A stretch of DNA of 64,000 bases from Nitrococcus mobilis Nb-231 (GTDB lineage: Bacteria > Pseudomonadota > Gammaproteobacteria > Nitrococcales > Nitrococcaceae), in the NCBI RefSeq assembly GCF_000153205.1, contig NZ_CH672427.1, forward strand, positions 2,086,541 through 2,150,540, written 5' to 3'. A program made the position numbers and the translations under genes. The first letter of the stretch is position 1; each line of letters starts with the position of its first letter. Below, piece after piece: positions 1 through 64,000 of this stretch. The notes under the pieces are model-generated. The model ran no database searches. It worked only from the letters and a program-made list of their open reading frames with translations, and was not told the origin of the DNA.

Positions 1-1343
1 ACGAAAAGACGCTGGCCATCGCCCTTGAACAAAAAGCGGATATTGTTGGCCTGTCAGGTCTTATCACACCGTCGCTGGACGAAATGGTGGGCATGGCCAA
101 GGAGATGGAACGCCAAGGGCTGGACATTCCGCTGCTGATCGGTGGCGCGACCACCTCACGCGTGCACACGGCGGTCAAAATCGCGCCGCAGTATTCCGGC
201 GATGTGATCTACGTCAAGGACGCCTCCCGGGCGGTCGGAGTTTGTTCGAAGCTCATGAGCACCACTCAGCGCGCGGCTTACGTGCAATCCATCAAGGAAG
301 AGTACGAGGGTGTCCGTCAGCAGCGCGCCAAGCGGCAGCGCAAACAGAAATGGCTGCGCATCACCGAGGCACGCGCGAACCGCTACCCGATCGATTGGAC
401 GACCTACGAGCCGCCGCAGCCGCAGCAACCGGGTCTGCACGTGCTCGATGAGGTCGCGCTGGAGACACTCGAGCCCTACATCGACTGGACGCCGTTTTTC
501 TCCGCCTGGCAACTCGCCGGGCGCTTTCCGAAGCTTCTCGACGATGCCCTCGTCGGCGAGGCGGCGCGTAAGCTCTATGCCGACGCGCGCGCCATGCTGA
601 CCCAAATCATCGAAGAGCAGTGGCTGCAAGCCCGTGGGGTCTGCGGGCTGTTTCCCGCCAATGCCGTGGGCGAGGATACTGAAGTCTATACCGATGAATC
701 CCGCACTCAAGTCCGGCTCGTCACCCATCATCTGCGCCAACAGACCGAAAAACCGGCCGGACGACCCAATATGAGCCTGGCCGATTTTGTGGCACCCAAG
801 GAGACAGGCCTCCCCGATTGGCTGGGAGCCTTCGCGGTCACCACCGGCATCGGCATCGAAGCGCACATTCGCCGCTTCGAAGCCGAGCACGATGATTACA
901 ACGCCATTTTGCTCAAAGCGCTGGCCGACCGCCTTGCGGAGGCTTGCGCCGAGATGCTCCACCACCGGGTTCGGACCGAATACTGGGGCTATACCACCGG
1001 GGAAGCGCTCGATAACGAGGCACTCATCCAAGAGCGATACCAGGGGATTCGGCCCGCACCGGGTTACCCGGCCTGCCCCGATCACACCGAGAAAGCGCTG
1101 GTCTGGGAACTGCTGGATGCCGAGCGCAACGCCGCCATAACGCTCACCGAGAGCTGGGCTATGGTACCCACCGCGGCTGTGAGCGGATGGTATTTTGCCC
1201 ATCCGAATGCGCGCTATTTTGGCCTTGGACAGATCTACCGGGATCAGGTCGAAGACTACGCCAAGCGTAAAGGCATGAGCCTTAAGGAGGCTGAACGCTG
1301 GCTCACGCCCAATCTGGGCTATGATCCCGAGGAGCTGGCATGA
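1..1343 (+). CDS. metH: Cobalamin-dependent methionine synthase, C-terminal part (cut by window start)
   Basis: The frame is open from base 3 and gives about 446 residues of an enzyme normally near 1,200 residues long. It transfers a methyl group from methyltetrahydrofolate to homocysteine through bound cobalamin, in the cytoplasm. The visible part begins inside the B12-binding Rossmann domain (GLSGLITPSLDEM, then LLIGGATTSR). It continues through the AdoMet-dependent reactivation domain, with YPACPDHTEK and SWAMVPTAAVSGWYF near the end. The cap, homocysteine, folate and B12-histidine regions lie outside the window. The end is intact and a strong hairpin follows. A btuB gene with a B12 riboswitch near 52 kb fits a cobalamin-using cell. 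Confidence 0.97.
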   Translation, partial: EKTLAIALEQKADIVGLSGLITPSLDEMVGMAKEMERQGLDIPLLIGGATTSRVHTAVKIAPQYSGDVIYVKDASRAVGVCSKLMSTTQRAAYVQSIKEEYEGVRQQRAKRQRKQKWLRITEARANRYPIDWTTYEPPQPQQPGLHVLDEVALETLEPYIDWTPFFSAWQLAGRFPKLLDDALVGEAARKLYADARAMLTQIIEEQWLQARGVCGLFPANAVGEDTEVYTDESRTQVRLVTHHLRQQTEKPAGRPNMSLADFVAPKETGLPDWLGAFAVTTGIGIEAHIRRFEAEHDDYNAILLKALADRLAEACAEMLHHRVRTEYWGYTTGEALDNEALIQERYQGIRPAPGYPACPDHTEKALVWELLDAERNAAITLTESWAMVPTAAVSGWYFAHPNARYFGLGQIYRDQVEDYAKRKGMSLKEAERWLTPNLGYDPEELA

Positions 1344-1380
1344 ACCGATTGCGCCGACCGGACCAATTGGAGCTAACCCG

Positions 1381-1419
1381 GAAGTTTCAGTGCGCCTTTC
1401 CACGGTGCACTGAAACTTC
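1381..1419. terminator. Perfect 13-bp hairpin downstream of metH
   Basis: Arms GAAGTTTCAGTGC and GCACTGAAACTTC are perfectly complementary around a 13-nt loop, 37 nt after the metH stop. No T-run follows on the plus strand, so it is a likely 3'-end or processing structure rather than a textbook intrinsic terminator. Confidence 0.55.
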
Positions 1420-1575
1420 TGGGCTAGGCAAAAGTCGCTGACCTGGGTATAAAGGAAAATGTGAGTCACGCTGTGCCAAGCAGCGCAGCATCATGCGTGT
1501 GTCCACAGCCGAGGGGATTGACGCGTCCGCAGCCTCGGTAGATGGATTTAATACCCACCAGTGGAGGAAAGAACA

Positions 1576-1743
1576 ATGGCCCGCCTCGCGATCAAAGACC
1601 TGCATGAGAACATCGAGCTCGATCAGAAGGCTATGAAGAACATTCGTGGAGGGGCCCGGGGGACGATGGGTGCCGGCGCTAGGGCGCGCACCTCAGTCCG
1701 GCCTCTGCGAACCTCGCTGCGGCGCCTTTTTCCAAACAAATAG
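1576..1743 (+). CDS. Double-glycine leader peptide with cationic core (putative exported peptide)
   Basis: This is a 55-codon gene. The ATG at 1576 is chosen over an upstream GTG at 1561 because GGAGG lies 8 nt before it and because the leader then has the same length as two others. Residues 1-26 follow I6-x-D8-L9-x5-L15-D16-x2-A19-x3-I23-x-G25-G26. The peptides at 17841 and 18224 have the same pattern at the same positions. Cleavage after Gly26 would release a 29-residue core with seven Arg, one Lys and no acidic residue. Family knowledge: such leaders are cut by C39 peptidase domains of ABC exporters, and one is encoded at 8444-11554. Substrate status and any antimicrobial activity are inference. 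A weak TATAAA box lies at 1448-1453. Confidence 0.75.
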   Translation: MARLAIKDLHENIELDQKAMKNIRGGARGTMGAGARARTSVRPLRTSLRRLFPNK

Positions 1744-1935
1744 CCCCGCCTAAGACACTCTATAACCAACGATCCGCCCGAACAACGGCGGTCGAGGTGA
1801 CGTGGCGCGCTAGCTAACCCGCGCAAAAAAACGGCAGGGGCCATTGATAACGCTTGCGAACACCTCCAAATTTGATGGTGGCATGCAACGTGTAATTACT
1901 CATGCAAGATCCATCAGTCCCGTCGGAGGTGAGGC

Positions 1936-2373
1936 ATGAGCCTGCTACTGGATGACCTGCCCAAGAATTCAGGGCTCGATCAGCTTGCTACCCACCACGC
2001 CCGCAACCGCAAAGAGGTAGCTTGCCGTCCCTTGGGACCGCTTTTCCAGCCCATGAATGCCGACCGGCTAATCAAAGATAACGTGGCTCACATCGGTAGC
2101 GCAGGAGTCAGCGAGGGCAATCATGATTGCGGCTTTCGCCCGGCTTTTCGCAACCTGGAGACCGGCTGCGCCGTGCTCGCCCGCTTCAAAAACGGCGCCC
2201 CCGCCCCCATGCACCTACTCGACGGGCTGCCTGATGAATGGGTACTAGAAAGAGACGCAGCAGACCGCGTCGTCAGCGTCAAACCCTCGGTGATCGCGGG
2301 CTTCCTGCGCCAGGGACGCTTTTACACCCGTGAGCAGGCCGCCGCGGCGGCGGCAGCAGAAGCCGACGACTGA
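1936..2373 (+). CDS. Hypothetical protein with a degenerate leader-like N-terminus
   Basis: A 145-residue protein starting at an ATG preceded by GGAGGT. Residues 3-18 (LLLDDLPKNSGLDQLA) resemble the 26-residue leaders of the neighbouring peptides: DDL, then L-D-Q-x-A at matching spacing after a one-residue gap. The Val-x-Gly-Gly end is missing and replaced by RNRKE. The second half (from about residue 60) reads as a separate compact domain, with FRPAFRNLETG, DGLPDEWV and a C-terminal GRFYTREQ followed by an alanine run. I do not know its function. It may be a leader gene fused to another small gene, or a real start may lie at the ATG at 2053. Confidence 0.6.
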   Translation: MSLLLDDLPKNSGLDQLATHHARNRKEVACRPLGPLFQPMNADRLIKDNVAHIGSAGVSEGNHDCGFRPAFRNLETGCAVLARFKNGAPAPMHLLDGLPDEWVLERDAADRVVSVKPSVIAGFLRQGRFYTREQAAAAAAAEADD

Positions 2374-2391
2374 CGATAAAATATCGAATTA

Positions 2392-3798
2392 TCAAAAAGT
2401 TAAAGTAGACTGAGTGTAAAAATAGGCTGTATCGCCATTACCGGCGGCATTCGGTGCCTTTTTCAGAAACTCGCCATCGAACAGATAGGCTCCGCCGAAC
2501 TCCATACCGAGGTTCCCCGGTAGAACGTCCGCCCGCACCCGTGCTTCGATCTGATGCCCGACGAAAGAGCCGGAAGCGCCGCCTGGGTCACGCACCTCAG
2601 CCGTCGTCAGAGCATCGCGATCGCTTGCGAGCCAGACCGCCCGGTAGCCGACGAAGCCATTCAAATTTGGACTCGGCTTGATCTCGATCCTGGTGCCGGG
2701 CGAATTGATGTTGCTGCGCGCTAACGCCCCATAGATCCCCGTTGGTCCGAATTCCCAGCGCCGCGCCCCGAACAGGGTATCGAAGCGGTTGTTCTCGCCG
2801 TCGTTCGGATCGCCATCGCCGCTGGCAAAGTCATATTGCAATACCAAGCGTGGCGACCACGGCGCATCGAACGTGTGCGCGAGATGGGCATGGACAAAAC
2901 CCGCACGATGATCCAGATCGGTCGTATCCGCCGACGATGTCGTCGATCTTGATTTGCCGACTTGGCCAGCGGCCTCGACCTCGAAATCCCAGGCCCCCTT
3001 CGCCGGAGCGCTAAAAAGCCGAACACCGGGCGTGAGCAGGCGGCGATTCGCCGTTGGCACATCCGAGCCATCATCCTCGTGCAGGCCAAAGACATAGGCC
3101 TCGCCGGTCGCCCCCCCGAACAGGTTTTCCTGCCTGAGATCAACGGCCCAGAAGCGGACCTTGAAGCTCTCGGTGTCGGTGACGATATCGTTGTCATCGA
3201 GACGATCTCGATCAGTCGGACGGCGGTGCACCGGCAGCGTGTAAAAGGTTTGCAGCTGCGTTCCGGCCGGTCCCTGCCAAAGCGCGTTAACCCCGGTAAA
3301 CCCATTGATGGTGTTGCGAAACCGGTTGCGAGCGACCAGCCGACGACTGCCAAGATCGATGGTAAGCCGCCCCGCGGTAACGTCAAGCTGATCACCCGCT
3401 GCGAACATATTCAAACCTTTGGCGCCGATATAAGCACGCAGCAATGCAATGGCGTCGACATCGTCCGTGCCGAGCGGCGTGTCGGAATCGTCTAGCTGAG
3501 AGCGGGAATCCTCGAGCTCGGCGCCGATGTAGAACGGGTCAAAATTTGCCTGGACGCCAAAGAGCAATCGCCCGACCAGGATTTGAGTCGAGCCGCTCGA
3601 ACCCGCGCGAAAATCACCGTCTAAGTGCTCGAACCGGGCCCGGTAGGTACCACCGACATCCAACCACGCCGGCGCCGACAAGGCCTCGTGCAAACGCCAT
3701 GGTTTGGCATCGGCGTAAGCCGATCCGCCGGACAATAACGTGAGAATGAGGATGCCCCCGAGAGCGGGCAAGGCGCGAGGTAAACGCTGGCAAGGCAT
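2392..3798 (-). CDS. Alginate-export (AlgE)-family outer-membrane porin
   Basis: The start at 3798 gives a 468-residue precursor with a clean signal peptide (basic MPCQRLPR, then a hydrophobic run ending SAYA|DA). The longer reading from 3966 adds 56 unlikely residues. The body alternates polar and apolar residues as a beta-barrel does and ends in aromatic Phe (STLTF). The segment NRFDTLFGARRWEFG and the following GALARSNINSPG are typical of the alginate_exp family. Members of this family are often porins for unknown substrates rather than alginate exporters; no alginate genes are nearby. Transcription appears monocistronic. Confidence 0.82.
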   Translation of the reverse strand: MPCQRLPRALPALGGILILTLLSGGSAYADAKPWRLHEALSAPAWLDVGGTYRARFEHLDGDFRAGSSGSTQILVGRLLFGVQANFDPFYIGAELEDSRSQLDDSDTPLGTDDVDAIALLRAYIGAKGLNMFAAGDQLDVTAGRLTIDLGSRRLVARNRFRNTINGFTGVNALWQGPAGTQLQTFYTLPVHRRPTDRDRLDDNDIVTDTESFKVRFWAVDLRQENLFGGATGEAYVFGLHEDDGSDVPTANRRLLTPGVRLFSAPAKGAWDFEVEAAGQVGKSRSTTSSADTTDLDHRAGFVHAHLAHTFDAPWSPRLVLQYDFASGDGDPNDGENNRFDTLFGARRWEFGPTGIYGALARSNINSPGTRIEIKPSPNLNGFVGYRAVWLASDRDALTTAEVRDPGGASGSFVGHQIEARVRADVLPGNLGMEFGGAYLFDGEFLKKAPNAAGNGDTAYFYTQSTLTF

Positions 3799-3807
3799 GT
3801 GAACTCT

Positions 3808-3829
3808 GTTATGCAAAAAAATGCATAAC
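3808..3829 (-). promoter_or_regulatory. Hairpin just upstream of the porin start codon
   Basis: GTTATGCA and TGCATAAC form a perfect 8-bp stem around a loop of six identical bases (U6 in the mRNA), ending about ten bases before the ATG at 3798. It could affect ribosome access or bind a regulator as a DNA palindrome; which one is not known. Confidence 0.4.
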
Positions 3830-4006
3830 GGAGAATATCCGCGGATTTCAGAACATTCAACCGGTATTTTGCGGGAACGATCCACGCGGCTGTATACACA
3901 CTCTGCCACACATCGCCGGGCAGAGGTGCTCCCGAACGCGCTCGTCTCTGCGCCGAAATAGCCCAATGCGCCGGCAGAGCGCGGTCCTGCGCTGAATCAT
4001 GCGGAT

Positions 4007-4363
4007 TCAACGGCGCCACAAATAGAGCCCGTAGATAGCAACGTTGATGAGCAACACCGCAGCACCCAAAACCAGCGCCAAAGTGCGCGTGAACGCCTCG
4101 GGATAAAGCAACGGCAGGATATAGTGTTCGACCCATCCGCCTTCGTAGCCGGCGCCCCCAGCCTGCCGGCGTAACGCGTTTTCCAGCGGTGTGAGTGGGC
4201 AGGCCCAACCGACCCACTCAATCAACAACCCGTATAACGCGGCCGGCAGGTGCGCCCAGGCGAGCCAAGGCTTCCAAAACACCAGCCCCCCCCCGAAAAT
4301 CACGAACAGAACAAACAGGAAATGCACTAGGACAACGAGATCGGCCAACACATAATAAGACAT
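4007..4363 (-). CDS. DUF2784-family small membrane protein
   Basis: The start at 4363 (MSYYVLADLVVLVHFLFV) gives 118 residues. There are about four hydrophobic segments, a FWKPWLAWAHLP motif and a WVGWACPLTPLE motif, the hallmarks of the DUF2784 family of inner-membrane proteins of unknown function. The GYEGGWVEHYILPLLYP segment near the middle is also conserved in the family. An ATG 13 codons upstream is possible but adds an arginine-rich stretch. The gene is divergent from the TerC-type gene and shares a 110-bp intergenic region with it. Confidence 0.8.
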   Translation of the reverse strand: MSYYVLADLVVLVHFLFVLFVIFGGGLVFWKPWLAWAHLPAALYGLLIEWVGWACPLTPLENALRRQAGGAGYEGGWVEHYILPLLYPEAFTRTLALVLGAAVLLINVAIYGLYLWRR

Positions 4364-4473
4364 GCTACGAACCCCGCGAGACCGGATGGCACGGTGAGCC
4401 AACCCATATGTATCGCGCCAATCTCGTCAGCACGAGTGGCATACTAGGCATCCCAACCGTTCCCGTTTAGCAC

Positions 4474-6027
4474 ATGATGGAAATTTTTGCGGATCCCACG
4501 GTCGGGCTTGGCCTGCTGACGCTGATCGTGCTCGAGCTCATCCTCGGCATCGACAACCTCATCTTCATCGCCATCCTCGCCGAAAAGCTACCACCTCATC
4601 AGCGCGACAGGGCACGCCTTATCGGTCTGAGTCTCGCGCTGATGCTGCGCCTTGGCCTGCTCGCCGGCATGTCCTACCTCGTGACGCTCACCGCTCCGCT
4701 GTTCAGCGTGTTCGAACACGGCTTCTCGGGTCGTGACCTCATTTTGGCGGCGGGCGGCGTGTTCCTGTTATTCAAGGCTACGATGGAGCTGCATGAGCGT
4801 CTCGAAGGCGGCGCGCAGCGCCGCGAAGGGCCTAAAGCGCACGCGGCTTTCGGCATCGTGATCACACAAATCGTCGTACTCGATGCGGTGTTTTCGCTGG
4901 ACGCCGTCATTACGGCCGTCGGCATGGTCGAGCAATTATGGGTGATGATGGCCGCGGTCGTGATCGCCATAGCCGCGATGATGTTGGCGAGCAAACCACT
5001 GACGCACTTCGTCAATGAACGCCCGACCGTAATCGTGCTCTGCCTTGGTTTCTTGTTGATGATTGGCTTTAGCCTCATTGCCGAGGGCTTCGGCCTGCAT
5101 ATTCCGAAAGGCTATCTCTACGCGGCCATCGGTTTTTCGGTGTTGATCGAATTCTTCAATCAAGTAGCCCGCCGCAACCGCGCCAAGCAGGCCATGAAGC
5201 GCCCTCTGCGCGAGCGCACCGCCGATGCCGTGTTGCACCTACTCGGTGGGCACATCGAGGCTGAAACACCATTGCCCGTCATTGCAGCCGGCGCCGAAGC
5301 CGTATTCGCACCCACCGAACGGCAAATGATTCGCAGCGTACTGGAACTCTCGCAACGCGAGGTCGAATCCATCATGACGCAGCGCCGCGACATCGTCTGG
5401 CTGGATTTGGACCGCGCCAAAGAGGCGCTGCTCGAGTCGATCAAAACGGCGCCGCACACGCGCTTGCCCGTCGCGCGTGGCGCGTTGGATGCCTTTGAAG
5501 GTGTGGTGCAAAGCCGCGATCTGTTACGCAACCTGCTGGAACAGCGAGAGCTGGACATCGAGCGCGCGATCACCCAACCCCTGGTCGTCCAGGAGGGCGC
5601 GAGCGCGCTGTGCGTATTGGAGCAATTGCGCCACCATCCGGTACCTCTGGCGATCGTGGTCGACGAATACGGCAGCATCGAGGGGCTGATCACCGTCAAT
5701 GACATTCTGGCCGCAATTGCCGGCGACTTCGTCGATACGGCGGATACCGATGCGCTGCCGCAACCGATAGGCGAGGACGTCTGGCTAGTCCCCGGCGCCT
5801 TTCCGATCAAAGAACTAGACCGTCTGCTGGATACGGCTCTGCCTTATGACGGTGAATACCGCACGCTTGCGGGTTTGTTGCTGGATCGTCTCGGCCGCAT
5901 TCCGGCCGTGGGCGAGTCACTGCAATGGCAGGGCCACCGCTTCGAGATCCGCGAACTGGACGGACCGCGGATCGTGCGGGTATGGATTCAAAAGGCGGAA
6001 ACACAGCCCGCCGAGAGAGTACCGTAG
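4474..6027 (+). CDS. TerC-family membrane protein with CBS pair and CorC/HlyC domain
   Basis: 517 residues, matching the length of the E. coli YegH/YoaE class. Residues 1-230 form a TerC-type membrane domain with about seven helices, including [11 protein letters not shown] and [14 protein letters not shown], whose acidic residues in the membrane are typical. Residues about 300-420 form a CBS pair (HTRLPVARG, then [18 protein letters not shown]). The rest is a CorC/HlyC transporter-associated domain. Members are thought to act in metal-ion export or envelope homeostasis; the substrate is not known here. Two ATGs lie side by side at 4474 and 4477, with no strong ribosome-binding site. Confidence 0.88.
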
Positions 6028-6114
6028 TGCAAACACGTTCGCGCGCTCCGCCTGCGCGCAGCCCGCCCATATCTGCTACTACTTGGAAATACGCAGCCCG
6101 GCGCCTCACAACTC

Positions 6115-7167
6115 TCAGAGCTCGGCGAATTTCGCCTGTAGCGCTCGGTCGCCGCACCTTGCGAGCGCATCCCGCAAGCGCGCTGCCAGTTTTACGTTGC
6201 CTTTATGGGGCACCAGCGTTTCCACCATGTCGTCAACCACGCGCGGACCGGATGCTTCGATGAGCGATGCAAGCCAATCGAAAGCGGGTTCACTGCGATG
6301 TATAGCCGCGGCGCGGAGCAGCGCGCGACGGAAAGCCGGCGGCAGCAGCACGTCGTTCCAAGCCTCCTGCAGCGCATCCAGCGCACCTTCCAAGCGCGAT
6401 TCGCCAAGCGCCAGCGCGGCCAGTTCGCGGACCGTCTCGTCCGGATCCGACAAGTAGCGTGCGACGAATGCGAGCGACTCATCCGGCTCCACCCCGAGCA
6501 ATCCCATAAAGCATTCACCAATGACGTGGCCCTCCGGATCACCGGCAAAGACTTTGGACCGCAGCAACAACTCGGCTTCGCGCGGATTGCCGCAGGCAAT
6601 CGCACGCGCGGCGCCCGCGCGGGCCTCGGCTTCCGGGTCGTGGAGCAATGCTGTCAATTCCACCAATGCGTGCGCATAACCGGTGGCGACGAGGCCCATG
6701 GCGCAGCTACAGCGCACATCGACAGCCGTGTCGATCGCACCGCCCCATACCGGCCCCTGCTGCCGATACCGCAAACCAGCGAGAAAAAATGCCGCATCAT
6801 CGCACTCGAGGTCCACGAGTGCGCGCGCGATGGCTTTTTTTGCGAGGCAATTGGGGTCGCGCTTGACAGGCTGCTCGAGAAAGCACGGATACGCAGCCAT
6901 GAGATTCGGCACCGCCTCGTAGAGTAAATCGTTGGCGGCCAAACGCGCGGCCTTTGCCACGACCCGATAACGCCGCTCACCAAGCGCGTCTTGGATTCGA
7001 GCAAGCTTAATTGACGGGTCACGCTCCACCGCCAAAGCATCCAGGGCACTCAGCTTTTCATCGATTGATTTTCGTGTTGGCATCGTTGGCGGCGGGCCCG
7101 ACTTTCCGACAATCGCCAGGCTTGCGTAAAGCGCGCTACCCACCCAGCGCTTAAGCAATGGCTTCAC
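6115..7167 (-). CDS. HEAT-repeat protein, last gene of the peptide-export operon
   Basis: 350 residues from a GTG start whose first bases overlap the stop of the sigma-54 regulator gene, so translation is probably coupled. From about residue 90 it is made of helical pairs of HEAT/PBS-lyase type, such as DPEAEARAGAARAIA and DPDETVRELAALALGESRLEGALDAL. No enzyme motif is visible. Such repeats are protein-binding scaffolds, so a partner in the export operon is a reasonable inference. The first 30 residues are hydrophobic and could be a weak membrane anchor, or the true start may be the ATG for MPTRKSIDEK further in. Confidence 0.75.
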   Translation of the reverse strand: MKPLLKRWVGSALYASLAIVGKSGPPPTMPTRKSIDEKLSALDALAVERDPSIKLARIQDALGERRYRVVAKAARLAANDLLYEAVPNLMAAYPCFLEQPVKRDPNCLAKKAIARALVDLECDDAAFFLAGLRYRQQGPVWGGAIDTAVDVRCSCAMGLVATGYAHALVELTALLHDPEAEARAGAARAIACGNPREAELLLRSKVFAGDPEGHVIGECFMGLLGVEPDESLAFVARYLSDPDETVRELAALALGESRLEGALDALQEAWNDVLLPPAFRRALLRAAAIHRSEPAFDWLASLIEASGPRVVDDMVETLVPHKGNVKLAARLRDALARCGDRALQAKFAEL

Positions 7168-8447
7168 ACTGTCTTACCGGGCCGGAACGACTTGGCGCTG
7201 AGACCGTGCTTTTTGAGCAGGGTCTGCAAATAAGAGCGATTCATTCCCGTGTGCTTGGCGAGCACGGTCACCTTGCCCCCGACCTCCCGTAACCGTTGCT
7301 CGAGAAAAATGCGTTCGGCCTGATCGCTGGCGATGCGTTTGATGTCGCTCAGCGAATCCGTCGCACCAGACGAATCGGGCTCCACCAAAATCCGCTCGGG
7401 TGAACGCGCCCGGGCGCCCTCCGGCAGATGCTTTAGATCCGCCGTTCCGTCGGCCAGACAGGAGATACGAAAAATGATGTTGCGCAGTTCTCGGATATTG
7501 CCTGGATAAGCATAGCTCAGCAGAAACTGGCGCAGGCGCGCCGCGAGTTGAACCGGGGGCCGTTGCAACTGCTCTGCGGCCTCATCGCAGAAATAGTCGA
7601 TCAGTAACGGGATTTCGTCGCGGCGCTCGCGCAGCGCAGGAATGACCACGTGAATGACGCTCAGCCGGTAGTAGAGATCCTCCCTGAAACGCCCTTCCTG
7701 ACTCATTTGGTAGAGATCTCGGTTGGTGGCCGCCACGATTCGGGCATCCACCGCAATCGACTCATCGGAGCCAACACGCTGGACCTCCTGGGACTGCAGG
7801 ACACGCAACAGCTTGACTTGGCCCTGCAGCGGCAGTTCCCCGATCTCATCGAGGAAGATCGTGCCACCGTTGGCGCTCTCGAACTTACCTTTACGATCAC
7901 TGGCCGCGCCGGTAAAAGCACCCCGCTTGTGCCCGAACAGCTCCGATTCGATCAAATTCTCCGGTATGGCGCCGCAGTTGACCGAGATGAATGCCCCGCT
8001 GCTGCGTGGGCCGTTTGCGTGAATCACCTTGGCGAGGAGTTCTTTGCCGGTTCCGCTCTCCCCTTCGATGAGCACGGGCAAATTGGTCGGTGCGGCTTTC
8101 TCGCCGATCTCCAGGGCCTCGAGGAGCTTCGGACTCTCACCGAATACCCCCTCGAAGATAAAGCTGCGATCGATCAGCGCCTGACGGCGTTGCGGCGCAC
8201 CCGCCGGGTGCTCGGCAACCGGTGTGGCCGCCTCGGAGACTTGCCCGGCGCTGGCCTGGACAAACCGCTCCTTGCGGGAGAGCGTCATCACCTTGGTGCG
8301 CAACTCATTGCAGCGGCCCAGCAGCTTCTGGATTTCCGTGCGGTCAAGCTGTTGGGCCCAGCGCAACGTCGATCGCAGAATCTCGAGTTGCTCCAACAAC
8401 TCGCCGTAGGCGCTTGTGGCAGGTTTCTTGAATGTAAATTGTTTCAT
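7164..8447 (-). CDS. Sigma-54-dependent enhancer-binding AAA+ regulator
   Basis: 427 residues. Residues about 1-100 form a short helical N-terminal region unlike a receiver domain. The AAA+ core has Walker A GESGTGKE, the sigma-54 contact loop GAFTGA and Walker B TIFLDEIGEL. The C-terminus is a Fis-type helix-turn-helix (VTVLAKHTGMNRSYLQTLL). It would activate sigma-54 RNA polymerase from enhancer sites. Its ATG overlaps the stop of the ABC exporter gene (ATGA), placing it in the export operon. A GG-N10-GC promoter element at 18552-18567 upstream of the operon is the obvious target. The signal sensed by the N-terminal region is unknown. Confidence 0.92.
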   Translation of the reverse strand: MKQFTFKKPATSAYGELLEQLEILRSTLRWAQQLDRTEIQKLLGRCNELRTKVMTLSRKERFVQASAGQVSEAATPVAEHPAGAPQRRQALIDRSFIFEGVFGESPKLLEALEIGEKAAPTNLPVLIEGESGTGKELLAKVIHANGPRSSGAFISVNCGAIPENLIESELFGHKRGAFTGAASDRKGKFESANGGTIFLDEIGELPLQGQVKLLRVLQSQEVQRVGSDESIAVDARIVAATNRDLYQMSQEGRFREDLYYRLSVIHVVIPALRERRDEIPLLIDYFCDEAAEQLQRPPVQLAARLRQFLLSYAYPGNIRELRNIIFRISCLADGTADLKHLPEGARARSPERILVEPDSSGATDSLSDIKRIASDQAERIFLEQRLREVGGKVTVLAKHTGMNRSYLQTLLKKHGLSAKSFRPGKTV

Positions 8448-11400
8448 CGGGCACCGGCGATCTGTTTCTGCACTAATTGATAGTACATGCCCTTCTTGTT
8501 TACCAGATCCTGATGCGGCCCCTCCTCCACGAGCCGCCCTTGGTAGAGCACCAAGATTTTGTCGGCTTCCATGACCGTGCTCAGCCGATGCGCGATAACC
8601 ACCGCCGTGCGGCCTTTCAGGATTTCACGCATGCTCTTGAGAATGTTGCTCTCCGATTGGGTATCGAGCGCCGAGGTCGCCTCGTCAAACACCAGCAGGT
8701 TAGGGTCATGGTAGAGCGCACGCGCGATGCACAGGCGCTGAACTTGACCGCCGGAAAGCCCCATGCCGCGCTCGCCGACGACCTGCTGGTAGCCGAGCGG
8801 GAAATTGCTGATAAAGCCGTGCGCATCGGCAAGCTTGGCGACTTCAACGATCCGGCGTTGATCCGGATTCTCTTCCCCGATGGCGATGTTCTCGGCCAGC
8901 GTGCCCGAGAAGAGCAGATTGTTCTGCATCACGTAGCCGATATGGGCGCGGAAGTATTCCTTGTCGATCAGGCTCAAATCATAGCCATCGACGCTGATCC
9001 GGCCCTCCGTCGGCAGATAGAACCCCACCAGCAGCTTGGAGAGCGTGGTCTTACCGGATCCACTTTGGCCGACAACCGCAACCACCTCCCCAGGTTTGAT
9101 CGCGAAACTGATATTCTCCAACACATAAGGGTTTTCCCTGCCGCCATAACGGAAATAGACACCCTCGAAACGGATATCGCCACGCAAATCCGGCAAAACG
9201 ATCCGCGTGCTGACCTCTGCAGCTTTTTGTTCGGGTTCGAGATCCAGCACGTCCCCCAACCGTTCCATGGCAACGCCGGCCTCGTTGATCTGATCCCACA
9301 GCCCGACCAGCCCCATCAGGGGTGACATGACGCTGCCCATCAGCATATTGAATGCAATCAGCTGGCCAATGGTCAGTTCCTGGTTGAGCACCAGATTAGC
9401 ACCCACCCAAAGAATAACGATGGTCGTTGTGGCGCTGAACAGTTGCCCCAACGTCCCGACGATGGTCTCGAAGCGCTGTGCCTGATAATTCACTTCGAGC
9501 GATTTGGCGTATTTTTTTTCCCACTTGAGACGCAGCGAGCGCTCGATGCCCATACCCTTAACCGTCTCCGCCGCGGCAAGCGTCTCCATCAAGGTCGACT
9601 CCGCATCGGTGGAAGCCGTAAAGCTCGAGCGGGCATAGTTTTTTATCTTCGGCGTAATCAAAACCGTCAACAGCACGATCGGGACGATCAGCATAATCAG
9701 CAGCAACGTCATCTTGACGTTGTAAAGAAACAGCACGATGAAATAGACGAACACCATCAGCAGATTAAGCAGGGTGGTGATGGTCGACTGCGTGAGAAAG
9801 GCCCGGATCGTCATGTTTTCTTGGAAGCGGGCGAAAATGTCCCCGGTCTTACGGGTGGAGAAAAACGAAATGGGTAACGACAGTGTGTGCTTGAAAAACT
9901 GCGACATCATGGCGAAATCGAGATTTCGGACCATGAAGCTCGCAAGAAAGCCGCGCAATAAATTAGTGAGCTGAGTAAAAAGATGCGCGATCACCAGGCC
10001 GATGATCAAAATATGCAGCAGCTGAAAGCTCTGATGCACAACCACCCGATCGAGGATATTCTGCACGATGATCGGTGGCGCAACCCCGAGCAGCTCGATG
10101 ACCAACGTCGCCATAGCCAAATACCCAAGAATGCCCTTGTAGGGCCTGAGATAGCCTACAAAGCGTACCCACGGCGAGCGCCCGGTGGCGATCTGCACCA
10201 TTTCCGTACCGGGCGTGAAGAGCAAACAGGTGCCGCTCCAACCTTTCTCGAACTCCTCCAGCGTCATCTTGTTGAAGCCGAGCGCCGGATCGGCGATCCA
10301 GACATGGCTTTTGGAAACGCCGTAGACGACGATGTAGTGGTAGCCTTCCCAGTGGGCAATAAAAGGCAAGTCGAAGCCCAGCAACGCTTGATAAGTGCAT
10401 TTGACCGCCCGTGTAGTAAACCCGAGCGACTCGCCCACACGTGCCAAGCTATCCAACGTCGCACCCTCGGTCGTGACATTGGCCAGCTCACGCAGCTTGC
10501 CGAGCGTCATGGGGATGCCGTAATGCTTGCAGATCATCGCCAAGCAGGCCGCGCCGCAGTCCATCTCCTCGGCCTGCGCCACCAGCGGGAAGCGTTTTAG
10601 CACACGCTCGCCCAGCCCGGGCCGGCTCGTAAGGTCGAGCAGCACTCGTCGACCACGGCGCTCGGCGAGCTTCTTCTGCCGCAGCAGATCGCGTTCGAGG
10701 AAACGGATGCGCTCCTCGAGCAGTTCCCTGAGCTTCGGATTGCGCTCGAGAATGAAATGAACCGTTTGCTGCGTAATAACAATAAGCGTGGTGTCGCTAT
10801 CGGCAATCGCGCTGGCCACTTGCTCTTGTTGGAGCAGGCAGGCCTTCTCTCCGAACACGTCGCCTTGACGTAGACTGGCCAGCGGATAATCCCGCCCTTC
10901 CTCCGTGCGCATCAACCGAACCCGGCCTTTGCGGATCACAAAGAGCCGTTGCTCATCGCGCGCGTCCTGCTCCACGATCACTTGACCGGGTCTGACCCGC
11001 TTGACCCCGATGCTGCGGATGAGCTCCTCAAGCTCGTTTTTGTCCACTTTGCGGCGCAGGTCGAACAACCGGGTGACAAACCCTCCGGCCGCTTGGATGG
11101 CGGCGTAATGGGCGATATAGGTTTCCGCCTGCTTGTTGTCCGCGAGAATCGCGCTAAAGGCCGCTCGCGGGATATGGATCAGTTCGGTTCGCGACGAGGC
11201 ACGCACCGAGGATTCATGGCGGTAATCACGCAAGGCGGCGATCTCGGCGAAGACCTCGCCTTCCTTGCGAATCCCCATGCTGATTTCTTTGCCCCGATCC
11301 TCGGTGAAAACCCTGACCGCGCCGGATTTGATGATGTACAACCCAGTTTCTGGCTCGCCGGCGTTGCAAACCGTATCGCCGAAATCGTACACCTTGATCT

Positions 11401-11554
11401 CGGCCTGACTTCCCAGTACGGCCAGCTGCTCGCGGCTGAAGGCAGAGAGGATTTCGACTGTGGCGAGAAAATCGGTGAGCGCTACTGTATCCACTGGTTG
11501 CTCTCCCTCACGCCTTCGCTTCGGGGCCGTGCTCAGCCGCCGCGCCAAACTCAT
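8444..11554 (-). CDS. Peptidase-containing ABC exporter with two N-terminal cyclic-nucleotide-binding domains
   Basis: 1,036 residues. Two Crp-like cNMP-binding domains cover about residues 30-150 and 165-290. A C39 peptidase domain follows, with catalytic Cys333 (AQAEEMDCGAAC), His406 (GYHYIVVYGV) and Asp422 (IADPA), suited to cutting leaders after Gly-Gly. Six membrane helices follow, then an ATPase domain with Walker A GQSGSGKTT (829-837), LSGGQ (933-937), LLVFDE (953-958) and the switch His989. It would process and export the peptides encoded at the head of the operon. The double cNMP module suggests gating by a nucleotide messenger; both ligand sites need testing because the usual phosphate-binding Arg is not obvious in either. 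Confidence 0.95.
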   Translation of the reverse strand: MSLARRLSTAPKRRREGEQPVDTVALTDFLATVEILSAFSREQLAVLGSQAEIKVYDFGDTVCNAGEPETGLYIIKSGAVRVFTEDRGKEISMGIRKEGEVFAEIAALRDYRHESSVRASSRTELIHIPRAAFSAILADNKQAETYIAHYAAIQAAGGFVTRLFDLRRKVDKNELEELIRSIGVKRVRPGQVIVEQDARDEQRLFVIRKGRVRLMRTEEGRDYPLASLRQGDVFGEKACLLQQEQVASAIADSDTTLIVITQQTVHFILERNPKLRELLEERIRFLERDLLRQKKLAERRGRRVLLDLTSRPGLGERVLKRFPLVAQAEEMDCGAACLAMICKHYGIPMTLGKLRELANVTTEGATLDSLARVGESLGFTTRAVKCTYQALLGFDLPFIAHWEGYHYIVVYGVSKSHVWIADPALGFNKMTLEEFEKGWSGTCLLFTPGTEMVQIATGRSPWVRFVGYLRPYKGILGYLAMATLVIELLGVAPPIIVQNILDRVVVHQSFQLLHILIIGLVIAHLFTQLTNLLRGFLASFMVRNLDFAMMSQFFKHTLSLPISFFSTRKTGDIFARFQENMTIRAFLTQSTITTLLNLLMVFVYFIVLFLYNVKMTLLLIMLIVPIVLLTVLITPKIKNYARSSFTASTDAESTLMETLAAAETVKGMGIERSLRLKWEKKYAKSLEVNYQAQRFETIVGTLGQLFSATTTIVILWVGANLVLNQELTIGQLIAFNMLMGSVMSPLMGLVGLWDQINEAGVAMERLGDVLDLEPEQKAAEVSTRIVLPDLRGDIRFEGVYFRYGGRENPYVLENISFAIKPGEVVAVVGQSGSGKTTLSKLLVGFYLPTEGRISVDGYDLSLIDKEYFRAHIGYVMQNNLLFSGTLAENIAIGEENPDQRRIVEVAKLADAHGFISNFPLGYQQVVGERGMGLSGGQVQRLCIARALYHDPNLLVFDEATSALDTQSESNILKSMREILKGRTAVVIAHRLSTVMEADKILVLYQGRLVEEGPHQDLVNKKGMYYQLVQKQIAGAR

Positions 11555-11601
11555 CGCTGCTTAGTAAAACCCATCCCCCTAAAAGCAGCCATCACGAGAA
11601 A

Positions 11602-12354
11602 CTAAAGCACTTCCAGGCGATGCTCTTGAGCGCGGGCCTCAAGCCAGGCCCGGTAGACCAGACGGCGCACTTCTTTCTCGGTTTCAGTATCGAGAATGGC
11701 CGGATGCCTCGCCTCGACCTTGAAGATTTCATAGAACAGCTCATCGGGGGTTTGGAACGGCCCCAGTAATTCGCCTGCCGAAGCGTTGAAAACCTTGGCT
11801 TCGATCTCGTCCTGCAGCTCGCCGCGCAGTACCTTACCCACCAGCCCACCGTTGTGCTTGGTATCATCGTCGAGTGAGTGCTCGCGCGCGAGCTCCGCGA
11901 ACATATCGGGCTCTTCCTCGGCGAGCGAGAGGATCTCCCTGGCCTTGTTCTCGGAGTCCACGACGATGTGGCTTATTTCGATGCCTTCGAATTTGGGTGA
12001 GTTGAGACTGAAATACTCCTGAATGGCCTCGTCCCGACGAACTTCCTCCAGCATTTTCTCCTTGTATAAGGTATCGCTTATATAGGCCTCAAAATCATCT
12101 AGGCTGACCCCCAACTGCTGTAGGAACTCCTGCGTATCCTTGGCCCGATGCAGACCTTCGACGCGGCGTATTTGATCGAAACGCTCCTGAATCTCCTCGA
12201 GCGTAATATTGATGCCCGCCCGTTTCGCGGCATGCACCGTGAGCTTTTCGCTGACCAGCTCTTCAATCAAATTATCGAAGGTCCCATTGAGTTTTAACCA
12301 CTTCACCAGCCCATCCGCGCTGATTGTCTCTTCGTCGATTTTTGCAACTTGCAT
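11602..12354 (-). CDS. Parvulin-type peptidyl-prolyl isomerase without signal peptide
   Basis: 250 residues. The N-terminal helical part resembles the SurA/PpiC chaperone arm. The parvulin domain spans about residues 125-215, with ISHIVVDSENKAREIL, FAELAREHSLDDDTKHNGGLVG and ELLGPFQTPDELFYEI. There is no signal peptide or membrane segment, so it should act in the cytoplasm, unlike SurA or PrsA. It sits 41 bp after the HlyD gene and 47 bp before the exporter gene in the operon. A role in keeping peptide substrates unfolded or presenting them to the exporter is inference. A good ribosome-binding site (GAGGT) precedes the ATG. Confidence 0.88.
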   Translation of the reverse strand: MQVAKIDEETISADGLVKWLKLNGTFDNLIEELVSEKLTVHAAKRAGINITLEEIQERFDQIRRVEGLHRAKDTQEFLQQLGVSLDDFEAYISDTLYKEKMLEEVRRDEAIQEYFSLNSPKFEGIEISHIVVDSENKAREILSLAEEEPDMFAELAREHSLDDDTKHNGGLVGKVLRGELQDEIEAKVFNASAGELLGPFQTPDELFYEIFKVEARHPAILDTETEKEVRRLVYRAWLEARAQEHRLEVL

Positions 12355-12395
12355 TATGGGTTACCTCAGTTTTCCGCGCCTGGTGCGCAACCGAA

Positions 12396-13787
12396 TCACC
12401 AGGCTGTTACCTCGCGCAGCGGATCCAGCGCTAGATCGATCAGACGCCGCTTGCGCACAACGATCTCGGCCGTACCGCTCATGCCGTAGCGCAGCGGAAT
12501 CTGCGTGTTACCTACGGAAAAGGAGTCCCGCTGCAACCCGATACGGCCTTTGTAAGTCGGCTGCTTGTTTTGCGCATTTGCGCTGGCCGTCGGAGAAATA
12601 TACTCCAGGGTCCCTTCGATCAAGCCGTAGCGCTGGTACGGAAAGGCAGGAAACTTTAGCTTGGCCGGCATACCCTCCTGCAAAAAGGCTCGCTCCGTCT
12701 CCCCGATGGCCACCTGCAGCACCGGGCGCGCGCCGGCCGGTGCGATGCTCGCGATGGGCTGCGCCGCGACCACTTTGTCCCCCGGCTGGGTCAACGCCAA
12801 TCTCGTAATCACACCGGCGACGGGTGCGCGCACCAACAGCAAATTCTCCTCATCAATGTCATCGAAGCTGACCCTTGCCGCCCCTTCGGCGGTTGCTCGC
12901 GCGATGCGCAGCTGCAATTGCCCCTCATTTTCCAGGGTGGCCAACTCGAGTTTCTTTTGCGCATACTGGGTACGCAGGCTCAAGAGCTTCTCTGCAGTCT
13001 GCTGGACCTCCGCCTGGCTGCTTTGGTACACCTTGCTCAAATCGACCTCGAACTGTGCCAGCTCGGCTCTGGCCAGATCATAGGTGGTTTGCTTGGCCGC
13101 ATACTCGCGGCGCTTGGTGTCCACTTGCTGGCGTGAGAGACCACCACCGCCCGGCGAGCGGAATAGACGTTCATACTTTTCGGCTTCCGCACGCGCGTAG
13201 TCGAGCTCGTTTTTCGCCTCCCTCAGTTGCGCGCGCGCCTTACCGAGCCTGATGCGCTGCTCTTCACCGAGCTTGGCGATGGCTTGATTGACGCGCTTAT
13301 CATGCAACCGCTGCGCTTGGTCGATTTGAACCCGCAATAGGTTGAGCTGCTGCTCTAAGACACGGATGCGATCCGGGAGCAAATCATGTTGCTGCTGGGC
13401 ATCAGTCAGCTTCAACTTAGCCTGCAGGGCCTGGGTCGCGAGCTGGATGGCATCGACGGCTTCGACCCGGGCCAGCACGTCACCTTTGGCAACGGGCATC
13501 CCCTCTGCGAGATAAATATTGACCAACTCACCATCGACCGGCGAATAAATGCGCCGCTCTTCCCCGTCGGGCCCGAGTACACCGCCGGCTTGGACGATGA
13601 CATCGGCATGGCCGATAAAAGACCAGGCGGCACCCGCCAGCAGCAGCGCGAAAAGCAATAAAATCAATACCCGGATCAGCCGCGACGGCTCGGAGGAGAG
13701 AATCGTGATTCCTTCGGCACTGTGATCCTCCAGAGCGTCTTGCAAACGCGGCTGGTAAAGTACAGGCCTTTTATCGCTCATGGTCAA
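12396..13787 (-). CDS. HlyD-family membrane fusion protein (type I secretion adaptor)
   Basis: 463 residues. A single membrane helix near residues 38-60 (VLILLLFALLLAGAAWSFI) anchors it in the inner membrane. A lipoyl half-motif follows (VYSPVDGELVNIYLAEGMPVAKGD-like region), then a long coiled coil at about residues 115-290, a second lipoyl half (LLVRAPVAGVITRL) and a beta-barrel domain. It would bridge the ABC exporter to the outer-membrane channel. The start overlaps the end of the FHA gene by 17 bp; a second ATG two codons later is equally possible. Its neighbours on both sides fit a complete tripartite exporter. Confidence 0.93.
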   Translation of the reverse strand: MTMSDKRPVLYQPRLQDALEDHSAEGITILSSEPSRLIRVLILLLFALLLAGAAWSFIGHADVIVQAGGVLGPDGEERRIYSPVDGELVNIYLAEGMPVAKGDVLARVEAVDAIQLATQALQAKLKLTDAQQQHDLLPDRIRVLEQQLNLLRVQIDQAQRLHDKRVNQAIAKLGEEQRIRLGKARAQLREAKNELDYARAEAEKYERLFRSPGGGGLSRQQVDTKRREYAAKQTTYDLARAELAQFEVDLSKVYQSSQAEVQQTAEKLLSLRTQYAQKKLELATLENEGQLQLRIARATAEGAARVSFDDIDEENLLLVRAPVAGVITRLALTQPGDKVVAAQPIASIAPAGARPVLQVAIGETERAFLQEGMPAKLKFPAFPYQRYGLIEGTLEYISPTASANAQNKQPTYKGRIGLQRDSFSVGNTQIPLRYGMSGTAEIVVRKRRLIDLALDPLREVTAW

Positions 13788-16182
13788 CCGCCTCCAATGG
13801 GCCCGGCAGCAGCGCCAGTTTGGCCTTCAACAACGAGGCATTCATTACGATGCGCATGTCCTCGAGCCACTGGCGCTGACGTTTGATCTCGGCGAATAAA
13901 TTCTCATAGAGCTGCTGAGCCGGTGCTGGAGCGGCCTTCTGGAGCAGCGCATAGGTGCGCATCATGTGGCCCGCCTGCTCGAAGGCGCGCGAGAGCGCCC
14001 CGGCCTGGCGCCGGAAGGCAGCCGAGACGACATCCTCCAGGCGCAGCAAACCATCGATGCCGCCCTTGGCCTGATAGCGCGACCACTCCCTGCTGGCCTG
14101 TTGGAATTGGTGCTGCACATCAAGCAGCGCCTGTGCTCGATAAGTCTGGAAATCACCGTTGAGGGCGCGGTGCATATGCGCATCACCGATCGGATCCAAG
14201 CGATTATAGAAGGCGAGCAACCTGCCTCCGTAGTCTGCACTGTCTCGGGCCTGCTGCAACGCGCGGTAATCTTGCAAAACCTTTTTATAGCGCTGCAACC
14301 GTTGCTGCGCCACCTTACTCCACGGCTGACCGGCAAGCCCCTGCAACAGCTCGAAGGCGGGATCCCAATCACCCCCAGCCCAGGCGCGCTCCGCTTTTTC
14401 ATACTCTGCGGCGATTTCGGGTGGCGGGAGCTTTACGGCGATCTGCGCCTGTGCCGCTTCACGAAACAGCGGCGTCGCGAATTGGCCATGCCGACTCAGC
14501 CGCAACGCCGCATCGAGGTCCTGGCTGCGAATCGCCGTCTGAATCGCCTGCCAACGCTCCAGATCCAGCCAAACGCGTTGCATACCGCCGATGCGCGGAT
14601 ATTGGCTCTGGAACGCCTTGAGTACGTCCGTCAATTCGCCCGCGCGATCGGCCGCCAAATCATTCCGAATGGTTTGCGTAAGCTGGGCAATCGCATGCAA
14701 ATAGCTCGATTTCTCATTTTGCAGGCCCGCCAAGTGGCTTGCCACGCGTGCCCCTACGGGCCGGCATTCGGGCACATAGTCCATGAGCCGGGTCAGCCGA
14801 TTCCGATGGCCACGGGAGTCGTTCTCCCACCACTCGACCAATTCGCTGATCAACGCCTCGTCGTGGAAGATGACGATTGGGGCTTGGGGGCCGCCGCGCT
14901 CGACTATGAATCGCTCCAAGCGGCCGGCCCATTCGAGCAGGGCCAGCATCTTCCGCGCATCGTCATTGAACCGGCTCAATTGAGCGGCGGATGCGAGGGC
15001 CTGCTCAGCCCCTTTGAAATCGCCGTCCTCCAGCCGTGCTATCCAGACAGGCACCACCTGGTTAGCTACAGACTCCGTACCGAGTAGACTGATCCGTTCG
15101 TTGTCGGGATGCGCCTCCAGATAGCGCTCGGCCATTGCGGCGCTGTCGGCATACCGCTGCTCGGCCATGAGTTCATGGATGGCTCGCTCAGGACTGCCTT
15201 TGAGATAAAAGCCCAACGCGAGCGCCACCGTCAGCAACCCGCCGGCCGGCAGAAGCCAGAGCCAGCGGCGTCTCGGACGATTCGGCTGCTCATCGGTAAA
15301 AGCCAGTTTGAGCTCGGCCAAGAAAATGCGCACTCGCCCGAACAACCCCTCGCGCCGCGGCTTGCCGACGCCTCGCTTGGCCTTGGCCTTGGCAAGGGCC
15401 GGGTTGTCCGCGCTGGCCTCGTCGGTATCGGCCGGAGCATCGACCTCCGGACAGAACGCATCGAGGAAAGAGTCCGCCGCCGTGACGAAAATGGTTCCCG
15501 GCTCTTGGCTGAACGCCTCGGCCACAACCGGCCCCAACTCCATGCGATAGCTGAAAAATTTCCCTCCGAAGGCAATGTTTGCGCGGTCTTCGAGCCGAGC
15601 ACCGGTCACCAGGCGCCGTCCATCTAGGAAAGTACCGTTAGTGCTGCCCAAATCCTCGACATACAGGCCGTCTTGCTGCCGAAAGATCAGCGCATGACGG
15701 CGGGATATATAGCGGCTCTCCTCGGGAAAATGCGTCTTGTAGCCTGAAAACACACCCACATCCTTGCCGATCAGGAAGGGGAAGTGATCGATGACGATGG
15801 GCTCGAGTGGAGTGTTCTCGGACGTCGGTACGAGAACCAACGTCAACGGCGCAGCGCCGGGCTCGGGCCGTTGTGGCTCGGAAATTTCGATTCGAAAGCA
15901 TATCTGCCCCGCAAAACACAGCTCGTCGCCATCCTGTAGAGTCACCGCACGCTTGTGCACGGCCCGGCGGTTGACGGTCGTGCCACCACGACTGCCGAGG
16001 TCTACCACATGCAGCGTATCCTGCTGGCGGAACAACTTCGCGTGGCTCGCTGACAAGCCCACGGCCGCCCCATCAGAAAGCGCGGCAAAAGGTGCCTCGT
16101 TGCGACCGACGGTAAAGAGATCGTCACGCACGACGATCTCTCCGAGCTCTGGATGAGACAGCGGCTTGAGCGTGAATTTCAT
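13771..16182 (-). CDS. Twin-FHA membrane protein with large C-terminal domain
   Basis: 803 residues. The first FHA domain is at about 15-100 (FTVGRNEAP, then VVDLGSRGGTTVN). The second is at about 130-215 (FLIGKDVGV, SRRHALIF, VEDLGSTNGTFLDG). A basic linker leads to one membrane helix at about 307-326 (WLWLLPAGGLLTVALALGF). The remaining 470 residues are helical and TPR-like (MAEQRYADSAAMAERYLEAHPDNE) and should be periplasmic. FHA domains bind phosphothreonine peptides. The layout (cytoplasmic FHA, one helix, periplasmic body) recalls YscD-type secretion ring proteins, but no sequence homology is claimed. It lies between the TolC-like and HlyD genes. Confidence 0.85.
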   Translation of the reverse strand: MKFTLKPLSHPELGEIVVRDDLFTVGRNEAPFAALSDGAAVGLSASHAKLFRQQDTLHVVDLGSRGGTTVNRRAVHKRAVTLQDGDELCFAGQICFRIEISEPQRPEPGAAPLTLVLVPTSENTPLEPIVIDHFPFLIGKDVGVFSGYKTHFPEESRYISRRHALIFRQQDGLYVEDLGSTNGTFLDGRRLVTGARLEDRANIAFGGKFFSYRMELGPVVAEAFSQEPGTIFVTAADSFLDAFCPEVDAPADTDEASADNPALAKAKAKRGVGKPRREGLFGRVRIFLAELKLAFTDEQPNRPRRRWLWLLPAGGLLTVALALGFYLKGSPERAIHELMAEQRYADSAAMAERYLEAHPDNERISLLGTESVANQVVPVWIARLEDGDFKGAEQALASAAQLSRFNDDARKMLALLEWAGRLERFIVERGGPQAPIVIFHDEALISELVEWWENDSRGHRNRLTRLMDYVPECRPVGARVASHLAGLQNEKSSYLHAIAQLTQTIRNDLAADRAGELTDVLKAFQSQYPRIGGMQRVWLDLERWQAIQTAIRSQDLDAALRLSRHGQFATPLFREAAQAQIAVKLPPPEIAAEYEKAERAWAGGDWDPAFELLQGLAGQPWSKVAQQRLQRYKKVLQDYRALQQARDSADYGGRLLAFYNRLDPIGDAHMHRALNGDFQTYRAQALLDVQHQFQQASREWSRYQAKGGIDGLLRLEDVVSAAFRRQAGALSRAFEQAGHMMRTYALLQKAAPAPAQQLYENLFAEIKRQRQWLEDMRIVMNASLLKAKLALLPGPLEAVDHER

Positions 16183-16218
16183 AGCCGACCCGCCCCCAAA
16201 CGGCGCACTCGGGGGCTG

Positions 16219-17646
16219 TTACTCCTGCAGCGTTTTGGAGACGATTTCCGACGGCCAACCGCCTCCCAACGCCTTGTACAACGTGATGGTGTCACTGAGA
16301 ATCTGCTGGTGTAACGTAAGCGCCAACAGCTCGGCCGACAACAGCCTACGCTGCGATTCAAAGACCTGCAGCTGCGAGACCAGGCCGATCTTAAGCTGAG
16401 CCCTAACCTGTTCATTAACGGTTCTGAGATCCTTGAGCTGATCCTTGAGCGCTTGCATCTGCCTCTTACGAAAAGCCAAGCTCACCAACGCGTTTTCGAC
16501 TTCCTCATAAGCCGTGATAACGGTCCTGCGGTACTGCTGCGCTGCGATTTTGGCGCGCGCCTCGTTGACATTGACGTTCGCCTTGAGCGAGGCATCGAAG
16601 ATCGGCACGTTAATGGCCGGAGCAAGTCCAAACGTAAAGCCTTTGAGCAATGATGACAGCACGCTGCTTACGGCCCCACCATTGGCCGTCAGGCTAAAAG
16701 ACGGTAAGCGAGCGAGCCGGGCCTGCCCGATCAGATCATAGGCCTGCAGCACACGATACTCGGCGGCAATGATATCAGGCCGGCGCGAGAGCATATCGGC
16801 TGGCAACCCAGCTGGGACATGGGGTACGCGCACACGCTCGAGCTGCCCCACGACCGGCACCTTGAATTCACCAGCCGGCGTACCCAGGAGCGTAGCCAGC
16901 TGGTTTTCCGCGACTTGGCGCTGGCGCTCGAACTCCAATAGCAGCTGCCGCATATCGCTGCCCTCGGCGCGCTGCTGCAGCACCGCGGTCCTTGCTACCA
17001 GCCCGTCCCGGTACTGTCTCTCATAGATCGCCAGAATCTGCTGGTTATTTACCAGGAACTTTTGCTGCTGGCCACGCTGCTCATCGAGTTGGCGGATCAA
17101 AAAATAAATACTGGCAACATCGGAGGCAAGCGTCAGGTAACCGGCGCGCCAATCCGCCTGCGAAGCACGCACGGCCGCCTGCTGAGCCTCGACCCCCTTA
17201 CGCAGCTTACCCCAGATGTCGATCTCCCAGTTCAACGCGCCACGCGCACTGTACTGGTGGGTAGTGGTCGGATCGGCAAACTCTCCAGGGAGAATCTCAA
17301 CACGAGAACGGGTCACGCTTGCCTGCGTCGTCGCATTTACGGTCGGCAGCCTCGTTGCCTGCGCCTGCCCTACGGCCGCGCGGGCTTCTGCGATGCGCCC
17401 CGCCAGGATCCTGAGGTCTATGCCCTGAGCAACGGCTTGCCGAATGAGGCTATTAAGATAAGGGTCCTGAAAACCACGCCACCAGTCGGGTTGAATGGCG
17501 TTGGCAGCAGCAATCCCGGTGGGATTCGCCGACCAGGTCGACTTGCTCGGCGCCTGCGGGGTCGTGTACTCGGGGCCGAAAAAGCTACTGCAGGCACTCA
17601 GCAGCCCAAGACTCATTCCGACAAAAAGAGTGCGGCAGGCATTCAT
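16219..17646 (-). CDS. TolC/NodT-type outer-membrane factor lipoprotein
   Basis: 475 residues from the ATG at 17646. This start gives a short lipoprotein signal peptide with the lipobox LLSAC (Cys18 or 19). An ATG at 17697 has a better ribosome-binding site (GAAGAGGG) and adds 17 residues. Two outer-membrane-efflux repeats follow, with the family segments PDWWRGFQDPYLNSLI, RPDIIAAEYRVLQAYDLIGQARLARLPSFSL and ITAYEEVENALVSL. Members form trimeric channels across outer membrane and periplasm. The NodT type more often serves RND pumps than ABC exporters, so its use with a C39 exporter is noteworthy. It is transcribed after the two peptide genes. Confidence 0.92.
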   Translation of the reverse strand: MNACRTLFVGMSLGLLSACSSFFGPEYTTPQAPSKSTWSANPTGIAAANAIQPDWWRGFQDPYLNSLIRQAVAQGIDLRILAGRIAEARAAVGQAQATRLPTVNATTQASVTRSRVEILPGEFADPTTTHQYSARGALNWEIDIWGKLRKGVEAQQAAVRASQADWRAGYLTLASDVASIYFLIRQLDEQRGQQQKFLVNNQQILAIYERQYRDGLVARTAVLQQRAEGSDMRQLLLEFERQRQVAENQLATLLGTPAGEFKVPVVGQLERVRVPHVPAGLPADMLSRRPDIIAAEYRVLQAYDLIGQARLARLPSFSLTANGGAVSSVLSSLLKGFTFGLAPAINVPIFDASLKANVNVNEARAKIAAQQYRRTVITAYEEVENALVSLAFRKRQMQALKDQLKDLRTVNEQVRAQLKIGLVSQLQVFESQRRLLSAELLALTLHQQILSDTITLYKALGGGWPSEIVSKTLQE

Positions 17647-17840
17647 CGACGGCCGTTCGGCGCATTCATTGCCGCTTTTCGAGCGCTGGACTCCCATGGT
17701 CTGGTGGCCCTCTTCAAAGCCTACCGCCCTAGGTATAGAAGGGCTGCTATGGATTCGTTTTCCTAAAGTCTGGTACATGCTGCTCAGCGGTCAATGCGGG
17801 CACGCGCACAAAATGGACCGCCGAATCCGCCGCCGCCCAA

Positions 17841-18143
17841 TCAGGCCTTTTGATTCTGAACGATGACGGCATTTTGTTCGATTCGATTGTTGTCGCCGAT
17901 AGCCAGCGCAGTCTGCTGGACAACGGCATGCTGCACCTGAGAGGCACCCGCGCCGAGCGCCAGAGTCTGCGCAAAGACGAACGGCAACGGGAATCGGCGG
18001 CTGAACTTCTGCAGCATGCGTTGCATCGAGTATTGACGAGCCAGAGCCCCAAACAGAGCGCTACTGCCCCCTACAACACGCAGCCGCGCTTGCCGATCCA
18101 GGGTTTTCTCGACATTGAGGTCTTGGATCGTGAGTGCTGACAT
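17841..18143 (-). CDS. Double-glycine leader peptide B (putative secreted peptide)
   Basis: A 100-residue product with AGGAGA before the ATG. Residues 1-26 follow the leader pattern I6-x-D8-L9-x5-L15-D16-R17-Q18-A19-x3-V23-x-G25-G26. The predicted 74-residue core begins SSALFGALARQ. It contains the stretch QVQHAVVQQTALAIGD, which aligns with QIQVAVINNTVVGFGD in peptide A. It ends in a Gln/Asn-rich repeat (IGDNNRIEQNAVIVQNQ) reminiscent of curlin-type repeats. The gene follows a strong hairpin and precedes the outer-membrane-factor gene. It was recognised by pattern, not by a known family; secretion is inferred from the operon. Confidence 0.8.
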   Translation of the reverse strand: MSALTIQDLNVEKTLDRQARLRVVGGSSALFGALARQYSMQRMLQKFSRRFPLPFVFAQTLALGAGASQVQHAVVQQTALAIGDNNRIEQNAVIVQNQKA

Positions 18144-18171
18144 GATGCTCTCTCCTGTAATTACCTAGTCA

Positions 18172-18211
18172 AAATAGGCGGGGGGTTGTCGCAGGAAACC
18201 CCCGCCTATTT
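18172..18211 (-). terminator. Strong intercistronic hairpin between the two leader-peptide genes
   Basis: AAATAGGCGGGGG pairs with CCCCCGCCTATTT around a loop of about 10 nt. On the minus strand the stem is followed by TTTT, the layout of a leaky intrinsic terminator. It lies between peptide A and peptide B. It would make peptide A mRNA more abundant or stable than the downstream transport genes, as is common in bacteriocin operons. Confidence 0.75.
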
Positions 18212-18223
18212 AGGGCCGGACGC

Positions 18224-18475
18224 TCAGGCGCGCTGGCCTTGACCAATGATTCCGCTTACACCGAATGGCTTCAAATCGCCAAACCCCACCACCGTATTGT
18301 TGATGACGGCGACCTGAATCTGCGGAGTGATCGTTTGATTCAGAACAATAGGAGACGGGAAAGGCTTCAAATACCCACCACCCCAACCGCCATTCACTCC
18401 ACCCTTTACTCGCCGGCTCGCCTGCCGGTCCAACGCTTTAGCCACGCTCAGGTCACGAATCATAATGTTCGCCAT
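18224..18475 (-). CDS. Double-glycine leader peptide A (putative secreted peptide), first gene of the export operon
   Basis: 83 residues from the ATG at 18475, chosen over a GTG three codons upstream because AAGGAG lies 8 nt before it and because it gives a 26-residue leader. That leader follows I6-x-D8-L9-x5-L15-D16-R17-Q18-A19-x3-V23-x-G25-G26, the same positions as the peptides at 17841 and 1576. The 57-residue core starts VNGGWGGG and contains QIQVAVINNTVVGFGD, shared with peptide B. There is no Cys, so no disulfide or thioether cross-link is possible. A sigma-54-like promoter lies 77-92 bp upstream and a strong hairpin just downstream. Confidence 0.8.
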   Translation of the reverse strand: MANIMIRDLSVAKALDRQASRRVKGGVNGGWGGGYLKPFPSPIVLNQTITPQIQVAVINNTVVGFGDLKPFGVSGIIGQGQRA

Positions 18476-18551
18476 ATCTTGCACTCCTTCCTAACTGTCG
18501 ATTGCAGAGATTTTCATTCCGAGAGCACAATGCCCTCGTTGCCTAACGTAA

Positions 18552-18567
18552 TGCAAATTGCATGCCG
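18552..18567 (-). promoter_or_regulatory. Candidate sigma-54 (-24/-12) promoter of the peptide-export operon
   Basis: On the minus strand the sequence is CGGCATGCAATTTGCA. The GG and GC are exactly 10 nt apart and the -12 element TTGCA is perfect (consensus TGGCAC-N5-TTGCA; two mismatches in the -24 box). Transcription would start near 18541, giving a leader of about 65 nt before peptide A. The operon encodes a sigma-54 activator. The rest of the 18485-18885 intergenic stretch is AT-rich and must also hold the promoter of the divergent minD-like gene, which I cannot place. Confidence 0.6.
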
Positions 18568-18885
18568 TAAATTGCAAAAGGTGAAAATTAAAAGTACCTA
18601 TATGATTTTCAATAATTTAATTATAGGACGGAGATTACGATGAGCCACCAGGATGCGCCCCGGCCAATCAGAAAACGTTTTTTATTAGCAAACCTTTTCT
18701 ATTGAAAGAGTTGTCCGGGTAAACAATCGAACATAACCCTGTGAGCCTCCCGGCCAGATCACCGCCCGAAGCTCACCCATACAACCGGTCGGATGGCCCT
18801 AGGATCGATACAGAATCTAGAATTAAGGTAGAGCAGCATCGCAAGACCCTGGTGGGCTCTAGCGGATGCAACAATCACAAGGGGC

Positions 18886-19665
18886 ATGACGATGGCGCAA
18901 ATCGTATCGGTACACTCCTACCGAGGCGGAACCGGCAAGAGCAACATCACAGCAAACCTCGCCTTCCTGCTGGCAAAGCGAGGACAGCGCATTGCCGTGC
19001 TGGATACGGACATCCAATCGCCCGGGGTTCACCTGATCTTCGGTATCGAGCCCGAGCGCATGGTCTACACTCTCTCCGATTTCGTATTCGGCAAATGCGA
19101 GCTGGCTGAAACGGTCTACGATATCGATCACAACTGCGGCTTGGCTGATTCAGCCGGCAAGCTCTATTTGTTACCCTCCAGCCTGGCGGTGGACGACATA
19201 TCCCGCGTGGTTGGCGAAGGCTATGATGTCCACTGCTTTAGTAGAGAGTTCAAGCAGCTCATCGCCGAGTTACAACTCGATTTCCTGTTTCTGGACACGC
19301 ATCCGGGACTCAACCGGGAAACCCTGCTCACCGCCGCCATCTCCGATCAATTGCTGATCCTCCTGCGGCCGGACAAACAGGATTACCATGGAACAGCGGT
19401 CCTACTGGAGGTGGCAAGCCGCTTGCAAGTGCCTAACATTTATCTGGTGGTCAACAAAGTAGCCGAACGCGTTGATTCGGAGACGATGCGCAACCAGATT
19501 CGTTCAGCCTATGGCTATGAGGTGATCGGTATTCTGCCTTTGGACGCAACGATGGCCATACTCGGCAGCCGGGAGCTGTTCGTCGGATGCCAGCCACAGC
19601 ATCCGTTGACCAAAGAACTGATCGCCATCGCCGCACGTCTTATGACCGACGGAAATGCATGCTAA
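18886..19665 (+). CDS. MinD/ParA-family ATPase
   Basis: 259 residues. The deviant Walker A is YRGGTGKSN; the usual first lysine of KGGxGK is Arg here. Switch region DTDIQSPGVH and Walker B FLFLDTHPG follow, then LVVNKVAERV as the base-binding loop. The C-terminus lacks a clear amphipathic membrane helix of MinD type. Such ATPases position or regulate membrane machines (divisome, flagella, pili). It is divergent from the peptide operon and overlaps the patatin gene, which suggests a spatial or assembly role for the export system. That role is inference. The ATG at 18892 is an alternative start. Confidence 0.88.
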   Translation: MTMAQIVSVHSYRGGTGKSNITANLAFLLAKRGQRIAVLDTDIQSPGVHLIFGIEPERMVYTLSDFVFGKCELAETVYDIDHNCGLADSAGKLYLLPSSLAVDDISRVVGEGYDVHCFSREFKQLIAELQLDFLFLDTHPGLNRETLLTAAISDQLLILLRPDKQDYHGTAVLLEVASRLQVPNIYLVVNKVAERVDSETMRNQIRSAYGYEVIGILPLDATMAILGSRELFVGCQPQHPLTKELIAIAARLMTDGNAC

Positions 19666-20705
19666 CCATAGGAAGCCGCAAACGCTCGGGCCGAATCCGG
19701 TGGCCATCCCGCGGCCGGAACATGGCCGCAACGAATAGCCTCGATCGTCAAAAAACGATCGAATCGCAACTGGAAGCGGAGGACTACAGCACGCTGCACC
19801 GCCTGGCAACGGCCGGCGAACATCGCCTGGTCGTCTCGCTCGGTGGTGGCTCCACCGCGGGATTGTGCGGCAATATCGCCCTCATCCACCTGCTTGAAGA
19901 GCTGGAACTTAAGCAGCATATTAGCGAGCTTTGGGGAACCAGCGCCGGTGCAATCGTCGGAGGAAGCTGGACCACCGGCACCACCGCCGCCGAGATGCTC
20001 GCCACAATCCGTAATCTCGACTCTAAAGATACGGTCGATCTATGCCACGTGGCCATCCTGCGCTCCTTGCTGCTACGCCCGTTCGGGCGATTCCTACCCG
20101 ATGGCCTCATCCAAGGCCGACGGCTTGCTTTGTTGATCGATGCAGGCCTGAAGGTCAAAGACTTTCAAAGCTGTACCATCCCGTTTCGCTGCATCGCCTG
20201 TAGCGACGACGGCCGCAATCGCCGCAAGGTCTTCCGCAAGGGACTGCTGTTACCCGCTATCCTCTCCAGTATGAGCCTGCCCGGCATTCTGGCCCCGCGG
20301 CCTGCCCTCGAAGGCGAGGAATGTGGTTACTACGACGGCGGATTAGTAGAGAAGACCCCATTGATCTCGCCGATCGCCGAGCACCTGCGCAGCGGGGACA
20401 AGCGCAAGCTCTTGCTGATCGCCACCCATTTCAGCGGCGATGAGCGCCGCAAACCCGCACACGGCTTCATCCACCGCTTCGTGCAGAGCATCTACGCACT
20501 CGAGGAGGCACTATGGGGGTATCAGCTCAAGGAAGCGCGGCAGCGCTACCGGGATAAGGTTACCCTCTTGCTCTTGAACCCTCATATCGTCGAACCAACG
20601 CTGTTTGACTTCAGCCACGTTACCGAGCACTACCTGCGGGCACGCGAGAATTTCAAGCACAAACTGCGCAACGGCTCGCTCGCCTTGACTTTCGGCGCCG
20701 ACTAG
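19659..20705 (+). CDS. Patatin-like phospholipase
   Basis: 348 residues if started at the ATG that overlaps the minD-like stop; an ATG at 19722 (327 residues) is an alternative. The patatin catalytic dyad is clear: oxyanion loop GGGSTAG, nucleophile GTSAG, and DGG in YYDGGLVEKTP. Patatins are serine acyl hydrolases acting on membrane lipids. No signal peptide is seen, so it should be cytoplasmic or membrane-associated. Translational coupling to the MinD-like ATPase suggests they act together. The stop codon overlaps, on the opposite strand, that of the FHA gene by 4 bp, so the two genes converge with no terminator between them. Confidence 0.9.
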   Translation: MLTIGSRKRSGRIRWPSRGRNMAATNSLDRQKTIESQLEAEDYSTLHRLATAGEHRLVVSLGGGSTAGLCGNIALIHLLEELELKQHISELWGTSAGAIVGGSWTTGTTAAEMLATIRNLDSKDTVDLCHVAILRSLLLRPFGRFLPDGLIQGRRLALLIDAGLKVKDFQSCTIPFRCIACSDDGRNRRKVFRKGLLLPAILSSMSLPGILAPRPALEGEECGYYDGGLVEKTPLISPIAEHLRSGDKRKLLLIATHFSGDERRKPAHGFIHRFVQSIYALEEALWGYQLKEARQRYRDKVTLLLLNPHIVEPTLFDFSHVTEHYLRARENFKHKLRNGSLALTFGAD

Positions 20706-21226
20706 CGTGTTGTCGTCTTATCCGCCTCGACGAGACGGCGCTGGGTACCGCCGTCAGAACCGAGAACGCGAATCAGCAGGTCATCGACCTCCTGTTTGAC
20801 CTTGCCTCGATCAATACTGATCTCAAACAAGCCTTGCGAATTGAACAAACGCTGGGGACAATGAAACAAGAGCAGTTGCTCTCCCAAAGCGAGGCTATCA
20901 CCGTGGCTCAGACACCACTCCCGGCCGGCCGGAATCTTCTGTCCATTGACATAAACGCCGTTGCGAGAGCCGCTATCCACAATGGAATAGCGATCTTCCT
21001 CACAAGCAACGTAGGCGTGCTCACGGCTTACGGTAGCCGAAGCCAAGATAAGATGATTCGTATCACGGCGCCCGATAGTGATGCGCGGGCGGTTTAGCTC
21101 AACTTTTTGACCGACGCCGCGGCCGTGGATCACTATCAGCTGCGCCGTATTTGCAGCCACGCCATCATCTCGCAGCAAAGCACACACATTGAACACCTGG
21201 GTCGAGGTGTCGTTCTCCTCCGTCAT
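20702..21226 (-). CDS. FHA-domain protein
   Basis: 174 residues with one FHA domain at about residues 45-125: ITIGRRDTNHLIL, then SATVSREHA, then IVDSGSRNGVYVNG. The conserved Arg, Ser, His and Asn-Gly of the phosphothreonine pocket are all present. There is no membrane segment; the C-terminal 45 residues are charged and helical. Together with the twin-FHA membrane protein of the export operon it points to phosphothreonine signalling. No Ser/Thr kinase of Hanks type was seen in the window (PrkA at 55.7 kb belongs to a different family). Convergent with the patatin gene. Confidence 0.87.
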   Translation of the reverse strand: MTEENDTSTQVFNVCALLRDDGVAANTAQLIVIHGRGVGQKVELNRPRITIGRRDTNHLILASATVSREHAYVACEEDRYSIVDSGSRNGVYVNGQKIPAGREWCLSHGDSLALGEQLLLFHCPQRLFNSQGLFEISIDRGKVKQEVDDLLIRVLGSDGGTQRRLVEADKTTTR

Positions 21227-21404
21227 TTTTCACTTCCAAATGGTTGCGGCAGGTACACAAGAAAGTATACGGTACGCGCTTCACACCATTCCCACCCGAT
21301 CGTCTCAGCCTGAGTTACGCACCACCGCACCAAGGTGGCGCAAGCGGCCCGCCCCATGCGGGGTGCGATCGGGAAACGCTGGACTTTATTCGGCGCAACA
21401 TCGG

Positions 21405-21998
21405 TTAGCCGATCTCGTGCTGCATTTCCGCAAGCGAATGCGCCGGCGGGATGTCGGCGTTAATATTCTCGCCTAGCTGGCGCCTGATTTGGCTAGTCGA
21501 GAACAAGCCTCGCACCCGCTGAGCCTTGGTGGCCTCATCGACCTCCAAGACGAGCACATGCTGGCGTTCGAGCGCCCGCAATGTCTCGACGATATGGCCT
21601 ACCAAGGCATTGCGAACGCTGATTATATTAAGAGCGACGATTTCCGGTTGCGGCGTCATTATGGCTTCCACGCGAATCGCAGCATGCGGGATTCGGGTTT
21701 CCTGAACCAGCTTAACGGGCCGCTCGCCCTGAATGTCTCTAGCGGTAATGACGCCGATGATCCGCTCGTGCTCGTCGATGACCAGCAGCAGGCGTACACC
21801 GACCCGCTTCATCCTCTCTAAAGCCGTATCGATCGAGACCTCCGGGGGGACGGTTATTGGCCTCACACGGCGGAAATCCGTCATGACCTCCACGGCCGGG
21901 CTATCCCAGTGCACGATTTCGGGAGGTTCGGCCGGGCGCTCAAAAGTTATTTCCGGCTGCAAGTGGATATGGGAGAGAACAGCAAACTCATGCTTCAT
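21405..21998 (-). CDS. CBS-domain pair protein
   Basis: 197 residues with GGAG six bases before the ATG. Two CBS motifs are visible: VMTDFRRVRPITVPPEVSI with LLLVIDEHERIIGVIT, and a second, VEAIMTPQPEIVAL with HVLVLEVDEATKAQRVRGLFS. CBS pairs bind adenosine nucleotides and report energy or second-messenger state. There is no enzymatic domain. The gene is 178 bp upstream of the FHA gene on the same strand. With the cNMP domains of the exporter, this is a second nucleotide-binding module in the island; a functional link is inference. Confidence 0.85.
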   Translation of the reverse strand: MKHEFAVLSHIHLQPEITFERPAEPPEIVHWDSPAVEVMTDFRRVRPITVPPEVSIDTALERMKRVGVRLLLVIDEHERIIGVITARDIQGERPVKLVQETRIPHAAIRVEAIMTPQPEIVALNIISVRNALVGHIVETLRALERQHVLVLEVDEATKAQRVRGLFSTSQIRRQLGENINADIPPAHSLAEMQHEIG

Positions 21999-22422
21999 CG
22001 CTGGCTCCTTTACCTACGTCCCGCTTACGGTACCGGCCTGGAGATATTCACCCCGGAAAGCCTTCTCTCGGACCGAGCGGTGAGCCGCCGAATCCAAGGA
22101 CTGGAGCCGTGCGCCGTAAATGCGCGGCGAACAAGTTTGCACACTCGCGCTGTCTCGCCTCACCCAAACGCCCACGGCCATCGGTACCTTCCGCAATATA
22201 CCTATTGGTGCGTCATAGCGCAGCACAGTCCCTGATAAGCAGTATAGATGATTGTCTTCCCGTCTCAGGTCGGGCGGCAGGTCATGGCGGCGGTCCTAAC
22301 CACGAGGACCGCGCCTGCCTACCCCCAGGCCAGTTCTTCCGGTGGTTCGACCCCGCACCACCTGAAAATGCCAAGCCAGCGACTGAGAAAGCGACAAGAT
22401 AGGATTAATGGTTCGGCTAAAA

Positions 22423-22686
22423 TTATATGTATTTCCCAATTAAAAACTTTCCGACCCCATATACGATCAATCCTGATAAAATCATTACCATGCCTATGGG
22501 AGGCTTAAAAAAGAAAAGCGCCAATGCACCGGTCGATGCCATGAAAAGACCGGCAGACTCCCATTTGGGTCCCTCATGTTGACTTGCCGTAGGATTCCCC
22601 TTGGCAAGGACCGCCTTGCAATATGAACACACGGAGTTTTTATCCGAGACATATTTGGCACACTCACTACATTTAATTAAAGCCAT
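22423..22686 (-). CDS. Small zinc-ribbon membrane protein
   Basis: 87 residues. The N-terminus has a rubredoxin-like knuckle pair, CSEC and CSYC, 11 residues apart, expected to bind zinc. Two hydrophobic segments follow (ESAGLFMASTGALALFFF and IGMVMILSGLIVYGVG), so it should be an inner-membrane protein with a cytoplasmic zinc ribbon. The gene is richer in A and T than its neighbours. It is similar in layout to zinc-ribbon proteins of unknown function. No operon partner is evident; the 186 bp between it and the CBS gene's upstream region show nothing recognisable. Confidence 0.72.
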   Translation of the reverse strand: MALIKCSECAKYVSDKNSVCSYCKAVLAKGNPTASQHEGPKWESAGLFMASTGALALFFFKPPIGMVMILSGLIVYGVGKFLIGKYI

Positions 22687-22961
22687 TTCGTGAACCTGCC
22701 GCGTAGAAGGAAAGCTCAGTGAGAGATTAGCATAATGTCGCTACGGATTGGCCGAAACCGGGAGGGATTTCCGAGCAGGCGGTTAGCAATCCGACTACGC
22801 TATTGCCACCTCGGCGGGATAATCGGCGCACACCGGAGTCGATATGCAGTAGGAACCGCCCCGGCTAAAAGGGTAACAATCGCTCACCGAGTTGGCATGA
22901 TGTGCCTATTTAGCGGTAGGCTCGCGCAACACGCTGAGATCGCGACAAGGGAGGCTACCCA

Positions 22962-23225
22962 ATGCTTATCGACGTTGATGCCCTAGCCGATGAGGTGGCC
23001 GAGTTGTGCCGGCGCCTCGATGCCGCGGAATCCGGTCGGGAGGCTAGCGATTGCACCACCCTCACCGAGGACCGGCAACGACTCCGGGAGATCGGGGAGC
23101 TGGCCCATCAGCACGGCGGCACCGAGCTGATGGGCCAGCTAGTCTATGTAGCAAGCTGGAATTATCGCAACACCGTTGATACCACCGATGTGCATTGGCG
23201 GGGGATCGGCGGGGGGCAACAGTGA
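22962..23225 (+). CDS. Small hypothetical protein
   Basis: 87 residues with a good ribosome-binding site (GGGAGG) 10 bases before the ATG. The first half is an acidic helix (VDALADEVAELCRRLDAAE). The end (YVASWNYRNTVDTTDVHWRGIGGG) is not recognisable. The gene contains a perfect 14-bp inverted repeat (23098-23111 and 23127-23140, loop 15). A decayed reading frame follows directly, so this may be the intact front of a broken gene. No function can be assigned. Confidence 0.4.
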   Translation: MLIDVDALADEVAELCRRLDAAESGREASDCTTLTEDRQRLREIGELAHQHGGTELMGQLVYVASWNYRNTVDTTDVHWRGIGGGQQ

Positions 23226-23244
23226 CCCGCAGCGGCTCTCGACG

Positions 23245-23419
23245 CTGGTGGCTCGCGAGGACTTCGCTCGGCTTGCGACCGAGGTGATCCAGGTCGAGCT
23301 GAGACGGGGGCCTACAAGAAAATCCGTGCTGAAGCGCATGGATAGTGCAGTGCCTCGCCAGCAGTGAAGAGACCATTAAGGCCTGGATAATCGACTCGGT
23401 TCTCAAGGCAGCGCTATGA
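23245..23419 (+). pseudogene. Frameshifted remnant ahead of the methyltransferase
   Basis: Protein-like sequence is split over two frames: AREDFARLATEVIQVELRRG and SVLKRMDS in one, then SSEETIKAWIIDSVLKAAL in the next. It ends in a TGA that overlaps the methyltransferase ATG (ATGA). The coupling suggests a former gene in operon with it. The parent family is not recognised. Confidence 0.35.
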
Positions 23420-24120
23420 ACCAACCCGATGACAGGCTCGCGCTCGTGCAGCGGTTTTTTGCTGGCACTGGCCGAAGCTACGATTTTATGGTCAACCTCG
23501 CCACTTTTGGTATCGATCGGCGCTGGAAGCACCGGCTCGTAGCGCTTATGCCGCATAATCCCGAACGTATCCTAGATCTCGCCTGCGGCACAGGTATATC
23601 AACGCGGACCATCGCCAAACGTTATCCACGCTGCCATGTGGTTGGAGTGGAATTGCGACAAGAGTACCTGGATATTGCCCGTGAGAAAACCGAACGGCTC
23701 GGGATAAACAACATCGAATGGGTGTTGAGCCGCGCGGAGGACTATTACTCAAAAATGCCCTTTGACTGCGTGAGCTCTTCCTATCTCGCCAAATACGCCG
23801 AACTGAAGCGCCTCACTCATAACAGCAGGTCGATGCTCAAAGACGGCGGCTTATTATTAATGCATGATTTCACCTTTCCACCCAAACCTTACCTCGTCAT
23901 AATTTGGCGAATTTATTTTAAATTTTTACAGGTATTTGGCACGCCATTTTTCCCTGAATGGCGAGAAATATATTACGGGTTGCCGCAACTCATAGAGAAG
24001 TCTCGCTGGGTTTCCGAACTTAACGATCTGCTCAAGACGAACGGGTTTGATAGCATCTGCACAGAGCATCTAACGCTCTATGGCTCAGCAATCGTTACAG
24101 CCAGAAAGCTTCACCTTTAA
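23416..24120 (+). CDS. SAM-dependent methyltransferase of UbiE/MenG type
   Basis: 234 residues. The SAM-binding motif I is ILDLACGTGIST, followed by the acidic residue in VVGVELRQEYL. The start (RFFAGTGRSYDFMVNLATFGIDRRWKHRLV) has the layout of UbiE/COQ5 proteins, which methylate prenylated quinone rings. The family's motif with NxxR near the C-terminal half is not obvious, so the substrate may differ. It converges on a polyprenyl synthase gene and a UbiA-like gene, which supports a prenylated aromatic or lipid substrate. The A+T content rises toward the end of the gene. Confidence 0.78.
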   Translation: MNQPDDRLALVQRFFAGTGRSYDFMVNLATFGIDRRWKHRLVALMPHNPERILDLACGTGISTRTIAKRYPRCHVVGVELRQEYLDIAREKTERLGINNIEWVLSRAEDYYSKMPFDCVSSSYLAKYAELKRLTHNSRSMLKDGGLLLMHDFTFPPKPYLVIIWRIYFKFLQVFGTPFFPEWREIYYGLPQLIEKSRWVSELNDLLKTNGFDSICTEHLTLYGSAIVTARKLHL

Positions 24121-24140
24121 TTACAATGGTACAGCCAAAT

Positions 24141-25127
24141 TCAAGTCGATGGGTCTAGAGCAGAAAAACAAGACATCATTGCCACTATTTTAGCAGGTGC
24201 TTCCGCCAACATTTTACCATAAATGTTACTGGGGAATTGCCCAACATAGGATTCTGCTGATTTCACACGCGCATCAATTTCATGCTTCATATAGCCGATA
24301 AAATCCATTCCTATGTATTGGCACCAATCGTGTAGGCTATGTTGTGACTCAGCGAGATGGCAGGGAATGGTCAGTCCGGTTTTATAGCAAAAGAAGTTCA
24401 GTACAGGAAATAGAGCTGGCGATCTTTCGGTGTGTTCCTGTGGGGCCCCCCATACGCTAACAAACTCAACGAGGTCATCGGCGATCTGATAAGCTTCTCC
24501 GGTTCGAGCACCAAAGGCATAAGCATGGGCACATCGTTCCTCGGGAGCGCCTGCGGCAATGGCACCCAACTGACAGGCGGCCCCAAAGAGTGCTCCCGTC
24601 TTAAGATAGATAATGCGCTCGTAAATAGTTTGTTCGTTTAGGTCAAGCGCTCTACCCGCTGCGGGCTTTGCCAGCAAAAGGGGCTCCTGGTAAGCGCCGT
24701 TGGCCACCGTGGCAATGGCACGCGTTACCGCGATCCCGTCTGCATTACTCAGCTCCACCATCGACTGTATTGCCGTTGCAAACATCATGTCGCCCAGCAA
24801 CACGGCTCGTCGCGGCCCTTCAACTGTCCAGGTTGCGGGGCGCTTACGGCGGATCGTGTCATTATCTACGTAGTCATCGTGTATGAGCGAGGCCGCCTGA
24901 ATGCACTCGATGGCCACTGCCCTCGGCAACGCATCCGCGATCTGGCCCCCCAAAGCGTGGTTCACCAAGCAGACCAGGCAGCCGCGGATACGCTTGCCAT
25001 TGTTGATAATATACTGAACTGTTTTGATTTGCTGCGGTCCGAAAGCGGAAAAAAGCTTAGGTATTTGTCTTGTTAGCTCTTTGTCCAGCCGGGCTCGGAT
25101 GTCCACCCAATAGTCAATGAAATCCAT
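24141..25127 (-). CDS. Polyprenyl (trans-isoprenyl) diphosphate synthase family protein
   Basis: 328 residues with AAGGAG before the ATG. The first aspartate-rich motif is intact (LIHDDYVDND; DDxxD). The second reads YQIADDLVEF, with Glu where the usual DDxxD has its last Asp. GKRIRG near residue 48 is the conserved substrate-binding segment. The C-terminal 100 residues diverge from housekeeping IspA/IspB. It probably elongates isoprenyl diphosphates, chain length unknown. It is 19 bp downstream of the UbiA-like gene and likely co-transcribed with it, so the pair may make and transfer a prenyl chain. Confidence 0.85.
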   Translation of the reverse strand: MDFIDYWVDIRARLDKELTRQIPKLFSAFGPQQIKTVQYIINNGKRIRGCLVCLVNHALGGQIADALPRAVAIECIQAASLIHDDYVDNDTIRRKRPATWTVEGPRRAVLLGDMMFATAIQSMVELSNADGIAVTRAIATVANGAYQEPLLLAKPAAGRALDLNEQTIYERIIYLKTGALFGAACQLGAIAAGAPEERCAHAYAFGARTGEAYQIADDLVEFVSVWGAPQEHTERSPALFPVLNFFCYKTGLTIPCHLAESQHSLHDWCQYIGMDFIGYMKHEIDARVKSAESYVGQFPSNIYGKMLAEAPAKIVAMMSCFSALDPST

Positions 25128-25146
25128 GCCCAGACTCCTTATTCTT

Positions 25147-25884
25147 TTAAGACAAAACCCGCCAAACTATCAAGCCAAGGCCAAGCAGTATAACGCCCAG
25201 GCTAATGCTTTTTAATATTTGCTCTAGAATCTGTATTCGCGCCATATGGTCTTCGAACTCGTCTTCACAGTGAGCGCGCTTTAACACCTTGTAGGAGCGT
25301 GATGCCTTGATTTCTACCAGGCTAAAAAAACCCATCGAAGCGGCGATCGGCAGAATGGTCCAAGAAATCTGATTGGTTTGCAAAACATAACCAGCAAGCA
25401 CCGGCAGACTTCCCCAGGAGACGGCGAACCATCCGTCAGTATGAAATCGGCCATTGAACCACTCCAAATTATAGGCTAAGACAAAAAAACCCTCTGGAAT
25501 AGCGATCGCCCAAAGTAGCGGTGCATAAAAGAGCATATAGTAAATACCGATAGCGTACGCAACACTGAGTGCTAATATTGCCAGCGCGCAGAGCTGTACT
25601 GCGGTGAAGACTTCGCCCCAGGGCTTGACTTCCTTGCTGCCAAAGGCATCGAGAGCGTGAGCTCCAATCCCTAGCGCGAGAAAATAAATTACTAGAATGG
25701 CAATAGCACGATCCCCATGTATGACAGGGGCCAGCATTGAGCCAATCATCGTGTAAGAAAGCACCATACCCGTATAGGGTAAAAACAGCAGCCCGACCAG
25801 GACACGAAATTTTAGCGGGCCGAAGGCAGGCACAAACCACTCGTTGATACGATTACCTTTATTTACTTGCCCCATTCTGGCCAT
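25147..25884 (-). CDS. UbiA-superfamily-like membrane protein (putative prenyltransferase)
   Basis: 245 residues with six to eight hydrophobic segments. A cytoplasmic loop GIGAHALDAFGSKEV stands where UbiA enzymes carry NDxxDxxxD. A second loop, YNLEWFNGRFHTDGWF, stands in place of the second Asp-rich motif. Both are reduced, so catalysis is uncertain. UbiA enzymes transfer prenyl chains to aromatic or lipid acceptors in the membrane. GGAG lies nine bases before the first of two ATGs (25884 and 25875). The gene heads a two-gene unit with the polyprenyl synthase. The assignment rests on loop pattern and context. Confidence 0.6.
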   Translation of the reverse strand: MARMGQVNKGNRINEWFVPAFGPLKFRVLVGLLFLPYTGMVLSYTMIGSMLAPVIHGDRAIAILVIYFLALGIGAHALDAFGSKEVKPWGEVFTAVQLCALAILALSVAYAIGIYYMLFYAPLLWAIAIPEGFFVLAYNLEWFNGRFHTDGWFAVSWGSLPVLAGYVLQTNQISWTILPIAASMGFFSLVEIKASRSYKVLKRAHCEDEFEDHMARIQILEQILKSISLGVILLGLGLIVWRVLS

Positions 25885-25895
25885 TCTGGTTTACT

Positions 25896-26030
25896 CCGCT
25901 CGTGTTTCGACCGTTCGTCAAGCTCACGGCTCAGCACGAGCGGGCACAAAGTATGGAGCATCAATAGATTAGTCGTTCACCCTGAGCCTTTCGGCTACGC
26001 TCAGGAGAACCCTGCCGAAGGGCGATTATC
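25896..26030. repeat. REP-like intergenic repeat with two hairpins
   Basis: CCGCTCGTG at 25896 pairs with CACGAGCGG at 25935, and CCTGAGC at 25981 pairs with GCTCAGG at 25999. The wording (GTTCACCCTGAGCC, CTGCCGAAGGGCGA) is typical of dispersed extragenic palindromes in many bacterial genomes. It separates the UbiA-like gene from phoB and may act as a bidirectional terminator. Confidence 0.6.
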
Positions 26031-26135
26031 GAATAAGTCAGACGATATGGACTCCCCTCCTCTCTCGACTCCGCGTACCGGCGCCACCCTGGGTCGCGTT
26101 CAATAAACGTTGAACTCTTCGCCGACCGCGCGCGA

Positions 26136-26153
26136 CTGTCATAAAACGGTCAT
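26136..26153 (+). promoter_or_regulatory. Pho box upstream of phoB
   Basis: CTGTCATAAAACGGTCAT has two 7-bp direct repeats (CTGTCAT and CGGTCAT) separated by four A, the standard PhoB operator layout, and ends 47 bp before the phoB start. It indicates autoregulation under phosphate starvation. Confidence 0.75.
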
Positions 26154-26200
26154 TCTAGTAAATTGTAATGCATAGGAGTCTCGCGGGATGCAGGCGAGTG

Positions 26201-26887
26201 ATGGTCAAGATCTTGATAGTCGAGGACGAAGCGGCCATTCGCGAAATGATTGCGATGGCGCTGATCCGGAGCGATTACAGCGTGCACCAGGCCGACTCGG
26301 GAGAGGCGGGCCTTACCCTGCTTGATGAAATCGTACCGGATTTGGTGCTGCTGGATTGGATGCTACCGGGCATGAGCGGCATCGATTTTGCCCGGAGGGT
26401 GAAGCGGCATCCGACCTATCGTGATGTGCCGATCATCATGTTGACCGCCCGTGGCGAGGAGGAGGATAAAATCCGCGGCCTAGAGGTAGGCGCAGACGAC
26501 TTTGTGACCAAACCCTTCTCGCCGCGCGAACTGCTCGCGCGGATCAAGGCGGTGCTGCGCCGGGCGGCGCCGCTGTCCGGCGATGAGCGGATCGAGGTGA
26601 AGGGCTTAACGCTCGATCCGGTGGCCCACCGCGTATGGATCGGTGAGGATACGCTCGAGATCGGCCCCACCGAGTTCCGCCTGCTGCGCTTCTTCATGAC
26701 CCACCCGGAGCGCGTGTTCAGTCGCGGCCAGTTGCTGGACCACGTATGGGGCACCAATGTGTATGTCGAGGAGCGTACCGTGGACGTGCACATTCGGCGC
26801 CTGCGCAAAACGATCGCCGGTCGCGGCCACGATCGCCTAATCCAAACGGTGCGGGGCACGGGCTATCGCTTTTCGACGAAATCGTGA
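26201..26887 (+). CDS. phoB: PhoB-family phosphate response regulator
   Basis: 228 residues from the ATG at 26201; an ATG 11 codons upstream adds an atypical tail. The receiver domain shows the acidic pair after ILIVEDE, phospho-acceptor Asp52 (VLLDWMLPG), Thr82 and Lys104 (TKPFSP). The winged-helix output domain has [34 protein letters not shown] and a final VRGTGYRFS. It would activate phosphate-starvation genes. A Pho box lies just upstream. PhoR normally follows PhoB, but here the next gene is on the opposite strand and no histidine kinase occurs in the window. Confidence 0.93.
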
Positions 26888-26948
26888 GGCACGGCCGAAA
26901 TGCCCGAAGCACCAACCCGTCAATGTGTTAGGAGTTGTTCAAGGCCGA

Positions 26949-27509
26949 CTAGATGCCGATGTCCGGGTCAAGCTCCTTATTCTGATGGCTCTGCACGGCT
27001 GAGCCATCACCGCAGCTGGGCCCATGCAAAAAAGTCTTCGTCACATCGATGAGACCGAGACTTTGAATGGTCCGCCGACCCAACAAGATTGGGTAATTCA
27101 TATCATCGCGATCTTCCAGGCTGAACTGCTCTTCGTAAACCGTATCCCCTAGGCAGAGCTTCATAAGAACGACGGGGCGATGGTCTTGACCGCCGGCACC
27201 CTGGACCGTCAAATCGCGGTATAGCGGCCTTTCGAACGTTTTCGATACGATCTCGCCCTTGGCCTCGTCTTTGATCTCGACGGTGAAACGCACCCACTGC
27301 TCACCGTTTTTTTCAAACCCGTCAACGTGTTCAGCGTGCATGGATGAGGTAAGAGCGCCGCTGTCGAGCTTGGCCTTCGCTTCGGCACCCCAGGGCTCGA
27401 TCGTCGCCATTTCCACCCAACCGAAAACACGCTGCTCATCGCCCTCAGCGAAGGCCACGCCGAACAATCCAGCCAGCAAAACGGTAATAATTATAATCTT
27501 TGTTGGCAT
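26949..27509 (-). CDS. RimK-associated retropepsin-like (ATP-dependent zinc protease) family protein
   Basis: 186 residues with a signal peptide (MPTKIIIITVLLAGLFGVAFA). The aspartyl-protease-like motif is AKLDSGALTSSMHA, where family members usually read KLDTGA. The second family segment is YPILLGRRTIQSLGLIDV. Members are annotated as ATP-dependent zinc proteases, yet they look like single-domain retropepsins; the catalytic Asp is present. The signal peptide places this copy in the periplasm. It converges on phoB with about 60 bp between stop codons and no clear terminator. Confidence 0.85.
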   Translation of the reverse strand: MPTKIIIITVLLAGLFGVAFAEGDEQRVFGWVEMATIEPWGAEAKAKLDSGALTSSMHAEHVDGFEKNGEQWVRFTVEIKDEAKGEIVSKTFERPLYRDLTVQGAGGQDHRPVVLMKLCLGDTVYEEQFSLEDRDDMNYPILLGRRTIQSLGLIDVTKTFLHGPSCGDGSAVQSHQNKELDPDIGI

Positions 27510-27840
27510 GATACTTAGGCCTTCAAATTCCGGTGGATCCCTGCCAGCGGCCGCGGCAGCTGGCGCTTCCAGAAGAGACGATTAAGCGAGGTCTCTCTCG
27601 TAGCCGATGATTCCAACCTCGCCATCCTTATCGCCACACTTCGTCTCGTCGATTCAGACATCTGAACCGCGCACTCTTACTTCGGAGAAAATACCTCGTC
27701 GGCGTCTTCATGGCCCATTTTCTCAACAATTGGAGTCTCCGGGAAAATCGGGGCAGTTCAACTAAACCGTATTTCATTGTGGTGCGCACTGCGCCGCTCG
27801 CCTACCGGTGGTCCCCGAACCAATCCGACTCGAGCGCCGC
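27510..27840. other. Intergenic stretch, nothing recognised
   Basis: About 330 bp between two minus-strand genes. It must hold the promoter of the retropepsin-like gene. A short GC-rich stem (GCCAGC/GCTGGC near 27541-27563) is the only structure noticed. Confidence 0.5.
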
Positions 27841-28812
27841 TCAGAATTGATACACGATCTTGGCCCAAACGTAGTCGCCCTCGAGACGCCGCTTGACGCT
27901 CAACTCCGGCAACCAACGCAGCTCGGCGATCAAGTTGCCATTGCTGCCAGGGAGGAAGTAGTTCAGCACTGGACCAACGCCGGCGGTGTGCCCCTTAAAA
28001 TCGCCGTTGACGGCGCCGGCACCGCTGTCACCGCTGATCTGCGTGAGATAGAAACCCTCTGTGCCAACACCGAGAAACCCCGGCCCCAGGGGCAGCAGTT
28101 GCTGAAGGCTTGCCTCCAAATGCCACTGGTTGCCACTCTGGTAGTCGGTCTCCGAATTCTCGGTATTAAACGATAGGCCTGTATGCAGTGCCGCATTAAA
28201 GCCGTTTTGATCATTATTGTAAGAAACCCCGACCGTCGGATCGAAGGTCCAGTAGTTAAGACCGGTATTGGCCAAACGGCCTTCTTTATAGCGGCCGGAG
28301 GGAGCGTAAATTGGCAGAAGAGCGTTGAACTGCCAGTAGTCCTTTTCCCAGGCAAGCATGGCCGGGAGCAGTATGATATCGCCAATACCCGACACGCTGT
28401 CGCTTCGGCTGATACTACGCCGCGGGGTATCGATCCGCCCCTTTACATCCATCCAGACGTATGGCAGAAACCCTCCGGCGCTGTAGCGGGCACCTAATAC
28501 CGTCTGATCCAGCGTATAAAAACCGCCGAACAACAACGCATCCATACGCGCATTAAGCCCGGCCACTACTTCACCCGCCACCGGCAGGCGGCGGGAAGCC
28601 GATGCATCGGCCTCATAGTGCAGGTACGCCGTCTCGGCCACCCAACCGGGTTGGGTGGGTGCCAGATCGATCAGCGTTGCTATAGCCCCTGGCACGTAGT
28701 GTGTGCTGCCATTTTCGGTAGCAAGACTGGGGGTGGCCACAGCAAAGACACAAACGACTGGCAGTGTGCGAAGCAACAATTTTATTAGAGCCTTCCGCAT
28801 GGCAGTCCTCAT
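27841..28812 (-). CDS. Outer-membrane protein of the meta-pathway phenol-degradation (SphA-like) family
   Basis: 323 residues. The N-terminal signal peptide is basic then hydrophobic and ends near PSLATENG; the ATG four codons in is an alternative start. The mature protein alternates in beta-strand fashion, with GIGDIILLPAMLAWEKDYWQF, NYWTFDPTVGVSYN and a terminal Phe (AKIVYQF). These features match the Phenol_MetA_deg family of beta-barrel channels or transporters. No aromatic-degradation genes are nearby, so the substrate is open. The start lies next to a decayed region on the plus strand. Confidence 0.82.
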   Translation of the reverse strand: MRTAMRKALIKLLLRTLPVVCVFAVATPSLATENGSTHYVPGAIATLIDLAPTQPGWVAETAYLHYEADASASRRLPVAGEVVAGLNARMDALLFGGFYTLDQTVLGARYSAGGFLPYVWMDVKGRIDTPRRSISRSDSVSGIGDIILLPAMLAWEKDYWQFNALLPIYAPSGRYKEGRLANTGLNYWTFDPTVGVSYNNDQNGFNAALHTGLSFNTENSETDYQSGNQWHLEASLQQLLPLGPGFLGVGTEGFYLTQISGDSGAGAVNGDFKGHTAGVGPVLNYFLPGSNGNLIAELRWLPELSVKRRLEGDYVWAKIVYQF

Positions 28813-28913
28813 CTACACTACATGGCGGGGTTCCGCCTGGAGAGGGCGGATTTGCGCGGCTAGTGCATCGAAGGCTGCCCCGGCGCGCCGCCGCTGAACC
28901 TGCGCGGCATGTG

Positions 28914-29365
28914 CTGCGTGGCGCCAGGCTCGAAGGTACGCTCTTGCAACACGTCGATCTGGAAGGGGCAAACCTCACCGACACCCAACTGCCCGTGCCG
29001 AGTGCCTGCGGGTGCGGACCCGATCCACGCGCTTCGCCGGCGCCGATCTGACCGGCACCGTGTTCCGTGATGGGCTCCTTAACGAGGCCGACTTCGAGGG
29101 CGCGCACTGCTACCGCAGCCAATGGTTGCGCCGCCGTGTGGACGGCGCGGTGGATCTGCCGCACACTGCACCATAGGCGCTGTACGCGCCGGCCGCAACT
29201 TTTCGTACCCACACGCCAAGGAATGCTGTTCTCGGCGTATTCGACGGTCATATAGGCGCCCTGTTCGCGGCTGCGGCTGCGCCTTCGCCCTCGACGGCCG
29301 CCGCCTCGGCTCGACCTCCTTCGGCGGCACGCTGCGGCTGTGGGACTTGGCGAATGGCAAGCAAT
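28914..29365 (+). pseudogene. Decayed pentapeptide-repeat / WD40 protein gene
   Basis: Three protein-like fragments lie in different frames. LRGARLEGTLLQHVDLEGAN (about 28914-28998) and RFAGADLTGTVFRDG through LNEADFEGAHCY (29030-29176) are pentapeptide repeats, with their A(D/N)L-x-G pattern. DGRRLGSTSFGGTLRLWDL (29272-29361) is one WD40 blade. No frame runs through. It is a remnant of a large repeat protein, broken by frameshifts and deletions. Confidence 0.6.
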
Positions 29366-29677
29366 CCGCACCATTTTTCACTTCGCTGATCGGGCCTGGG
29401 CATCGTTAGACCCGTTGGCCAATCGCATCGTGCAAGTCTCCGGCGAGGCTTGGCGCTGGCTCGGCTGGCTGGGCCGCGATCCCGCCAGCAGGCGCCTCGA
29501 GCGCTACCCCGTTGCAACCCGCGCTCCCTTGCCATGGTCCACAGCCGGCGATCGTGACGGGTAAACCGAAAGGCGCTGACCCAGCCAAAGAAACCGGTAC
29601 CCGCTGACGGCCCGGTATCGACCCCCGCCGCCAGTTCTGCAATCATGCTGTGTCTAAACATCGCCTTCGAAGTACTG

Positions 29678-30736
29678 ATGGCCCGCATCGCAAACCTGAT
29701 CGCCACAGGCCGCTATATTCCGGCGCACCGGGTCACCAATGAAGCGCTGCAGGCTCGCTTCGCCGCCCTGGGGCGAGCCGAGAGCATCGTTAAGCTCGCC
29801 GCGAGCTCCGGTATCCGCCAGCGCTGGTATGCCCCCGATGATTGGGCCACCTCCGATCTGATCCTGCCCGCCGCCCGCCAAGCCTTGGAGCGTGCCGGGC
29901 GCTCGCCCGAGGCAGTGGATCTGATCATCGTCGGCACAGACTCCCCGGACTACCTCACCCCGGCCACCGCCACCGTCGTTCAGGCCAAGCTCGGCGCGTT
30001 CCGCGCCGGCACCTTCGATATCGGCTGTGCCTGCGCCTCGTTCCCAACCGCATTGGCCGTCGCCGCCGGGCTGCTGGCGACCAATCCGGGGCTGCGAACC
30101 ATACTGGTCACCGGCGCCTACCTTATGCATCGGCTGGCTGATCCGGAGGACCCATTGATCTTCCTCTACGGCGACGGCGCCGGTGCCGCCGTTGTGGAGC
30201 CCGGCGACGAACCCGGCTTTCTCGGCAGCGCCTTTCGAGCCGACGGCCGCTACGCCCAACACTGGGGCATTTATGCGGGTGGCACGGCCGAGCCCGCCTC
30301 GCAAGCCGCCGTGCGGGCCGGGCGAACGCGCGTCCGATTGCATGAACGCTACCCGCCCGAAATCAACCATGAAGGCTGGATCGCGCTTGTGCGCACGCTC
30401 GCCACGCAGTGCGGGTTTCGAATTCAGGATGTGGCGCAGGCCATCTTCACGCAGATCAATCAGCGCACAATTTGGGATGTGTGTGGCGCCTTGGGGCTAC
30501 CGGTCACTCGGGCCCATACCATTATGGACAAATGGGGCTATACCGGCTCGGCCTGTCTGCCCATGGCGCTCGATGATGCCATAGAGCAAGGGCTCATCCG
30601 CCCAGGGGATTTGGTGATGATGGTCGGCTCCGGCGTAGGATACAACCTGGCTGGCGTGGCATTGCGGATAACCGAGCAATTGATGGCGCCACAACCGCCG
30701 CGCGCCGGCCAAACTCAAGGGCAGCAAAACCTGTAA
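29678..30736 (+). CDS. Beta-ketoacyl-ACP synthase III-like enzyme lacking the His and Asn of the triad
   Basis: 352 residues from the ATG at 29678. It has the thiolase-fold layout of KAS III. The nucleophile is retained (FDIGCACASF; E. coli FabH has VAAACAGF). Where FabH has HQANLR this protein reads TQINQR, so the catalytic His is Thr. Where FabH has GNTSAAS it reads GYTGSAC, so the catalytic Asn is Tyr. Decarboxylative condensation is therefore doubtful. An acyltransferase or another Cys-only activity is more likely. The gene stands alone between decayed DNA and the NAD-GDH gene. No other fatty-acid genes are near. Confidence 0.87.
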   Translation: MARIANLIATGRYIPAHRVTNEALQARFAALGRAESIVKLAASSGIRQRWYAPDDWATSDLILPAARQALERAGRSPEAVDLIIVGTDSPDYLTPATATVVQAKLGAFRAGTFDIGCACASFPTALAVAAGLLATNPGLRTILVTGAYLMHRLADPEDPLIFLYGDGAGAAVVEPGDEPGFLGSAFRADGRYAQHWGIYAGGTAEPASQAAVRAGRTRVRLHERYPPEINHEGWIALVRTLATQCGFRIQDVAQAIFTQINQRTIWDVCGALGLPVTRAHTIMDKWGYTGSACLPMALDDAIEQGLIRPGDLVMMVGSGVGYNLAGVALRITEQLMAPQPPRAGQTQGQQNL

Positions 30737-30956
30737 GCCACAGCGACCTGCCGCTGCGGTGGCGCCGCATCCGCAGGATACCGCACGGCCGGTGAGCACA
30801 GCCGATCAACCCCACAGCGGCAAATGGTTCACACGGCAGAGTATTGCCCTTGGTAGGCCGGCGAAATATCCTCGATCGTAAGCATCAAGCTCCCGGATGA
30901 CCTGAGTAACCCGGCTCGACGACGAGTACAGGGCGCACGCACGGAGGACCAGAAGT

Positions 30957-33900
30957 ATGAACCAGGGCACCGATAAGGGACAGAAGACCCGTGCGATCGA
31001 GGCCGTGATTGCGCAAGCCCAGGCACACTGGCCGATCGATACGGCGCCGCAGGTCGGGAGCTTCGTGCGCCATTATTTTGCAGGGGTCGCGCCAGAGGAT
31101 ATGGCTATCCGCAGGGTCGACGATCTCGGTGGCATCGCGCGCTCTCACTGGGGACTTGGTTGCACGCGTGAGCCAGGCCAGCCGCTGATCCACGTGTACA
31201 ACCCCGCCCCGGAACAGCATGGCTGGCAGTCCAGTCATACGATTCTCCAGATCGTCACCGACGACATGCCGTTTCTAGTCGACTCTGTGAGCATGGCGCT
31301 CAACGGCCTCGGGCTCACCATCCACCTCGTTATCCATCCGGTGCTGACGGTGCGGCGCGATCAACAGGGCCATCTACAGCAAGTCTGCGAGCCAGCCGAG
31401 CAGCAAGCCACCCGGCACGAGGCGTGGATGCACTTCGAGATCGACCGTCAGACCGAGCCGCAGTGCCTGCAAGAGATCCAGCGGGCCACCGCGGCGGTGC
31501 TGGAGGATGTGCGGGTGGCGGTCGAGGACTGGCAACCCATGCGCGAGCAGCTCGCGCGGGTGATCAGCGGACTGCCTCGAAACCGCCCGCCGGTGGCGGC
31601 GGATGCCCTGGAAGAAGTCTTGGAATTCCTATGCTGGATACGCGACGATCATTTCACGTTTCTCGGTTATCGTCGTTACGATCTATGCCGCAGCCGTACC
31701 GGTGATGAGCTGCGCGCGGTTGCGGACTCCGGGCTCGGTCTACTGCGCCAGACGAGCGCTCACCAACTCTCCAGCAGCTTTGCCGTACTGCCCGAAAACG
31801 TACGCAGCCGCGCCCGCGACCCCGAGCCGTTGATCCTGACCAAATCGAACAGCCGCTCTTCAGTGCACCGCCCCGGCTACCTGGATTACATCGGCATCAA
31901 ACGTTACGATCACGAGGGTGAGGTGATCGGCGAACACCGCTTCCTCGGCCTGTTCACCTCATCGGCTTACAACCGCAGCCCACGCGCGATTCCGTTGTTA
32001 CGGCGCAAAGTCGCGTGTGTTCTCGAGCGGGCCAAGCTGCGTGCCAATAGCCACGCCGGCAAAGCCCTGGCCAACATTCTCGAGACGCACCCGCGGGATG
32101 AACTCTTCCAGGCCTCCATCGATGAGCTATACGACATCGCCCTTGGCATTCTGCACCTGCAAGAGCGCCAGCGGGTGCGATTATTCGTGCGCTACGACGC
32201 CTACCAACGATTCGTCTCCTGCTTGGTATTCGCGCCGCGCGAGCGCTACAACACGGAGATTCGCCAACGCATGGAGGCGATTTTGCAGGAGGCCTTCGGC
32301 GGGTCTCAGAGCGAATTTTCGGTGCAGATCTCAGAGTCGATACTCGCGCGCATCCACTTCATCGTGCGCCTTAAAGAGTCCGGCCGGCCGGCCTACGACC
32401 ACGCGGCGCTGGAGCAAGCGCTGGCCGATACCATGCGTTCTTGGCCTGGCCGGCTTGCCGAGGCACTGCGGGATCATTACGGCGAAGAGACCGGCAATCG
32501 CCTGTTCAATCGCTACGGCAAGGGTTTCAATGCGGCCTACCGGGAAGACACCGACCCACGGACGGCCGTCCATGATATCGAGCTTTTGGAGACGTTGCAG
32601 CAAGCCGGGGACCTCGCCATTCGTCTGTATCGGCCACCGCAGGCCAGGGAGGGCTTGCTGCGCTTCAAGCTCTTTCATGCCGAACGCCCGATCATTCTCT
32701 CCGATGTGCTCCCGGTGCTCGAAAACATGGGCGTGCGAGTCATCGATGAGCGCCCGTATACCATGGAGTGCAGTGGCGAGGGCGTCGCCTGCTGGATCGA
32801 CGACTTCGGACTTTGCTATGCGGGCCCGGGTCAGCTGGAGGCCGAACGTATCCGCGAGACGTTCCAGGAGACCTTCGCCGCGGTCTGGCGCCGCCAGGCA
32901 GAAAACGACGGCTTCAATCGCCTGGTACTTACGGCGGAACTCGCCTGGCGGGATATCGTCATTCTGAGAGCTTATGCCAAATACCTGCACCAAGTCGGCA
33001 CGGCATTCAGCCAAAACTACGTCGAGGATACGCTCGCCGGCAACCCTCAGATCACACCAGAGCTCATCACGCTTTTTAAGGCCAGCTTCGATCCCCGCTA
33101 CCAGGGAGATGAACGCCCCGCAGCCATCGCCGAGCGGATCGAAGGTTTGCTCGAGGCAGTAGCAAGCCTCGATGAGGATCGTATTTTGCGACGCCTGTTG
33201 GCCGCCATCCAAGCCACTGTACGCACCAACTACTTTCGCACCGACAGCGCGGGCAACCCGCAAGATTTCCTCTCCCTCAAGCTCCGGCCACAGGCAATTC
33301 CCCACATGCCCAAACCGGTGCCGGCCTATGAGATCTATGTTTACTCGCCGCGCGTGGAGGGCGTTCATTTGCGTGGCGGCAAGGTGGCGCGCGGCGGCAT
33401 TCGCTGGTCGGAGCGGCGCGAGGATTTCCGAACCGAAATCCTGGGCCTGATGAAAGCACAGATGGTGAAAAATGCCGTGATCGTCCCCGTCGGCGCCAAA
33501 GGCGGCTTCGTGTGCAAGAATCTGCCCGAGGACCGGCAGGCGCTGCCCGCAGAAGTCCAAGCTTGCTATCGAATCTTCATTCGGGGGTTGCTGGATGTCA
33601 CGGACAACATCACCGAAGGTCGCGTGGTACCGCCACCGAATGTGGTACGCCATGATGATGACGACCCCTATCTGGTTGTGGCCGCGGACAAGGGAACGGC
33701 TCGATTCTCGGATTTTGCCAATGAAATCGCTGCCGAATACGATTTTTGGCTATGCGATGCCTTCGCCTCCGGTGGTTCCACAGGCTACGACCACAAGAAA
33801 ATGGGCATCACCGCCCGTGGTGCCTGGGAGGCGGTCAAGCGGCATTTCCGGGAAATGGGCCGGGACGTGCACAGCGAGCCGTTCACCGCGATCGGCATCG

Positions 33901-35840
33901 GCGACATGTCAGGCGATGTCTTCGGCAATGGCCTGCTGCGTTCCCGACAAACACGGCTGATCGCGGCCTTCGATCATCGCCACATCTTTATCGATCCGAA
34001 TCCCAACGCCGAGTCGAGCTACCGGGAGCGGCAACGTCTGTTCGGTTTAGAGCGCTCGAGCTGGGCCGACTACGATCAAACCCTAATCTCGGAGGGAGGC
34101 GGTGTCTGGTCGCGCCATGAGAAATCCATCACCTTATCACCGCAAGTGCAATCGGCCCTGGCAACCCGCGCCGAGCGGCTGACACCGAACGAGCTGATTA
34201 GCACCATCCTGCGCGCGCCAGCGGATCTGCTCTGGAACGGCGGTATCGGCACGTACGTAAAAGCATCGACAGAATCGCACGCCGAAGTCGGGGACAAAAC
34301 CAACGATGCCGTGCGTATCGACGCCGACGAGCTGCGCTGCCAAATCATCGGGGAAGGCGGTAATCTAGGCCTATCCCAGCTCGGACGCGTGGAGTTCGCG
34401 CTCGCCGGTGGCCGCATCAACACCGATGCCATCGACAACTCAGGCGGAGTCGACTGCTCTGATCATGAAGTCAACATCAAGATTTTGCTTAACCGCGTGG
34501 CAGACGAGGGAGGGCTGACCCTCAAGCAGCGCAACGAGCTGCTTATGGATATGACCGAGACCGTCGCAGAGCTCGTACTGCATAATAATTACCGTCAAAG
34601 TGAGAGCCTGACTCTATACCAGGCGCGGGCGCCGGAGCTGCTCGATGAGCAACTGCGTTTCATGCGCGAACTCGAGCACCGCGGACATCTGGACCGTCGA
34701 GTCGAGCAACTGCCGGATGACGAGGGTATAGCCGAGCGCCAAAAAGCCGGCATTGGCCTGACGCGTCCGGAGTTGGCGGTGCTGCAAGCCTACGCCAAAA
34801 TCGACGCCTATGAAACGATTCTGCGCGCCGAAGAGCCTCCCACGGAGCATTTGGCCAGCGAGCTGAGCGATTATTTTCCGCCGCCCTTGCGTGAGCGCTT
34901 TCCCGGCCCGGTGGCCAAACACCCGTTGGGCGCGGAAATCATTGCGACCCAAGTGGCGAACCACATCGTCAATCGTATGGGCAGCACCTTCCTATTCCGA
35001 ATCCGCGCCCAAACAGGGGGTAGTGCTATAAACGCCGCGCTAGCCTATTTCGCGGGCCGCGACATCTATGACTTAAGAGAGCTGTGGCGGGCGATCGATC
35101 GCCTCGACAACCAAGTGCCTGCCGAGTTACAAACCCGCATGCTGCGACGGCTGAGCGATCTCCAAGAGCGCGCGACGCTGTGGCTGCTGCGCAATTTGCA
35201 GGCGCCGATCGATATAGGGGAAACCGTAGCTCGGATACGCCCGGCGATTATTCAGCTCGATGCCTGGCTCGACGAGCTGCTGCCGCAGAGCGATCGTGAT
35301 CGCCTGCACACCGAAACCACCGAGTTGACCCAGGCCGGGGTTCCTCCAACCCTCGCCCGCCAGGTGGCTCACCTAGAACCGCTGTATTCAGCACTGGATC
35401 TGGTAAAGGTCTGCGCGGAGACGAAGGCTAGCCTCGAGCGTGCGACCTGCCTCTATTTCGGCATCGCGACCCATCTGGAGCTGAATTGGCTGCGCGACAC
35501 CCTAGTGCAATTCGAGGCCGTCGATTCCTGGCAGGAACGCTATCGTGCGGGCTTGGAGGACGAATTCTACGTTCAGCTGCGGCTGTTGACCATGCGGGTG
35601 CTCACCAGCGCACCGAGCGAACAACCCCCGCAGGCCCAAATAGCCCACTGGGCTGAGGAATACCGGCCGATCGTGGCGCACTTGCGCGGCACTCTCGACG
35701 AGCTCGAGGGCGCCGCGCAACCGGACCTCGCCATGCTCGGCGTGGCCGTCCAAGAGTTGCGCACAACGGTCCAAGCCGGCGCGGCTCAGAGGCAGTGGCT
35801 AATCCACAATCAGCAACCTTCCGAAGCAAAGTGGGCTTGA
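30957..35840 (+). CDS. Large NAD-dependent glutamate dehydrogenase
   Basis: 1,627 residues, the normal size of the roughly 180-kDa bacterial class. A GGAGG lies before the ATG. The N-terminal half holds ACT-like regulatory segments. The catalytic part has KGGFVCKNLPEDRQ with the substrate-binding Lys, then DKGTARFSDFANEI, FASGGSTGYDHKKMGI and the NAD-binding IGIGDMSGDVFGNG. It deaminates glutamate to 2-oxoglutarate and ammonia in the cytoplasm, feeding the TCA cycle. The hydrolase gene follows 6 bp later and may be co-transcribed. No promoter was identified in the preceding 220 bp. Confidence 0.97.
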   Translation: MNQGTDKGQKTRAIEAVIAQAQAHWPIDTAPQVGSFVRHYFAGVAPEDMAIRRVDDLGGIARSHWGLGCTREPGQPLIHVYNPAPEQHGWQSSHTILQIVTDDMPFLVDSVSMALNGLGLTIHLVIHPVLTVRRDQQGHLQQVCEPAEQQATRHEAWMHFEIDRQTEPQCLQEIQRATAAVLEDVRVAVEDWQPMREQLARVISGLPRNRPPVAADALEEVLEFLCWIRDDHFTFLGYRRYDLCRSRTGDELRAVADSGLGLLRQTSAHQLSSSFAVLPENVRSRARDPEPLILTKSNSRSSVHRPGYLDYIGIKRYDHEGEVIGEHRFLGLFTSSAYNRSPRAIPLLRRKVACVLERAKLRANSHAGKALANILETHPRDELFQASIDELYDIALGILHLQERQRVRLFVRYDAYQRFVSCLVFAPRERYNTEIRQRMEAILQEAFGGSQSEFSVQISESILARIHFIVRLKESGRPAYDHAALEQALADTMRSWPGRLAEALRDHYGEETGNRLFNRYGKGFNAAYREDTDPRTAVHDIELLETLQQAGDLAIRLYRPPQAREGLLRFKLFHAERPIILSDVLPVLENMGVRVIDERPYTMECSGEGVACWIDDFGLCYAGPGQLEAERIRETFQETFAAVWRRQAENDGFNRLVLTAELAWRDIVILRAYAKYLHQVGTAFSQNYVEDTLAGNPQITPELITLFKASFDPRYQGDERPAAIAERIEGLLEAVASLDEDRILRRLLAAIQATVRTNYFRTDSAGNPQDFLSLKLRPQAIPHMPKPVPAYEIYVYSPRVEGVHLRGGKVARGGIRWSERREDFRTEILGLMKAQMVKNAVIVPVGAKGGFVCKNLPEDRQALPAEVQACYRIFIRGLLDVTDNITEGRVVPPPNVVRHDDDDPYLVVAADKGTARFSDFANEIAAEYDFWLCDAFASGGSTGYDHKKMGITARGAWEAVKRHFREMGRDVHSEPFTAIGIGDMSGDVFGNGLLRSRQTRLIAAFDHRHIFIDPNPNAESSYRERQRLFGLERSSWADYDQTLISEGGGVWSRHEKSITLSPQVQSALATRAERLTPNELISTILRAPADLLWNGGIGTYVKASTESHAEVGDKTNDAVRIDADELRCQIIGEGGNLGLSQLGRVEFALAGGRINTDAIDNSGGVDCSDHEVNIKILLNRVADEGGLTLKQRNELLMDMTETVAELVLHNNYRQSESLTLYQARAPELLDEQLRFMRELEHRGHLDRRVEQLPDDEGIAERQKAGIGLTRPELAVLQAYAKIDAYETILRAEEPPTEHLASELSDYFPPPLRERFPGPVAKHPLGAEIIATQVANHIVNRMGSTFLFRIRAQTGGSAINAALAYFAGRDIYDLRELWRAIDRLDNQVPAELQTRMLRRLSDLQERATLWLLRNLQAPIDIGETVARIRPAIIQLDAWLDELLPQSDRDRLHTETTELTQAGVPPTLARQVAHLEPLYSALDLVKVCAETKASLERATCLYFGIATHLELNWLRDTLVQFEAVDSWQERYRAGLEDEFYVQLRLLTMRVLTSAPSEQPPQAQIAHWAEEYRPIVAHLRGTLDELEGAAQPDLAMLGVAVQELRTTVQAGAAQRQWLIHNQQPSEAKWA

Positions 35841-35846
35841 TCGAGT

Positions 35847-36644
35847 ATGCTGGCAGAGCCGCAGCGGGTTCGACTTCATTGCCAAACCAGTGGTACAGGC
35901 TCGCCCGTATTGTTCCTCCACGGCTTGTTCGGCTCCGGCAGCAACTGGAAGCGCCACGCCCAAGAGCTTGCCGAGCGCTACCGCGTGCTGCTGCCCGATC
36001 TGCGCAACCACGGCCGCTCTCCGCACGTGCCGAGCATGGATTATCGCGTCATGGCCGAGGATGTGATCGGCCTGCTCGATGCCGAAGCGCTCGACAAAGT
36101 GGCGCTGGTGGGGCATTCCATGGGCGGTAAAGTCGCCATGGCGCTGGCCCTGACCCGGCCCGAGCGCGTCGCCGCCCTGGTGGTCGCGGATATCGCCCCC
36201 GTTGTCTACGGTCGGCATCTGCGCAGCTACGTCGATGCCATGCGCCGTCTGAGTCTGACTGACATCGGCTCCCGGGCCGAAGCCGACCAGGCCTTGGCAA
36301 GTGCCGTTACCGAACCCATGATCCGGCAATTTCTACTGACCAACTTAGAGCGCCGCGCCGAGCATTACCATTGGCGAATCCCATTGGACATACTGGCTGA
36401 TCAGATGCCGTTGCTCGAGGGCTTTCCCGAGCTGACACCGAACTATTCGGGGCCCACTTTATTCATTCATGGTGGACGCTCGCAGTATGTGACGAAGGCT
36501 CGCCACGGGATCATCCGAAAACTGTTCCCGCAAACCGAGTTCGCGTGTATTCCCGAAACCGGGCATTGGCTGCATGTGGAGGCGCCGGAGCAAGTTGCCG
36601 AGCTGTTATGGGGCTTTCTTGCGCGCACCTCATTCGCCGCATGA
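35847..36644 (+). CDS. Alpha/beta hydrolase of YbfF esterase type
   Basis: 265 residues. The alpha/beta-hydrolase core has the oxyanion segment LFLHGLFGSGSNW, nucleophile elbow GHSMGG, the LLPDLRNHGRSPH loop typical of YbfF, and the catalytic His in ETGHWLHVEAP. YbfF-like proteins hydrolyse short-chain acyl and acyl-CoA esters; the natural substrate is not known. The start codon lies 6 bp after the glutamate dehydrogenase stop, with a weak ribosome-binding site, so translation may be coupled. No signal peptide is present. Confidence 0.87.
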   Translation: MLAEPQRVRLHCQTSGTGSPVLFLHGLFGSGSNWKRHAQELAERYRVLLPDLRNHGRSPHVPSMDYRVMAEDVIGLLDAEALDKVALVGHSMGGKVAMALALTRPERVAALVVADIAPVVYGRHLRSYVDAMRRLSLTDIGSRAEADQALASAVTEPMIRQFLLTNLERRAEHYHWRIPLDILADQMPLLEGFPELTPNYSGPTLFIHGGRSQYVTKARHGIIRKLFPQTEFACIPETGHWLHVEAPEQVAELLWGFLARTSFAA

Positions 36645-36752
36645 AACCGGTTGTCGGCGTCCCGTCACGTCGACTGGCCCCTGTAGTCGATCCATCCTTA
36701 TAATGCCTAACTTACACCTTTAAGAAGCCACGCTTGGAGAGAGCAGAGCACG

Positions 36753-39041
36753 ATGCCCGATGACCTGCGCGACGCCGCTCTCGAGTACCACCGCCTGCCA
36801 CAGGCCGGCAAAATAACCGTTACACCATCCAAACCGTTGGCCAACCAGCGCGACCTGGCGCTCGCCTACTCGCCAGGCGTGGCCGCGGCCTGTGAGGTGA
36901 TCGTCGAAAACCCGGACGCTGCCGCCGAAGTCACGGCCCGTGGCAATCTGGTAGCGGTGATCACCAACGGCACGGCCGTACTCGGGCTGGGTGCCATCGG
37001 ACCATTGGCGGCCAAGCCGGTGATGGAAGGCAAGGGCGTGCTCTTCAAGAAATTCGCCGGCATCGACGTCTTCGACATCGAGATCGACGAGCGCGATCCG
37101 GACAAGCTGGTGGATATTATCGCCAGCCTCGAACCCAGCTTCGGTGGCATCAATCTGGAGGATATCAAAGCGCCCGAATGCTTCTATATCGAGCGCAAGC
37201 TCGAGGAGCGCATGAACATCCCAGTTTTCCACGACGATCAACACGGTACGGCGATCATCACCGCCGCGGCGGTTCATAATGGCTTGGCCCTGTTAGGGAA
37301 ACGCTTTTCGGAGGTAAAGCTGGTGACCTCAGGCGCCGGCGCCTCCGCAATTGCGTGCCTAGATTTACTGGTAAGCATGGGTTTGAAGCCCGAAAACGTG
37401 ATCGCCACCGATAGCAAAGGCGTGATCTATAAAGACCGCACCGAGTACATGGACGCCCGCAAGGCCTGTTATGCGACCGATGCCAAAGCCCGCACACTGG
37501 CCGAGGCGATCGAAGGGGCGGATATCTTTCTCGGTCTCTCGGCGCCGGGGGTGCTGACGGAAGACATGGTCAAGCGCATGGTCAAAAGACCGCTTATCCT
37601 GGCGCTTGCCAACCCGACACCAGAGATCTTGCCGGAACTCGTCCACGCGGCTCGGCCGGAGGCGATCATCGCCACCGGTCGCTCGGATTACCCCAACCAA
37701 GTCAATAATGTCTTGTGCTTTCCGTTCATTTTTCGCGGCGCCCTCGATGTCCGCGCGACCGCCATCAACGAACAGATGAAAAAGGCCTGCGTAATGGCCA
37801 TTGCCGAGCTCGCCCAAGCGGAATCCTCCGACATCGTGGTCGCAGCTTATGGCGGCAAACCGCTCAAGTTCGGCCCAGCCTACCTCATACCCAGGCCGTT
37901 CGATCCGCGGCTGATCACCCGCGTCGCTCCGGCCGTCGCAAAAGCCGCGATGGAAAGCGGCGTAGCACGGCTTCCCATCGACGACTTCGACACTTATCGA
38001 CTGCGGCTCAATCAGTTCGTTTTCCAATCCGGTCTGGTCATGAAACCGATTTTCGAGCGCGCCCGGATCGACCCGAAGCGTCTGGTCTACGGTGACGGCG
38101 AAGAAGAGCGCACGCTGCGCGCGGTGCAAGTGGTGGTCGACGACGGGCTCGCCAAACCCGTATTGATAGGCCGGCGGCGTGTGGTACGCATGCGTATCAA
38201 ACGCCTCGGATTACGGTTAAAGCTGGATCAGGATTTCGAGCTGGTCGACCCCGAGGACGATCCACGCTACCGGGAATATTGGACGCTATACCATGCCATC
38301 ATGGAGCGCCATGGAGTCACACCCGATTACGCGCGGGCCATTGTCCGCACCCGCAACACCGTGATCGCCGCGTTGATGGTCAGACGCGGCGAGGCCGATG
38401 CCATGCTCGGCGGCATGATCGGGCGCTACCACCGGCAGATCGGCTACGTCGACCAAGTGCTGGGCAAGCGCCCCGGGGTGCGCGATCTCGCCGCCATGAG
38501 CGTCATCATCTCGCCAAAAGGCGCATTGTTTCTATGTGACACCTATGTCAATGAGGATCCTACCCCGCATCAGATCGCGGAGATGACGGTGCTCGCCGCC
38601 GATGAGATCCGCCGCTTCGGCCTCACTCCCAAGGTTGCGCTGCTTTCACATTCGAGCTTCGGTACTTCGCGTCTGGCCTCGGCAACGAAGATGCGCGAGG
38701 CACTGCCACTGATCGAAGATCGCGATCCGACTCTGGAGGTGGAAGGAGAAATGCACGGCGATGCCGCCATCAATGAACAAATCCGCCAGCGCATCTTCCC
38801 TAACTCCCGGCTCAAGGGACAAGCAAATCTGCTGATTCTGCCCACGCTGGATGCGGCCAATATCGCTTTCAACTTGCTCAAGACGATTACCGAATCGGTC
38901 TCGATCGGCCCCGTATTGCTCGGTGTCGCCAAGCCGGCTCACATCCTCACACCTTCCATTACCGTCCGTGGTCTGGTGAACATGAGCGCCCTGGCGGTCG
39001 TCGACGCCGCCATGCAGGAGGCAACCGCCAGCAAGGCTTGA
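36753..39041 (+). CDS. maeB: NADP-dependent malic enzyme with C-terminal phosphotransacetylase-like domain
   Basis: 762 residues, the usual MaeB length. The malic enzyme part spans about residues 1-430: [15 protein letters not shown], the metal-binding [10 protein letters not shown] and the nucleotide-binding [14 protein letters not shown]. The C-terminal part (about 430-755) resembles phosphotransacetylase ([26 protein letters not shown], then [17 protein letters not shown]). In MaeB enzymes this domain is regulatory, sensing acetyl-CoA and related compounds. The enzyme decarboxylates malate to pyruvate, producing NADPH. Monocistronic between the hydrolase and hemH genes. Confidence 0.97.
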
Positions 39042-39157
39042 GTACGCACCAACAAGTCTCAGTTGCCCGAAGTCAGCGCCGTGAGATGGCGCCCCACCCA
39101 TTGCAATACCCCCGCGGCAAGTCATACAGTTGCCATCGTCTTTGCCCGTAAGAAAGA

Positions 39158-40159
39158 ATGTCGATGACCGATCCACACCGCGCCACCGGCGTACTATTGA
39201 CCAACCTTGGCACACCCGCGGCACCGACCCCGCAAGCGCTGCGTCGTTATTTGGCCGAATTCCTTTGGGATCACCGCGTCGTGGAGCTGCCACGACCGCT
39301 GTGGTGGCTGGTGTTAAACGGCGTGATTCTCTGGATCAGGCCGCGGCGTTCCGCGGCGGCCTACCAACGCATATGGACACAACAAGGCTCGCCCTTGCTC
39401 ACCATCTCGCAACAACAGGCGGCCCGACTCGCCGAGCGGCTCAACGAACAGCACTCAAGCCAATTCAAAGTTGCCCTGGGGATGCGCTACGGGCAACCGT
39501 CCATCGAGTCGGCCTATGCGGAGCTGGAAACTGCCGGCTGTGAGCGCATACTGGTACTGCCGCTCTATCCGCAGTACTCGGCCGCCACCACGGCCTCGAC
39601 TTATGACGCGCTCGGAGCGGTTCTGCGCAAACGCCGTGTCATGCCGCATCTGCGCTTGCTCAGGGACTACCACGATCACCCGGACTACATCAGCGCCCTG
39701 GCGGCCTCGATCCGGGAATACTGGCAGCAACACGGCCGCGGCGAGCGACTGCTCATCTCCTTCCACGGCATCCCAAAGCGTTATGCCGAACGTGGCGACC
39801 CCTACCCCATACAGTGCGAGCGCACGGCCCAAGCACTGGCCAAACATCTGGACCTCGCAAGCGAGGAATGGCAACTGGTGTTCCAGTCCCGGTTTGGCCC
39901 CCAGCCCTGGCTCGAGCCCTATACCGATCGTACCTTGGAACATCTAGCGCGCAATGGGGTCAAGCGCGTGGACCTCGTTTGTCCGGGATTCGCGGCCGAC
40001 TGTCTGGAGACGTTGGAGGAGAACGACATGCTCAACCATGAACGATTCTTGGCCGCCGGCGGGAACGAATTCCACTATATTCCCTGTCTCAACGACCGCC
40101 CCGACCACATCGACGCGCTGGGCGAGATCATAAAAGAGAACCTCGCCGGCTGGTTGTAG
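39158..40159 (+). CDS. hemH: Ferrochelatase
   Basis: 333 residues. It inserts ferrous iron into protoporphyrin IX, the last step of heme synthesis, at the cytoplasmic side of the membrane. Motifs: VLLTNLGTPAAPT at the start, LPLYPQYS, LLISFHGIPKRYAERGDPY with the metal-site His, and CPGFAADCLETLEE with the catalytic Glu region. The length is normal and the ends are intact. Two ATGs lie close together (39158 and 39164). The gene stands alone; the stretch after it holds only a tiny reading frame. Confidence 0.96.
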   Translation: MSMTDPHRATGVLLTNLGTPAAPTPQALRRYLAEFLWDHRVVELPRPLWWLVLNGVILWIRPRRSAAAYQRIWTQQGSPLLTISQQQAARLAERLNEQHSSQFKVALGMRYGQPSIESAYAELETAGCERILVLPLYPQYSAATTASTYDALGAVLRKRRVMPHLRLLRDYHDHPDYISALAASIREYWQQHGRGERLLISFHGIPKRYAERGDPYPIQCERTAQALAKHLDLASEEWQLVFQSRFGPQPWLEPYTDRTLEHLARNGVKRVDLVCPGFAADCLETLEENDMLNHERFLAAGGNEFHYIPCLNDRPDHIDALGEIIKENLAGWL

Positions 40160-40245
40160 TCAGCTTAAGACTTCCCTCCCTGTCAGGATAGATGTCGTCT
40201 CACCAGTTATCCTTCTAATAAAGATGGGGGGCGATAGGGGAAACG

Positions 40246-40359
40246 ATGTCCAAGTATCCTGACGAGCGCATGGCGGCGGCACTGGAGAAACTGGCGGCCA
40301 TTTCCACTCAGGAATATCTGGAGGCCCGTGCTGCACATGGCAGCTATCAAAAGTTTTAA
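40246..40359 (+). CDS. Possible 37-residue protein
   Basis: An ATG with AGGGGA upstream opens a 37-codon frame: MSKYPDERMAAAL, then TQEYLEARAAHGSYQKF. The composition is that of a soluble helix. It could be the start of a decayed gene, since the following 180 bp hold no frame. No homologue is recognised. Confidence 0.3.
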   Translation: MSKYPDERMAAALEKLAAISTQEYLEARAAHGSYQKF

Positions 40360-40542
40360 GATGCTCTGACTCAGGTACCGGATACTGATCCAGACCCTGT
40401 GGAGCACTGAAACTCTGGAGAAATTGGGGGCAAACCGCGGCTTCTTGTGTGACGTCCATTTTTGCTTGCACCGCCCGGCAGGCTACCAGGAAAACGTGGC
40501 CCCTATTATTGATTAGACTGGGGCCTCAAATCATAGCCGAAT

Positions 40543-41448
40543 CTATTTTCCGGTTAATGGAACCAGAGAAACGAGTGATCTGAATAACAAGCTTTCATGA
40601 TTAATAACACCATAGCACTCATAGGTTTGCTGAAGAGATGATGCACTGTTCTTATCCTCTTGAATTAAACGAACCAGCAAGTGGAGGCTATCATTGCTTT
40701 TCAGATGTGAGAGGTGGTGTCGGTCTATACTTATTTTGTGCGAGGTATAAACCATTGGGTTACGCTTGAAGTCTAGCTTTTCTTTGATAACGTTCTCCAA
40801 CAAGGCACACGAGATCAGAGCACAGGGAAACATTTCTGGAAAATTAGCCTTTCCTTCTATTTCGTCAAAATAATCAGATTGCTCAATTAACGAGCCTGCC
40901 AAGAAATTTTTCGCATTACTCGTATTCATAAACTTTCGCTTAATGAAAAATCCGGTATCACCTAGAAATTCTCTGTCGGATGCATTGATCAATCTTTTAA
41001 AATCAGGCAAATCTGGATTGGGCAAAAACAGAGGTTTCTGGGATTCCTTCTTATAACCTGCCATGCTGAGTTTTCCGCCAGATTTCAAGCTGACTCTGTT
41101 GCTTAAAATCGGGTTCAGGAGATCATTGGAAAACAAGCTCCTATTGATTTTAATATCAATAACTTGCTCAGGTTTTACCGGATTTGCAAATGAAAATTGA
41201 TAGTTGCTGTACTGAAGGTTTTTTTGAGCAATCAAGATATCATCTTGATATGTTATTCTATGCTCACGAACCGCACCTTCAATAAAAGCTTCCAACTGGA
41301 AGCCTAGCACAATAGGTCCGCCAAATGGGTTGTGGTGGATTTGATGCCATTTTTTCTTATCATGGAAAAGATTGAAATCGTCGGTAGAGTTTCTGGCGAT
41401 ATCAATATGCAACAAACTAAAAATATGTGTTTTTTGTAGGTATGACAT
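40543..41448 (-). CDS. AT-rich gene for a hotdog-fold (MaoC-like) protein
   Basis: 301 residues. The segment FSLLHIDIARNSTDDFNLFH followed by PFGGPIVLGFQLEAF has the layout of the R-hydratase/MaoC signature (DxN-x-x-H, then G-x-P-I-x-x-G), with Asp, Asn and His in place. A second, weaker hotdog half may fill the rest. Acyl-thioester hydration or hydrolysis is possible. Lys, Asn, Ile and Ser are frequent and the DNA is clearly richer in A+T than its neighbours, a sign of recent transfer. It stands alone, bordered by a tiny frame on one side and a repeat element on the other. Confidence 0.6.
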   Translation of the reverse strand: MSYLQKTHIFSLLHIDIARNSTDDFNLFHDKKKWHQIHHNPFGGPIVLGFQLEAFIEGAVREHRITYQDDILIAQKNLQYSNYQFSFANPVKPEQVIDIKINRSLFSNDLLNPILSNRVSLKSGGKLSMAGYKKESQKPLFLPNPDLPDFKRLINASDREFLGDTGFFIKRKFMNTSNAKNFLAGSLIEQSDYFDEIEGKANFPEMFPCALISCALLENVIKEKLDFKRNPMVYTSHKISIDRHHLSHLKSNDSLHLLVRLIQEDKNSASSLQQTYECYGVINHESLLFRSLVSLVPLTGK

Positions 41449-41532
41449 TTTACAACTCTTTGATTTTACTTGCCAAATCTTCCATGTTCAATTTATAGGA
41501 TAATAGGGAACCTCGAAAAATCATACTTCGCA

Positions 41533-41697
41533 TCGTCATCCCAGCGTAGGCTAGGATCCATCTTGCTGTTGCAAAAGGGAGAATGGATTACGCACGCCAT
41601 CCTTGGCACGCGCCCTATCGGGCCAGCTAAAGCTGTTTACAAATCGTTCCTGACGATTTTTGTCCGGTCTACGACGCCGGAATAACGGAATTCGAAA
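41533..41697. repeat. Dispersed-repeat-like intergenic element
   Basis: The left end reads CGTCATCCCAGCGTAGGCTA followed by GGATCCA. The right end reads GACGCCGGAATAACGGAATTC. These are degraded forms of the common CGTCATTCCGGC...CCGGAATCCA extragenic element. No coding sequence is present. It lies at the edge of the AT-rich gene, consistent with an acquired segment. Confidence 0.5.
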
Positions 41698-41818
41698 GTT
41701 ATTCGAGCTTCCCAATAGAATTTTATAATGCAAAATAATACTTTGTGCGCTGACGCGGCGGGTGAAGAGATTGCAAAGAGGTCGTTGCAGTGCGCACCGG
41801 GCTGCTGTCTGTCAGTTC

Positions 41819-42532
41819 TCATCTGGCGTCGTGGAAGATGACGCCGAGCGTGTAGCGCTCGCCACGGCGCACGGTGCTGACACCGTGCTTGAGTTTGACT
41901 CGGTAATCCCCGCGCTGGCCGGTCACCGGCCGGCTGTTGACGGCAATGATCGCCGCCTCACCCCGCTGCAACGGTACGACCCGTGGACGGGACTGCCGGC
42001 GCGGGCGCTGCTCTACGAGCACCAGTTCGCCACCGTCGTAGTCCGTGACCAACTCGCTCAGCATTACGATGACTTGCAGCGGAAACGCGAGTTCGCCGTA
42101 GAGATCCTGGTGCAGGCAGTTGTAGTCGCCCGCGCCATAGCGCAGCAGCAGCGGGGTCGGGCGGCGCTGACCAGCGGCGTGGCATTGGGCGCGGAATTCG
42201 GTGTGTGCCGCCGGAAACGTTTGCACTTCCCGCAAACGCTGCACCCAGGCATTAGCCAGGGGCACCAGATGGGGGTAAATCAATTCCCGCAGCGCCTGGA
42301 CGACGGACGGCAGCGGCTCGGCGAAATACTGATACTCACCCCGGCCGAAGCCGTGACGGTCCATCACTACGCGGGAACGGAAACGCTCCGCACGAGCATA
42401 AAGGCCCCGCAAGGTCGTGCATTGGCGGGTGTCGAGCAGCCGGGGCAGCACGGCGACACCCTCGGCATCGAGATCGCGCACGGCTTGCGGCCAGTCGACC
42501 GCCGCAATGCTCCGCGTCAGAGCCATGCTCAT
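41819..42532 (-). CDS. 2-oxoglutarate/Fe(II)-dependent oxygenase next to alkylation-repair genes
   Basis: 237 residues from the ATG at 42532, whose first bases overlap the alkA stop (ATGA). The iron ligands are His and Asp of CLHQDLYGE and the distal His of LKHGVSTV; Arg in GERYTLGVIF should hold 2-oxoglutarate. The fold segment DYDGGELVLVEQRP is typical of prolyl-hydroxylase-like dioxygenases. Neighbouring genes encode AlkA and Ogt, so oxidative removal of alkyl damage from DNA or protein is a fair inference. It is not AlkB itself, whose sequence pattern differs. Confidence 0.82.
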   Translation of the reverse strand: MSMALTRSIAAVDWPQAVRDLDAEGVAVLPRLLDTRQCTTLRGLYARAERFRSRVVMDRHGFGRGEYQYFAEPLPSVVQALRELIYPHLVPLANAWVQRLREVQTFPAAHTEFRAQCHAAGQRRPTPLLLRYGAGDYNCLHQDLYGELAFPLQVIVMLSELVTDYDGGELVLVEQRPRRQSRPRVVPLQRGEAAIIAVNSRPVTGQRGDYRVKLKHGVSTVRRGERYTLGVIFHDAR

Positions 42533-43320
42533 ACCGCGCACCAGAGGTAGGTGGCAGCATGGGCGCGATACGGTCGCCAGCGCTGCGACAGCGCCCGCAG
42601 AACGGTCGGAGAAGCCGCACCGGCCGCACGCAGCAACCCGAGGTCGGTCTCCGGCAGGATGTCGGGTTGCCGGCCCAGGCGGATCGCCAGATAGGCCCGG
42701 GTCCAGGGGCCAATGCCGGGCAGGCGCGAGAGCCCGGCGTCGATCGCCGCCCAGTCGGCATGCTCAAGCGCCAGCTCGCCGGTGGCCACCGCTTCGGCGA
42801 GGCGACGCAGGGTAGCGACGCGCCGGCCCGGCATGCCGATGGCGTCGAGATCGGCCGCGCACAGTGCCGCCGGGGAAAGCTCGCCACAACGCTCGGCGAG
42901 CCGGCGCATCAACGTGGCCGCGGCAGCGACACTAACCTGCTGGCCCACCACAGTACGCACGCACAGCTCGAACGGGCACCAACAGCCCAGCGGCCGCAGC
43001 CCCGGCATCCGGTCGACGCGCGGTCTCAAGAGCGGGCAAGCGCGGAGCTGTCGGTCCACGGCGCGGGTATCCTGGCCGGTGTCGAACAGGCGGATGACGC
43101 GCACCGTGATCTCGTCGCCGCAAACCGCGTCATCGGCTGTTATCCGCAGGCACTTGCCTCCCGCATGATAGGTTACCCGCACGGTCGCGCCGTTGTGGCG
43201 GCGCTCGTAGCCGTCGTCAACAATCCGCTCGGCGCCGGGGATCAGCCGGGCATCGAGATAACCCAACAGGGCCGCCCAGGGGAATGGATCGATAACCGTC
43301 GGCTCGGCAATCACGAGCAT
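42529..43320 (-). CDS. alkA: DNA-3-methyladenine glycosylase II-type enzyme
   Basis: 263 residues. An N-terminal AlkA-specific domain (residues 1-95) is followed by the helix-hairpin-helix glycosylase fold. VGQQVSVAAAATLMRRLAE, the hairpin LSRLPGIGPWTRAYLAIRLG and the catalytic Asp in LPETDLGLL are all present. It excises alkylated purines and starts base-excision repair. It is 7 bp downstream of ogt and overlaps the oxygenase gene, so the three form an alkylation-damage operon. The E. coli enzyme is 282 residues, so the length is close to normal. Confidence 0.93.
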   Translation of the reverse strand: MLVIAEPTVIDPFPWAALLGYLDARLIPGAERIVDDGYERRHNGATVRVTYHAGGKCLRITADDAVCGDEITVRVIRLFDTGQDTRAVDRQLRACPLLRPRVDRMPGLRPLGCWCPFELCVRTVVGQQVSVAAAATLMRRLAERCGELSPAALCAADLDAIGMPGRRVATLRRLAEAVATGELALEHADWAAIDAGLSRLPGIGPWTRAYLAIRLGRQPDILPETDLGLLRAAGAASPTVLRALSQRWRPYRAHAATYLWCAV

Positions 43321-43327
43321 AGTTGAG

Positions 43328-43945
43328 CTAGACCGATTCGGCGCGGGCCACGCGCTCCCGCTCGATCAGCGCGCGCTTGCGCTCGATGCCCCAGCGATAA
43401 CCACCCAGTCCGCCGTCGCCGCGGATGACGCGATGGCAAGGGATGGTCAGCGAGAGCCGGTTGGCGGCACAGGCGTTGGCGACGGCGCGAACGGCCCGGG
43501 GCCGGCCGACGGCCGCGGCCACCTGCTTGTAAGTGCGGAGTTCACCGTAGGGGATAGTCCGCAGGCAGCCCCAGACCTTCATCTGGAACGCCGTGCCTCG
43601 TACATCCATCGGCAAATCGAGTTCGGTCCGGACATCCTGCAGATAATCGCACAATGCCCGCATCCACTGTTTGAACGACCCCTTGGCCGCGGCTGGCATG
43701 ACCGAGAGCGTCGCCGTCGGGAATTCGCAGCGCAAGCACTCGCGCATCTGTACCTCATTGTCACCGAGCTGGACGAAACACAGGCCGCGCTCGGTGGCAG
43801 CCATCATCAACAGCCCCAGCGGCGTCTCGGCCGTGGAGTAGGAGATTTCCACGCCCGCGCCGTCGGCGCGGTGCCGGCCTGGAGTGAGGTCAATTGGGGA
43901 CGCGCCCCGCGCCAGCACAGCCGGCCATCGCCGTTTCTCGTTCAT
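43328..43945 (-). CDS. ogt: Methylated-DNA-protein-cysteine methyltransferase (Ada C-terminal-like)
   Basis: 205 residues from the ATG at 43945. The ribonuclease-like N-domain (YSTAETPLGLLMMAATERG) and the methyl-acceptor motif PCHRVI with RAVANACAANRLSL match the C-terminal half of Ada and Ogt. It repairs O6-alkylguanine by suicidal transfer to its Cys. About 35 N-terminal residues have no match and there is no Ada-type AraC domain or zinc Cys cluster, so transcriptional self-control of the Ada kind is absent. First gene of the ogt-alkA-oxygenase unit. Confidence 0.93.
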   Translation of the reverse strand: MNEKRRWPAVLARGASPIDLTPGRHRADGAGVEISYSTAETPLGLLMMAATERGLCFVQLGDNEVQMRECLRCEFPTATLSVMPAAAKGSFKQWMRALCDYLQDVRTELDLPMDVRGTAFQMKVWGCLRTIPYGELRTYKQVAAAVGRPRAVRAVANACAANRLSLTIPCHRVIRGDGGLGGYRWGIERKRALIERERVARAESV

Positions 43946-44040
43946 GAGACCACCCCACATAAGTCATTTGACAGAAGGCTCAGCGTGCCGCCAAAGAGGC
44001 AATCTGACAATCCGTTGTGGGATCGATATCACCAGGGGAA

Positions 44041-44061
44041 GCCGGCCTGGGAGAGGCCGGC
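44041..44061. terminator. GC-rich hairpin after trxB
   Basis: GCCGGCCT and AGGCCGGC form a perfect 8-bp stem with a 5-nt loop, 30 bp beyond the trxB stop. It lacks a T-run. It may terminate trxB and separate it from ogt transcription. Confidence 0.4.
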
Positions 44062-44090
44062 AATCATAGGGAAGGGAAAATTCCGTCGCT

Positions 44091-45107
<1,017 letters not shown>

Positions 45108-45205
45108 TCAAAATGCTCCCGGTAGCGGCTTTGAGATCGAAAAAAGACAAGCTTGCCGGCTGCGGCATGGCCACAGCCGGGCCGACTTGCAATCGAATGG
45201 CGGCC

Positions 45206-45808
45206 TTACAATTGTTTGGCATGCTCGGCCAGATAGCTGGCCACACCACCGGCATCCGGCTTCATGCCCGCTTGCCCCTTCTGCCATCCGGCCGGGCAGA
45301 CCTCACCGTGCTGCTCGGTGAACTGCAAGGCATCGACTACGCGGAGCATCTCGTCCACCGAACGGCCCAGCGGCAAATTATTGATCACTTGGTGCTGCAC
45401 GATCCCCTGCTGGTCGATGAGGAACGAAGCCCGTAGTGCAACCCCCTCCTGCGGATGCTCGATACCGTAGGCCCGAACGATCTCGTGGCGCTTATCGGCA
45501 ACCAATGGGAAGCGCACCGCGCCGATGCCACCCTTGTCCACTGGCGTATTGCGCCAAGCGAAGTGCGTGTATTCCGAGTCGATCGAGACGCCGACTACGG
45601 TCACGCCGCGCTCCTCGAACTGCGCCATCCGATTGTCATGCGCAATGATCTCGGAGGGGCAGACGAAGGTAAAATCCAGCGGCCAGAAAAATAAAACCAC
45701 GTACTTGCCGCGCAGCTCGGACAGGCGAAAGGCTTCGTTGATGCGGCCGTCCGGCATGACAGCCGCGGCAGTGAAATCGGGCGCTTCCTTTCCTACCAGT
45801 ACGCTCAT
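45206..45808 (-). CDS. ahpC: 2-Cys peroxiredoxin (AhpC/TSA family)
   Basis: 200 residues. The peroxidatic Cys is in FTFVCPSEI and the resolving Cys in GEVCPAGWQ, as in typical 2-Cys peroxiredoxins. It reduces hydrogen and organic peroxides and peroxynitrite in the cytoplasm. It is likely recycled by thioredoxin, because trxB follows on the same strand and no ahpF is present. An OxyR-like operator with four correctly spaced tetrads lies 70-106 bp upstream of the start. Confidence 0.96.
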   Translation of the reverse strand: MSVLVGKEAPDFTAAAVMPDGRINEAFRLSELRGKYVVLFFWPLDFTFVCPSEIIAHDNRMAQFEERGVTVVGVSIDSEYTHFAWRNTPVDKGGIGAVRFPLVADKRHEIVRAYGIEHPQEGVALRASFLIDQQGIVQHQVINNLPLGRSVDEMLRVVDALQFTEQHGEVCPAGWQKGQAGMKPDAGGVASYLAEHAKQL

Positions 45809-45877
45809 GGCTTTTACCTCCGGTTGAGCTGTCTCTGTGACTTCGACAAGTGTATGGGAATGAAAACAATCAGTAAA

Positions 45878-45914
45878 ATTGACTGTTTTTATTTAATCAA
45901 TAGACGACAACTAT
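45878..45914 (-). promoter_or_regulatory. OxyR-like operator upstream of ahpC
   Basis: The pattern is ATTG-N7-TTAT-N7-ATAG-N7-CTAT, against the OxyR consensus ATAG-N7-CTAT-N7-ATAG-N7-CTAT: 14 of 16 bases agree and all three spacers are exactly 7 nt. The position fits activation of ahpC. OxyR itself is not encoded in the window. Confidence 0.65.
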
Positions 45915-45974
45915 GGTTCGTCCGCTGCATGCACTCGATTAATCGATCCGTCCCGGCGCAATCAGTTTGCTCAT

Positions 45975-47411
45975 TCAGGAAGATTGTTCCTTCGCCTGGA
46001 TCGCCTCTCGGTTCGTGGGTCGCCTGAGCGAGACGCTATTTTGCCGTGCCGCGGGCAATGCCCTTGCGCCGGTCTCGGATCGACGCAGCAAATACGTAAC
46101 CAGAACAATGGCCGGCACCCCCAACAACGCCGTGTAGAGAAAGAAAGCCGCGTAGCCTTGCGCGTCCACGACCATACCCGAAAAGCCGCTGACGAGTTTA
46201 CCGGGCAGCGTCATCAGCGAGCTGAATAGCGCATATTGAGTTGCCGTGTACATGGTATTAGTCAGACTGGAGAGATAGGCGATGAAAACGGCACCGGCGA
46301 AACCGCCGCTCAAGTTATCCGCGCTGATGGTCAGCGTCAGCAGCCCCATACTCTTCCCTTGAACCGCCAGATAAGCAAAGAGCACATTGGTCGATGAGGC
46401 CAGGATGGCCGCCAGCAGCAGCGGGCGCATCAGCCCGTAGCGAACCACGACCGTACCGCCTACCATGGCACCGAGGAGGGTCATGCACAAACCGTATACG
46501 CCACTGATGTTGGCGATTTGCGGCTTGCTGAAACCCAAGTCGATATAGAGCGGGTTAGCCATGCTGGCCATCGCGATATCGCTGATACGAAAGCAGCCGA
46601 TGAACGCCAAAATGGCAAGTGCGAGCCAGCCGTTGCGGGCGAAGAAGTCCACCAGCGGAGCGATCACGGCGCCGCCGAACCAAGCGGAAAAAGTATGCAG
46701 CCCGTAGCGGATACGTTCTGTGCGCATCACGACGGTGCCGACGGGCCGCTTAACCAGCCCAACAACCGCGCGGGGCGGGTGCTCAGGCTCCCGGCTCAAC
46801 AGCACCGTCGCCATGCCCAGCAGCATCAGGCCGGCCATGACCTGATAGGCCATATGCCAAGAGCCAATCGATGCCAAGTAGAGCACGCCGGTATAGGAAA
46901 CCACGTTGGCGATCCGATAGCCGATCTGATAGGTGGCCGCCATCGCCCCCTGATAGATTTCCTCCTCGGCCTCGATGCGAAAGGCGTCTACGGCGATGTC
47001 CTGGGTAGCGGAACAAAAGGCCACAATGAACCCGAACCCGGCCAAGACTCGGAGATCCGCAGCCGGATCGATGCAGCTGATGCCCAGTAAACCGGCGGCG
47101 ATACCGATCTGTCCCGCAAGCATCCAACTGCGCCGTTTACCTAGCAATCGAGTCAATCCGGGCACCGAGAGATGGTCGATCACCGGCGCCCACAGCACTT
47201 TGATGGAGTACGTCACACCGAGCCAGCTAAAAAAGCCGATCTCGGTATGATCCACACCAGTTTCGCGGAGCCAAACCGTCAACGTGGCGAAGATCAACAT
47301 GAAGGGCAGCCCTGCGGAGAAACCCAGGAATACCATCGTGATCACGGACCGGCGCAGATAAATGCCTAGCGCCGCTCGCCAATTACAAACCCCAGGGGTT
47401 ACCGATGCCAT
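45975..47411 (-). CDS. ampG: AmpG-family muropeptide permease (MFS)
   Basis: 478 residues with about twelve hydrophobic segments. FLGFSAGLPFMLIFATLTVWLRE near the start, LWAPVIDHL and CSATQDIAVDAFRIE are typical AmpG signatures. AmpG imports GlcNAc-anhydromuropeptides from the periplasm for cell-wall recycling and is needed for beta-lactamase induction in some species. The central loop (residues about 215-235) is longer and basic. No recycling enzymes are adjacent. The gene is divergent from the Sel1 protein gene. Confidence 0.93.
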   Translation of the reverse strand: MASVTPGVCNWRAALGIYLRRSVITMVFLGFSAGLPFMLIFATLTVWLRETGVDHTEIGFFSWLGVTYSIKVLWAPVIDHLSVPGLTRLLGKRRSWMLAGQIGIAAGLLGISCIDPAADLRVLAGFGFIVAFCSATQDIAVDAFRIEAEEEIYQGAMAATYQIGYRIANVVSYTGVLYLASIGSWHMAYQVMAGLMLLGMATVLLSREPEHPPRAVVGLVKRPVGTVVMRTERIRYGLHTFSAWFGGAVIAPLVDFFARNGWLALAILAFIGCFRISDIAMASMANPLYIDLGFSKPQIANISGVYGLCMTLLGAMVGGTVVVRYGLMRPLLLAAILASSTNVLFAYLAVQGKSMGLLTLTISADNLSGGFAGAVFIAYLSSLTNTMYTATQYALFSSLMTLPGKLVSGFSGMVVDAQGYAAFFLYTALLGVPAIVLVTYLLRRSETGARALPAARQNSVSLRRPTNREAIQAKEQSS

Positions 47412-47747
47412 CGAGTCAGTTCCGATTTGGCCGGAAAATCTAACCGCATCGTCTGTTATTCATCGGCTAGGGACAAGCAAGCCGATAAAGTGGCCTTTTG
47501 GCCGTCACTATTTGACGTTGCACGTCACTGAAATCCGACATTATCCGACCGATAGATGGTGCCAAAAATTGGCGTCGGGGTGCTGTGGGCGGCATCCCAT
47601 CATCTTTTAAGTGATTGATAAATATCTATCATAGAGCGTATGGAGCGGCCGGATGACAAATCAGATCGCTAGGTCGTTCATTCGCTGGCCTATTTTCTGC
47701 ATATCATAAAGCGGCGCAGGCCGGAATAGTGCTTAAAGGGGGTAACA
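47412..47747. other. Intergenic region between ampG and the Sel1 gene
   Basis: About 335 bp. It should carry divergent promoters. A dyad TGATA-N6-TATCA lies near 47618-47633 and may be an operator. No gene was found. Confidence 0.4.
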
Positions 47748-48155
47748 ATGGTCTCGCAAGCTATCAAGGCCCGGAACGATTACCTGCGGGGACGCCGCTT
47801 GGAGACGGGGGACGGCTGTCCGGTGGATTTGGTCTTCGCGGCCTATTTCTATCGGCGCGCAGCGCTCCGGGGGCTTGCCGAGGCCCAGCATGCGCTTGGC
47901 TTCTTGTACGCGACCGGACAAGGGGTGACATTGAACGAAACAATGGCTGTCCATTGGTTTGAGGCCGCCGCCCGGCAGAACCAAGTCTCCGCGCAACACA
48001 ATTTGGGGGTGATGTACGCGGAGGGACGCGGCGTACCAAGGAACGAGGAAATCGCGGTTCGCTGGTTCTATCAAGCGGCGCTTGGGGGTAGCGCCGAAGC
48101 ACGGGAGTGGTTGGCCAGGTGCGAACCCGGTCAGGCAATCGGGAATAACCCATAA
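47748..48155 (+). CDS. Sel1-repeat protein
   Basis: 135 residues with AAGGGGG before the ATG. Three Sel1-type units of about 36 residues are visible: AAYFYRRAALRGLAEAQHAL, then AVHWFEAAARQNQVSAQHNL with GVMYAEGRGV, then a final AVRWFYQAALGGSAEAREWL. Sel1 repeats are helical scaffolds for protein interaction. No signal peptide is seen, so it is cytoplasmic, unlike many secreted Sel1 proteins. The following gene for a membrane-tethered receiver protein is 258 bp downstream on the same strand; a shared role is only a guess. Confidence 0.85.
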   Translation: MVSQAIKARNDYLRGRRLETGDGCPVDLVFAAYFYRRAALRGLAEAQHALGFLYATGQGVTLNETMAVHWFEAAARQNQVSAQHNLGVMYAEGRGVPRNEEIAVRWFYQAALGGSAEAREWLARCEPGQAIGNNP

Positions 48156-48413
48156 GGATGCCTACAGGCCGGTTATATGTGCCAAGCCGCCGGACGGACG
48201 CACGCTCCTCGCTCGCTACAGTCGATCAACGGCGTGCAGCAACCCGCAACGAACGAGGCATTAAGCCCCGTTTGCATCCGTCCGGCGGTTTTCCTTTCGC
48301 GGCGCAGGCCTCGCATGCACTCTACGTATCTAGCACCGGCACGCTCGGCCATCTTATGGCATGCCACGAATTAACCCGGTTGCTGCGCAACAAAATTTAT
48401 GGAGTCACCGTAG

Positions 48414-49589
48414 ATGATTCAGGTCAAAAAAGCCCTCGTGGTTGATGACTCGCGCCTTGCCCGCATCGCGCTCAGCAAGCTTTTGCGACGACGCAATGTC
48501 GATGTAGATATGGTGGCTACCGGTACCGAAGCCCTCGATTATCTTCGCACGGCGCGGCCGGACGTGGTCTTCATGGACTACATGATGCCGGATATGGATG
48601 GCTTCGAAGCGACCCGGCGGATCCGCTCGCTGCCTGGCGAGACGGAGATCCCAGTTGTCATGTACACCGCCCAGGAAAACGCGGAGGACCGTGAACGTGC
48701 CGAGGCGCTCGGAATCGCGGGGTTCCTTACCAAACCCAGCGGCGAGGACAGCCTGGAAGAGATATTGGAAGCCCTGAGGCGACGCTCCAGTGAGCCAAGC
48801 CCGACAACAGTGGGCGCAACACCCGAACGCTCTACGAACGCGGCGCCGAGACAATCCGTGCCAGCGGCCACGAAGTCCACACCGGCGCCTGCCGAACGAG
48901 CCGAGCCGCAGAGGGAAATTGCTTGGCAGAATATCCAGACCGCCGCTCGCGAGGCCGCTGAAGCAAAAGCCATCGAGGCGACCCAACAACTCGTGCAACA
49001 ACGAATCGACGCCCTCCGCGGGGAGCTCGAAGGAACGATCCGCCAAGCCACCGCCGCCGACCAAGGCGCCACCAAGGCTCTGGCTGAGAAGACGGCACGG
49101 CGTATCGCCGAGGAAAGCGCCCAGCAGGCTATCGAGCGCTTCGGCGAGGAGTTCAGGCCGGAGCAAGCTGCGGAGAAGATCAAAGCCGAGCTGCGCCGCG
49201 AACTTCGGGGCCATATGGCCGAACTGCTGGCCGCCGATGTTTTCCGCCAACAGTTCACCGAGATCATCCTCGAAACCGCACTGCCCCGCCTACGCGATGA
49301 GATAATCGAAGAGGCGCTGCCACGCATCCGAGATCGGATTCTGGAAGACACCCGGCGCTTGGCGCGCGAGGCGGCCACGAAAGCGGCGGGCGATGCAACG
49401 AGCGAACAAATCGCCGTATCGCTGACCGAGCATCGGATGCAGGCGGATGACCGTATTCGCGAGTTGGTGCATACGAGTGCCGCTCGTCTGCAACGATCCT
49501 TGCGCATTAGTGTAGGCGTCGGTCTGGTGCTGCTCGTTGTCGGGGTAGCCGGCAGCGTCTACTTGTCAACGCACGGAATTCCTTTCTGA
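48414..49589 (+). CDS. Receiver-domain protein with coiled coil and C-terminal membrane anchor
   Basis: 391 residues. The receiver domain (1-120) has the acidic pair DD (11-12), phospho-acceptor Asp55 (VVFMDYMMPD), Thr84 and Lys106 (LTKPS), so it should be phosphorylated. A Pro/Ala/Thr-rich linker (130-165) leads to an Ala/Glu/Arg-rich coiled coil (about 170-355). One membrane helix ends the chain (about 366-385, VGVGLVLLVVGVAGSVYL), leaving six residues outside. No DNA-binding or enzymatic output is present. This layout is unusual: a phosphorylation switch on a tail-anchored coiled coil. GGAG lies 10 bases upstream of the ATG. The end overlaps the endonuclease V gene on the other strand by 24 bp. 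Confidence 0.85.
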   Translation: MIQVKKALVVDDSRLARIALSKLLRRRNVDVDMVATGTEALDYLRTARPDVVFMDYMMPDMDGFEATRRIRSLPGETEIPVVMYTAQENAEDRERAEALGIAGFLTKPSGEDSLEEILEALRRRSSEPSPTTVGATPERSTNAAPRQSVPAATKSTPAPAERAEPQREIAWQNIQTAAREAAEAKAIEATQQLVQQRIDALRGELEGTIRQATAADQGATKALAEKTARRIAEESAQQAIERFGEEFRPEQAAEKIKAELRRELRGHMAELLAADVFRQQFTEIILETALPRLRDEIIEEALPRIRDRILEDTRRLAREAATKAAGDATSEQIAVSLTEHRMQADDRIRELVHTSAARLQRSLRISVGVGLVLLVVGVAGSVYLSTHGIPF

Positions 49590-50261
49590 GCCCCGGCGAG
49601 CCGAAGCCACCCGATCCGCCATACGAATCGGTTCAGGCAAACGGTAGCGCCCCGTGCAGGCCAGCGTCCACTCAACCGCACTGACATGGTCGGTGCGGTG
49701 ACCCGGCGAGATGAACAACGGGCGTACCGCGCGGCGCGTGCGCACGACGGTGCCGATGCGCTGCTTTGCATCCATAAGTGGTGCTACGCAACCTTTCTCC
49801 ATACCCGGTTCCCGATAGTCGCCGATCAGACGAGACTTACCAACACCGATCGTCGGCAACCCGGTTACGACTCCGAGGTGGGCAGCGATACCCAGACGAC
49901 GGGGGTGGGCAATGCCTTGACCGTCGCACAAGACCAAATCAGGCAGAATCGATAGTTTCTCCAGGGCATGCAGCACCACGGGCAACTCACGAAAGGACAA
50001 CAAACCCGGAATATACGGAAATGGGGTCGGCTCCAAGGCGATCCGGGTCTCTAACGGCACAAGCTCAGGAAAGCTCAGCACCACCACCGCGGCCCTCGCC
50101 ATGCGACCATGATCGACGAAACCGGTATCCACGCCCGCCACACAACGAACCTGCTTCGGGCCAGACTGTAAATGAACCCGCGCCGCCAGTATGCGCTGCA
50201 GTGCAATGGCTTCCTTCGGGGTAACACTCCAATCATGGCCCGGATCAACGGGCATGAGCAT
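49566..50261 (-). CDS. nfi: Endonuclease V (deoxyinosine 3'-endonuclease)
   Basis: 231 residues, the normal length. Motifs: VAGVDTGF with the metal-binding Asp (E. coli Asp35), FPYIPGLLSFRELP, LVLCDGQGIAHPRRLGIA with the second Asp, and TIGVGKSRLIG. It nicks DNA one base 3' of deoxyinosine, starting repair of deaminated adenine. The last residues (ARRGSERNSVR) are encoded in DNA shared with the opposing receiver gene. Two ATGs (50261 and 50255) are possible starts. Confidence 0.95.
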   Translation of the reverse strand: MLMPVDPGHDWSVTPKEAIALQRILAARVHLQSGPKQVRCVAGVDTGFVDHGRMARAAVVVLSFPELVPLETRIALEPTPFPYIPGLLSFRELPVVLHALEKLSILPDLVLCDGQGIAHPRRLGIAAHLGVVTGLPTIGVGKSRLIGDYREPGMEKGCVAPLMDAKQRIGTVVRTRRAVRPLFISPGHRTDHVSAVEWTLACTGRYRLPEPIRMADRVASARRGSERNSVR

Positions 50262-50290
50262 GCGGCGGCGACAACCAACCTGGCATCGCC

Positions 50291-50590
50291 TCAGTCCTTG
50301 TCGTTGATATCCAGCTCATCGAGAGGATTTTTGGGACGGTATGGGTTAGCCCGATCCTCCATCCCATAGTCCTCACGCATGATATCGACCGAGCCGGACC
50401 AATCTTCGGGCGGCTCGATGGGCTCGGCGCTGAGCTCGAGCCAGGTCTCGAGCTCGAACTCCTCCACCGCACCGTCAAAGTACTGGATTTCGACCGTCTC
50501 CTCCTCATGATCGTAGGCCACCACCTCGAAGCTCTCACCTCTAGGTAACATATACCACTCGCCCACCATGGGCGGCCCAATCGTTGACAT
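50291..50590 (-). CDS. Small acidic conserved protein
   Basis: 99 residues from the ATG at 50590. It begins MSTIGPPMVGEWYMLPRGE. The core FEVVAYDHEEETVEIQYFDG and EEFELETWLEL looks like a compact SH3-like beta barrel. The acidic tail (DIMREDYGMEDRANPYRP) is conserved-looking and ends LDELDINDKD. I recognise the pattern as a small conserved gammaproteobacterial protein without known function. It is 29 bp upstream of the endonuclease V gene on the same strand and may be co-transcribed with it. Confidence 0.72.
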   Translation of the reverse strand: MSTIGPPMVGEWYMLPRGESFEVVAYDHEEETVEIQYFDGAVEEFELETWLELSAEPIEPPEDWSGSVDIMREDYGMEDRANPYRPKNPLDELDINDKD

Positions 50591-50713
50591 CACTCGATCT
50601 CCCAAAGTCCGCAAGGCGGCTGGTCAATCCCTTATTTTTTAATGGCTTTGAACCTCATATAGGAAGGTGATCGATCCACGTTCAACCTCGTGGACCGCCA
50701 GTGCCTCCGCCAC

Positions 50714-52522
50714 TCAGTCATCCGCCGCGTAGCGAAGACTCAAATAGAATACCCGGCCGAGGGTATTGAAACCGAATGCGTTCTCGTATTGCTTGTCCGT
50801 GACATTCTCAATTCGGCCCTCTACGGACCACGCTTGGGCGAGCCGAATCTGGCCGCTGAGGTTGAACAATGTATAGCCACCAAGCGTTTCGTCACCGACG
50901 TCGGCCCGTTGACCGACCCTCAATAGCTCACCGCGGATCAGTCCGCCGTTGCCCAGCGCGCGCGCCAACACCAGGGAGAACTTGCTGTCGGGCCGGCGCA
51001 GCAGCCGCGCATGCGTGCTGATGTTGCGCGGTCGCTGCAGCGTGAGACTCGAGTGCAGGCTCCAGCGGCCGATACCATCCGTATACTGTAGCTCAAGCCC
51101 TGGGATCTTCGCTTCGTCAATGTTGATCGCCTGGGACATCTCACCCTCGAAAGCAATGAGATCGTCGATTCTGGTATAGAAGAGGTTAGCCTCCAGACGT
51201 CGTCGACCGCCCGGCTGATGGTAGCGCACAGCCAGCTCGGCCGAACGCGAGCGCTCCGGTTCGAGATCCGGGTTCCCCGCGAAAAAACCACCAAATCCGG
51301 GATGAAATAGCTCGTTGAGGTCCGGCGCTTTGAAAGCCGTACCGTAAGAGAGGATCACACGATAGCCAGCACCGAGACTATAGCCCCACGCAAACTGGCC
51401 CGTCACGTAGCCGCCGAACTCGCTTTGGTGATTATAGCGAACCCCCGCCTCCAAATCGCTGTTACCGAAAGCACCCAACCAGTTTGCGTAAACTCCCGTG
51501 TTGGTGGTGAAGTCATTGAAAACGACCACTGAGGTGGCCGGGTCGCTGTTCTTACCGATGTTGCGGCGCCAAGTCAGTCCCAAGGTCAAGGACTGCGTCT
51601 TGCTCAGATGCAGATTATTCTGCCAATCGAGGGTCGTGCGCTGAGTGCTGATCTTGCTCGGGAAAGCCGATTTCGTCTCGATATCGTCCTGATTGAAGCC
51701 GAGCGTCAGAGCGTAACCCCAAACCCGTGCCGGACTGTCGGTGAGGCGCGCGCTGAAGTTGCCATTAACGATACCCTGAACGCCTTGGTCGAACTCTACA
51801 TCGCCATTGGCATACCAGCCAGACAAGCGCAAGGCCGCATTTCCCCACAGTGGCGCCGTGAAGCGGGCGTTGAGGCTGCGATTGATGAAGCCATCGTCAT
51901 CGGGATCATAGCTAGGATTGCCGGGATTGGTGGCAGAAATACCGTCGGTACGGACAAAGGAGGTGTTCAGCGTCAGGCGCGTCGCCGCGCCGAACCCGAA
52001 ACCCGCCTCGGCGCGTTGGGTATCCTGCGAGCCGGCCGTCACCGACGCCGTCACCCCCTCCGGCTGGCGCGTAAAAATCTGGATGACACCACCCACAGCG
52101 TCCGAGCCATAAAGCGTAGCGCGCGGACCGCGCACGATCTCAATGCGCTCGATTTGTGCCGGCGACATCTGCCGCCAGGCGAATAGACCGCTCGCCGGCG
52201 AGCTCGCCCTCACCCCATCGATGAGCACGAGCACATGGTTGGAATTGGTACCCCGCAGAAATACGCTGGTGTTACCGCCTAGACCCCCACTGCGTGCCAC
52301 ATCGACACCTGGCTGCAAGCGCAGCAAATCGTCGATGCTCTGAGGATTCGTCGCTTCGATGTCCGCACGGGTAATCACCGTTACCGGGGCAAGCGTCTCA
52401 TCGACCGAGGTCGGTAATCGCTCGGCAGTGACGACAATGGGAGGGGTTTCGAGGGCGCTCGCCGCGACCGGCAGCCCCATCATTACGGCTACCGCAGCGA
52501 AATAGCTCGCCTGCTGTTGCAT
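50714..52522 (-). CDS. btuB: TonB-dependent vitamin B12 receptor
   Basis: 602 residues, close to E. coli BtuB (614). The signal peptide ends ASALE; a TonB box-like PIVVTAERLP follows. The plug domain contains VFLRGTNSNHVLVLIDGVR and IEIVRGPRATLYGSDAVGGV. The rest is a 22-strand barrel ending in YLSLRYAADD. A Ca-binding-type acidic loop (PSYDPDDDGFINRS) is present near residue 230, as in BtuB. It imports cobalamin across the outer membrane with TonB. A cobalamin riboswitch precedes it on the same strand, which supports the substrate assignment. The closing aromatic residue common to porins is replaced by Asp-Asp. Confidence 0.93.
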   Translation of the reverse strand: MQQQASYFAAVAVMMGLPVAASALETPPIVVTAERLPTSVDETLAPVTVITRADIEATNPQSIDDLLRLQPGVDVARSGGLGGNTSVFLRGTNSNHVLVLIDGVRASSPASGLFAWRQMSPAQIERIEIVRGPRATLYGSDAVGGVIQIFTRQPEGVTASVTAGSQDTQRAEAGFGFGAATRLTLNTSFVRTDGISATNPGNPSYDPDDDGFINRSLNARFTAPLWGNAALRLSGWYANGDVEFDQGVQGIVNGNFSARLTDSPARVWGYALTLGFNQDDIETKSAFPSKISTQRTTLDWQNNLHLSKTQSLTLGLTWRRNIGKNSDPATSVVVFNDFTTNTGVYANWLGAFGNSDLEAGVRYNHQSEFGGYVTGQFAWGYSLGAGYRVILSYGTAFKAPDLNELFHPGFGGFFAGNPDLEPERSRSAELAVRYHQPGGRRRLEANLFYTRIDDLIAFEGEMSQAINIDEAKIPGLELQYTDGIGRWSLHSSLTLQRPRNISTHARLLRRPDSKFSLVLARALGNGGLIRGELLRVGQRADVGDETLGGYTLFNLSGQIRLAQAWSVEGRIENVTDKQYENAFGFNTLGRVFYLSLRYAADD

Positions 52523-52644
52523 GCTATGGTCCTTCTCGCGCGCACCCGCACGGATTTGGAATCACGGCGGCCAAGAGCAGCGAGGAGGCAACACGGAGGT
52601 AAACGGAACGCCGTCACACCCGTAGCACCGCCCACCGCAGCACT

Positions 52645-52870
52645 GAACCGGCAAGAGCTCCAGGTCGGTCTCCGGGCTTGCAAGCAGGCATCATGCCTGA
52701 CGCCGCGCCTTCCCATGCGTTAAGCACAGTGGCATAAAGCAGCGCCTTGACTCGCTTACCGTTGCGGGGGCAGCGCCGGACTTCCATACCCTCTATTGGA
52801 TATCCCGAGCCCACTGATTACTCAGCGGCTCTCGTGCCAACGGTTGGCAGGGCACCGGCTTCCCGTTTCA
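52645..52870 (-). promoter_or_regulatory. Cobalamin riboswitch in the btuB leader
   Basis: On the minus strand, in order: GGGAAGCCGGTGCCCTGCC, then the core GCTGCCCCCGCAACGGTAAG, then TTATGCCACTG, GGGAAGGCG and the B12 box AAGCCCGGAGACCGACC. These are the conserved blocks of the AdoCbl-type riboswitch. The B12 box ends about 140 nt before the btuB start, leaving room for an expression platform. Cobalamin binding should shut off btuB expression. Confidence 0.92.
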
Positions 52871-52992
52871 TCCCCGGCCAGCGGGCACGGGGAACCAGAA
52901 GCAGATAAGACAAAAAGAATTTCGACTACAAAGCGGTCACCTCTTCTGACCAAGAATTAAGAGAAAATGCATACTTCCGGCGGCACGGCGCA

Positions 52993-53694
52993 TCACCTGC
53001 GAACGAAGAGGAGATCCCAAACGCCATGCCCTTTATCACGACCTCGACGTTCGAATCGTGTCGCGGGACGATCGCCGGGACCGGGGGCGAACTGCCCAGG
53101 CCCCGCCGTATTTATGAATCGCGCCGAGCGCTCCACGACCGCCAGCATGTGCTCTGCATAGTCTTGCCAATCAGTTGCCAGACGCAAGAAGCCACCGGCG
53201 ATCAGTTTGCAAGCGGCAAGCGCCACCCAATCAGGCTGCACCAACCGTCGCTTGTGGTGACGTTGTTTGGGCCATGGATCGGGGAAGAACACCTGAATAC
53301 CAGCCAATGTGGAATCGGCGATGTTATGCCGCATGATCTCCACGGCGTCGGCGCACACCAGTCGAACATTGTCGATGGCTTCCAGCTCGAGCCGACGCAG
53401 CAATTGTCCCATACCCGGGCGATAAACTTCGATGCCCAGATAACCCTGCTGCGGATACCGCGCGGCCAGCTCCGCCAACGCCTCACCGCTGCCAAAGCCA
53501 ATATCCAGGATCATGGGAATCCGAGGACCGAACAGCGCCTGCGGATCAAGCCGCTCGTCACCGCATTCGAGGCCATAACGGGTGAACAGCCGCGCCAAGG
53601 TGCGAGCCTGGCCGCGCGTCAACCTACCCTCTCGGCGCACGAAACTGCGCACGCGGCGGTGTTGGGAAACGTGCTCCGCCTGTGTCTGTCCCAT
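52993..53694 (-). CDS. trmB: tRNA (guanine-N7)-methyltransferase
   Basis: 233 residues. SAM-binding motif ILDIGFGSGEALAELA, the family motif VFFPDPWPKQRHHKRRLVQ and a C-terminal TRFERRGRDKGHGVWDLLF are all typical of TrmB. It makes m7G46 in tRNA variable loops. It starts 19 bp after the thiG stop and is probably the last gene of a thiS-thiG-trmB unit, an arrangement seen in other gammaproteobacteria. Confidence 0.96.
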   Translation of the reverse strand: MGQTQAEHVSQHRRVRSFVRREGRLTRGQARTLARLFTRYGLECGDERLDPQALFGPRIPMILDIGFGSGEALAELAARYPQQGYLGIEVYRPGMGQLLRRLELEAIDNVRLVCADAVEIMRHNIADSTLAGIQVFFPDPWPKQRHHKRRLVQPDWVALAACKLIAGGFLRLATDWQDYAEHMLAVVERSARFINTAGPGQFAPGPGDRPATRFERRGRDKGHGVWDLLFVRR

Positions 53695-53713
53695 CGAGGC
53701 CGGGTCCTGCCGG

Positions 53714-54496
53714 TTAGAAAAACCGTCCTTCTAGTGGTGAGGAGGCCTCGGCAAAACGCTTCTTCTGGATGCGACCAGCCAGAAAAGCCTCGCGGCCCGC
53801 CGCCACCGCCTGGCGCATGGCCGAAGCCATCAGCACTGGATCCTTGGCACCCGCGATCGCGGTGTTCATGAGTACGCCGTCGCAACCAAGCTCCATGGCG
53901 ATTGCCGCATCGGATGCGGTTCCCACGCCGGCATCCACCAGCACCGGGATACCGGCATTCTCGACGATGGTGAGGATATTGTAGCGGTTCTGGATACCGA
54001 GCCCCGAGCCGATCGGGGCGGCAAGCGGCATGACCGCCACACAACCGAGTTCTTCCAAGCGCCGGGCGGCGACCGGATCGTCGTTGGTGTAGACCATGAC
54101 ATGGAAACCATCGGCTACGAGCCGTTTGGCCGCCTCGAGCGTCGCCGGAATATCCGGATAGAGCGTACGGGCATCGCCCAGCACTTCGAGCTTGACGAGA
54201 TCATGGCCGTCCAGCAGTTCACGTGCCAACTGGCAGGTACGCACGGCATCCTGTGCATTGAAGCAACCCGCGGTATTGGGCAGCAACGTGAACTCATCGG
54301 GCGGGATGACATCGAGCAGATTCGGCTCGTGCGGGTTCTGACCGATATTGCTGCGCCGGATCGCAACGGTAATGATTTCTGCCCCGCTCGCGCGGACGGC
54401 GCGCTGGGTCAGTTCCAAATCAGGGTACTTACCGGTGCCGACCACCAGTCGGGAACGGAACTCGCGCCCTGCCACGATGAGCTTATCTTGCCGCAT
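53714..54496 (-). CDS. thiG: Thiazole synthase
   Basis: 260 residues from the ATG at 54496; a TTG seven codons earlier is in frame but is a poor start. The start [19 protein letters not shown] is the family signature. KLEVLGD carries the Schiff-base Lys and [14 protein letters not shown] with [18 protein letters not shown] forms the phosphate-binding end of the TIM barrel. It builds the thiazole phosphate of thiamine from deoxyxylulose 5-phosphate, dehydroglycine and ThiS thiocarboxylate. thiS lies 71 bp upstream. Confidence 0.96.
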
Positions 54497-54567
54497 AATG
54501 TCGTTGAGCTCTCTCAATCACAAAATGAATTCAGCTCCAGCCGGTGCCGCCAGCCACCACCATGGTA

Positions 54568-54771
54568 TTACCCGCCGCCGATGGCTTGCACGATTTCGAT
54601 CCGATCACCGCTGCGGATTCGATACTCGGTCAAGTGGCTGCGCGGTAAAACGGTTTCATTAATCTCAACGGCAAACCGCCGGCTCGCGAGCTCGAGCTCG
54701 GCGATGAGCTCGGCGGCGGTTAGCCCGGTACGAACTTCGCGCACCTCGCCGTTGACGGTGATGCGTATCAT
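54568..54771 (-). CDS. thiS: Sulfur carrier protein ThiS
   Basis: 67 residues of beta-grasp (ubiquitin-like) type: MIRITVNGEVREV, then FAVEINETVLPRSHL and IEIVQAIGGG. The C-terminal Gly-Gly is thiocarboxylated and donates sulfur to ThiG; here one extra Gly ends the chain, as in several ThiS proteins. It directly precedes thiG on the same strand. No thiF or thiH is nearby, so activation must come from genes elsewhere. Confidence 0.93.
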   Translation of the reverse strand: MIRITVNGEVREVRTGLTAAELIAELELASRRFAVEINETVLPRSHLTEYRIRSGDRIEIVQAIGGG

Positions 54772-55098
54772 CTCAACTTGCCTGCTCCGGTTATTAAACT
54801 GCTACCAGGGTACTCCGATCTCAATTCTAACGCGCGAGAGCATCACACGTCGCCTCGCTGCCCAACGCGGCGCACCCAGCCCCGGCACCACGCCACCGCC
54901 CTTCGAGCGAACACCACTCGTGCCGGCTTCCCGACGGGAAAAGCCAACGCCTAAGGCAGCGCATATCCATTGCGGGCGACCCGCCGGTCGCACTTTGATG
55001 CCGATGGACGGCTGGCACTTGCGAGCCACAACAAGTTCAGTTACTAATAAGCATCTAAGAACCTGGGTGACGGGCCGGATGCGGCTGCTCCAGACTAA

Positions 55099-55172
55099 GC
55101 GGGCGTAGTTCAATGGTAGAACCTCAGCTTCCCAAGCTGATGACGTGGGTTCGATTCCCATCGCCCGCTCCA
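55099..55172 (+). tRNA. glyU: tRNA-Gly (CCC anticodon)
   Basis: A 74-nt cloverleaf. The acceptor arms GCGGGCG/CGCCCGC pair perfectly, the anticodon stem TCAGC/GCTGA encloses TTCCCAA (anticodon CCC), the T-arm has GGTTCGATTCC, and CCA is encoded. It is close to E. coli glyU. Confidence 0.97.
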
Positions 55173-55707
55173 ACCATCACTCGATCATGAACGTCCGCTA
55201 GACCAACGCCTCGTTGAAGAGGTTTTCGCGCGAGGCGCGCCACCCAAACGAAGTGGCGATTAAAAGCCGCTGTCGAGCCGCTTTCTTTCATGCCCGACAC
55301 CCAACCATTTGGTGCGGGTGGGGGGTGCTTCTAACCTGCTTGCAATCCGCAGTCTGTGGCGGTGGATTCGCTGCTACGGTGAGACGGCAGCGAGCCATCG
55401 GATAACCGTTTGCCATTGCCTCAAAGCAAATCGTTGAGAGGCAATCAACCAGACTGCGCCCACCGCTTCCGACAAGATATGTTAGCGTAGACTTATGGAC
55501 AACAAGAGCCCGTCGGCTCATAACAAAAACCGCTAGCCAAGGGGCAGGGGCGGTATGCTACAAGATAACTATGAAGCGGGGTGGACAATTTAGCGGAAAC
55601 AAATACGCCTCAACAAGTTCTAATTACCGAAAGGGCTGGGCCCGCCCAACCGAGGGTCAGGGGCCGACTGCAGGGGGTAGTCGGTTGTAGAGCCAGGAGG
55701 TGGTTGT
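55173..55707. other. Intergenic region before prkA
   Basis: About 535 bp. It should carry the promoter and leader of the prkA operon, which I cannot place. A reading frame of 77 codons exists on the minus strand (55288-55521) but has no ribosome-binding site and no recognised similarity. A short GC-rich stem lies near 55225 (GCGCG repeats). Confidence 0.4.
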
Positions 55708-57666
55708 ATGGCAACCCAAAACAGCGGCAGAGACAACCAGCATCAGCGGTTTATCCAGTCGCTGAATGCATTCACCCGCGAGCACCGAGCCAAGCATTGG
55801 CAGGGCACGTTCACCGAGTTCCTCGACCAGATCGTAGCTCGTCAGCCTGCTCTGGTGACACGCACGAGTCACCAGTATATCTGGGACATGCTGCGCTGGA
55901 TGCAACGCAAGGAAACCAACGAACCCGAAGAATCCGAGAACAACGGGGTGCAGCTGTTCAGCCACGAGCTCTTTGGCATGGAAAACGCTCTACGCCGCAT
56001 CACGGATTATTTCAAGGCGGCAAACGCCGGCTCCGAGGTAGGGCGACGGCTTTTGCTGCTGCTCGGTCCTCCTTCAGGTGGTAAATCCAGCCTGGTGATA
56101 CTGCTCAAGCGAGGGCTTGAGGAATACAGCCACACGGATGAGGGTGCGCTGTATGCGCTGAAGGGATCGCCACTACACGAAAACCCCCTGAACCTGGTGC
56201 CCTACACTCTGCGCTCCGAGTTTCGCGAGACCTATGCCGTGGACATTCACGGCGAGCTCTCGCCATTCTGCCGCGCCATCCTCGAGCATGAATTCGACGG
56301 CAACTTTATGGACTACCCGGTAGAGCGGATCTTCCTCTCGGAATCCAATCGAGTGGGCGTAGGTACCTACGCCCCCCATGATCCCACGACCGCAGACATC
56401 GCCGATCTGATCGGCTCGGTGGATTTATCCAAGGTCTCAGAATACGGCGATGAGGGCGATCCCCGTGCCTGGTCCTGGTCCGGCGCAGTATATGCGGCAA
56501 GCCGCGGCCTGCTGGAGATGATCGAAATCCTGAAGGTCAAACGCGAGTTTCTCTACCTGCTGCTGACGTTGACCCAGGAAAAAAACGTCAAAGTTTCACG
56601 TTTTCCCCTAATCCATGTGGACGAGACGATACTGGCGCACACCAACTTGGCCGAGTTCCGTAAGTTCCTCCAGGAAAAGGAGAACGAAGCGCTGCTCGAT
56701 CGGATGGTCATCGTACAAGTGCCCTATACTTTGCACTATCGGGATGAGGCCCGTATTTACCGCAAACTCATCGCCCAGGCCCCCACCTTCCGCGAGATCC
56801 ACCTCGATCCACATGCGCTCGAGGTGGCTGCCGTATTCGCCGTGCTATCGCGGCTCAAGCCTTCGGAGCGTGAGGATCTGGATTTCTCTAAGAAGGTTCG
56901 ACTGTATGCCGGCGAGGACGTCGAGGGCTATTCGTCGACCGAGGTCGATCGGATTCGGCATGAATTCGAGGACGAAGGCCTAGCTGGGGTGAGCCCGCGC
57001 TTTGTGGTCAATGCGTTGTCCAACGCCATCTCGCGCTCGGAGGTGCGCAGCCTTACCAGCATGGAATTGCTCGTCACGCTTAAAGATTCCATCGAGCACG
57101 ATGCCCGCATCGACCCGAAACAGAAGCGCTCATGGGTGGACTTCCTCGTGACCGCCCGGAAAGACTTTTACAACCACTGGGTCAAGGAAGACGTGCACAA
57201 GGCATTGTTCGTCTCCTTCGAGGAGGAGAGCGAGAACCTGCTCGAGAAGTACCTCGATGAGGTGGAGGCCACCTTGGATAATCGAGAGGTGGTCGATCCG
57301 ATCACGGCCGAGAGTCGACAGCCCGATGAGCGTTTTCTGCGCGCGGTGGAAGAAAAGATCAACATTTCCGATGCCGGCAAGCATACCTTCCGTCAGGAGG
57401 TGGTGCGCAAGGCCATGGTCGCCTACAAGCGCGGCGAGAAATTCACCCTAGACAGCCATGCCCGACTGAAAGAGGCTATGGAGAAGTATCTCTTCGAGGA
57501 GCGACGCGACGTCTTGCGTTTGGTTACCTCCGTAGCCCGACCCGATGAGGAAGCACGCGAGAAAATCGCCGCAGTGGAAGAGCGGTTAATCAATGACTAT
57601 GGCTACGACCGCCACAGCGCCCGCGAAGCCCTCAACTATGTAACCACCCTGCTGTCCCAGGAATAA
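55708..57666 (+). CDS. prkA: PrkA-family serine protein kinase (YeaG)
   Basis: 652 residues with GGAGG before the ATG. The N-terminal AAA-like domain has Walker A LLGPPSGGKSSLVILLKRGL and ELSPFCRAILEHEFDGNFMDYPVERI. The C-terminal PrkA domain contains TLDNREVVDPITAESRQPDE and FRQEVVRKAMVAYKRGEKF. PrkA phosphorylates proteins on Ser under starvation and stress; some members have been reported as AAA proteases. It heads the conserved prkA-yeaH-spoVR operon, with the next gene 21 bp downstream. E. coli YeaG has 644 residues, so the length is normal. Confidence 0.97.
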   Translation: MATQNSGRDNQHQRFIQSLNAFTREHRAKHWQGTFTEFLDQIVARQPALVTRTSHQYIWDMLRWMQRKETNEPEESENNGVQLFSHELFGMENALRRITDYFKAANAGSEVGRRLLLLLGPPSGGKSSLVILLKRGLEEYSHTDEGALYALKGSPLHENPLNLVPYTLRSEFRETYAVDIHGELSPFCRAILEHEFDGNFMDYPVERIFLSESNRVGVGTYAPHDPTTADIADLIGSVDLSKVSEYGDEGDPRAWSWSGAVYAASRGLLEMIEILKVKREFLYLLLTLTQEKNVKVSRFPLIHVDETILAHTNLAEFRKFLQEKENEALLDRMVIVQVPYTLHYRDEARIYRKLIAQAPTFREIHLDPHALEVAAVFAVLSRLKPSEREDLDFSKKVRLYAGEDVEGYSSTEVDRIRHEFEDEGLAGVSPRFVVNALSNAISRSEVRSLTSMELLVTLKDSIEHDARIDPKQKRSWVDFLVTARKDFYNHWVKEDVHKALFVSFEEESENLLEKYLDEVEATLDNREVVDPITAESRQPDERFLRAVEEKINISDAGKHTFRQEVVRKAMVAYKRGEKFTLDSHARLKEAMEKYLFEERRDVLRLVTSVARPDEEAREKIAAVEERLINDYGYDRHSAREALNYVTTLLSQE

Positions 57667-57687
57667 AGCCTGGGGGGAGAGAGTGAT

Positions 57688-58863
57688 ATGTCCCTGCACG
57701 AAAGCACGTCCAGGGACGGCGTTGGCCGCTGGTACGATCTCTTCTCGCGAGGAACGCGGGATTGGCTACGTCACAACGAAAAGATCCGCGAGGCGGTACG
57801 AGAACAACTCCCCGATCTGGTGGCCGGGTCGGATGTGCTGTCGCGGCCGGATAACCGCACGGTCAAAGTACCCGTACGGTTTATGGAGCATTATCGTTTT
57901 CGGCTGCGTAACCCCGATGTGCGCACCGGGGCGGGGCAGGGCAAAGCCAAGCCCGGCGATGTCCTGCGCCCAGCCCAGCCGGCACGACCCGGGCAAGGCA
58001 AAGAAGGCAGTGGCGAGGGCGAAGGCCAAATCACCTTCGCGCTGGAATTCCAGATCGATGACATCCTCGACTGGCTATGGGACGAGCTGGAGCTGCCGCA
58101 CCTCAAGCCCCGGCTCGGCACCCGCATCGAGGAAGACGCCTACATCCGCGAGGGTTGGGATCGACGCGGGGCCCGCTCCCGACTGGACCGCCGTCGCACC
58201 ATGAAGGAGGCGATCAAGCGCCGGAGTGCGCAAGGGCCGGAGGCCATTCCGATTGTCAATGATGACCTGCGCTTTCGCCAACTCGCCCGTCGTCGGCGCC
58301 CAACGACCAACGCCGTCGCCTTCTTCCTGCTCGATGTCTCCTCGAGCATGGACGAGCATTGCCGACGCCTGGCCAAGACCTTCTTTTTCTGGGCCTTGCA
58401 GGGCGTGCGCCGACAATTCTCCACCATAGAGATCGTATTCATCGCCCATACGGTGGAGGCCTGGGAGTTCGAGGAGGAGAATTTCTTCCGCATCCACGGC
58501 CAGGGGGGCACCAAAAGCTCTACAGCTGTCCACAAGGCCCAACAGATCCTGGAGGAACGCTACGATCCCGCGATGTACAACTGCTATCTCTTCTACGCGA
58601 CCGACGGACACAACTTCAGTGAGGACCGTCGACGCGCCACCGAGGCATTGCTGCGGCTCGCCCCATTGATGAATTTTTTGGGCTACGCCGAAGTCTCCCA
58701 TCAAAATCATCGGCGCTTGGATACGGAAGTGGCAGGGATCTGGCGCGGGCTTGGTGCCGAAGGGTGGCCGGTCGGCAGCTACTCGTTGACGCGCGAGGCG
58801 GACATCTGGCTGGCGATTAAGGCGTTCTTCACCGATCAGGCCGCCGAGGCCGAGGCTCAATGA
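57688..58863 (+). CDS. yeaH: YeaH/DUF444-family protein with vWA-like domain
   Basis: 391 residues (E. coli YeaH 427). The N-terminus is charged (FSRGTRDWLRHNEKIREAV). A von Willebrand A-like core has the metal-site motif FFLLDVSSSMDEH and the later FYATDGHNFSEDRRRATEAL. Unlike many homologues, the Gly-rich linker between 85 and 110 is short. The function is unknown; it is nearly always co-encoded with PrkA and SpoVR and may be a kinase partner. The spoVR gene begins 1 bp after this gene's stop codon. Confidence 0.95.
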   Translation: MSLHESTSRDGVGRWYDLFSRGTRDWLRHNEKIREAVREQLPDLVAGSDVLSRPDNRTVKVPVRFMEHYRFRLRNPDVRTGAGQGKAKPGDVLRPAQPARPGQGKEGSGEGEGQITFALEFQIDDILDWLWDELELPHLKPRLGTRIEEDAYIREGWDRRGARSRLDRRRTMKEAIKRRSAQGPEAIPIVNDDLRFRQLARRRRPTTNAVAFFLLDVSSSMDEHCRRLAKTFFFWALQGVRRQFSTIEIVFIAHTVEAWEFEEENFFRIHGQGGTKSSTAVHKAQQILEERYDPAMYNCYLFYATDGHNFSEDRRRATEALLRLAPLMNFLGYAEVSHQNHRRLDTEVAGIWRGLGAEGWPVGSYSLTREADIWLAIKAFFTDQAAEAEAQ

Positions 58864-58864
58864 A

Positions 58865-60241
58865 ATGGCGGAAAAACTCGAGGATTTGATCCCGAAAGTC
58901 GAAACACTGGCTAACGATCTGGGGTTGGAATACTACCCTGTCGAGTTCGAGCTGGTGCCACCCAGCTTCATGATGGAAGTAGCCGTCTACGGCCTGCCAG
59001 TGCGAATGCCACACTGGTCGTTCGGTGTGCGCTGGATTTATCAGATGGTCCAACATCGCATGGGGCACTCGCGCATATTCGAGGTGGTCTTCCCGGGCAA
59101 CCCCAACCGGGCCTATCTGGTCAACACCAATAGCCTCGAGGAGAATATTCTCGTTGTAGCCCACGTGCTTGGTCATGCCGATTTCTCGCACAACAATCTG
59201 ACCTTTGTCCGCAGTCAGGAGCAGGTGGGTTACCGTATCGTCGAGCAGGCAGCCGCCCATGCCCGGCGTATTGCTGAAGTGATCGAGGAAATCGGTGAGC
59301 AACGCGTCGAACAGGTACTGGATGTCGCACTTGCGCTGGAACCGCACATCGACACCAACCTGCCCCTGAACCGGTCCAAATACCGCCCGCTCGATAAGCG
59401 TACGGAGCCCGAACCGGAGGGGTTCCGCGGCCGCTACCAGCAGTTACCGGGCGAGGCACAGCCGGAGCGCAAGACGCGCGGCGCTCCCGAACCATTGCAT
59501 ATCCCGCCGCATCCCGAGCGCGATCTGCTGTGGTTTATTGCCACCCATGCCCCGGAAATGGAGGATTGGGAGCGGGATATTTTCCTGGCGGTACGCAAGG
59601 AAGCCTATTACTTTCAGCCGGTGTTCAACTGCCAGATTATGAACGAAGGGTGGGCGAGCTATTGGCACTCACGGCTGCTGCGCGAGGCCGATTTCCTGTC
59701 CGGACAAATCTACGTCGACTCCATGAAGACCCACTCCGACGTCGTACGCCCCTATGCTGGCGAGCACCAAGTGGCGCTGCAAGTAAACCCCTACCATCTA
59801 GGCTATTCACTGTGGGAGCATCTGTTAGAAAATGGCGGCCTGGAGGCCGCTCGAGAAATTAGGCGGGAAGAAGATGATTTCGGATTCATCCGTAACTACT
59901 TTACGGCGGAGCTTGCCGATGAGATGGGTCTGTTCGTCTACAGCGCCAAAAAAAACGGCGAAATTCGTGTTACCAGCTCTAATATCCACGAACTTCACGA
60001 GGCGATCTTGCAACCTAAGTTCAATTTCGGAGCGCCACGCGTAGTAGTCGACGAACTCAAATCCGATGGTACCCTGATCCTGCGACACGAGCACGAGAAC
60101 GACGGCCGAGGCCTTGATCTGGAACGGGCACGCCATGTCCTGGAATACATAGACCGAATCTGGCGCCGTCCCGTAAAGCTTTACACCATCGATGAGCGAG
60201 GCCGCCAAATCAATATCAAGCCGAGCTGGGAGATCGACTGA
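58865..60241 (+). CDS. spoVR: SpoVR-family protein (YcgB)
   Basis: 458 residues (the family is around 500). HNNLTFVRSQEQVGYRIVEQ is preceded by LGHADFS, and ILWFIATHAPEMEDWERDI-like and IMNEGWASYWHSRLLRE segments give the conserved His and Glu pattern. NPYHLGYSLWEHLLENGG is a further signature. Named after a Bacillus spore-cortex gene, but widespread in non-spore-formers, where it shares the PrkA stress operon. The biochemical role is unknown. Last gene of the operon; no clear terminator follows. Confidence 0.95.
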   Translation: MAEKLEDLIPKVETLANDLGLEYYPVEFELVPPSFMMEVAVYGLPVRMPHWSFGVRWIYQMVQHRMGHSRIFEVVFPGNPNRAYLVNTNSLEENILVVAHVLGHADFSHNNLTFVRSQEQVGYRIVEQAAAHARRIAEVIEEIGEQRVEQVLDVALALEPHIDTNLPLNRSKYRPLDKRTEPEPEGFRGRYQQLPGEAQPERKTRGAPEPLHIPPHPERDLLWFIATHAPEMEDWERDIFLAVRKEAYYFQPVFNCQIMNEGWASYWHSRLLREADFLSGQIYVDSMKTHSDVVRPYAGEHQVALQVNPYHLGYSLWEHLLENGGLEAAREIRREEDDFGFIRNYFTAELADEMGLFVYSAKKNGEIRVTSSNIHELHEAILQPKFNFGAPRVVVDELKSDGTLILRHEHENDGRGLDLERARHVLEYIDRIWRRPVKLYTIDERGRQINIKPSWEID

Positions 60242-60501
60242 CCGCACGCTTCGCCGCGTTTGCCGGAGCACATCTCCTACCCCTGCCGGCCAACCAATCC
60301 CGCCCTGATCGAATCAGCATACGCTACACCACCTGCACCACAACCCAGATCTTAGATCCACCGGTTGATACGGAAGGTTTGCTAGGCTGTAGGTATCGGA
60401 GTCTGCTTTGACGACCGATCAATCGAGCCGTTGCGCCCGAGGCTTCGAAGAAGCATTCGTATCGGCGCCAACCTGTATCAACCGGAGATGAAAGCGACTC
60501 C

Positions 60502-60777
60502 ATGATGAGCAGGCACAACGATTACGCTACGCGCGAGACGCGGCGAAACCATTATTTGATGTTGACCGTGGAATGCGACGCGGGCGCTAACGGTGAGCGC
60601 GAACCTCATGCCTTCAGCATGGGTAAACGGCGGGTGATCGTAGACGAGATCATCGATCGCTGGCTCGCCACTGATCATCAGTATTTCAAGGTTCGCGCCG
60701 ATGACAGTGGAACCTACATTCTTCGCTACGATGCGAATCGCGCCCTCTGGGAACTGACCCTAATACTGCTACCTTAA
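60502..60777 (+). CDS. Small conserved protein, 3' end replaced by IS insertion
   Basis: Reads as 91 residues, but the last five (LILLP after WELT) are encoded by the inverted repeat of the inserted IS. The family-like core is IIDRWLATDHQYFKVRADDSG followed by TYILRYDANRALWELT. Rejoining the sequence beyond the IS at 62291 restores WELTLFDSGRAPEGL and a stop, giving 97 residues. The protein is small, soluble and of unknown function. The truncated form may still fold. Confidence 0.65.
   Translation: MMSRHNDYATRETRRNHYLMLTVECDAGANGEREPHAFSMGKRRVIVDEIIDRWLATDHQYFKVRADDSGTYILRYDANRALWELTLILLP
60751..60759. repeat. Left copy of 9-bp target-site duplication (GAACTGACC)
   Basis: GAACTGACC lies immediately outside the left inverted repeat and is repeated at 62291-62299 beyond the right one. 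It is identical on both sides, so the insertion is recent. Confidence 0.92.
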
Positions 60778-62290
60778 CGAATTCGTTGGCCGACGGATGG
60801 CTTAGCACGCCGCATGGCGGGGCCTGGTGAGCAAGGGATAGGGCTTAGGGCGTCGTTTGACTGCACGGGGTTGTGGCAGGCGTTTTTGCCGGCCTATTGG
60901 GGACAACGCCATCGCCTGCAGCAATGCGGTGGCAAAAGCCTGCAGTGCCTTTCCAGACAGTAGCAACAGCTGGGAGGCGGCGTTGTTGAGCAATTGTAGC
61001 GCCGATTTGAAGCTGAGTTGGCGCGGGATTTTCTCGAAGCACTGCGCGGCTCGGTTCAAGTTGGCGCGCACGAGATTGTAGGCCAACAAATGAGCCGCGA
61101 TCTCTTTTCTGACCCGCTCTGGGCTCTTGCAGCGCAGCCGCTCCATGGCCATATCGGTTTTGATGCTGCGCAGATCCAACTCGATCGTCCAGCGTGAGCG
61201 GTAGTGCTCGGCCAGGGCGCGGCGGGGGTAGCGTTTGGGGTTCGATAGGGTGGTGACGTAGACGATGCCGTTGACTGCCAGCTCGCGAATGGTCAGCGTC
61301 GGCGGCAGCTTGAGGTAGTCTTGTGCGCTCATCCACACGGGCTTGCGGGGCGGCTTGGCCCATTTAATGAGATGATCCTTGGCGCCGAGTCGCTCGCCGC
61401 GGTGCCAATGCGGCTTTCGCTGGGCATGCTTTTGAAAGAGCCCCTGCACCCCGTGGTGGACCAGCAACGCCATGATCGCGTAGGTGCAGTAGTAGCGGTC
61501 GGCGAGTAGCAGGTCGCCCGGCTGCAGGGTGTGCAGGAGGGTGCTGAACAAAGAGCTCTCTCCGCTGCCCTTGCCCTGATAAGGGCCGAGGGCATAATCG
61601 AGCACAGCACCCGCGCCGAGCGAAATCAGGGCCACGATGCGCACGATGGGAAACCCGAGGCCGGGTTGTTGGTTGCCCTGTTGGGGGAACTCACGCTGAT
61701 TATCGAGCGTATCGGGCATCAGTGCGGTAGTGCCATCGGCGAGCACCACGCGATGGCCACGCCAACCCCAGGCTGAAGGCGCGCGTTGGTGCAGCGTCTG
61801 TCCGCTCTCCCGGACCGCGTTCTCCAAGGGCGCACGGGGCAGGCGTTGGCGGGCTTTGCAATACGGCCCGGTGTTGATGGAATTGGCGCTTTGGCCGCTT
61901 TGCAGCCGCTCGGACAGCACCCGCGCCACCGCGCGTTTGCACGAACCGTCCTGACTGAGCACCTGGAAGAGGAAGGCTTTCAATACCACCAAGGGGGTGA
62001 ATATCCGATCACGCCCGCCGCACGCGCGTTCGGCGAACTGGCTCAACACACGGGTGGATAAAACATCGAAAAACGGCAGTCCGCGCACTTGTAGGAAGGA
62101 CCTCTTCAAGCGCTGGATTTGCCATGAGCGGGCGCAGCGAATAGAGTTTTTCATGGCTAGGCTCTCGGGATCGGATGGGAGGGTTTTCTCACAATCAATT
62201 CTATCCGAAATGCTCCGAGAGCCTAGCCTTTAATAATCACACAACTTCATGATCAATATACAATTGTGGTCGTTAAGGTAGCAGTATTAG
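60760..62290 (-). mobile_element. Complete IS4-family insertion sequence, 1,531 bp
   Basis: The ends are perfect 21-bp inverted repeats: the left starts CTAATACTGCTACC and the right ends GGTAGCAGTATTAG. A 9-bp duplication flanks it. One transposase gene lies on the minus strand. Inside the element, GGCTAGGCTCTCGG and CCGAGAGCCTAGCC (about 62156-62229) form a large stem across the region upstream of the transposase start, which may limit its translation. It interrupts the gene at 60502. Confidence 0.95.
60802..62154 (-). CDS. IS4-family transposase
   Basis: 450 residues. The DDE catalytic residues lie in VVLADGTTALMPDT, LLLADRYYCTY and YRSRWTIELDLRSIK. The last segment fits the IS4 signature Y-x2-R-x3-E-x6-K exactly. 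The C-terminal tail is basic (RLPQPRAVKRRPKPYP). The gene is uninterrupted and the ends of the element are perfect, so the element is probably active. No second copy occurs in the window. Confidence 0.95.
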   Translation of the reverse strand: MKNSIRCARSWQIQRLKRSFLQVRGLPFFDVLSTRVLSQFAERACGGRDRIFTPLVVLKAFLFQVLSQDGSCKRAVARVLSERLQSGQSANSINTGPYCKARQRLPRAPLENAVRESGQTLHQRAPSAWGWRGHRVVLADGTTALMPDTLDNQREFPQQGNQQPGLGFPIVRIVALISLGAGAVLDYALGPYQGKGSGESSLFSTLLHTLQPGDLLLADRYYCTYAIMALLVHHGVQGLFQKHAQRKPHWHRGERLGAKDHLIKWAKPPRKPVWMSAQDYLKLPPTLTIRELAVNGIVYVTTLSNPKRYPRRALAEHYRSRWTIELDLRSIKTDMAMERLRCKSPERVRKEIAAHLLAYNLVRANLNRAAQCFEKIPRQLSFKSALQLLNNAASQLLLLSGKALQAFATALLQAMALSPIGRQKRLPQPRAVKRRPKPYPLLTRPRHAAC

Positions 62291-62335
62291 GAACTGACCC
62301 TCTTTGATAGCGGTCGAGCGCCGGAGGGACTGTGA
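62291..62335 (+). pseudogene. Displaced 3' end of the gene at 60502
   Basis: Begins with the right copy of GAACTGACC and continues in the frame of the upstream gene: ELT-LFDSGRAPEGL-stop. It is the severed C-terminal coding end, now separated by the IS. Confidence 0.8.
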
Positions 62336-62437
62336 CCAGCCAGCGAAGATCTTCATAGACGGCTCTGCGACTAAACCTTGGTGGTCGCGCCAGTGCCCGG
62401 CAATGATAGCAAGCGTGCCGCTCGGCCCGAGGGGATT

Positions 62438-62626
62438 TTACGACCCGGGGCGTTCCAACACGACCTGATTGGCGGTATCGCTCACCAACCGATACGGTGT
62501 CGCGCTGCTGGCGAAGCGCCTGATAATGCGAGCCGCTTCACGGTGTATTTCGGTCGATGAGCCACTGATTACGATCCGCTCACCCTGGTACTCGACCCGG
62601 CAGCTCTGGCGTCGAGGCTCCCGCAT
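62438..62626 (-). CDS. Small hypothetical protein
   Basis: 62 residues with AGGAG before the ATG (spacing 8). It reads like a compact alpha/beta fold: CRVEYQGERIVISGSST, then EIHREAARIIRRFASSA, YRLVSDTANQVVLERPG. Codon use is like that of the neighbours. No family is recognised. A perfect 16-bp palindrome lies 115 bp upstream. It is on the same strand as the host-attachment-family gene but 266 bp downstream of it. Confidence 0.6.
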   Translation of the reverse strand: MREPRRQSCRVEYQGERIVISGSSTEIHREAARIIRRFASSATPYRLVSDTANQVVLERPGS

Positions 62627-62741
62627 GACCTATCTCCTATTCTTCCAATTGCTTACGCCTGGATTAGGAAGATTGCGCGCTAGGGTTGCCGGTCCATCGT
62701 CAAACAGGAAGGCGCTTACGAGGCGCAACGCGTTTTTGCAA

Positions 62742-62757
62742 CGCAACAATTGTTGCG
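62742..62757. promoter_or_regulatory. Perfect 16-bp palindrome
   Basis: CGCAACAATTGTTGCG reads the same on both strands. It could be an operator for the small gene at 62438, or part of a terminator for the gene at 62893. No protein that binds it is known from the window. Confidence 0.35.
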
Positions 62758-62892
62758 CTTGATCGGGCCTCATGCAAATATTTCGGGTACGGCGGCCGAT
62801 GATTCGCCCCGAACGGCGTAAATGCGGCCGCTCGCCCGTCCTTGCGACTCACGGCCTTCATTCAACTTACGAACTCGCGCTATGATGCGCAG

Positions 62893-63375
62893 TCAACGGC
62901 GTGCTGGCAAGTAGCCATTGCGTGCCAATCGATCGTGCAGATCCCGCACGCTGAGCTTGGCAAAATCCTTTGCTACTTCGATGATATGCACCTCGCGCGG
63001 AATCCGTCCATTGAGCGCCTGACGGAGGAAGCCGAGCATGCGCTTTTCGGCACAAAGGATGAGACGTCGCGTTCCATTGGTACGCATCAGGCCATCGAGG
63101 TGCTTGATGATATCGCGGGCGAATCGAGCCTCCATCTCATCGTCAAATCGTTGTCGATGCTCATCGTAGCCGTGGGCTTGACCACCCACCTTACGGTTCT
63201 TGCCGCCGCGGGTATCAGCATAGATGCTTTGCTGATGGGCTTTATGAATGGGGTTCGCGAGGGAGTCATGCTCTATAAGATTGGGCCCAGATTCGAGCTC
63301 GGGCAATTCGACGGGTTCCAGTGTAAAGAAACGGGACCGAGCACCTTCTGCCACGACCACGCTGTACTCGCTCAT
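62893..63375 (-). CDS. Host-attachment-protein family (release-factor-like fold)
   Basis: 160 residues from the ATG at 63375 (AGGGGG upstream); a start 16 codons earlier is less likely. The first strand YSVVVAEGARSRFFTLEP, then RFDDEMEARFARDIIKHLDG and LILCAEKRMLGFLRQAL, match the family named for Agrobacterium attachment to host cells. The fold resembles the eRF1 middle domain. The true function in free-living bacteria is not known. Monocistronic. Confidence 0.85.
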   Translation of the reverse strand: MSEYSVVVAEGARSRFFTLEPVELPELESGPNLIEHDSLANPIHKAHQQSIYADTRGGKNRKVGGQAHGYDEHRQRFDDEMEARFARDIIKHLDGLMRTNGTRRLILCAEKRMLGFLRQALNGRIPREVHIIEVAKDFAKLSVRDLHDRLARNGYLPARR

Positions 63376-63554
63376 AATTTTCCCCCTACAGTGTAGATGG
63401 AGCTTAATCAATAGAGCCGACACCGACCTCCTTGTAGAATGACAAGCAGCGGGAGTTCAATGTTGATAATAACCCCCCTCTTTAAATTATAGAGAAATCC
63501 CTCCTCGATCCGCACCGCAGCGGCGAGCGTATCCAGAGAATATACGGAGATCCA

Positions 63555-64000
63555 ATGGGACGTATCGTCAAGTGGCTAATGATCGCCATAACCGGTGTCC
63601 TCACACTGCTGATTATCGTCATAACAGCGGTGATAGTGCTAGTCGACCCCAACGATTACCGAGACGAGATCGAACGCGCGGTCGCTACTCAGACAGGCCG
63701 GGAACTTGCCATGGAAGGCGACTTAAAGTTGATGTTTTTTCCTTGGATCGGCTTACAGGTCAATAAAGTTCAGCTCGCCGATGCGCCGGGCTTCGGCCCG
63801 GCACCATTCCTCCAGGCGGATCATGCCCAGCTGGCGCTGAAGCTGTTGCCGCTATTGCAAGGCAATCTGGTGCTCGACACGCTCATGCTGAATCAGCCGC
63901 GGGTTCATTTGATTCGTAACGAGCAGGGTCTTGGCAATTGGCAGACATTCGGCCGTCCACCCCAAGCGCCGAAGCGCCCGCCGGAGCAGCCCGCGGTGGA
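63555..64000 (+). CDS. AsmA-family protein, N-terminal part (cut by window end)
   Basis: 148 codons are visible and the frame stays open to the window end. One N-terminal membrane helix (WLMIAITGVLTLLIIVITAV) is followed by the AsmA signature VDPNDYRDEIERAV, QTGRELAMEGDL and LPLLQGNLVLDTLMLNQPRV. AsmA-like proteins are inner-membrane-anchored with a long periplasmic groove and take part in moving phospholipids to the outer membrane. The start at 63555 has a weak GGAGA five bases upstream. Confidence 0.9.
   Translation, partial: MGRIVKWLMIAITGVLTLLIIVITAVIVLVDPNDYRDEIERAVATQTGRELAMEGDLKLMFFPWIGLQVNKVQLADAPGFGPAPFLQADHAQLALKLLPLLQGNLVLDTLMLNQPRVHLIRNEQGLGNWQTFGRPPQAPKRPPEQPAV

Follow-up and report, generated by a model that had tools for sequence, protein, structure and literature searches.

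Which promoter serves the small peptide genes at the head of a predicted export operon in Nitrococcus mobilis Nb-231, and does the sigma-54 activator encoded near the far end of that operon act back on it? The window, by which we mean the whole stretch of 64,000 nucleotides that was analysed, carries on its minus strand a candidate −24/−12 element in front of two genes for short GG-leader peptides, A and B. The original prediction had placed a sigma-54-type promoter here, with exact GG-N10-GC spacing and a perfect −12 box just before peptide A. The features of this promoter and leader region are as follows.

18676–18694, minus strand: candidate dyad GGTTTGCTAATAAAAAACG, which begins 127 bp ahead of the box, at the place of the paralogue sequence TGTT-N11-AACA
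18552–18567, minus strand: sigma-54 −24/−12 box CGGCATGCAATTTGCA, read from the letters
18541, minus strand: predicted transcription start, from box geometry, 12 nt past the C of the −12 GC
18520–18538, minus strand: 5′-terminal mRNA hairpin CGAGGGC..GCTCTCG, from folding (−11.7 kcal/mol, z −2.1)
18224–18475, minus strand: peptide A, 83 aa, with the GG-type leader MANIMIRDLSVAKALDRQASRRVKGG; orthologues and paralogues found
18172–18211, minus strand: strong hairpin between peptides A and B (−24 kcal/mol, z −3.2)
17841–18143, minus strand: peptide B, 100 aa, with a GG-type leader and without a good box of its own

Read on the minus strand from 18567 to 18552, the letters are CGGCATGCAATTTGCA, and ten bases separate the GG from the GC, exactly as had been predicted. 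The box matches all 12 specified positions of YGGCAYG-N4-TTGCW, the pattern that we take to be the consensus and used for scoring. The −24 element is CGGCATG, with C where the consensus TGGCACG has T. The box ends 76 bp upstream of the peptide A ATG at 18475, which agrees with its proposed place just before that gene. The motif by itself occurs at close to the chance level in both window and genome, which rules out bare motif statistics as proof of a promoter: with at most one mismatch the pattern is found 4 times in the 64-kb window against 3.9 expected, GGN8TTGC alone 52 times against 53 expected, and the exact pattern 8 times in the 3.62-Mb genome against 5 for its reversed form. The weight of the evidence thus rests on the place of the box and its conservation.

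With peptide A as the query, five further full-length paralogues came up in its own genome and others in two genomes of the genus. Fifteen promoter regions of the genus were found in all; one (G034_C30), with 18 bases before the peptide at a contig end, was left out, and two others (G034 C79 and C28) were kept even though the contig ends before any peptide gene. GG-N10-GC is kept in all 14 of the resulting homologous regions, which come from three genomes of the genus. In the two orthologous loci, TGGCAGGTAAATTGCA and TGGCACATTGTTTGCA, GGCA and TTGCAT are invariant and the bases around and between them have diverged, the −24 elements having T at the position of the window's C together with other departures (TGGCAGG, TGGCACA). 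A genome-wide scan with an extended motif, the box plus conserved 5′-leader bases, gives exactly six perfect matches, one in front of each of the six peptide genes, with no match at one mismatch and three at two (reversed control, 1); since the motif was built from these sequences, it matches them by construction, and what is informative is the lack of further ones.

This pattern of conservation bears on two readings in which the site is not a promoter of this kind. A chance motif, with peptide A transcribed from another promoter, would account for the small excess of exact genome matches over reversed ones, but would leave unexplained why the box persists in orthologues, paralogues and distant clusters, and we consider it very improbable. 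The window sequence can also be read, by eye, as the imperfect palindrome ATGCAAATTGCAT, and the conserved bases could then belong to an operator for some other regulator. The alignment contradicts this, since the palindrome is gone from orthologues and paralogues while GG-N10-GC stays; of the readings considered here, this is the least probable. On the comparative sequence evidence, 18552–18567 is very probably a real sigma-54 promoter, a proposal now strongly supported by orthologues, paralogues and distant clusters that keep the box and its distance, many of them with an upstream dyad as well.

Beyond the two peptide genes, the minus strand carries the following genes.

16219–17778, minus strand: outer-membrane channel of NodT/TolC type (TIGR01845 over cut-off); the true start may be further downstream
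13771–16182, minus strand: protein with two FHA matches (PF00498) and, by eye, one membrane stretch
12396–13787, minus strand: HlyD-type adaptor (PF13437)
11602–12354, minus strand: PpiC/SurA-type peptidyl-prolyl isomerase (PF00639)
8444–11554, minus strand: ABC exporter with two cyclic-nucleotide-binding domains and a C39 peptidase domain (PF00027, PF03412, PF00664, PF00005)
7164–8447, minus strand: sigma-54 activator with GAFTGA and a conserved helix-turn-helix-like C-terminus (PF00158, PF25601)
6115–7167, minus strand: HEAT-repeat protein

The order of transcription would thus be peptide A, peptide B, NodT/TolC channel, FHA protein, HlyD adaptor, PpiC protein, ABC exporter, activator and HEAT-repeat protein. 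Three gene pairs overlap (FHA/HlyD; ABC/activator and activator/HEAT by 4 bp each), and the remaining gaps measure 36–80 bp. The C39 peptidase is fused to the ABC exporter and GG-leader precursors adjoin it, the arrangement that defines a C39 exporter, and peptides A and B and the paralogues would be exported after cleavage at the GG. The divergent ParA-like gene lacks a good sigma-54 box (best 7/12). Upstream of this gene and a patatin-like one, a 21-codon open reading frame with a good ribosome site lies at 18640–18705 on the plus strand and overlaps, by eye, the candidate dyad.

A GAFTGA-bearing activator near the far end of the operon had also been predicted, and one is present at 8447–7164, overlapping the end of the ABC gene. 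Its Sigma54_activat domain matches at E 1.5e-71, and a family search detected no receiver domain. The PF00158 match together with GAFTGA and ESGTGKE, present in 31 of 31 activators from this and related loci, marks it as an enhancer-binding protein. The C-terminal stretches MNRS and LLKKH are likewise invariant (31/31); the Walker B pattern matched only 5 of the 31 and was probably too narrow. The genome has one copy of rpoN that could be found; its sigma-54 activator domains number nine in nearly complete form, this one among them, and a further four matches are partial and weak.

The FHA gene, a single match in its own genome, was used to follow the system into other bacteria. Of 54 genomes of the order, four have strong relatives (its own, G033, G034 and G011) and two more have weak ones; outside the order, strong relatives were found in G248 and G215 (369 genomes of the class), in G722 and G656 (398 of the phylum) and in four plasmid or chromid records from Caballeronia and Burkholderia. 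With the FHA protein of G722 as the query, 157 of 398 sampled genomes of its family, probably the Burkholderiaceae, gave a match. Twenty of these 157, chosen before any look at promoters, were examined for the complete operon; with the window, the other relatives and three of the plasmid or chromid records they make up 31 loci, and the order TolC-FHA-HlyD-PpiC-ABC-activator is found in every one. Two of the five genus genomes have no FHA match, and no peptides were found in them (best E 0.5 and 0.7); both are fragmented metagenome assemblies (420 and 660 contigs), which makes the absence weak evidence.

Is the box tied to the peptide genes in these relatives as well? A regular expression for the leader alone found 48 leader-peptide reading frames in the 31 loci. 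A box scoring at least 10/12 ends 25–110 bp before the start in 32 of the 48, compared with 13 of 816 starts of reading frames of at least 150 aa and 291 of 18600 random places, counts that are not independent because the loci are related. One apparent false reading frame (L120 15847) was kept in the count, as were all 16 without such a box; by eye, several of these 16 are second genes behind a peptide, or belong to another, basic subfamily, or run into the end of a contig (L020 19829), and two score 9. In one locus, L025, no box scoring 9 or more lies closer than 1.5 kb to TolC, and the regular expression found no peptide. Cores of the 34 peptides whose box scores 9 or more have a median of 20% N+Q, figures that hold for these 34 alone, and the presence of Cys in just one of them makes Cys-based cross-linking unlikely.

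If an activator bound at a distance opens these promoters, a shared upstream site would be expected. The alignment of the genus regions suggested TGTT-N11-AACA, which is complete (8/8) in six of the 14 regions and 7/8 in three more. The window copy scores 6/8 and its orthologues 5/8 or fewer at the same place; in paralogue 368659 no dyad stands out clearly. In the 28 distant regions, searched 80–170 bp before their boxes, at least 7/8 is reached in 18, against 81 of 5000 random pieces; a longer form had been scored on this distant set beforehand, so that this test of the core was not blind. A sharper form, TGTYGG-N7-CCRACA, was derived from the same distant sequences, and in combination (box at least 9, dyad at least 10/12) it gives 67 sites in the 28 loci against 4 in reversed sequence, the dyad often lying at −115, −128, −150 or −162.

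In 24 of the 28 distant loci such a box-plus-dyad precedes TolC within 1.2 kb. It stands before the peptide in L121; in L082 and L131 it lies immediately ahead of TolC, no peptide gene being seen in between, and in L131 it is so close that TolC must begin at a later codon. L024 and L128 also have a box immediately ahead of TolC with no intervening peptide gene seen, but no strong dyad. The position of the box in these four loci supports direct control of the export operon. Of the 67 sites, 38 have a listed TolC or a peptide start found by the regular expression downstream, for one the sole listed downstream gene is the ABC gene, at a distance of 0.8 kb, and nothing is listed for the other 28. 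Inspection of eleven of these 28 placed seven before peptides that the expression had missed or that were cut, two before a gene with an LRAT domain, and the remaining ones (L020 1453 and L132 18503) before reading frames without a name. The LRAT-domain gene, with its own box-plus-dyad beside the cluster (L082:20901, L083:20687), is possibly a further member of the regulon.

These comparisons show the box and its conservation, the link to peptide genes, the gene order and, in many relatives, the dyad, and from them we put at roughly 80% the probability of a sigma-54 promoter with an upstream-bound, operon-encoded activator, a loop closed by read-through and five more peptide genes in the same circuit. 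Sigma-54 RNA polymerase would sit at the box, and the activator would bind the dyad some 110–165 bp upstream and open the promoter. Peptide A would be transcribed from about 18541, part of the transcripts continuing over peptide B and the genes for export as far as the activator. The same circuit would drive the five peptide genes elsewhere in the genome, and the one ABC exporter would cut the GG leader and export them all. As for signals, we guess that the likely inputs are the exporter's cyclic-nucleotide domains and the FHA protein.

The positive loop, which had been predicted from the position of the activator gene, is probably right: the activator is the last of six core genes in all 31 loci and such a loop is likely, but the strength of the hairpin between peptides A and B makes read-through to the activator uncertain. 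It could instead be that the sigma-54 promoter serves the peptides without any loop, because the hairpin at 18211–18172 ends most transcripts and the export genes and activator have another promoter, or because another activator is at work. Any of the eight other activator domains of the genome could act at the box, and the weakness of the dyad in the window copy would suit such an arrangement. It would not explain why the activator has remained linked to the operon in all 31 loci, nor the frequency with which the box-plus-dyad (24 of 28 distant loci) or, in L024 and L128, the box without a strong dyad is found ahead of TolC, including the cases, such as L082 and L131, where no peptide gene intervenes. 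A simple scan of the minus strand from 5800 to 19700 also found no sigma-70-like site. We regard this absence of a loop as unlikely, though a good deal more credible than the chance motif, and favour the autoregulated circuit.

The hairpins themselves recur. One begins at about +4 of the predicted start in all 14 genus regions, as judged by folding; compared with shuffled sequences it stands out only modestly (window z −2.1, L010 −0.9, L011 −1.6), and register and loop length vary in the alignment. In the distant loci, by eye, many predicted transcripts of TolC-side peptides open with a hairpin whose stem begins with CGAG or GAGC, like that of the window and perhaps an mRNA stabiliser, and those of activator-side peptides mostly lack it. 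The hairpin between peptides A and B is present in both orthologous loci and absent from a list of terminator-like sites; it is possibly a partial terminator or a 3′-end stabiliser. All 11 of the peptide 3′ ends that were folded have a hairpin, compared with shuffled sequence for the window one only.

How does this system relate to those already known? Its parts are of known kinds. Peptide A matches no Pfam or NCBIfam family at E 0.01, and the AlphaFold model of the peptide (mean pLDDT 46.6) has a leader helix only and no usable fold. In Gram-negative bacteria, C39 ABC exporters for GG-leader peptides are found with class II microcins and in cyanobacterial bacteriocin clusters, and the present locus resembles these in its C39-ABC protein, HlyD adaptor, outer-membrane channel and short GG-leader precursors. 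It differs in adding sigma-54 boxes, an activator and the FHA and PpiC-type proteins, and in precursors that are scattered over the genome and have N/Q-rich cores nearly without Cys (34 peptides). The exporter and adaptor are similar to those of NHLP/NHLM systems, whose NHLM models match, but with 555 bits (cut-off 853) for the exporter and 57 (cut-off 156) for the adaptor both are placed outside that group, and neither precursor, A or B, matches a family. PspF and NtrC, sigma-54 activators acting on their own operon or its neighbours, share with this system the GG-N10-GC box, an upstream dyad, here a candidate one, and a GAFTGA activator linked to the promoter; the window's activator differs in being tied to scattered genes for probable exported peptides and in having no detected receiver domain.

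In its features the system can also be likened to amyloid secretion by the Fap proteins of Pseudomonas, which likewise combines a C39-type peptidase with N/Q-rich exported subunits. The Fap peptidase is described as periplasmic and separate from any ABC exporter (PMC5557850), whereas the C39 domain in the window is part of the exporter. The portions consulted of two papers on sigma-54, in Paraburkholderia (PMC5979394) and Azoarcus (PMC3262810), do not describe this system, and no description was recognised among the literature matches listed; one may exist outside the literature searched.

The prediction for this one promoter missed the scope of what appears to be one activator-exporter operon and six promoter-linked peptide genes in the genome. 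The larger finding is a scattered set of peptide genes under one regulatory code, so that a peptide-export system without a recognised description is now tied to a precise signature, box plus dyad. The code can be used to search for substrates in any genome, and it points to the regulator through which the system could be tested. This nitrite-oxidising Nitrococcus is also given a whole predicted secreted-peptide programme. More tentatively, and with the odds slightly against it, we suggest a self-contained export system in which one sigma-54 activator runs its own exporter operon together with precursors across the genome that carry the box, the dyad and terminal mRNA hairpins, yielding N/Q-rich secreted peptides in bulk, perhaps as surface or matrix material, in response to phospho-threonine and cyclic-nucleotide inputs. 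The peptides are possibly secreted structural material, or else a bacteriocin.

Finally, several neighbouring genes may be recorded. Several members of the scattered peptide-gene set in the genus have motility genes nearby (MotB-type and PilZ in L039, MotA/MotB-type in L043, FliK-type and YcgR/PilZ-type in L041), and in L040 and L044 cyclophilin and hemerythrin genes are found near the peptide instead. Behind the activator-side peptide of L082 and L131 is a reading frame resembling, by eye, a PP2C-type phosphatase; such an enzyme would fit well with the FHA protein. The window itself encodes another GG-leader peptide, MARLAIKDLHENIELDQKAMKNIRGG..., at 1576–1743 on the plus strand. The core of this peptide is basic and its best sigma-54 box scores just 8; a near-identical peptide in G033 (L046) likewise has no good box. 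Short ‘GGA’ peptides resembling it are found near the clusters of L020, L082, L083 and L126.
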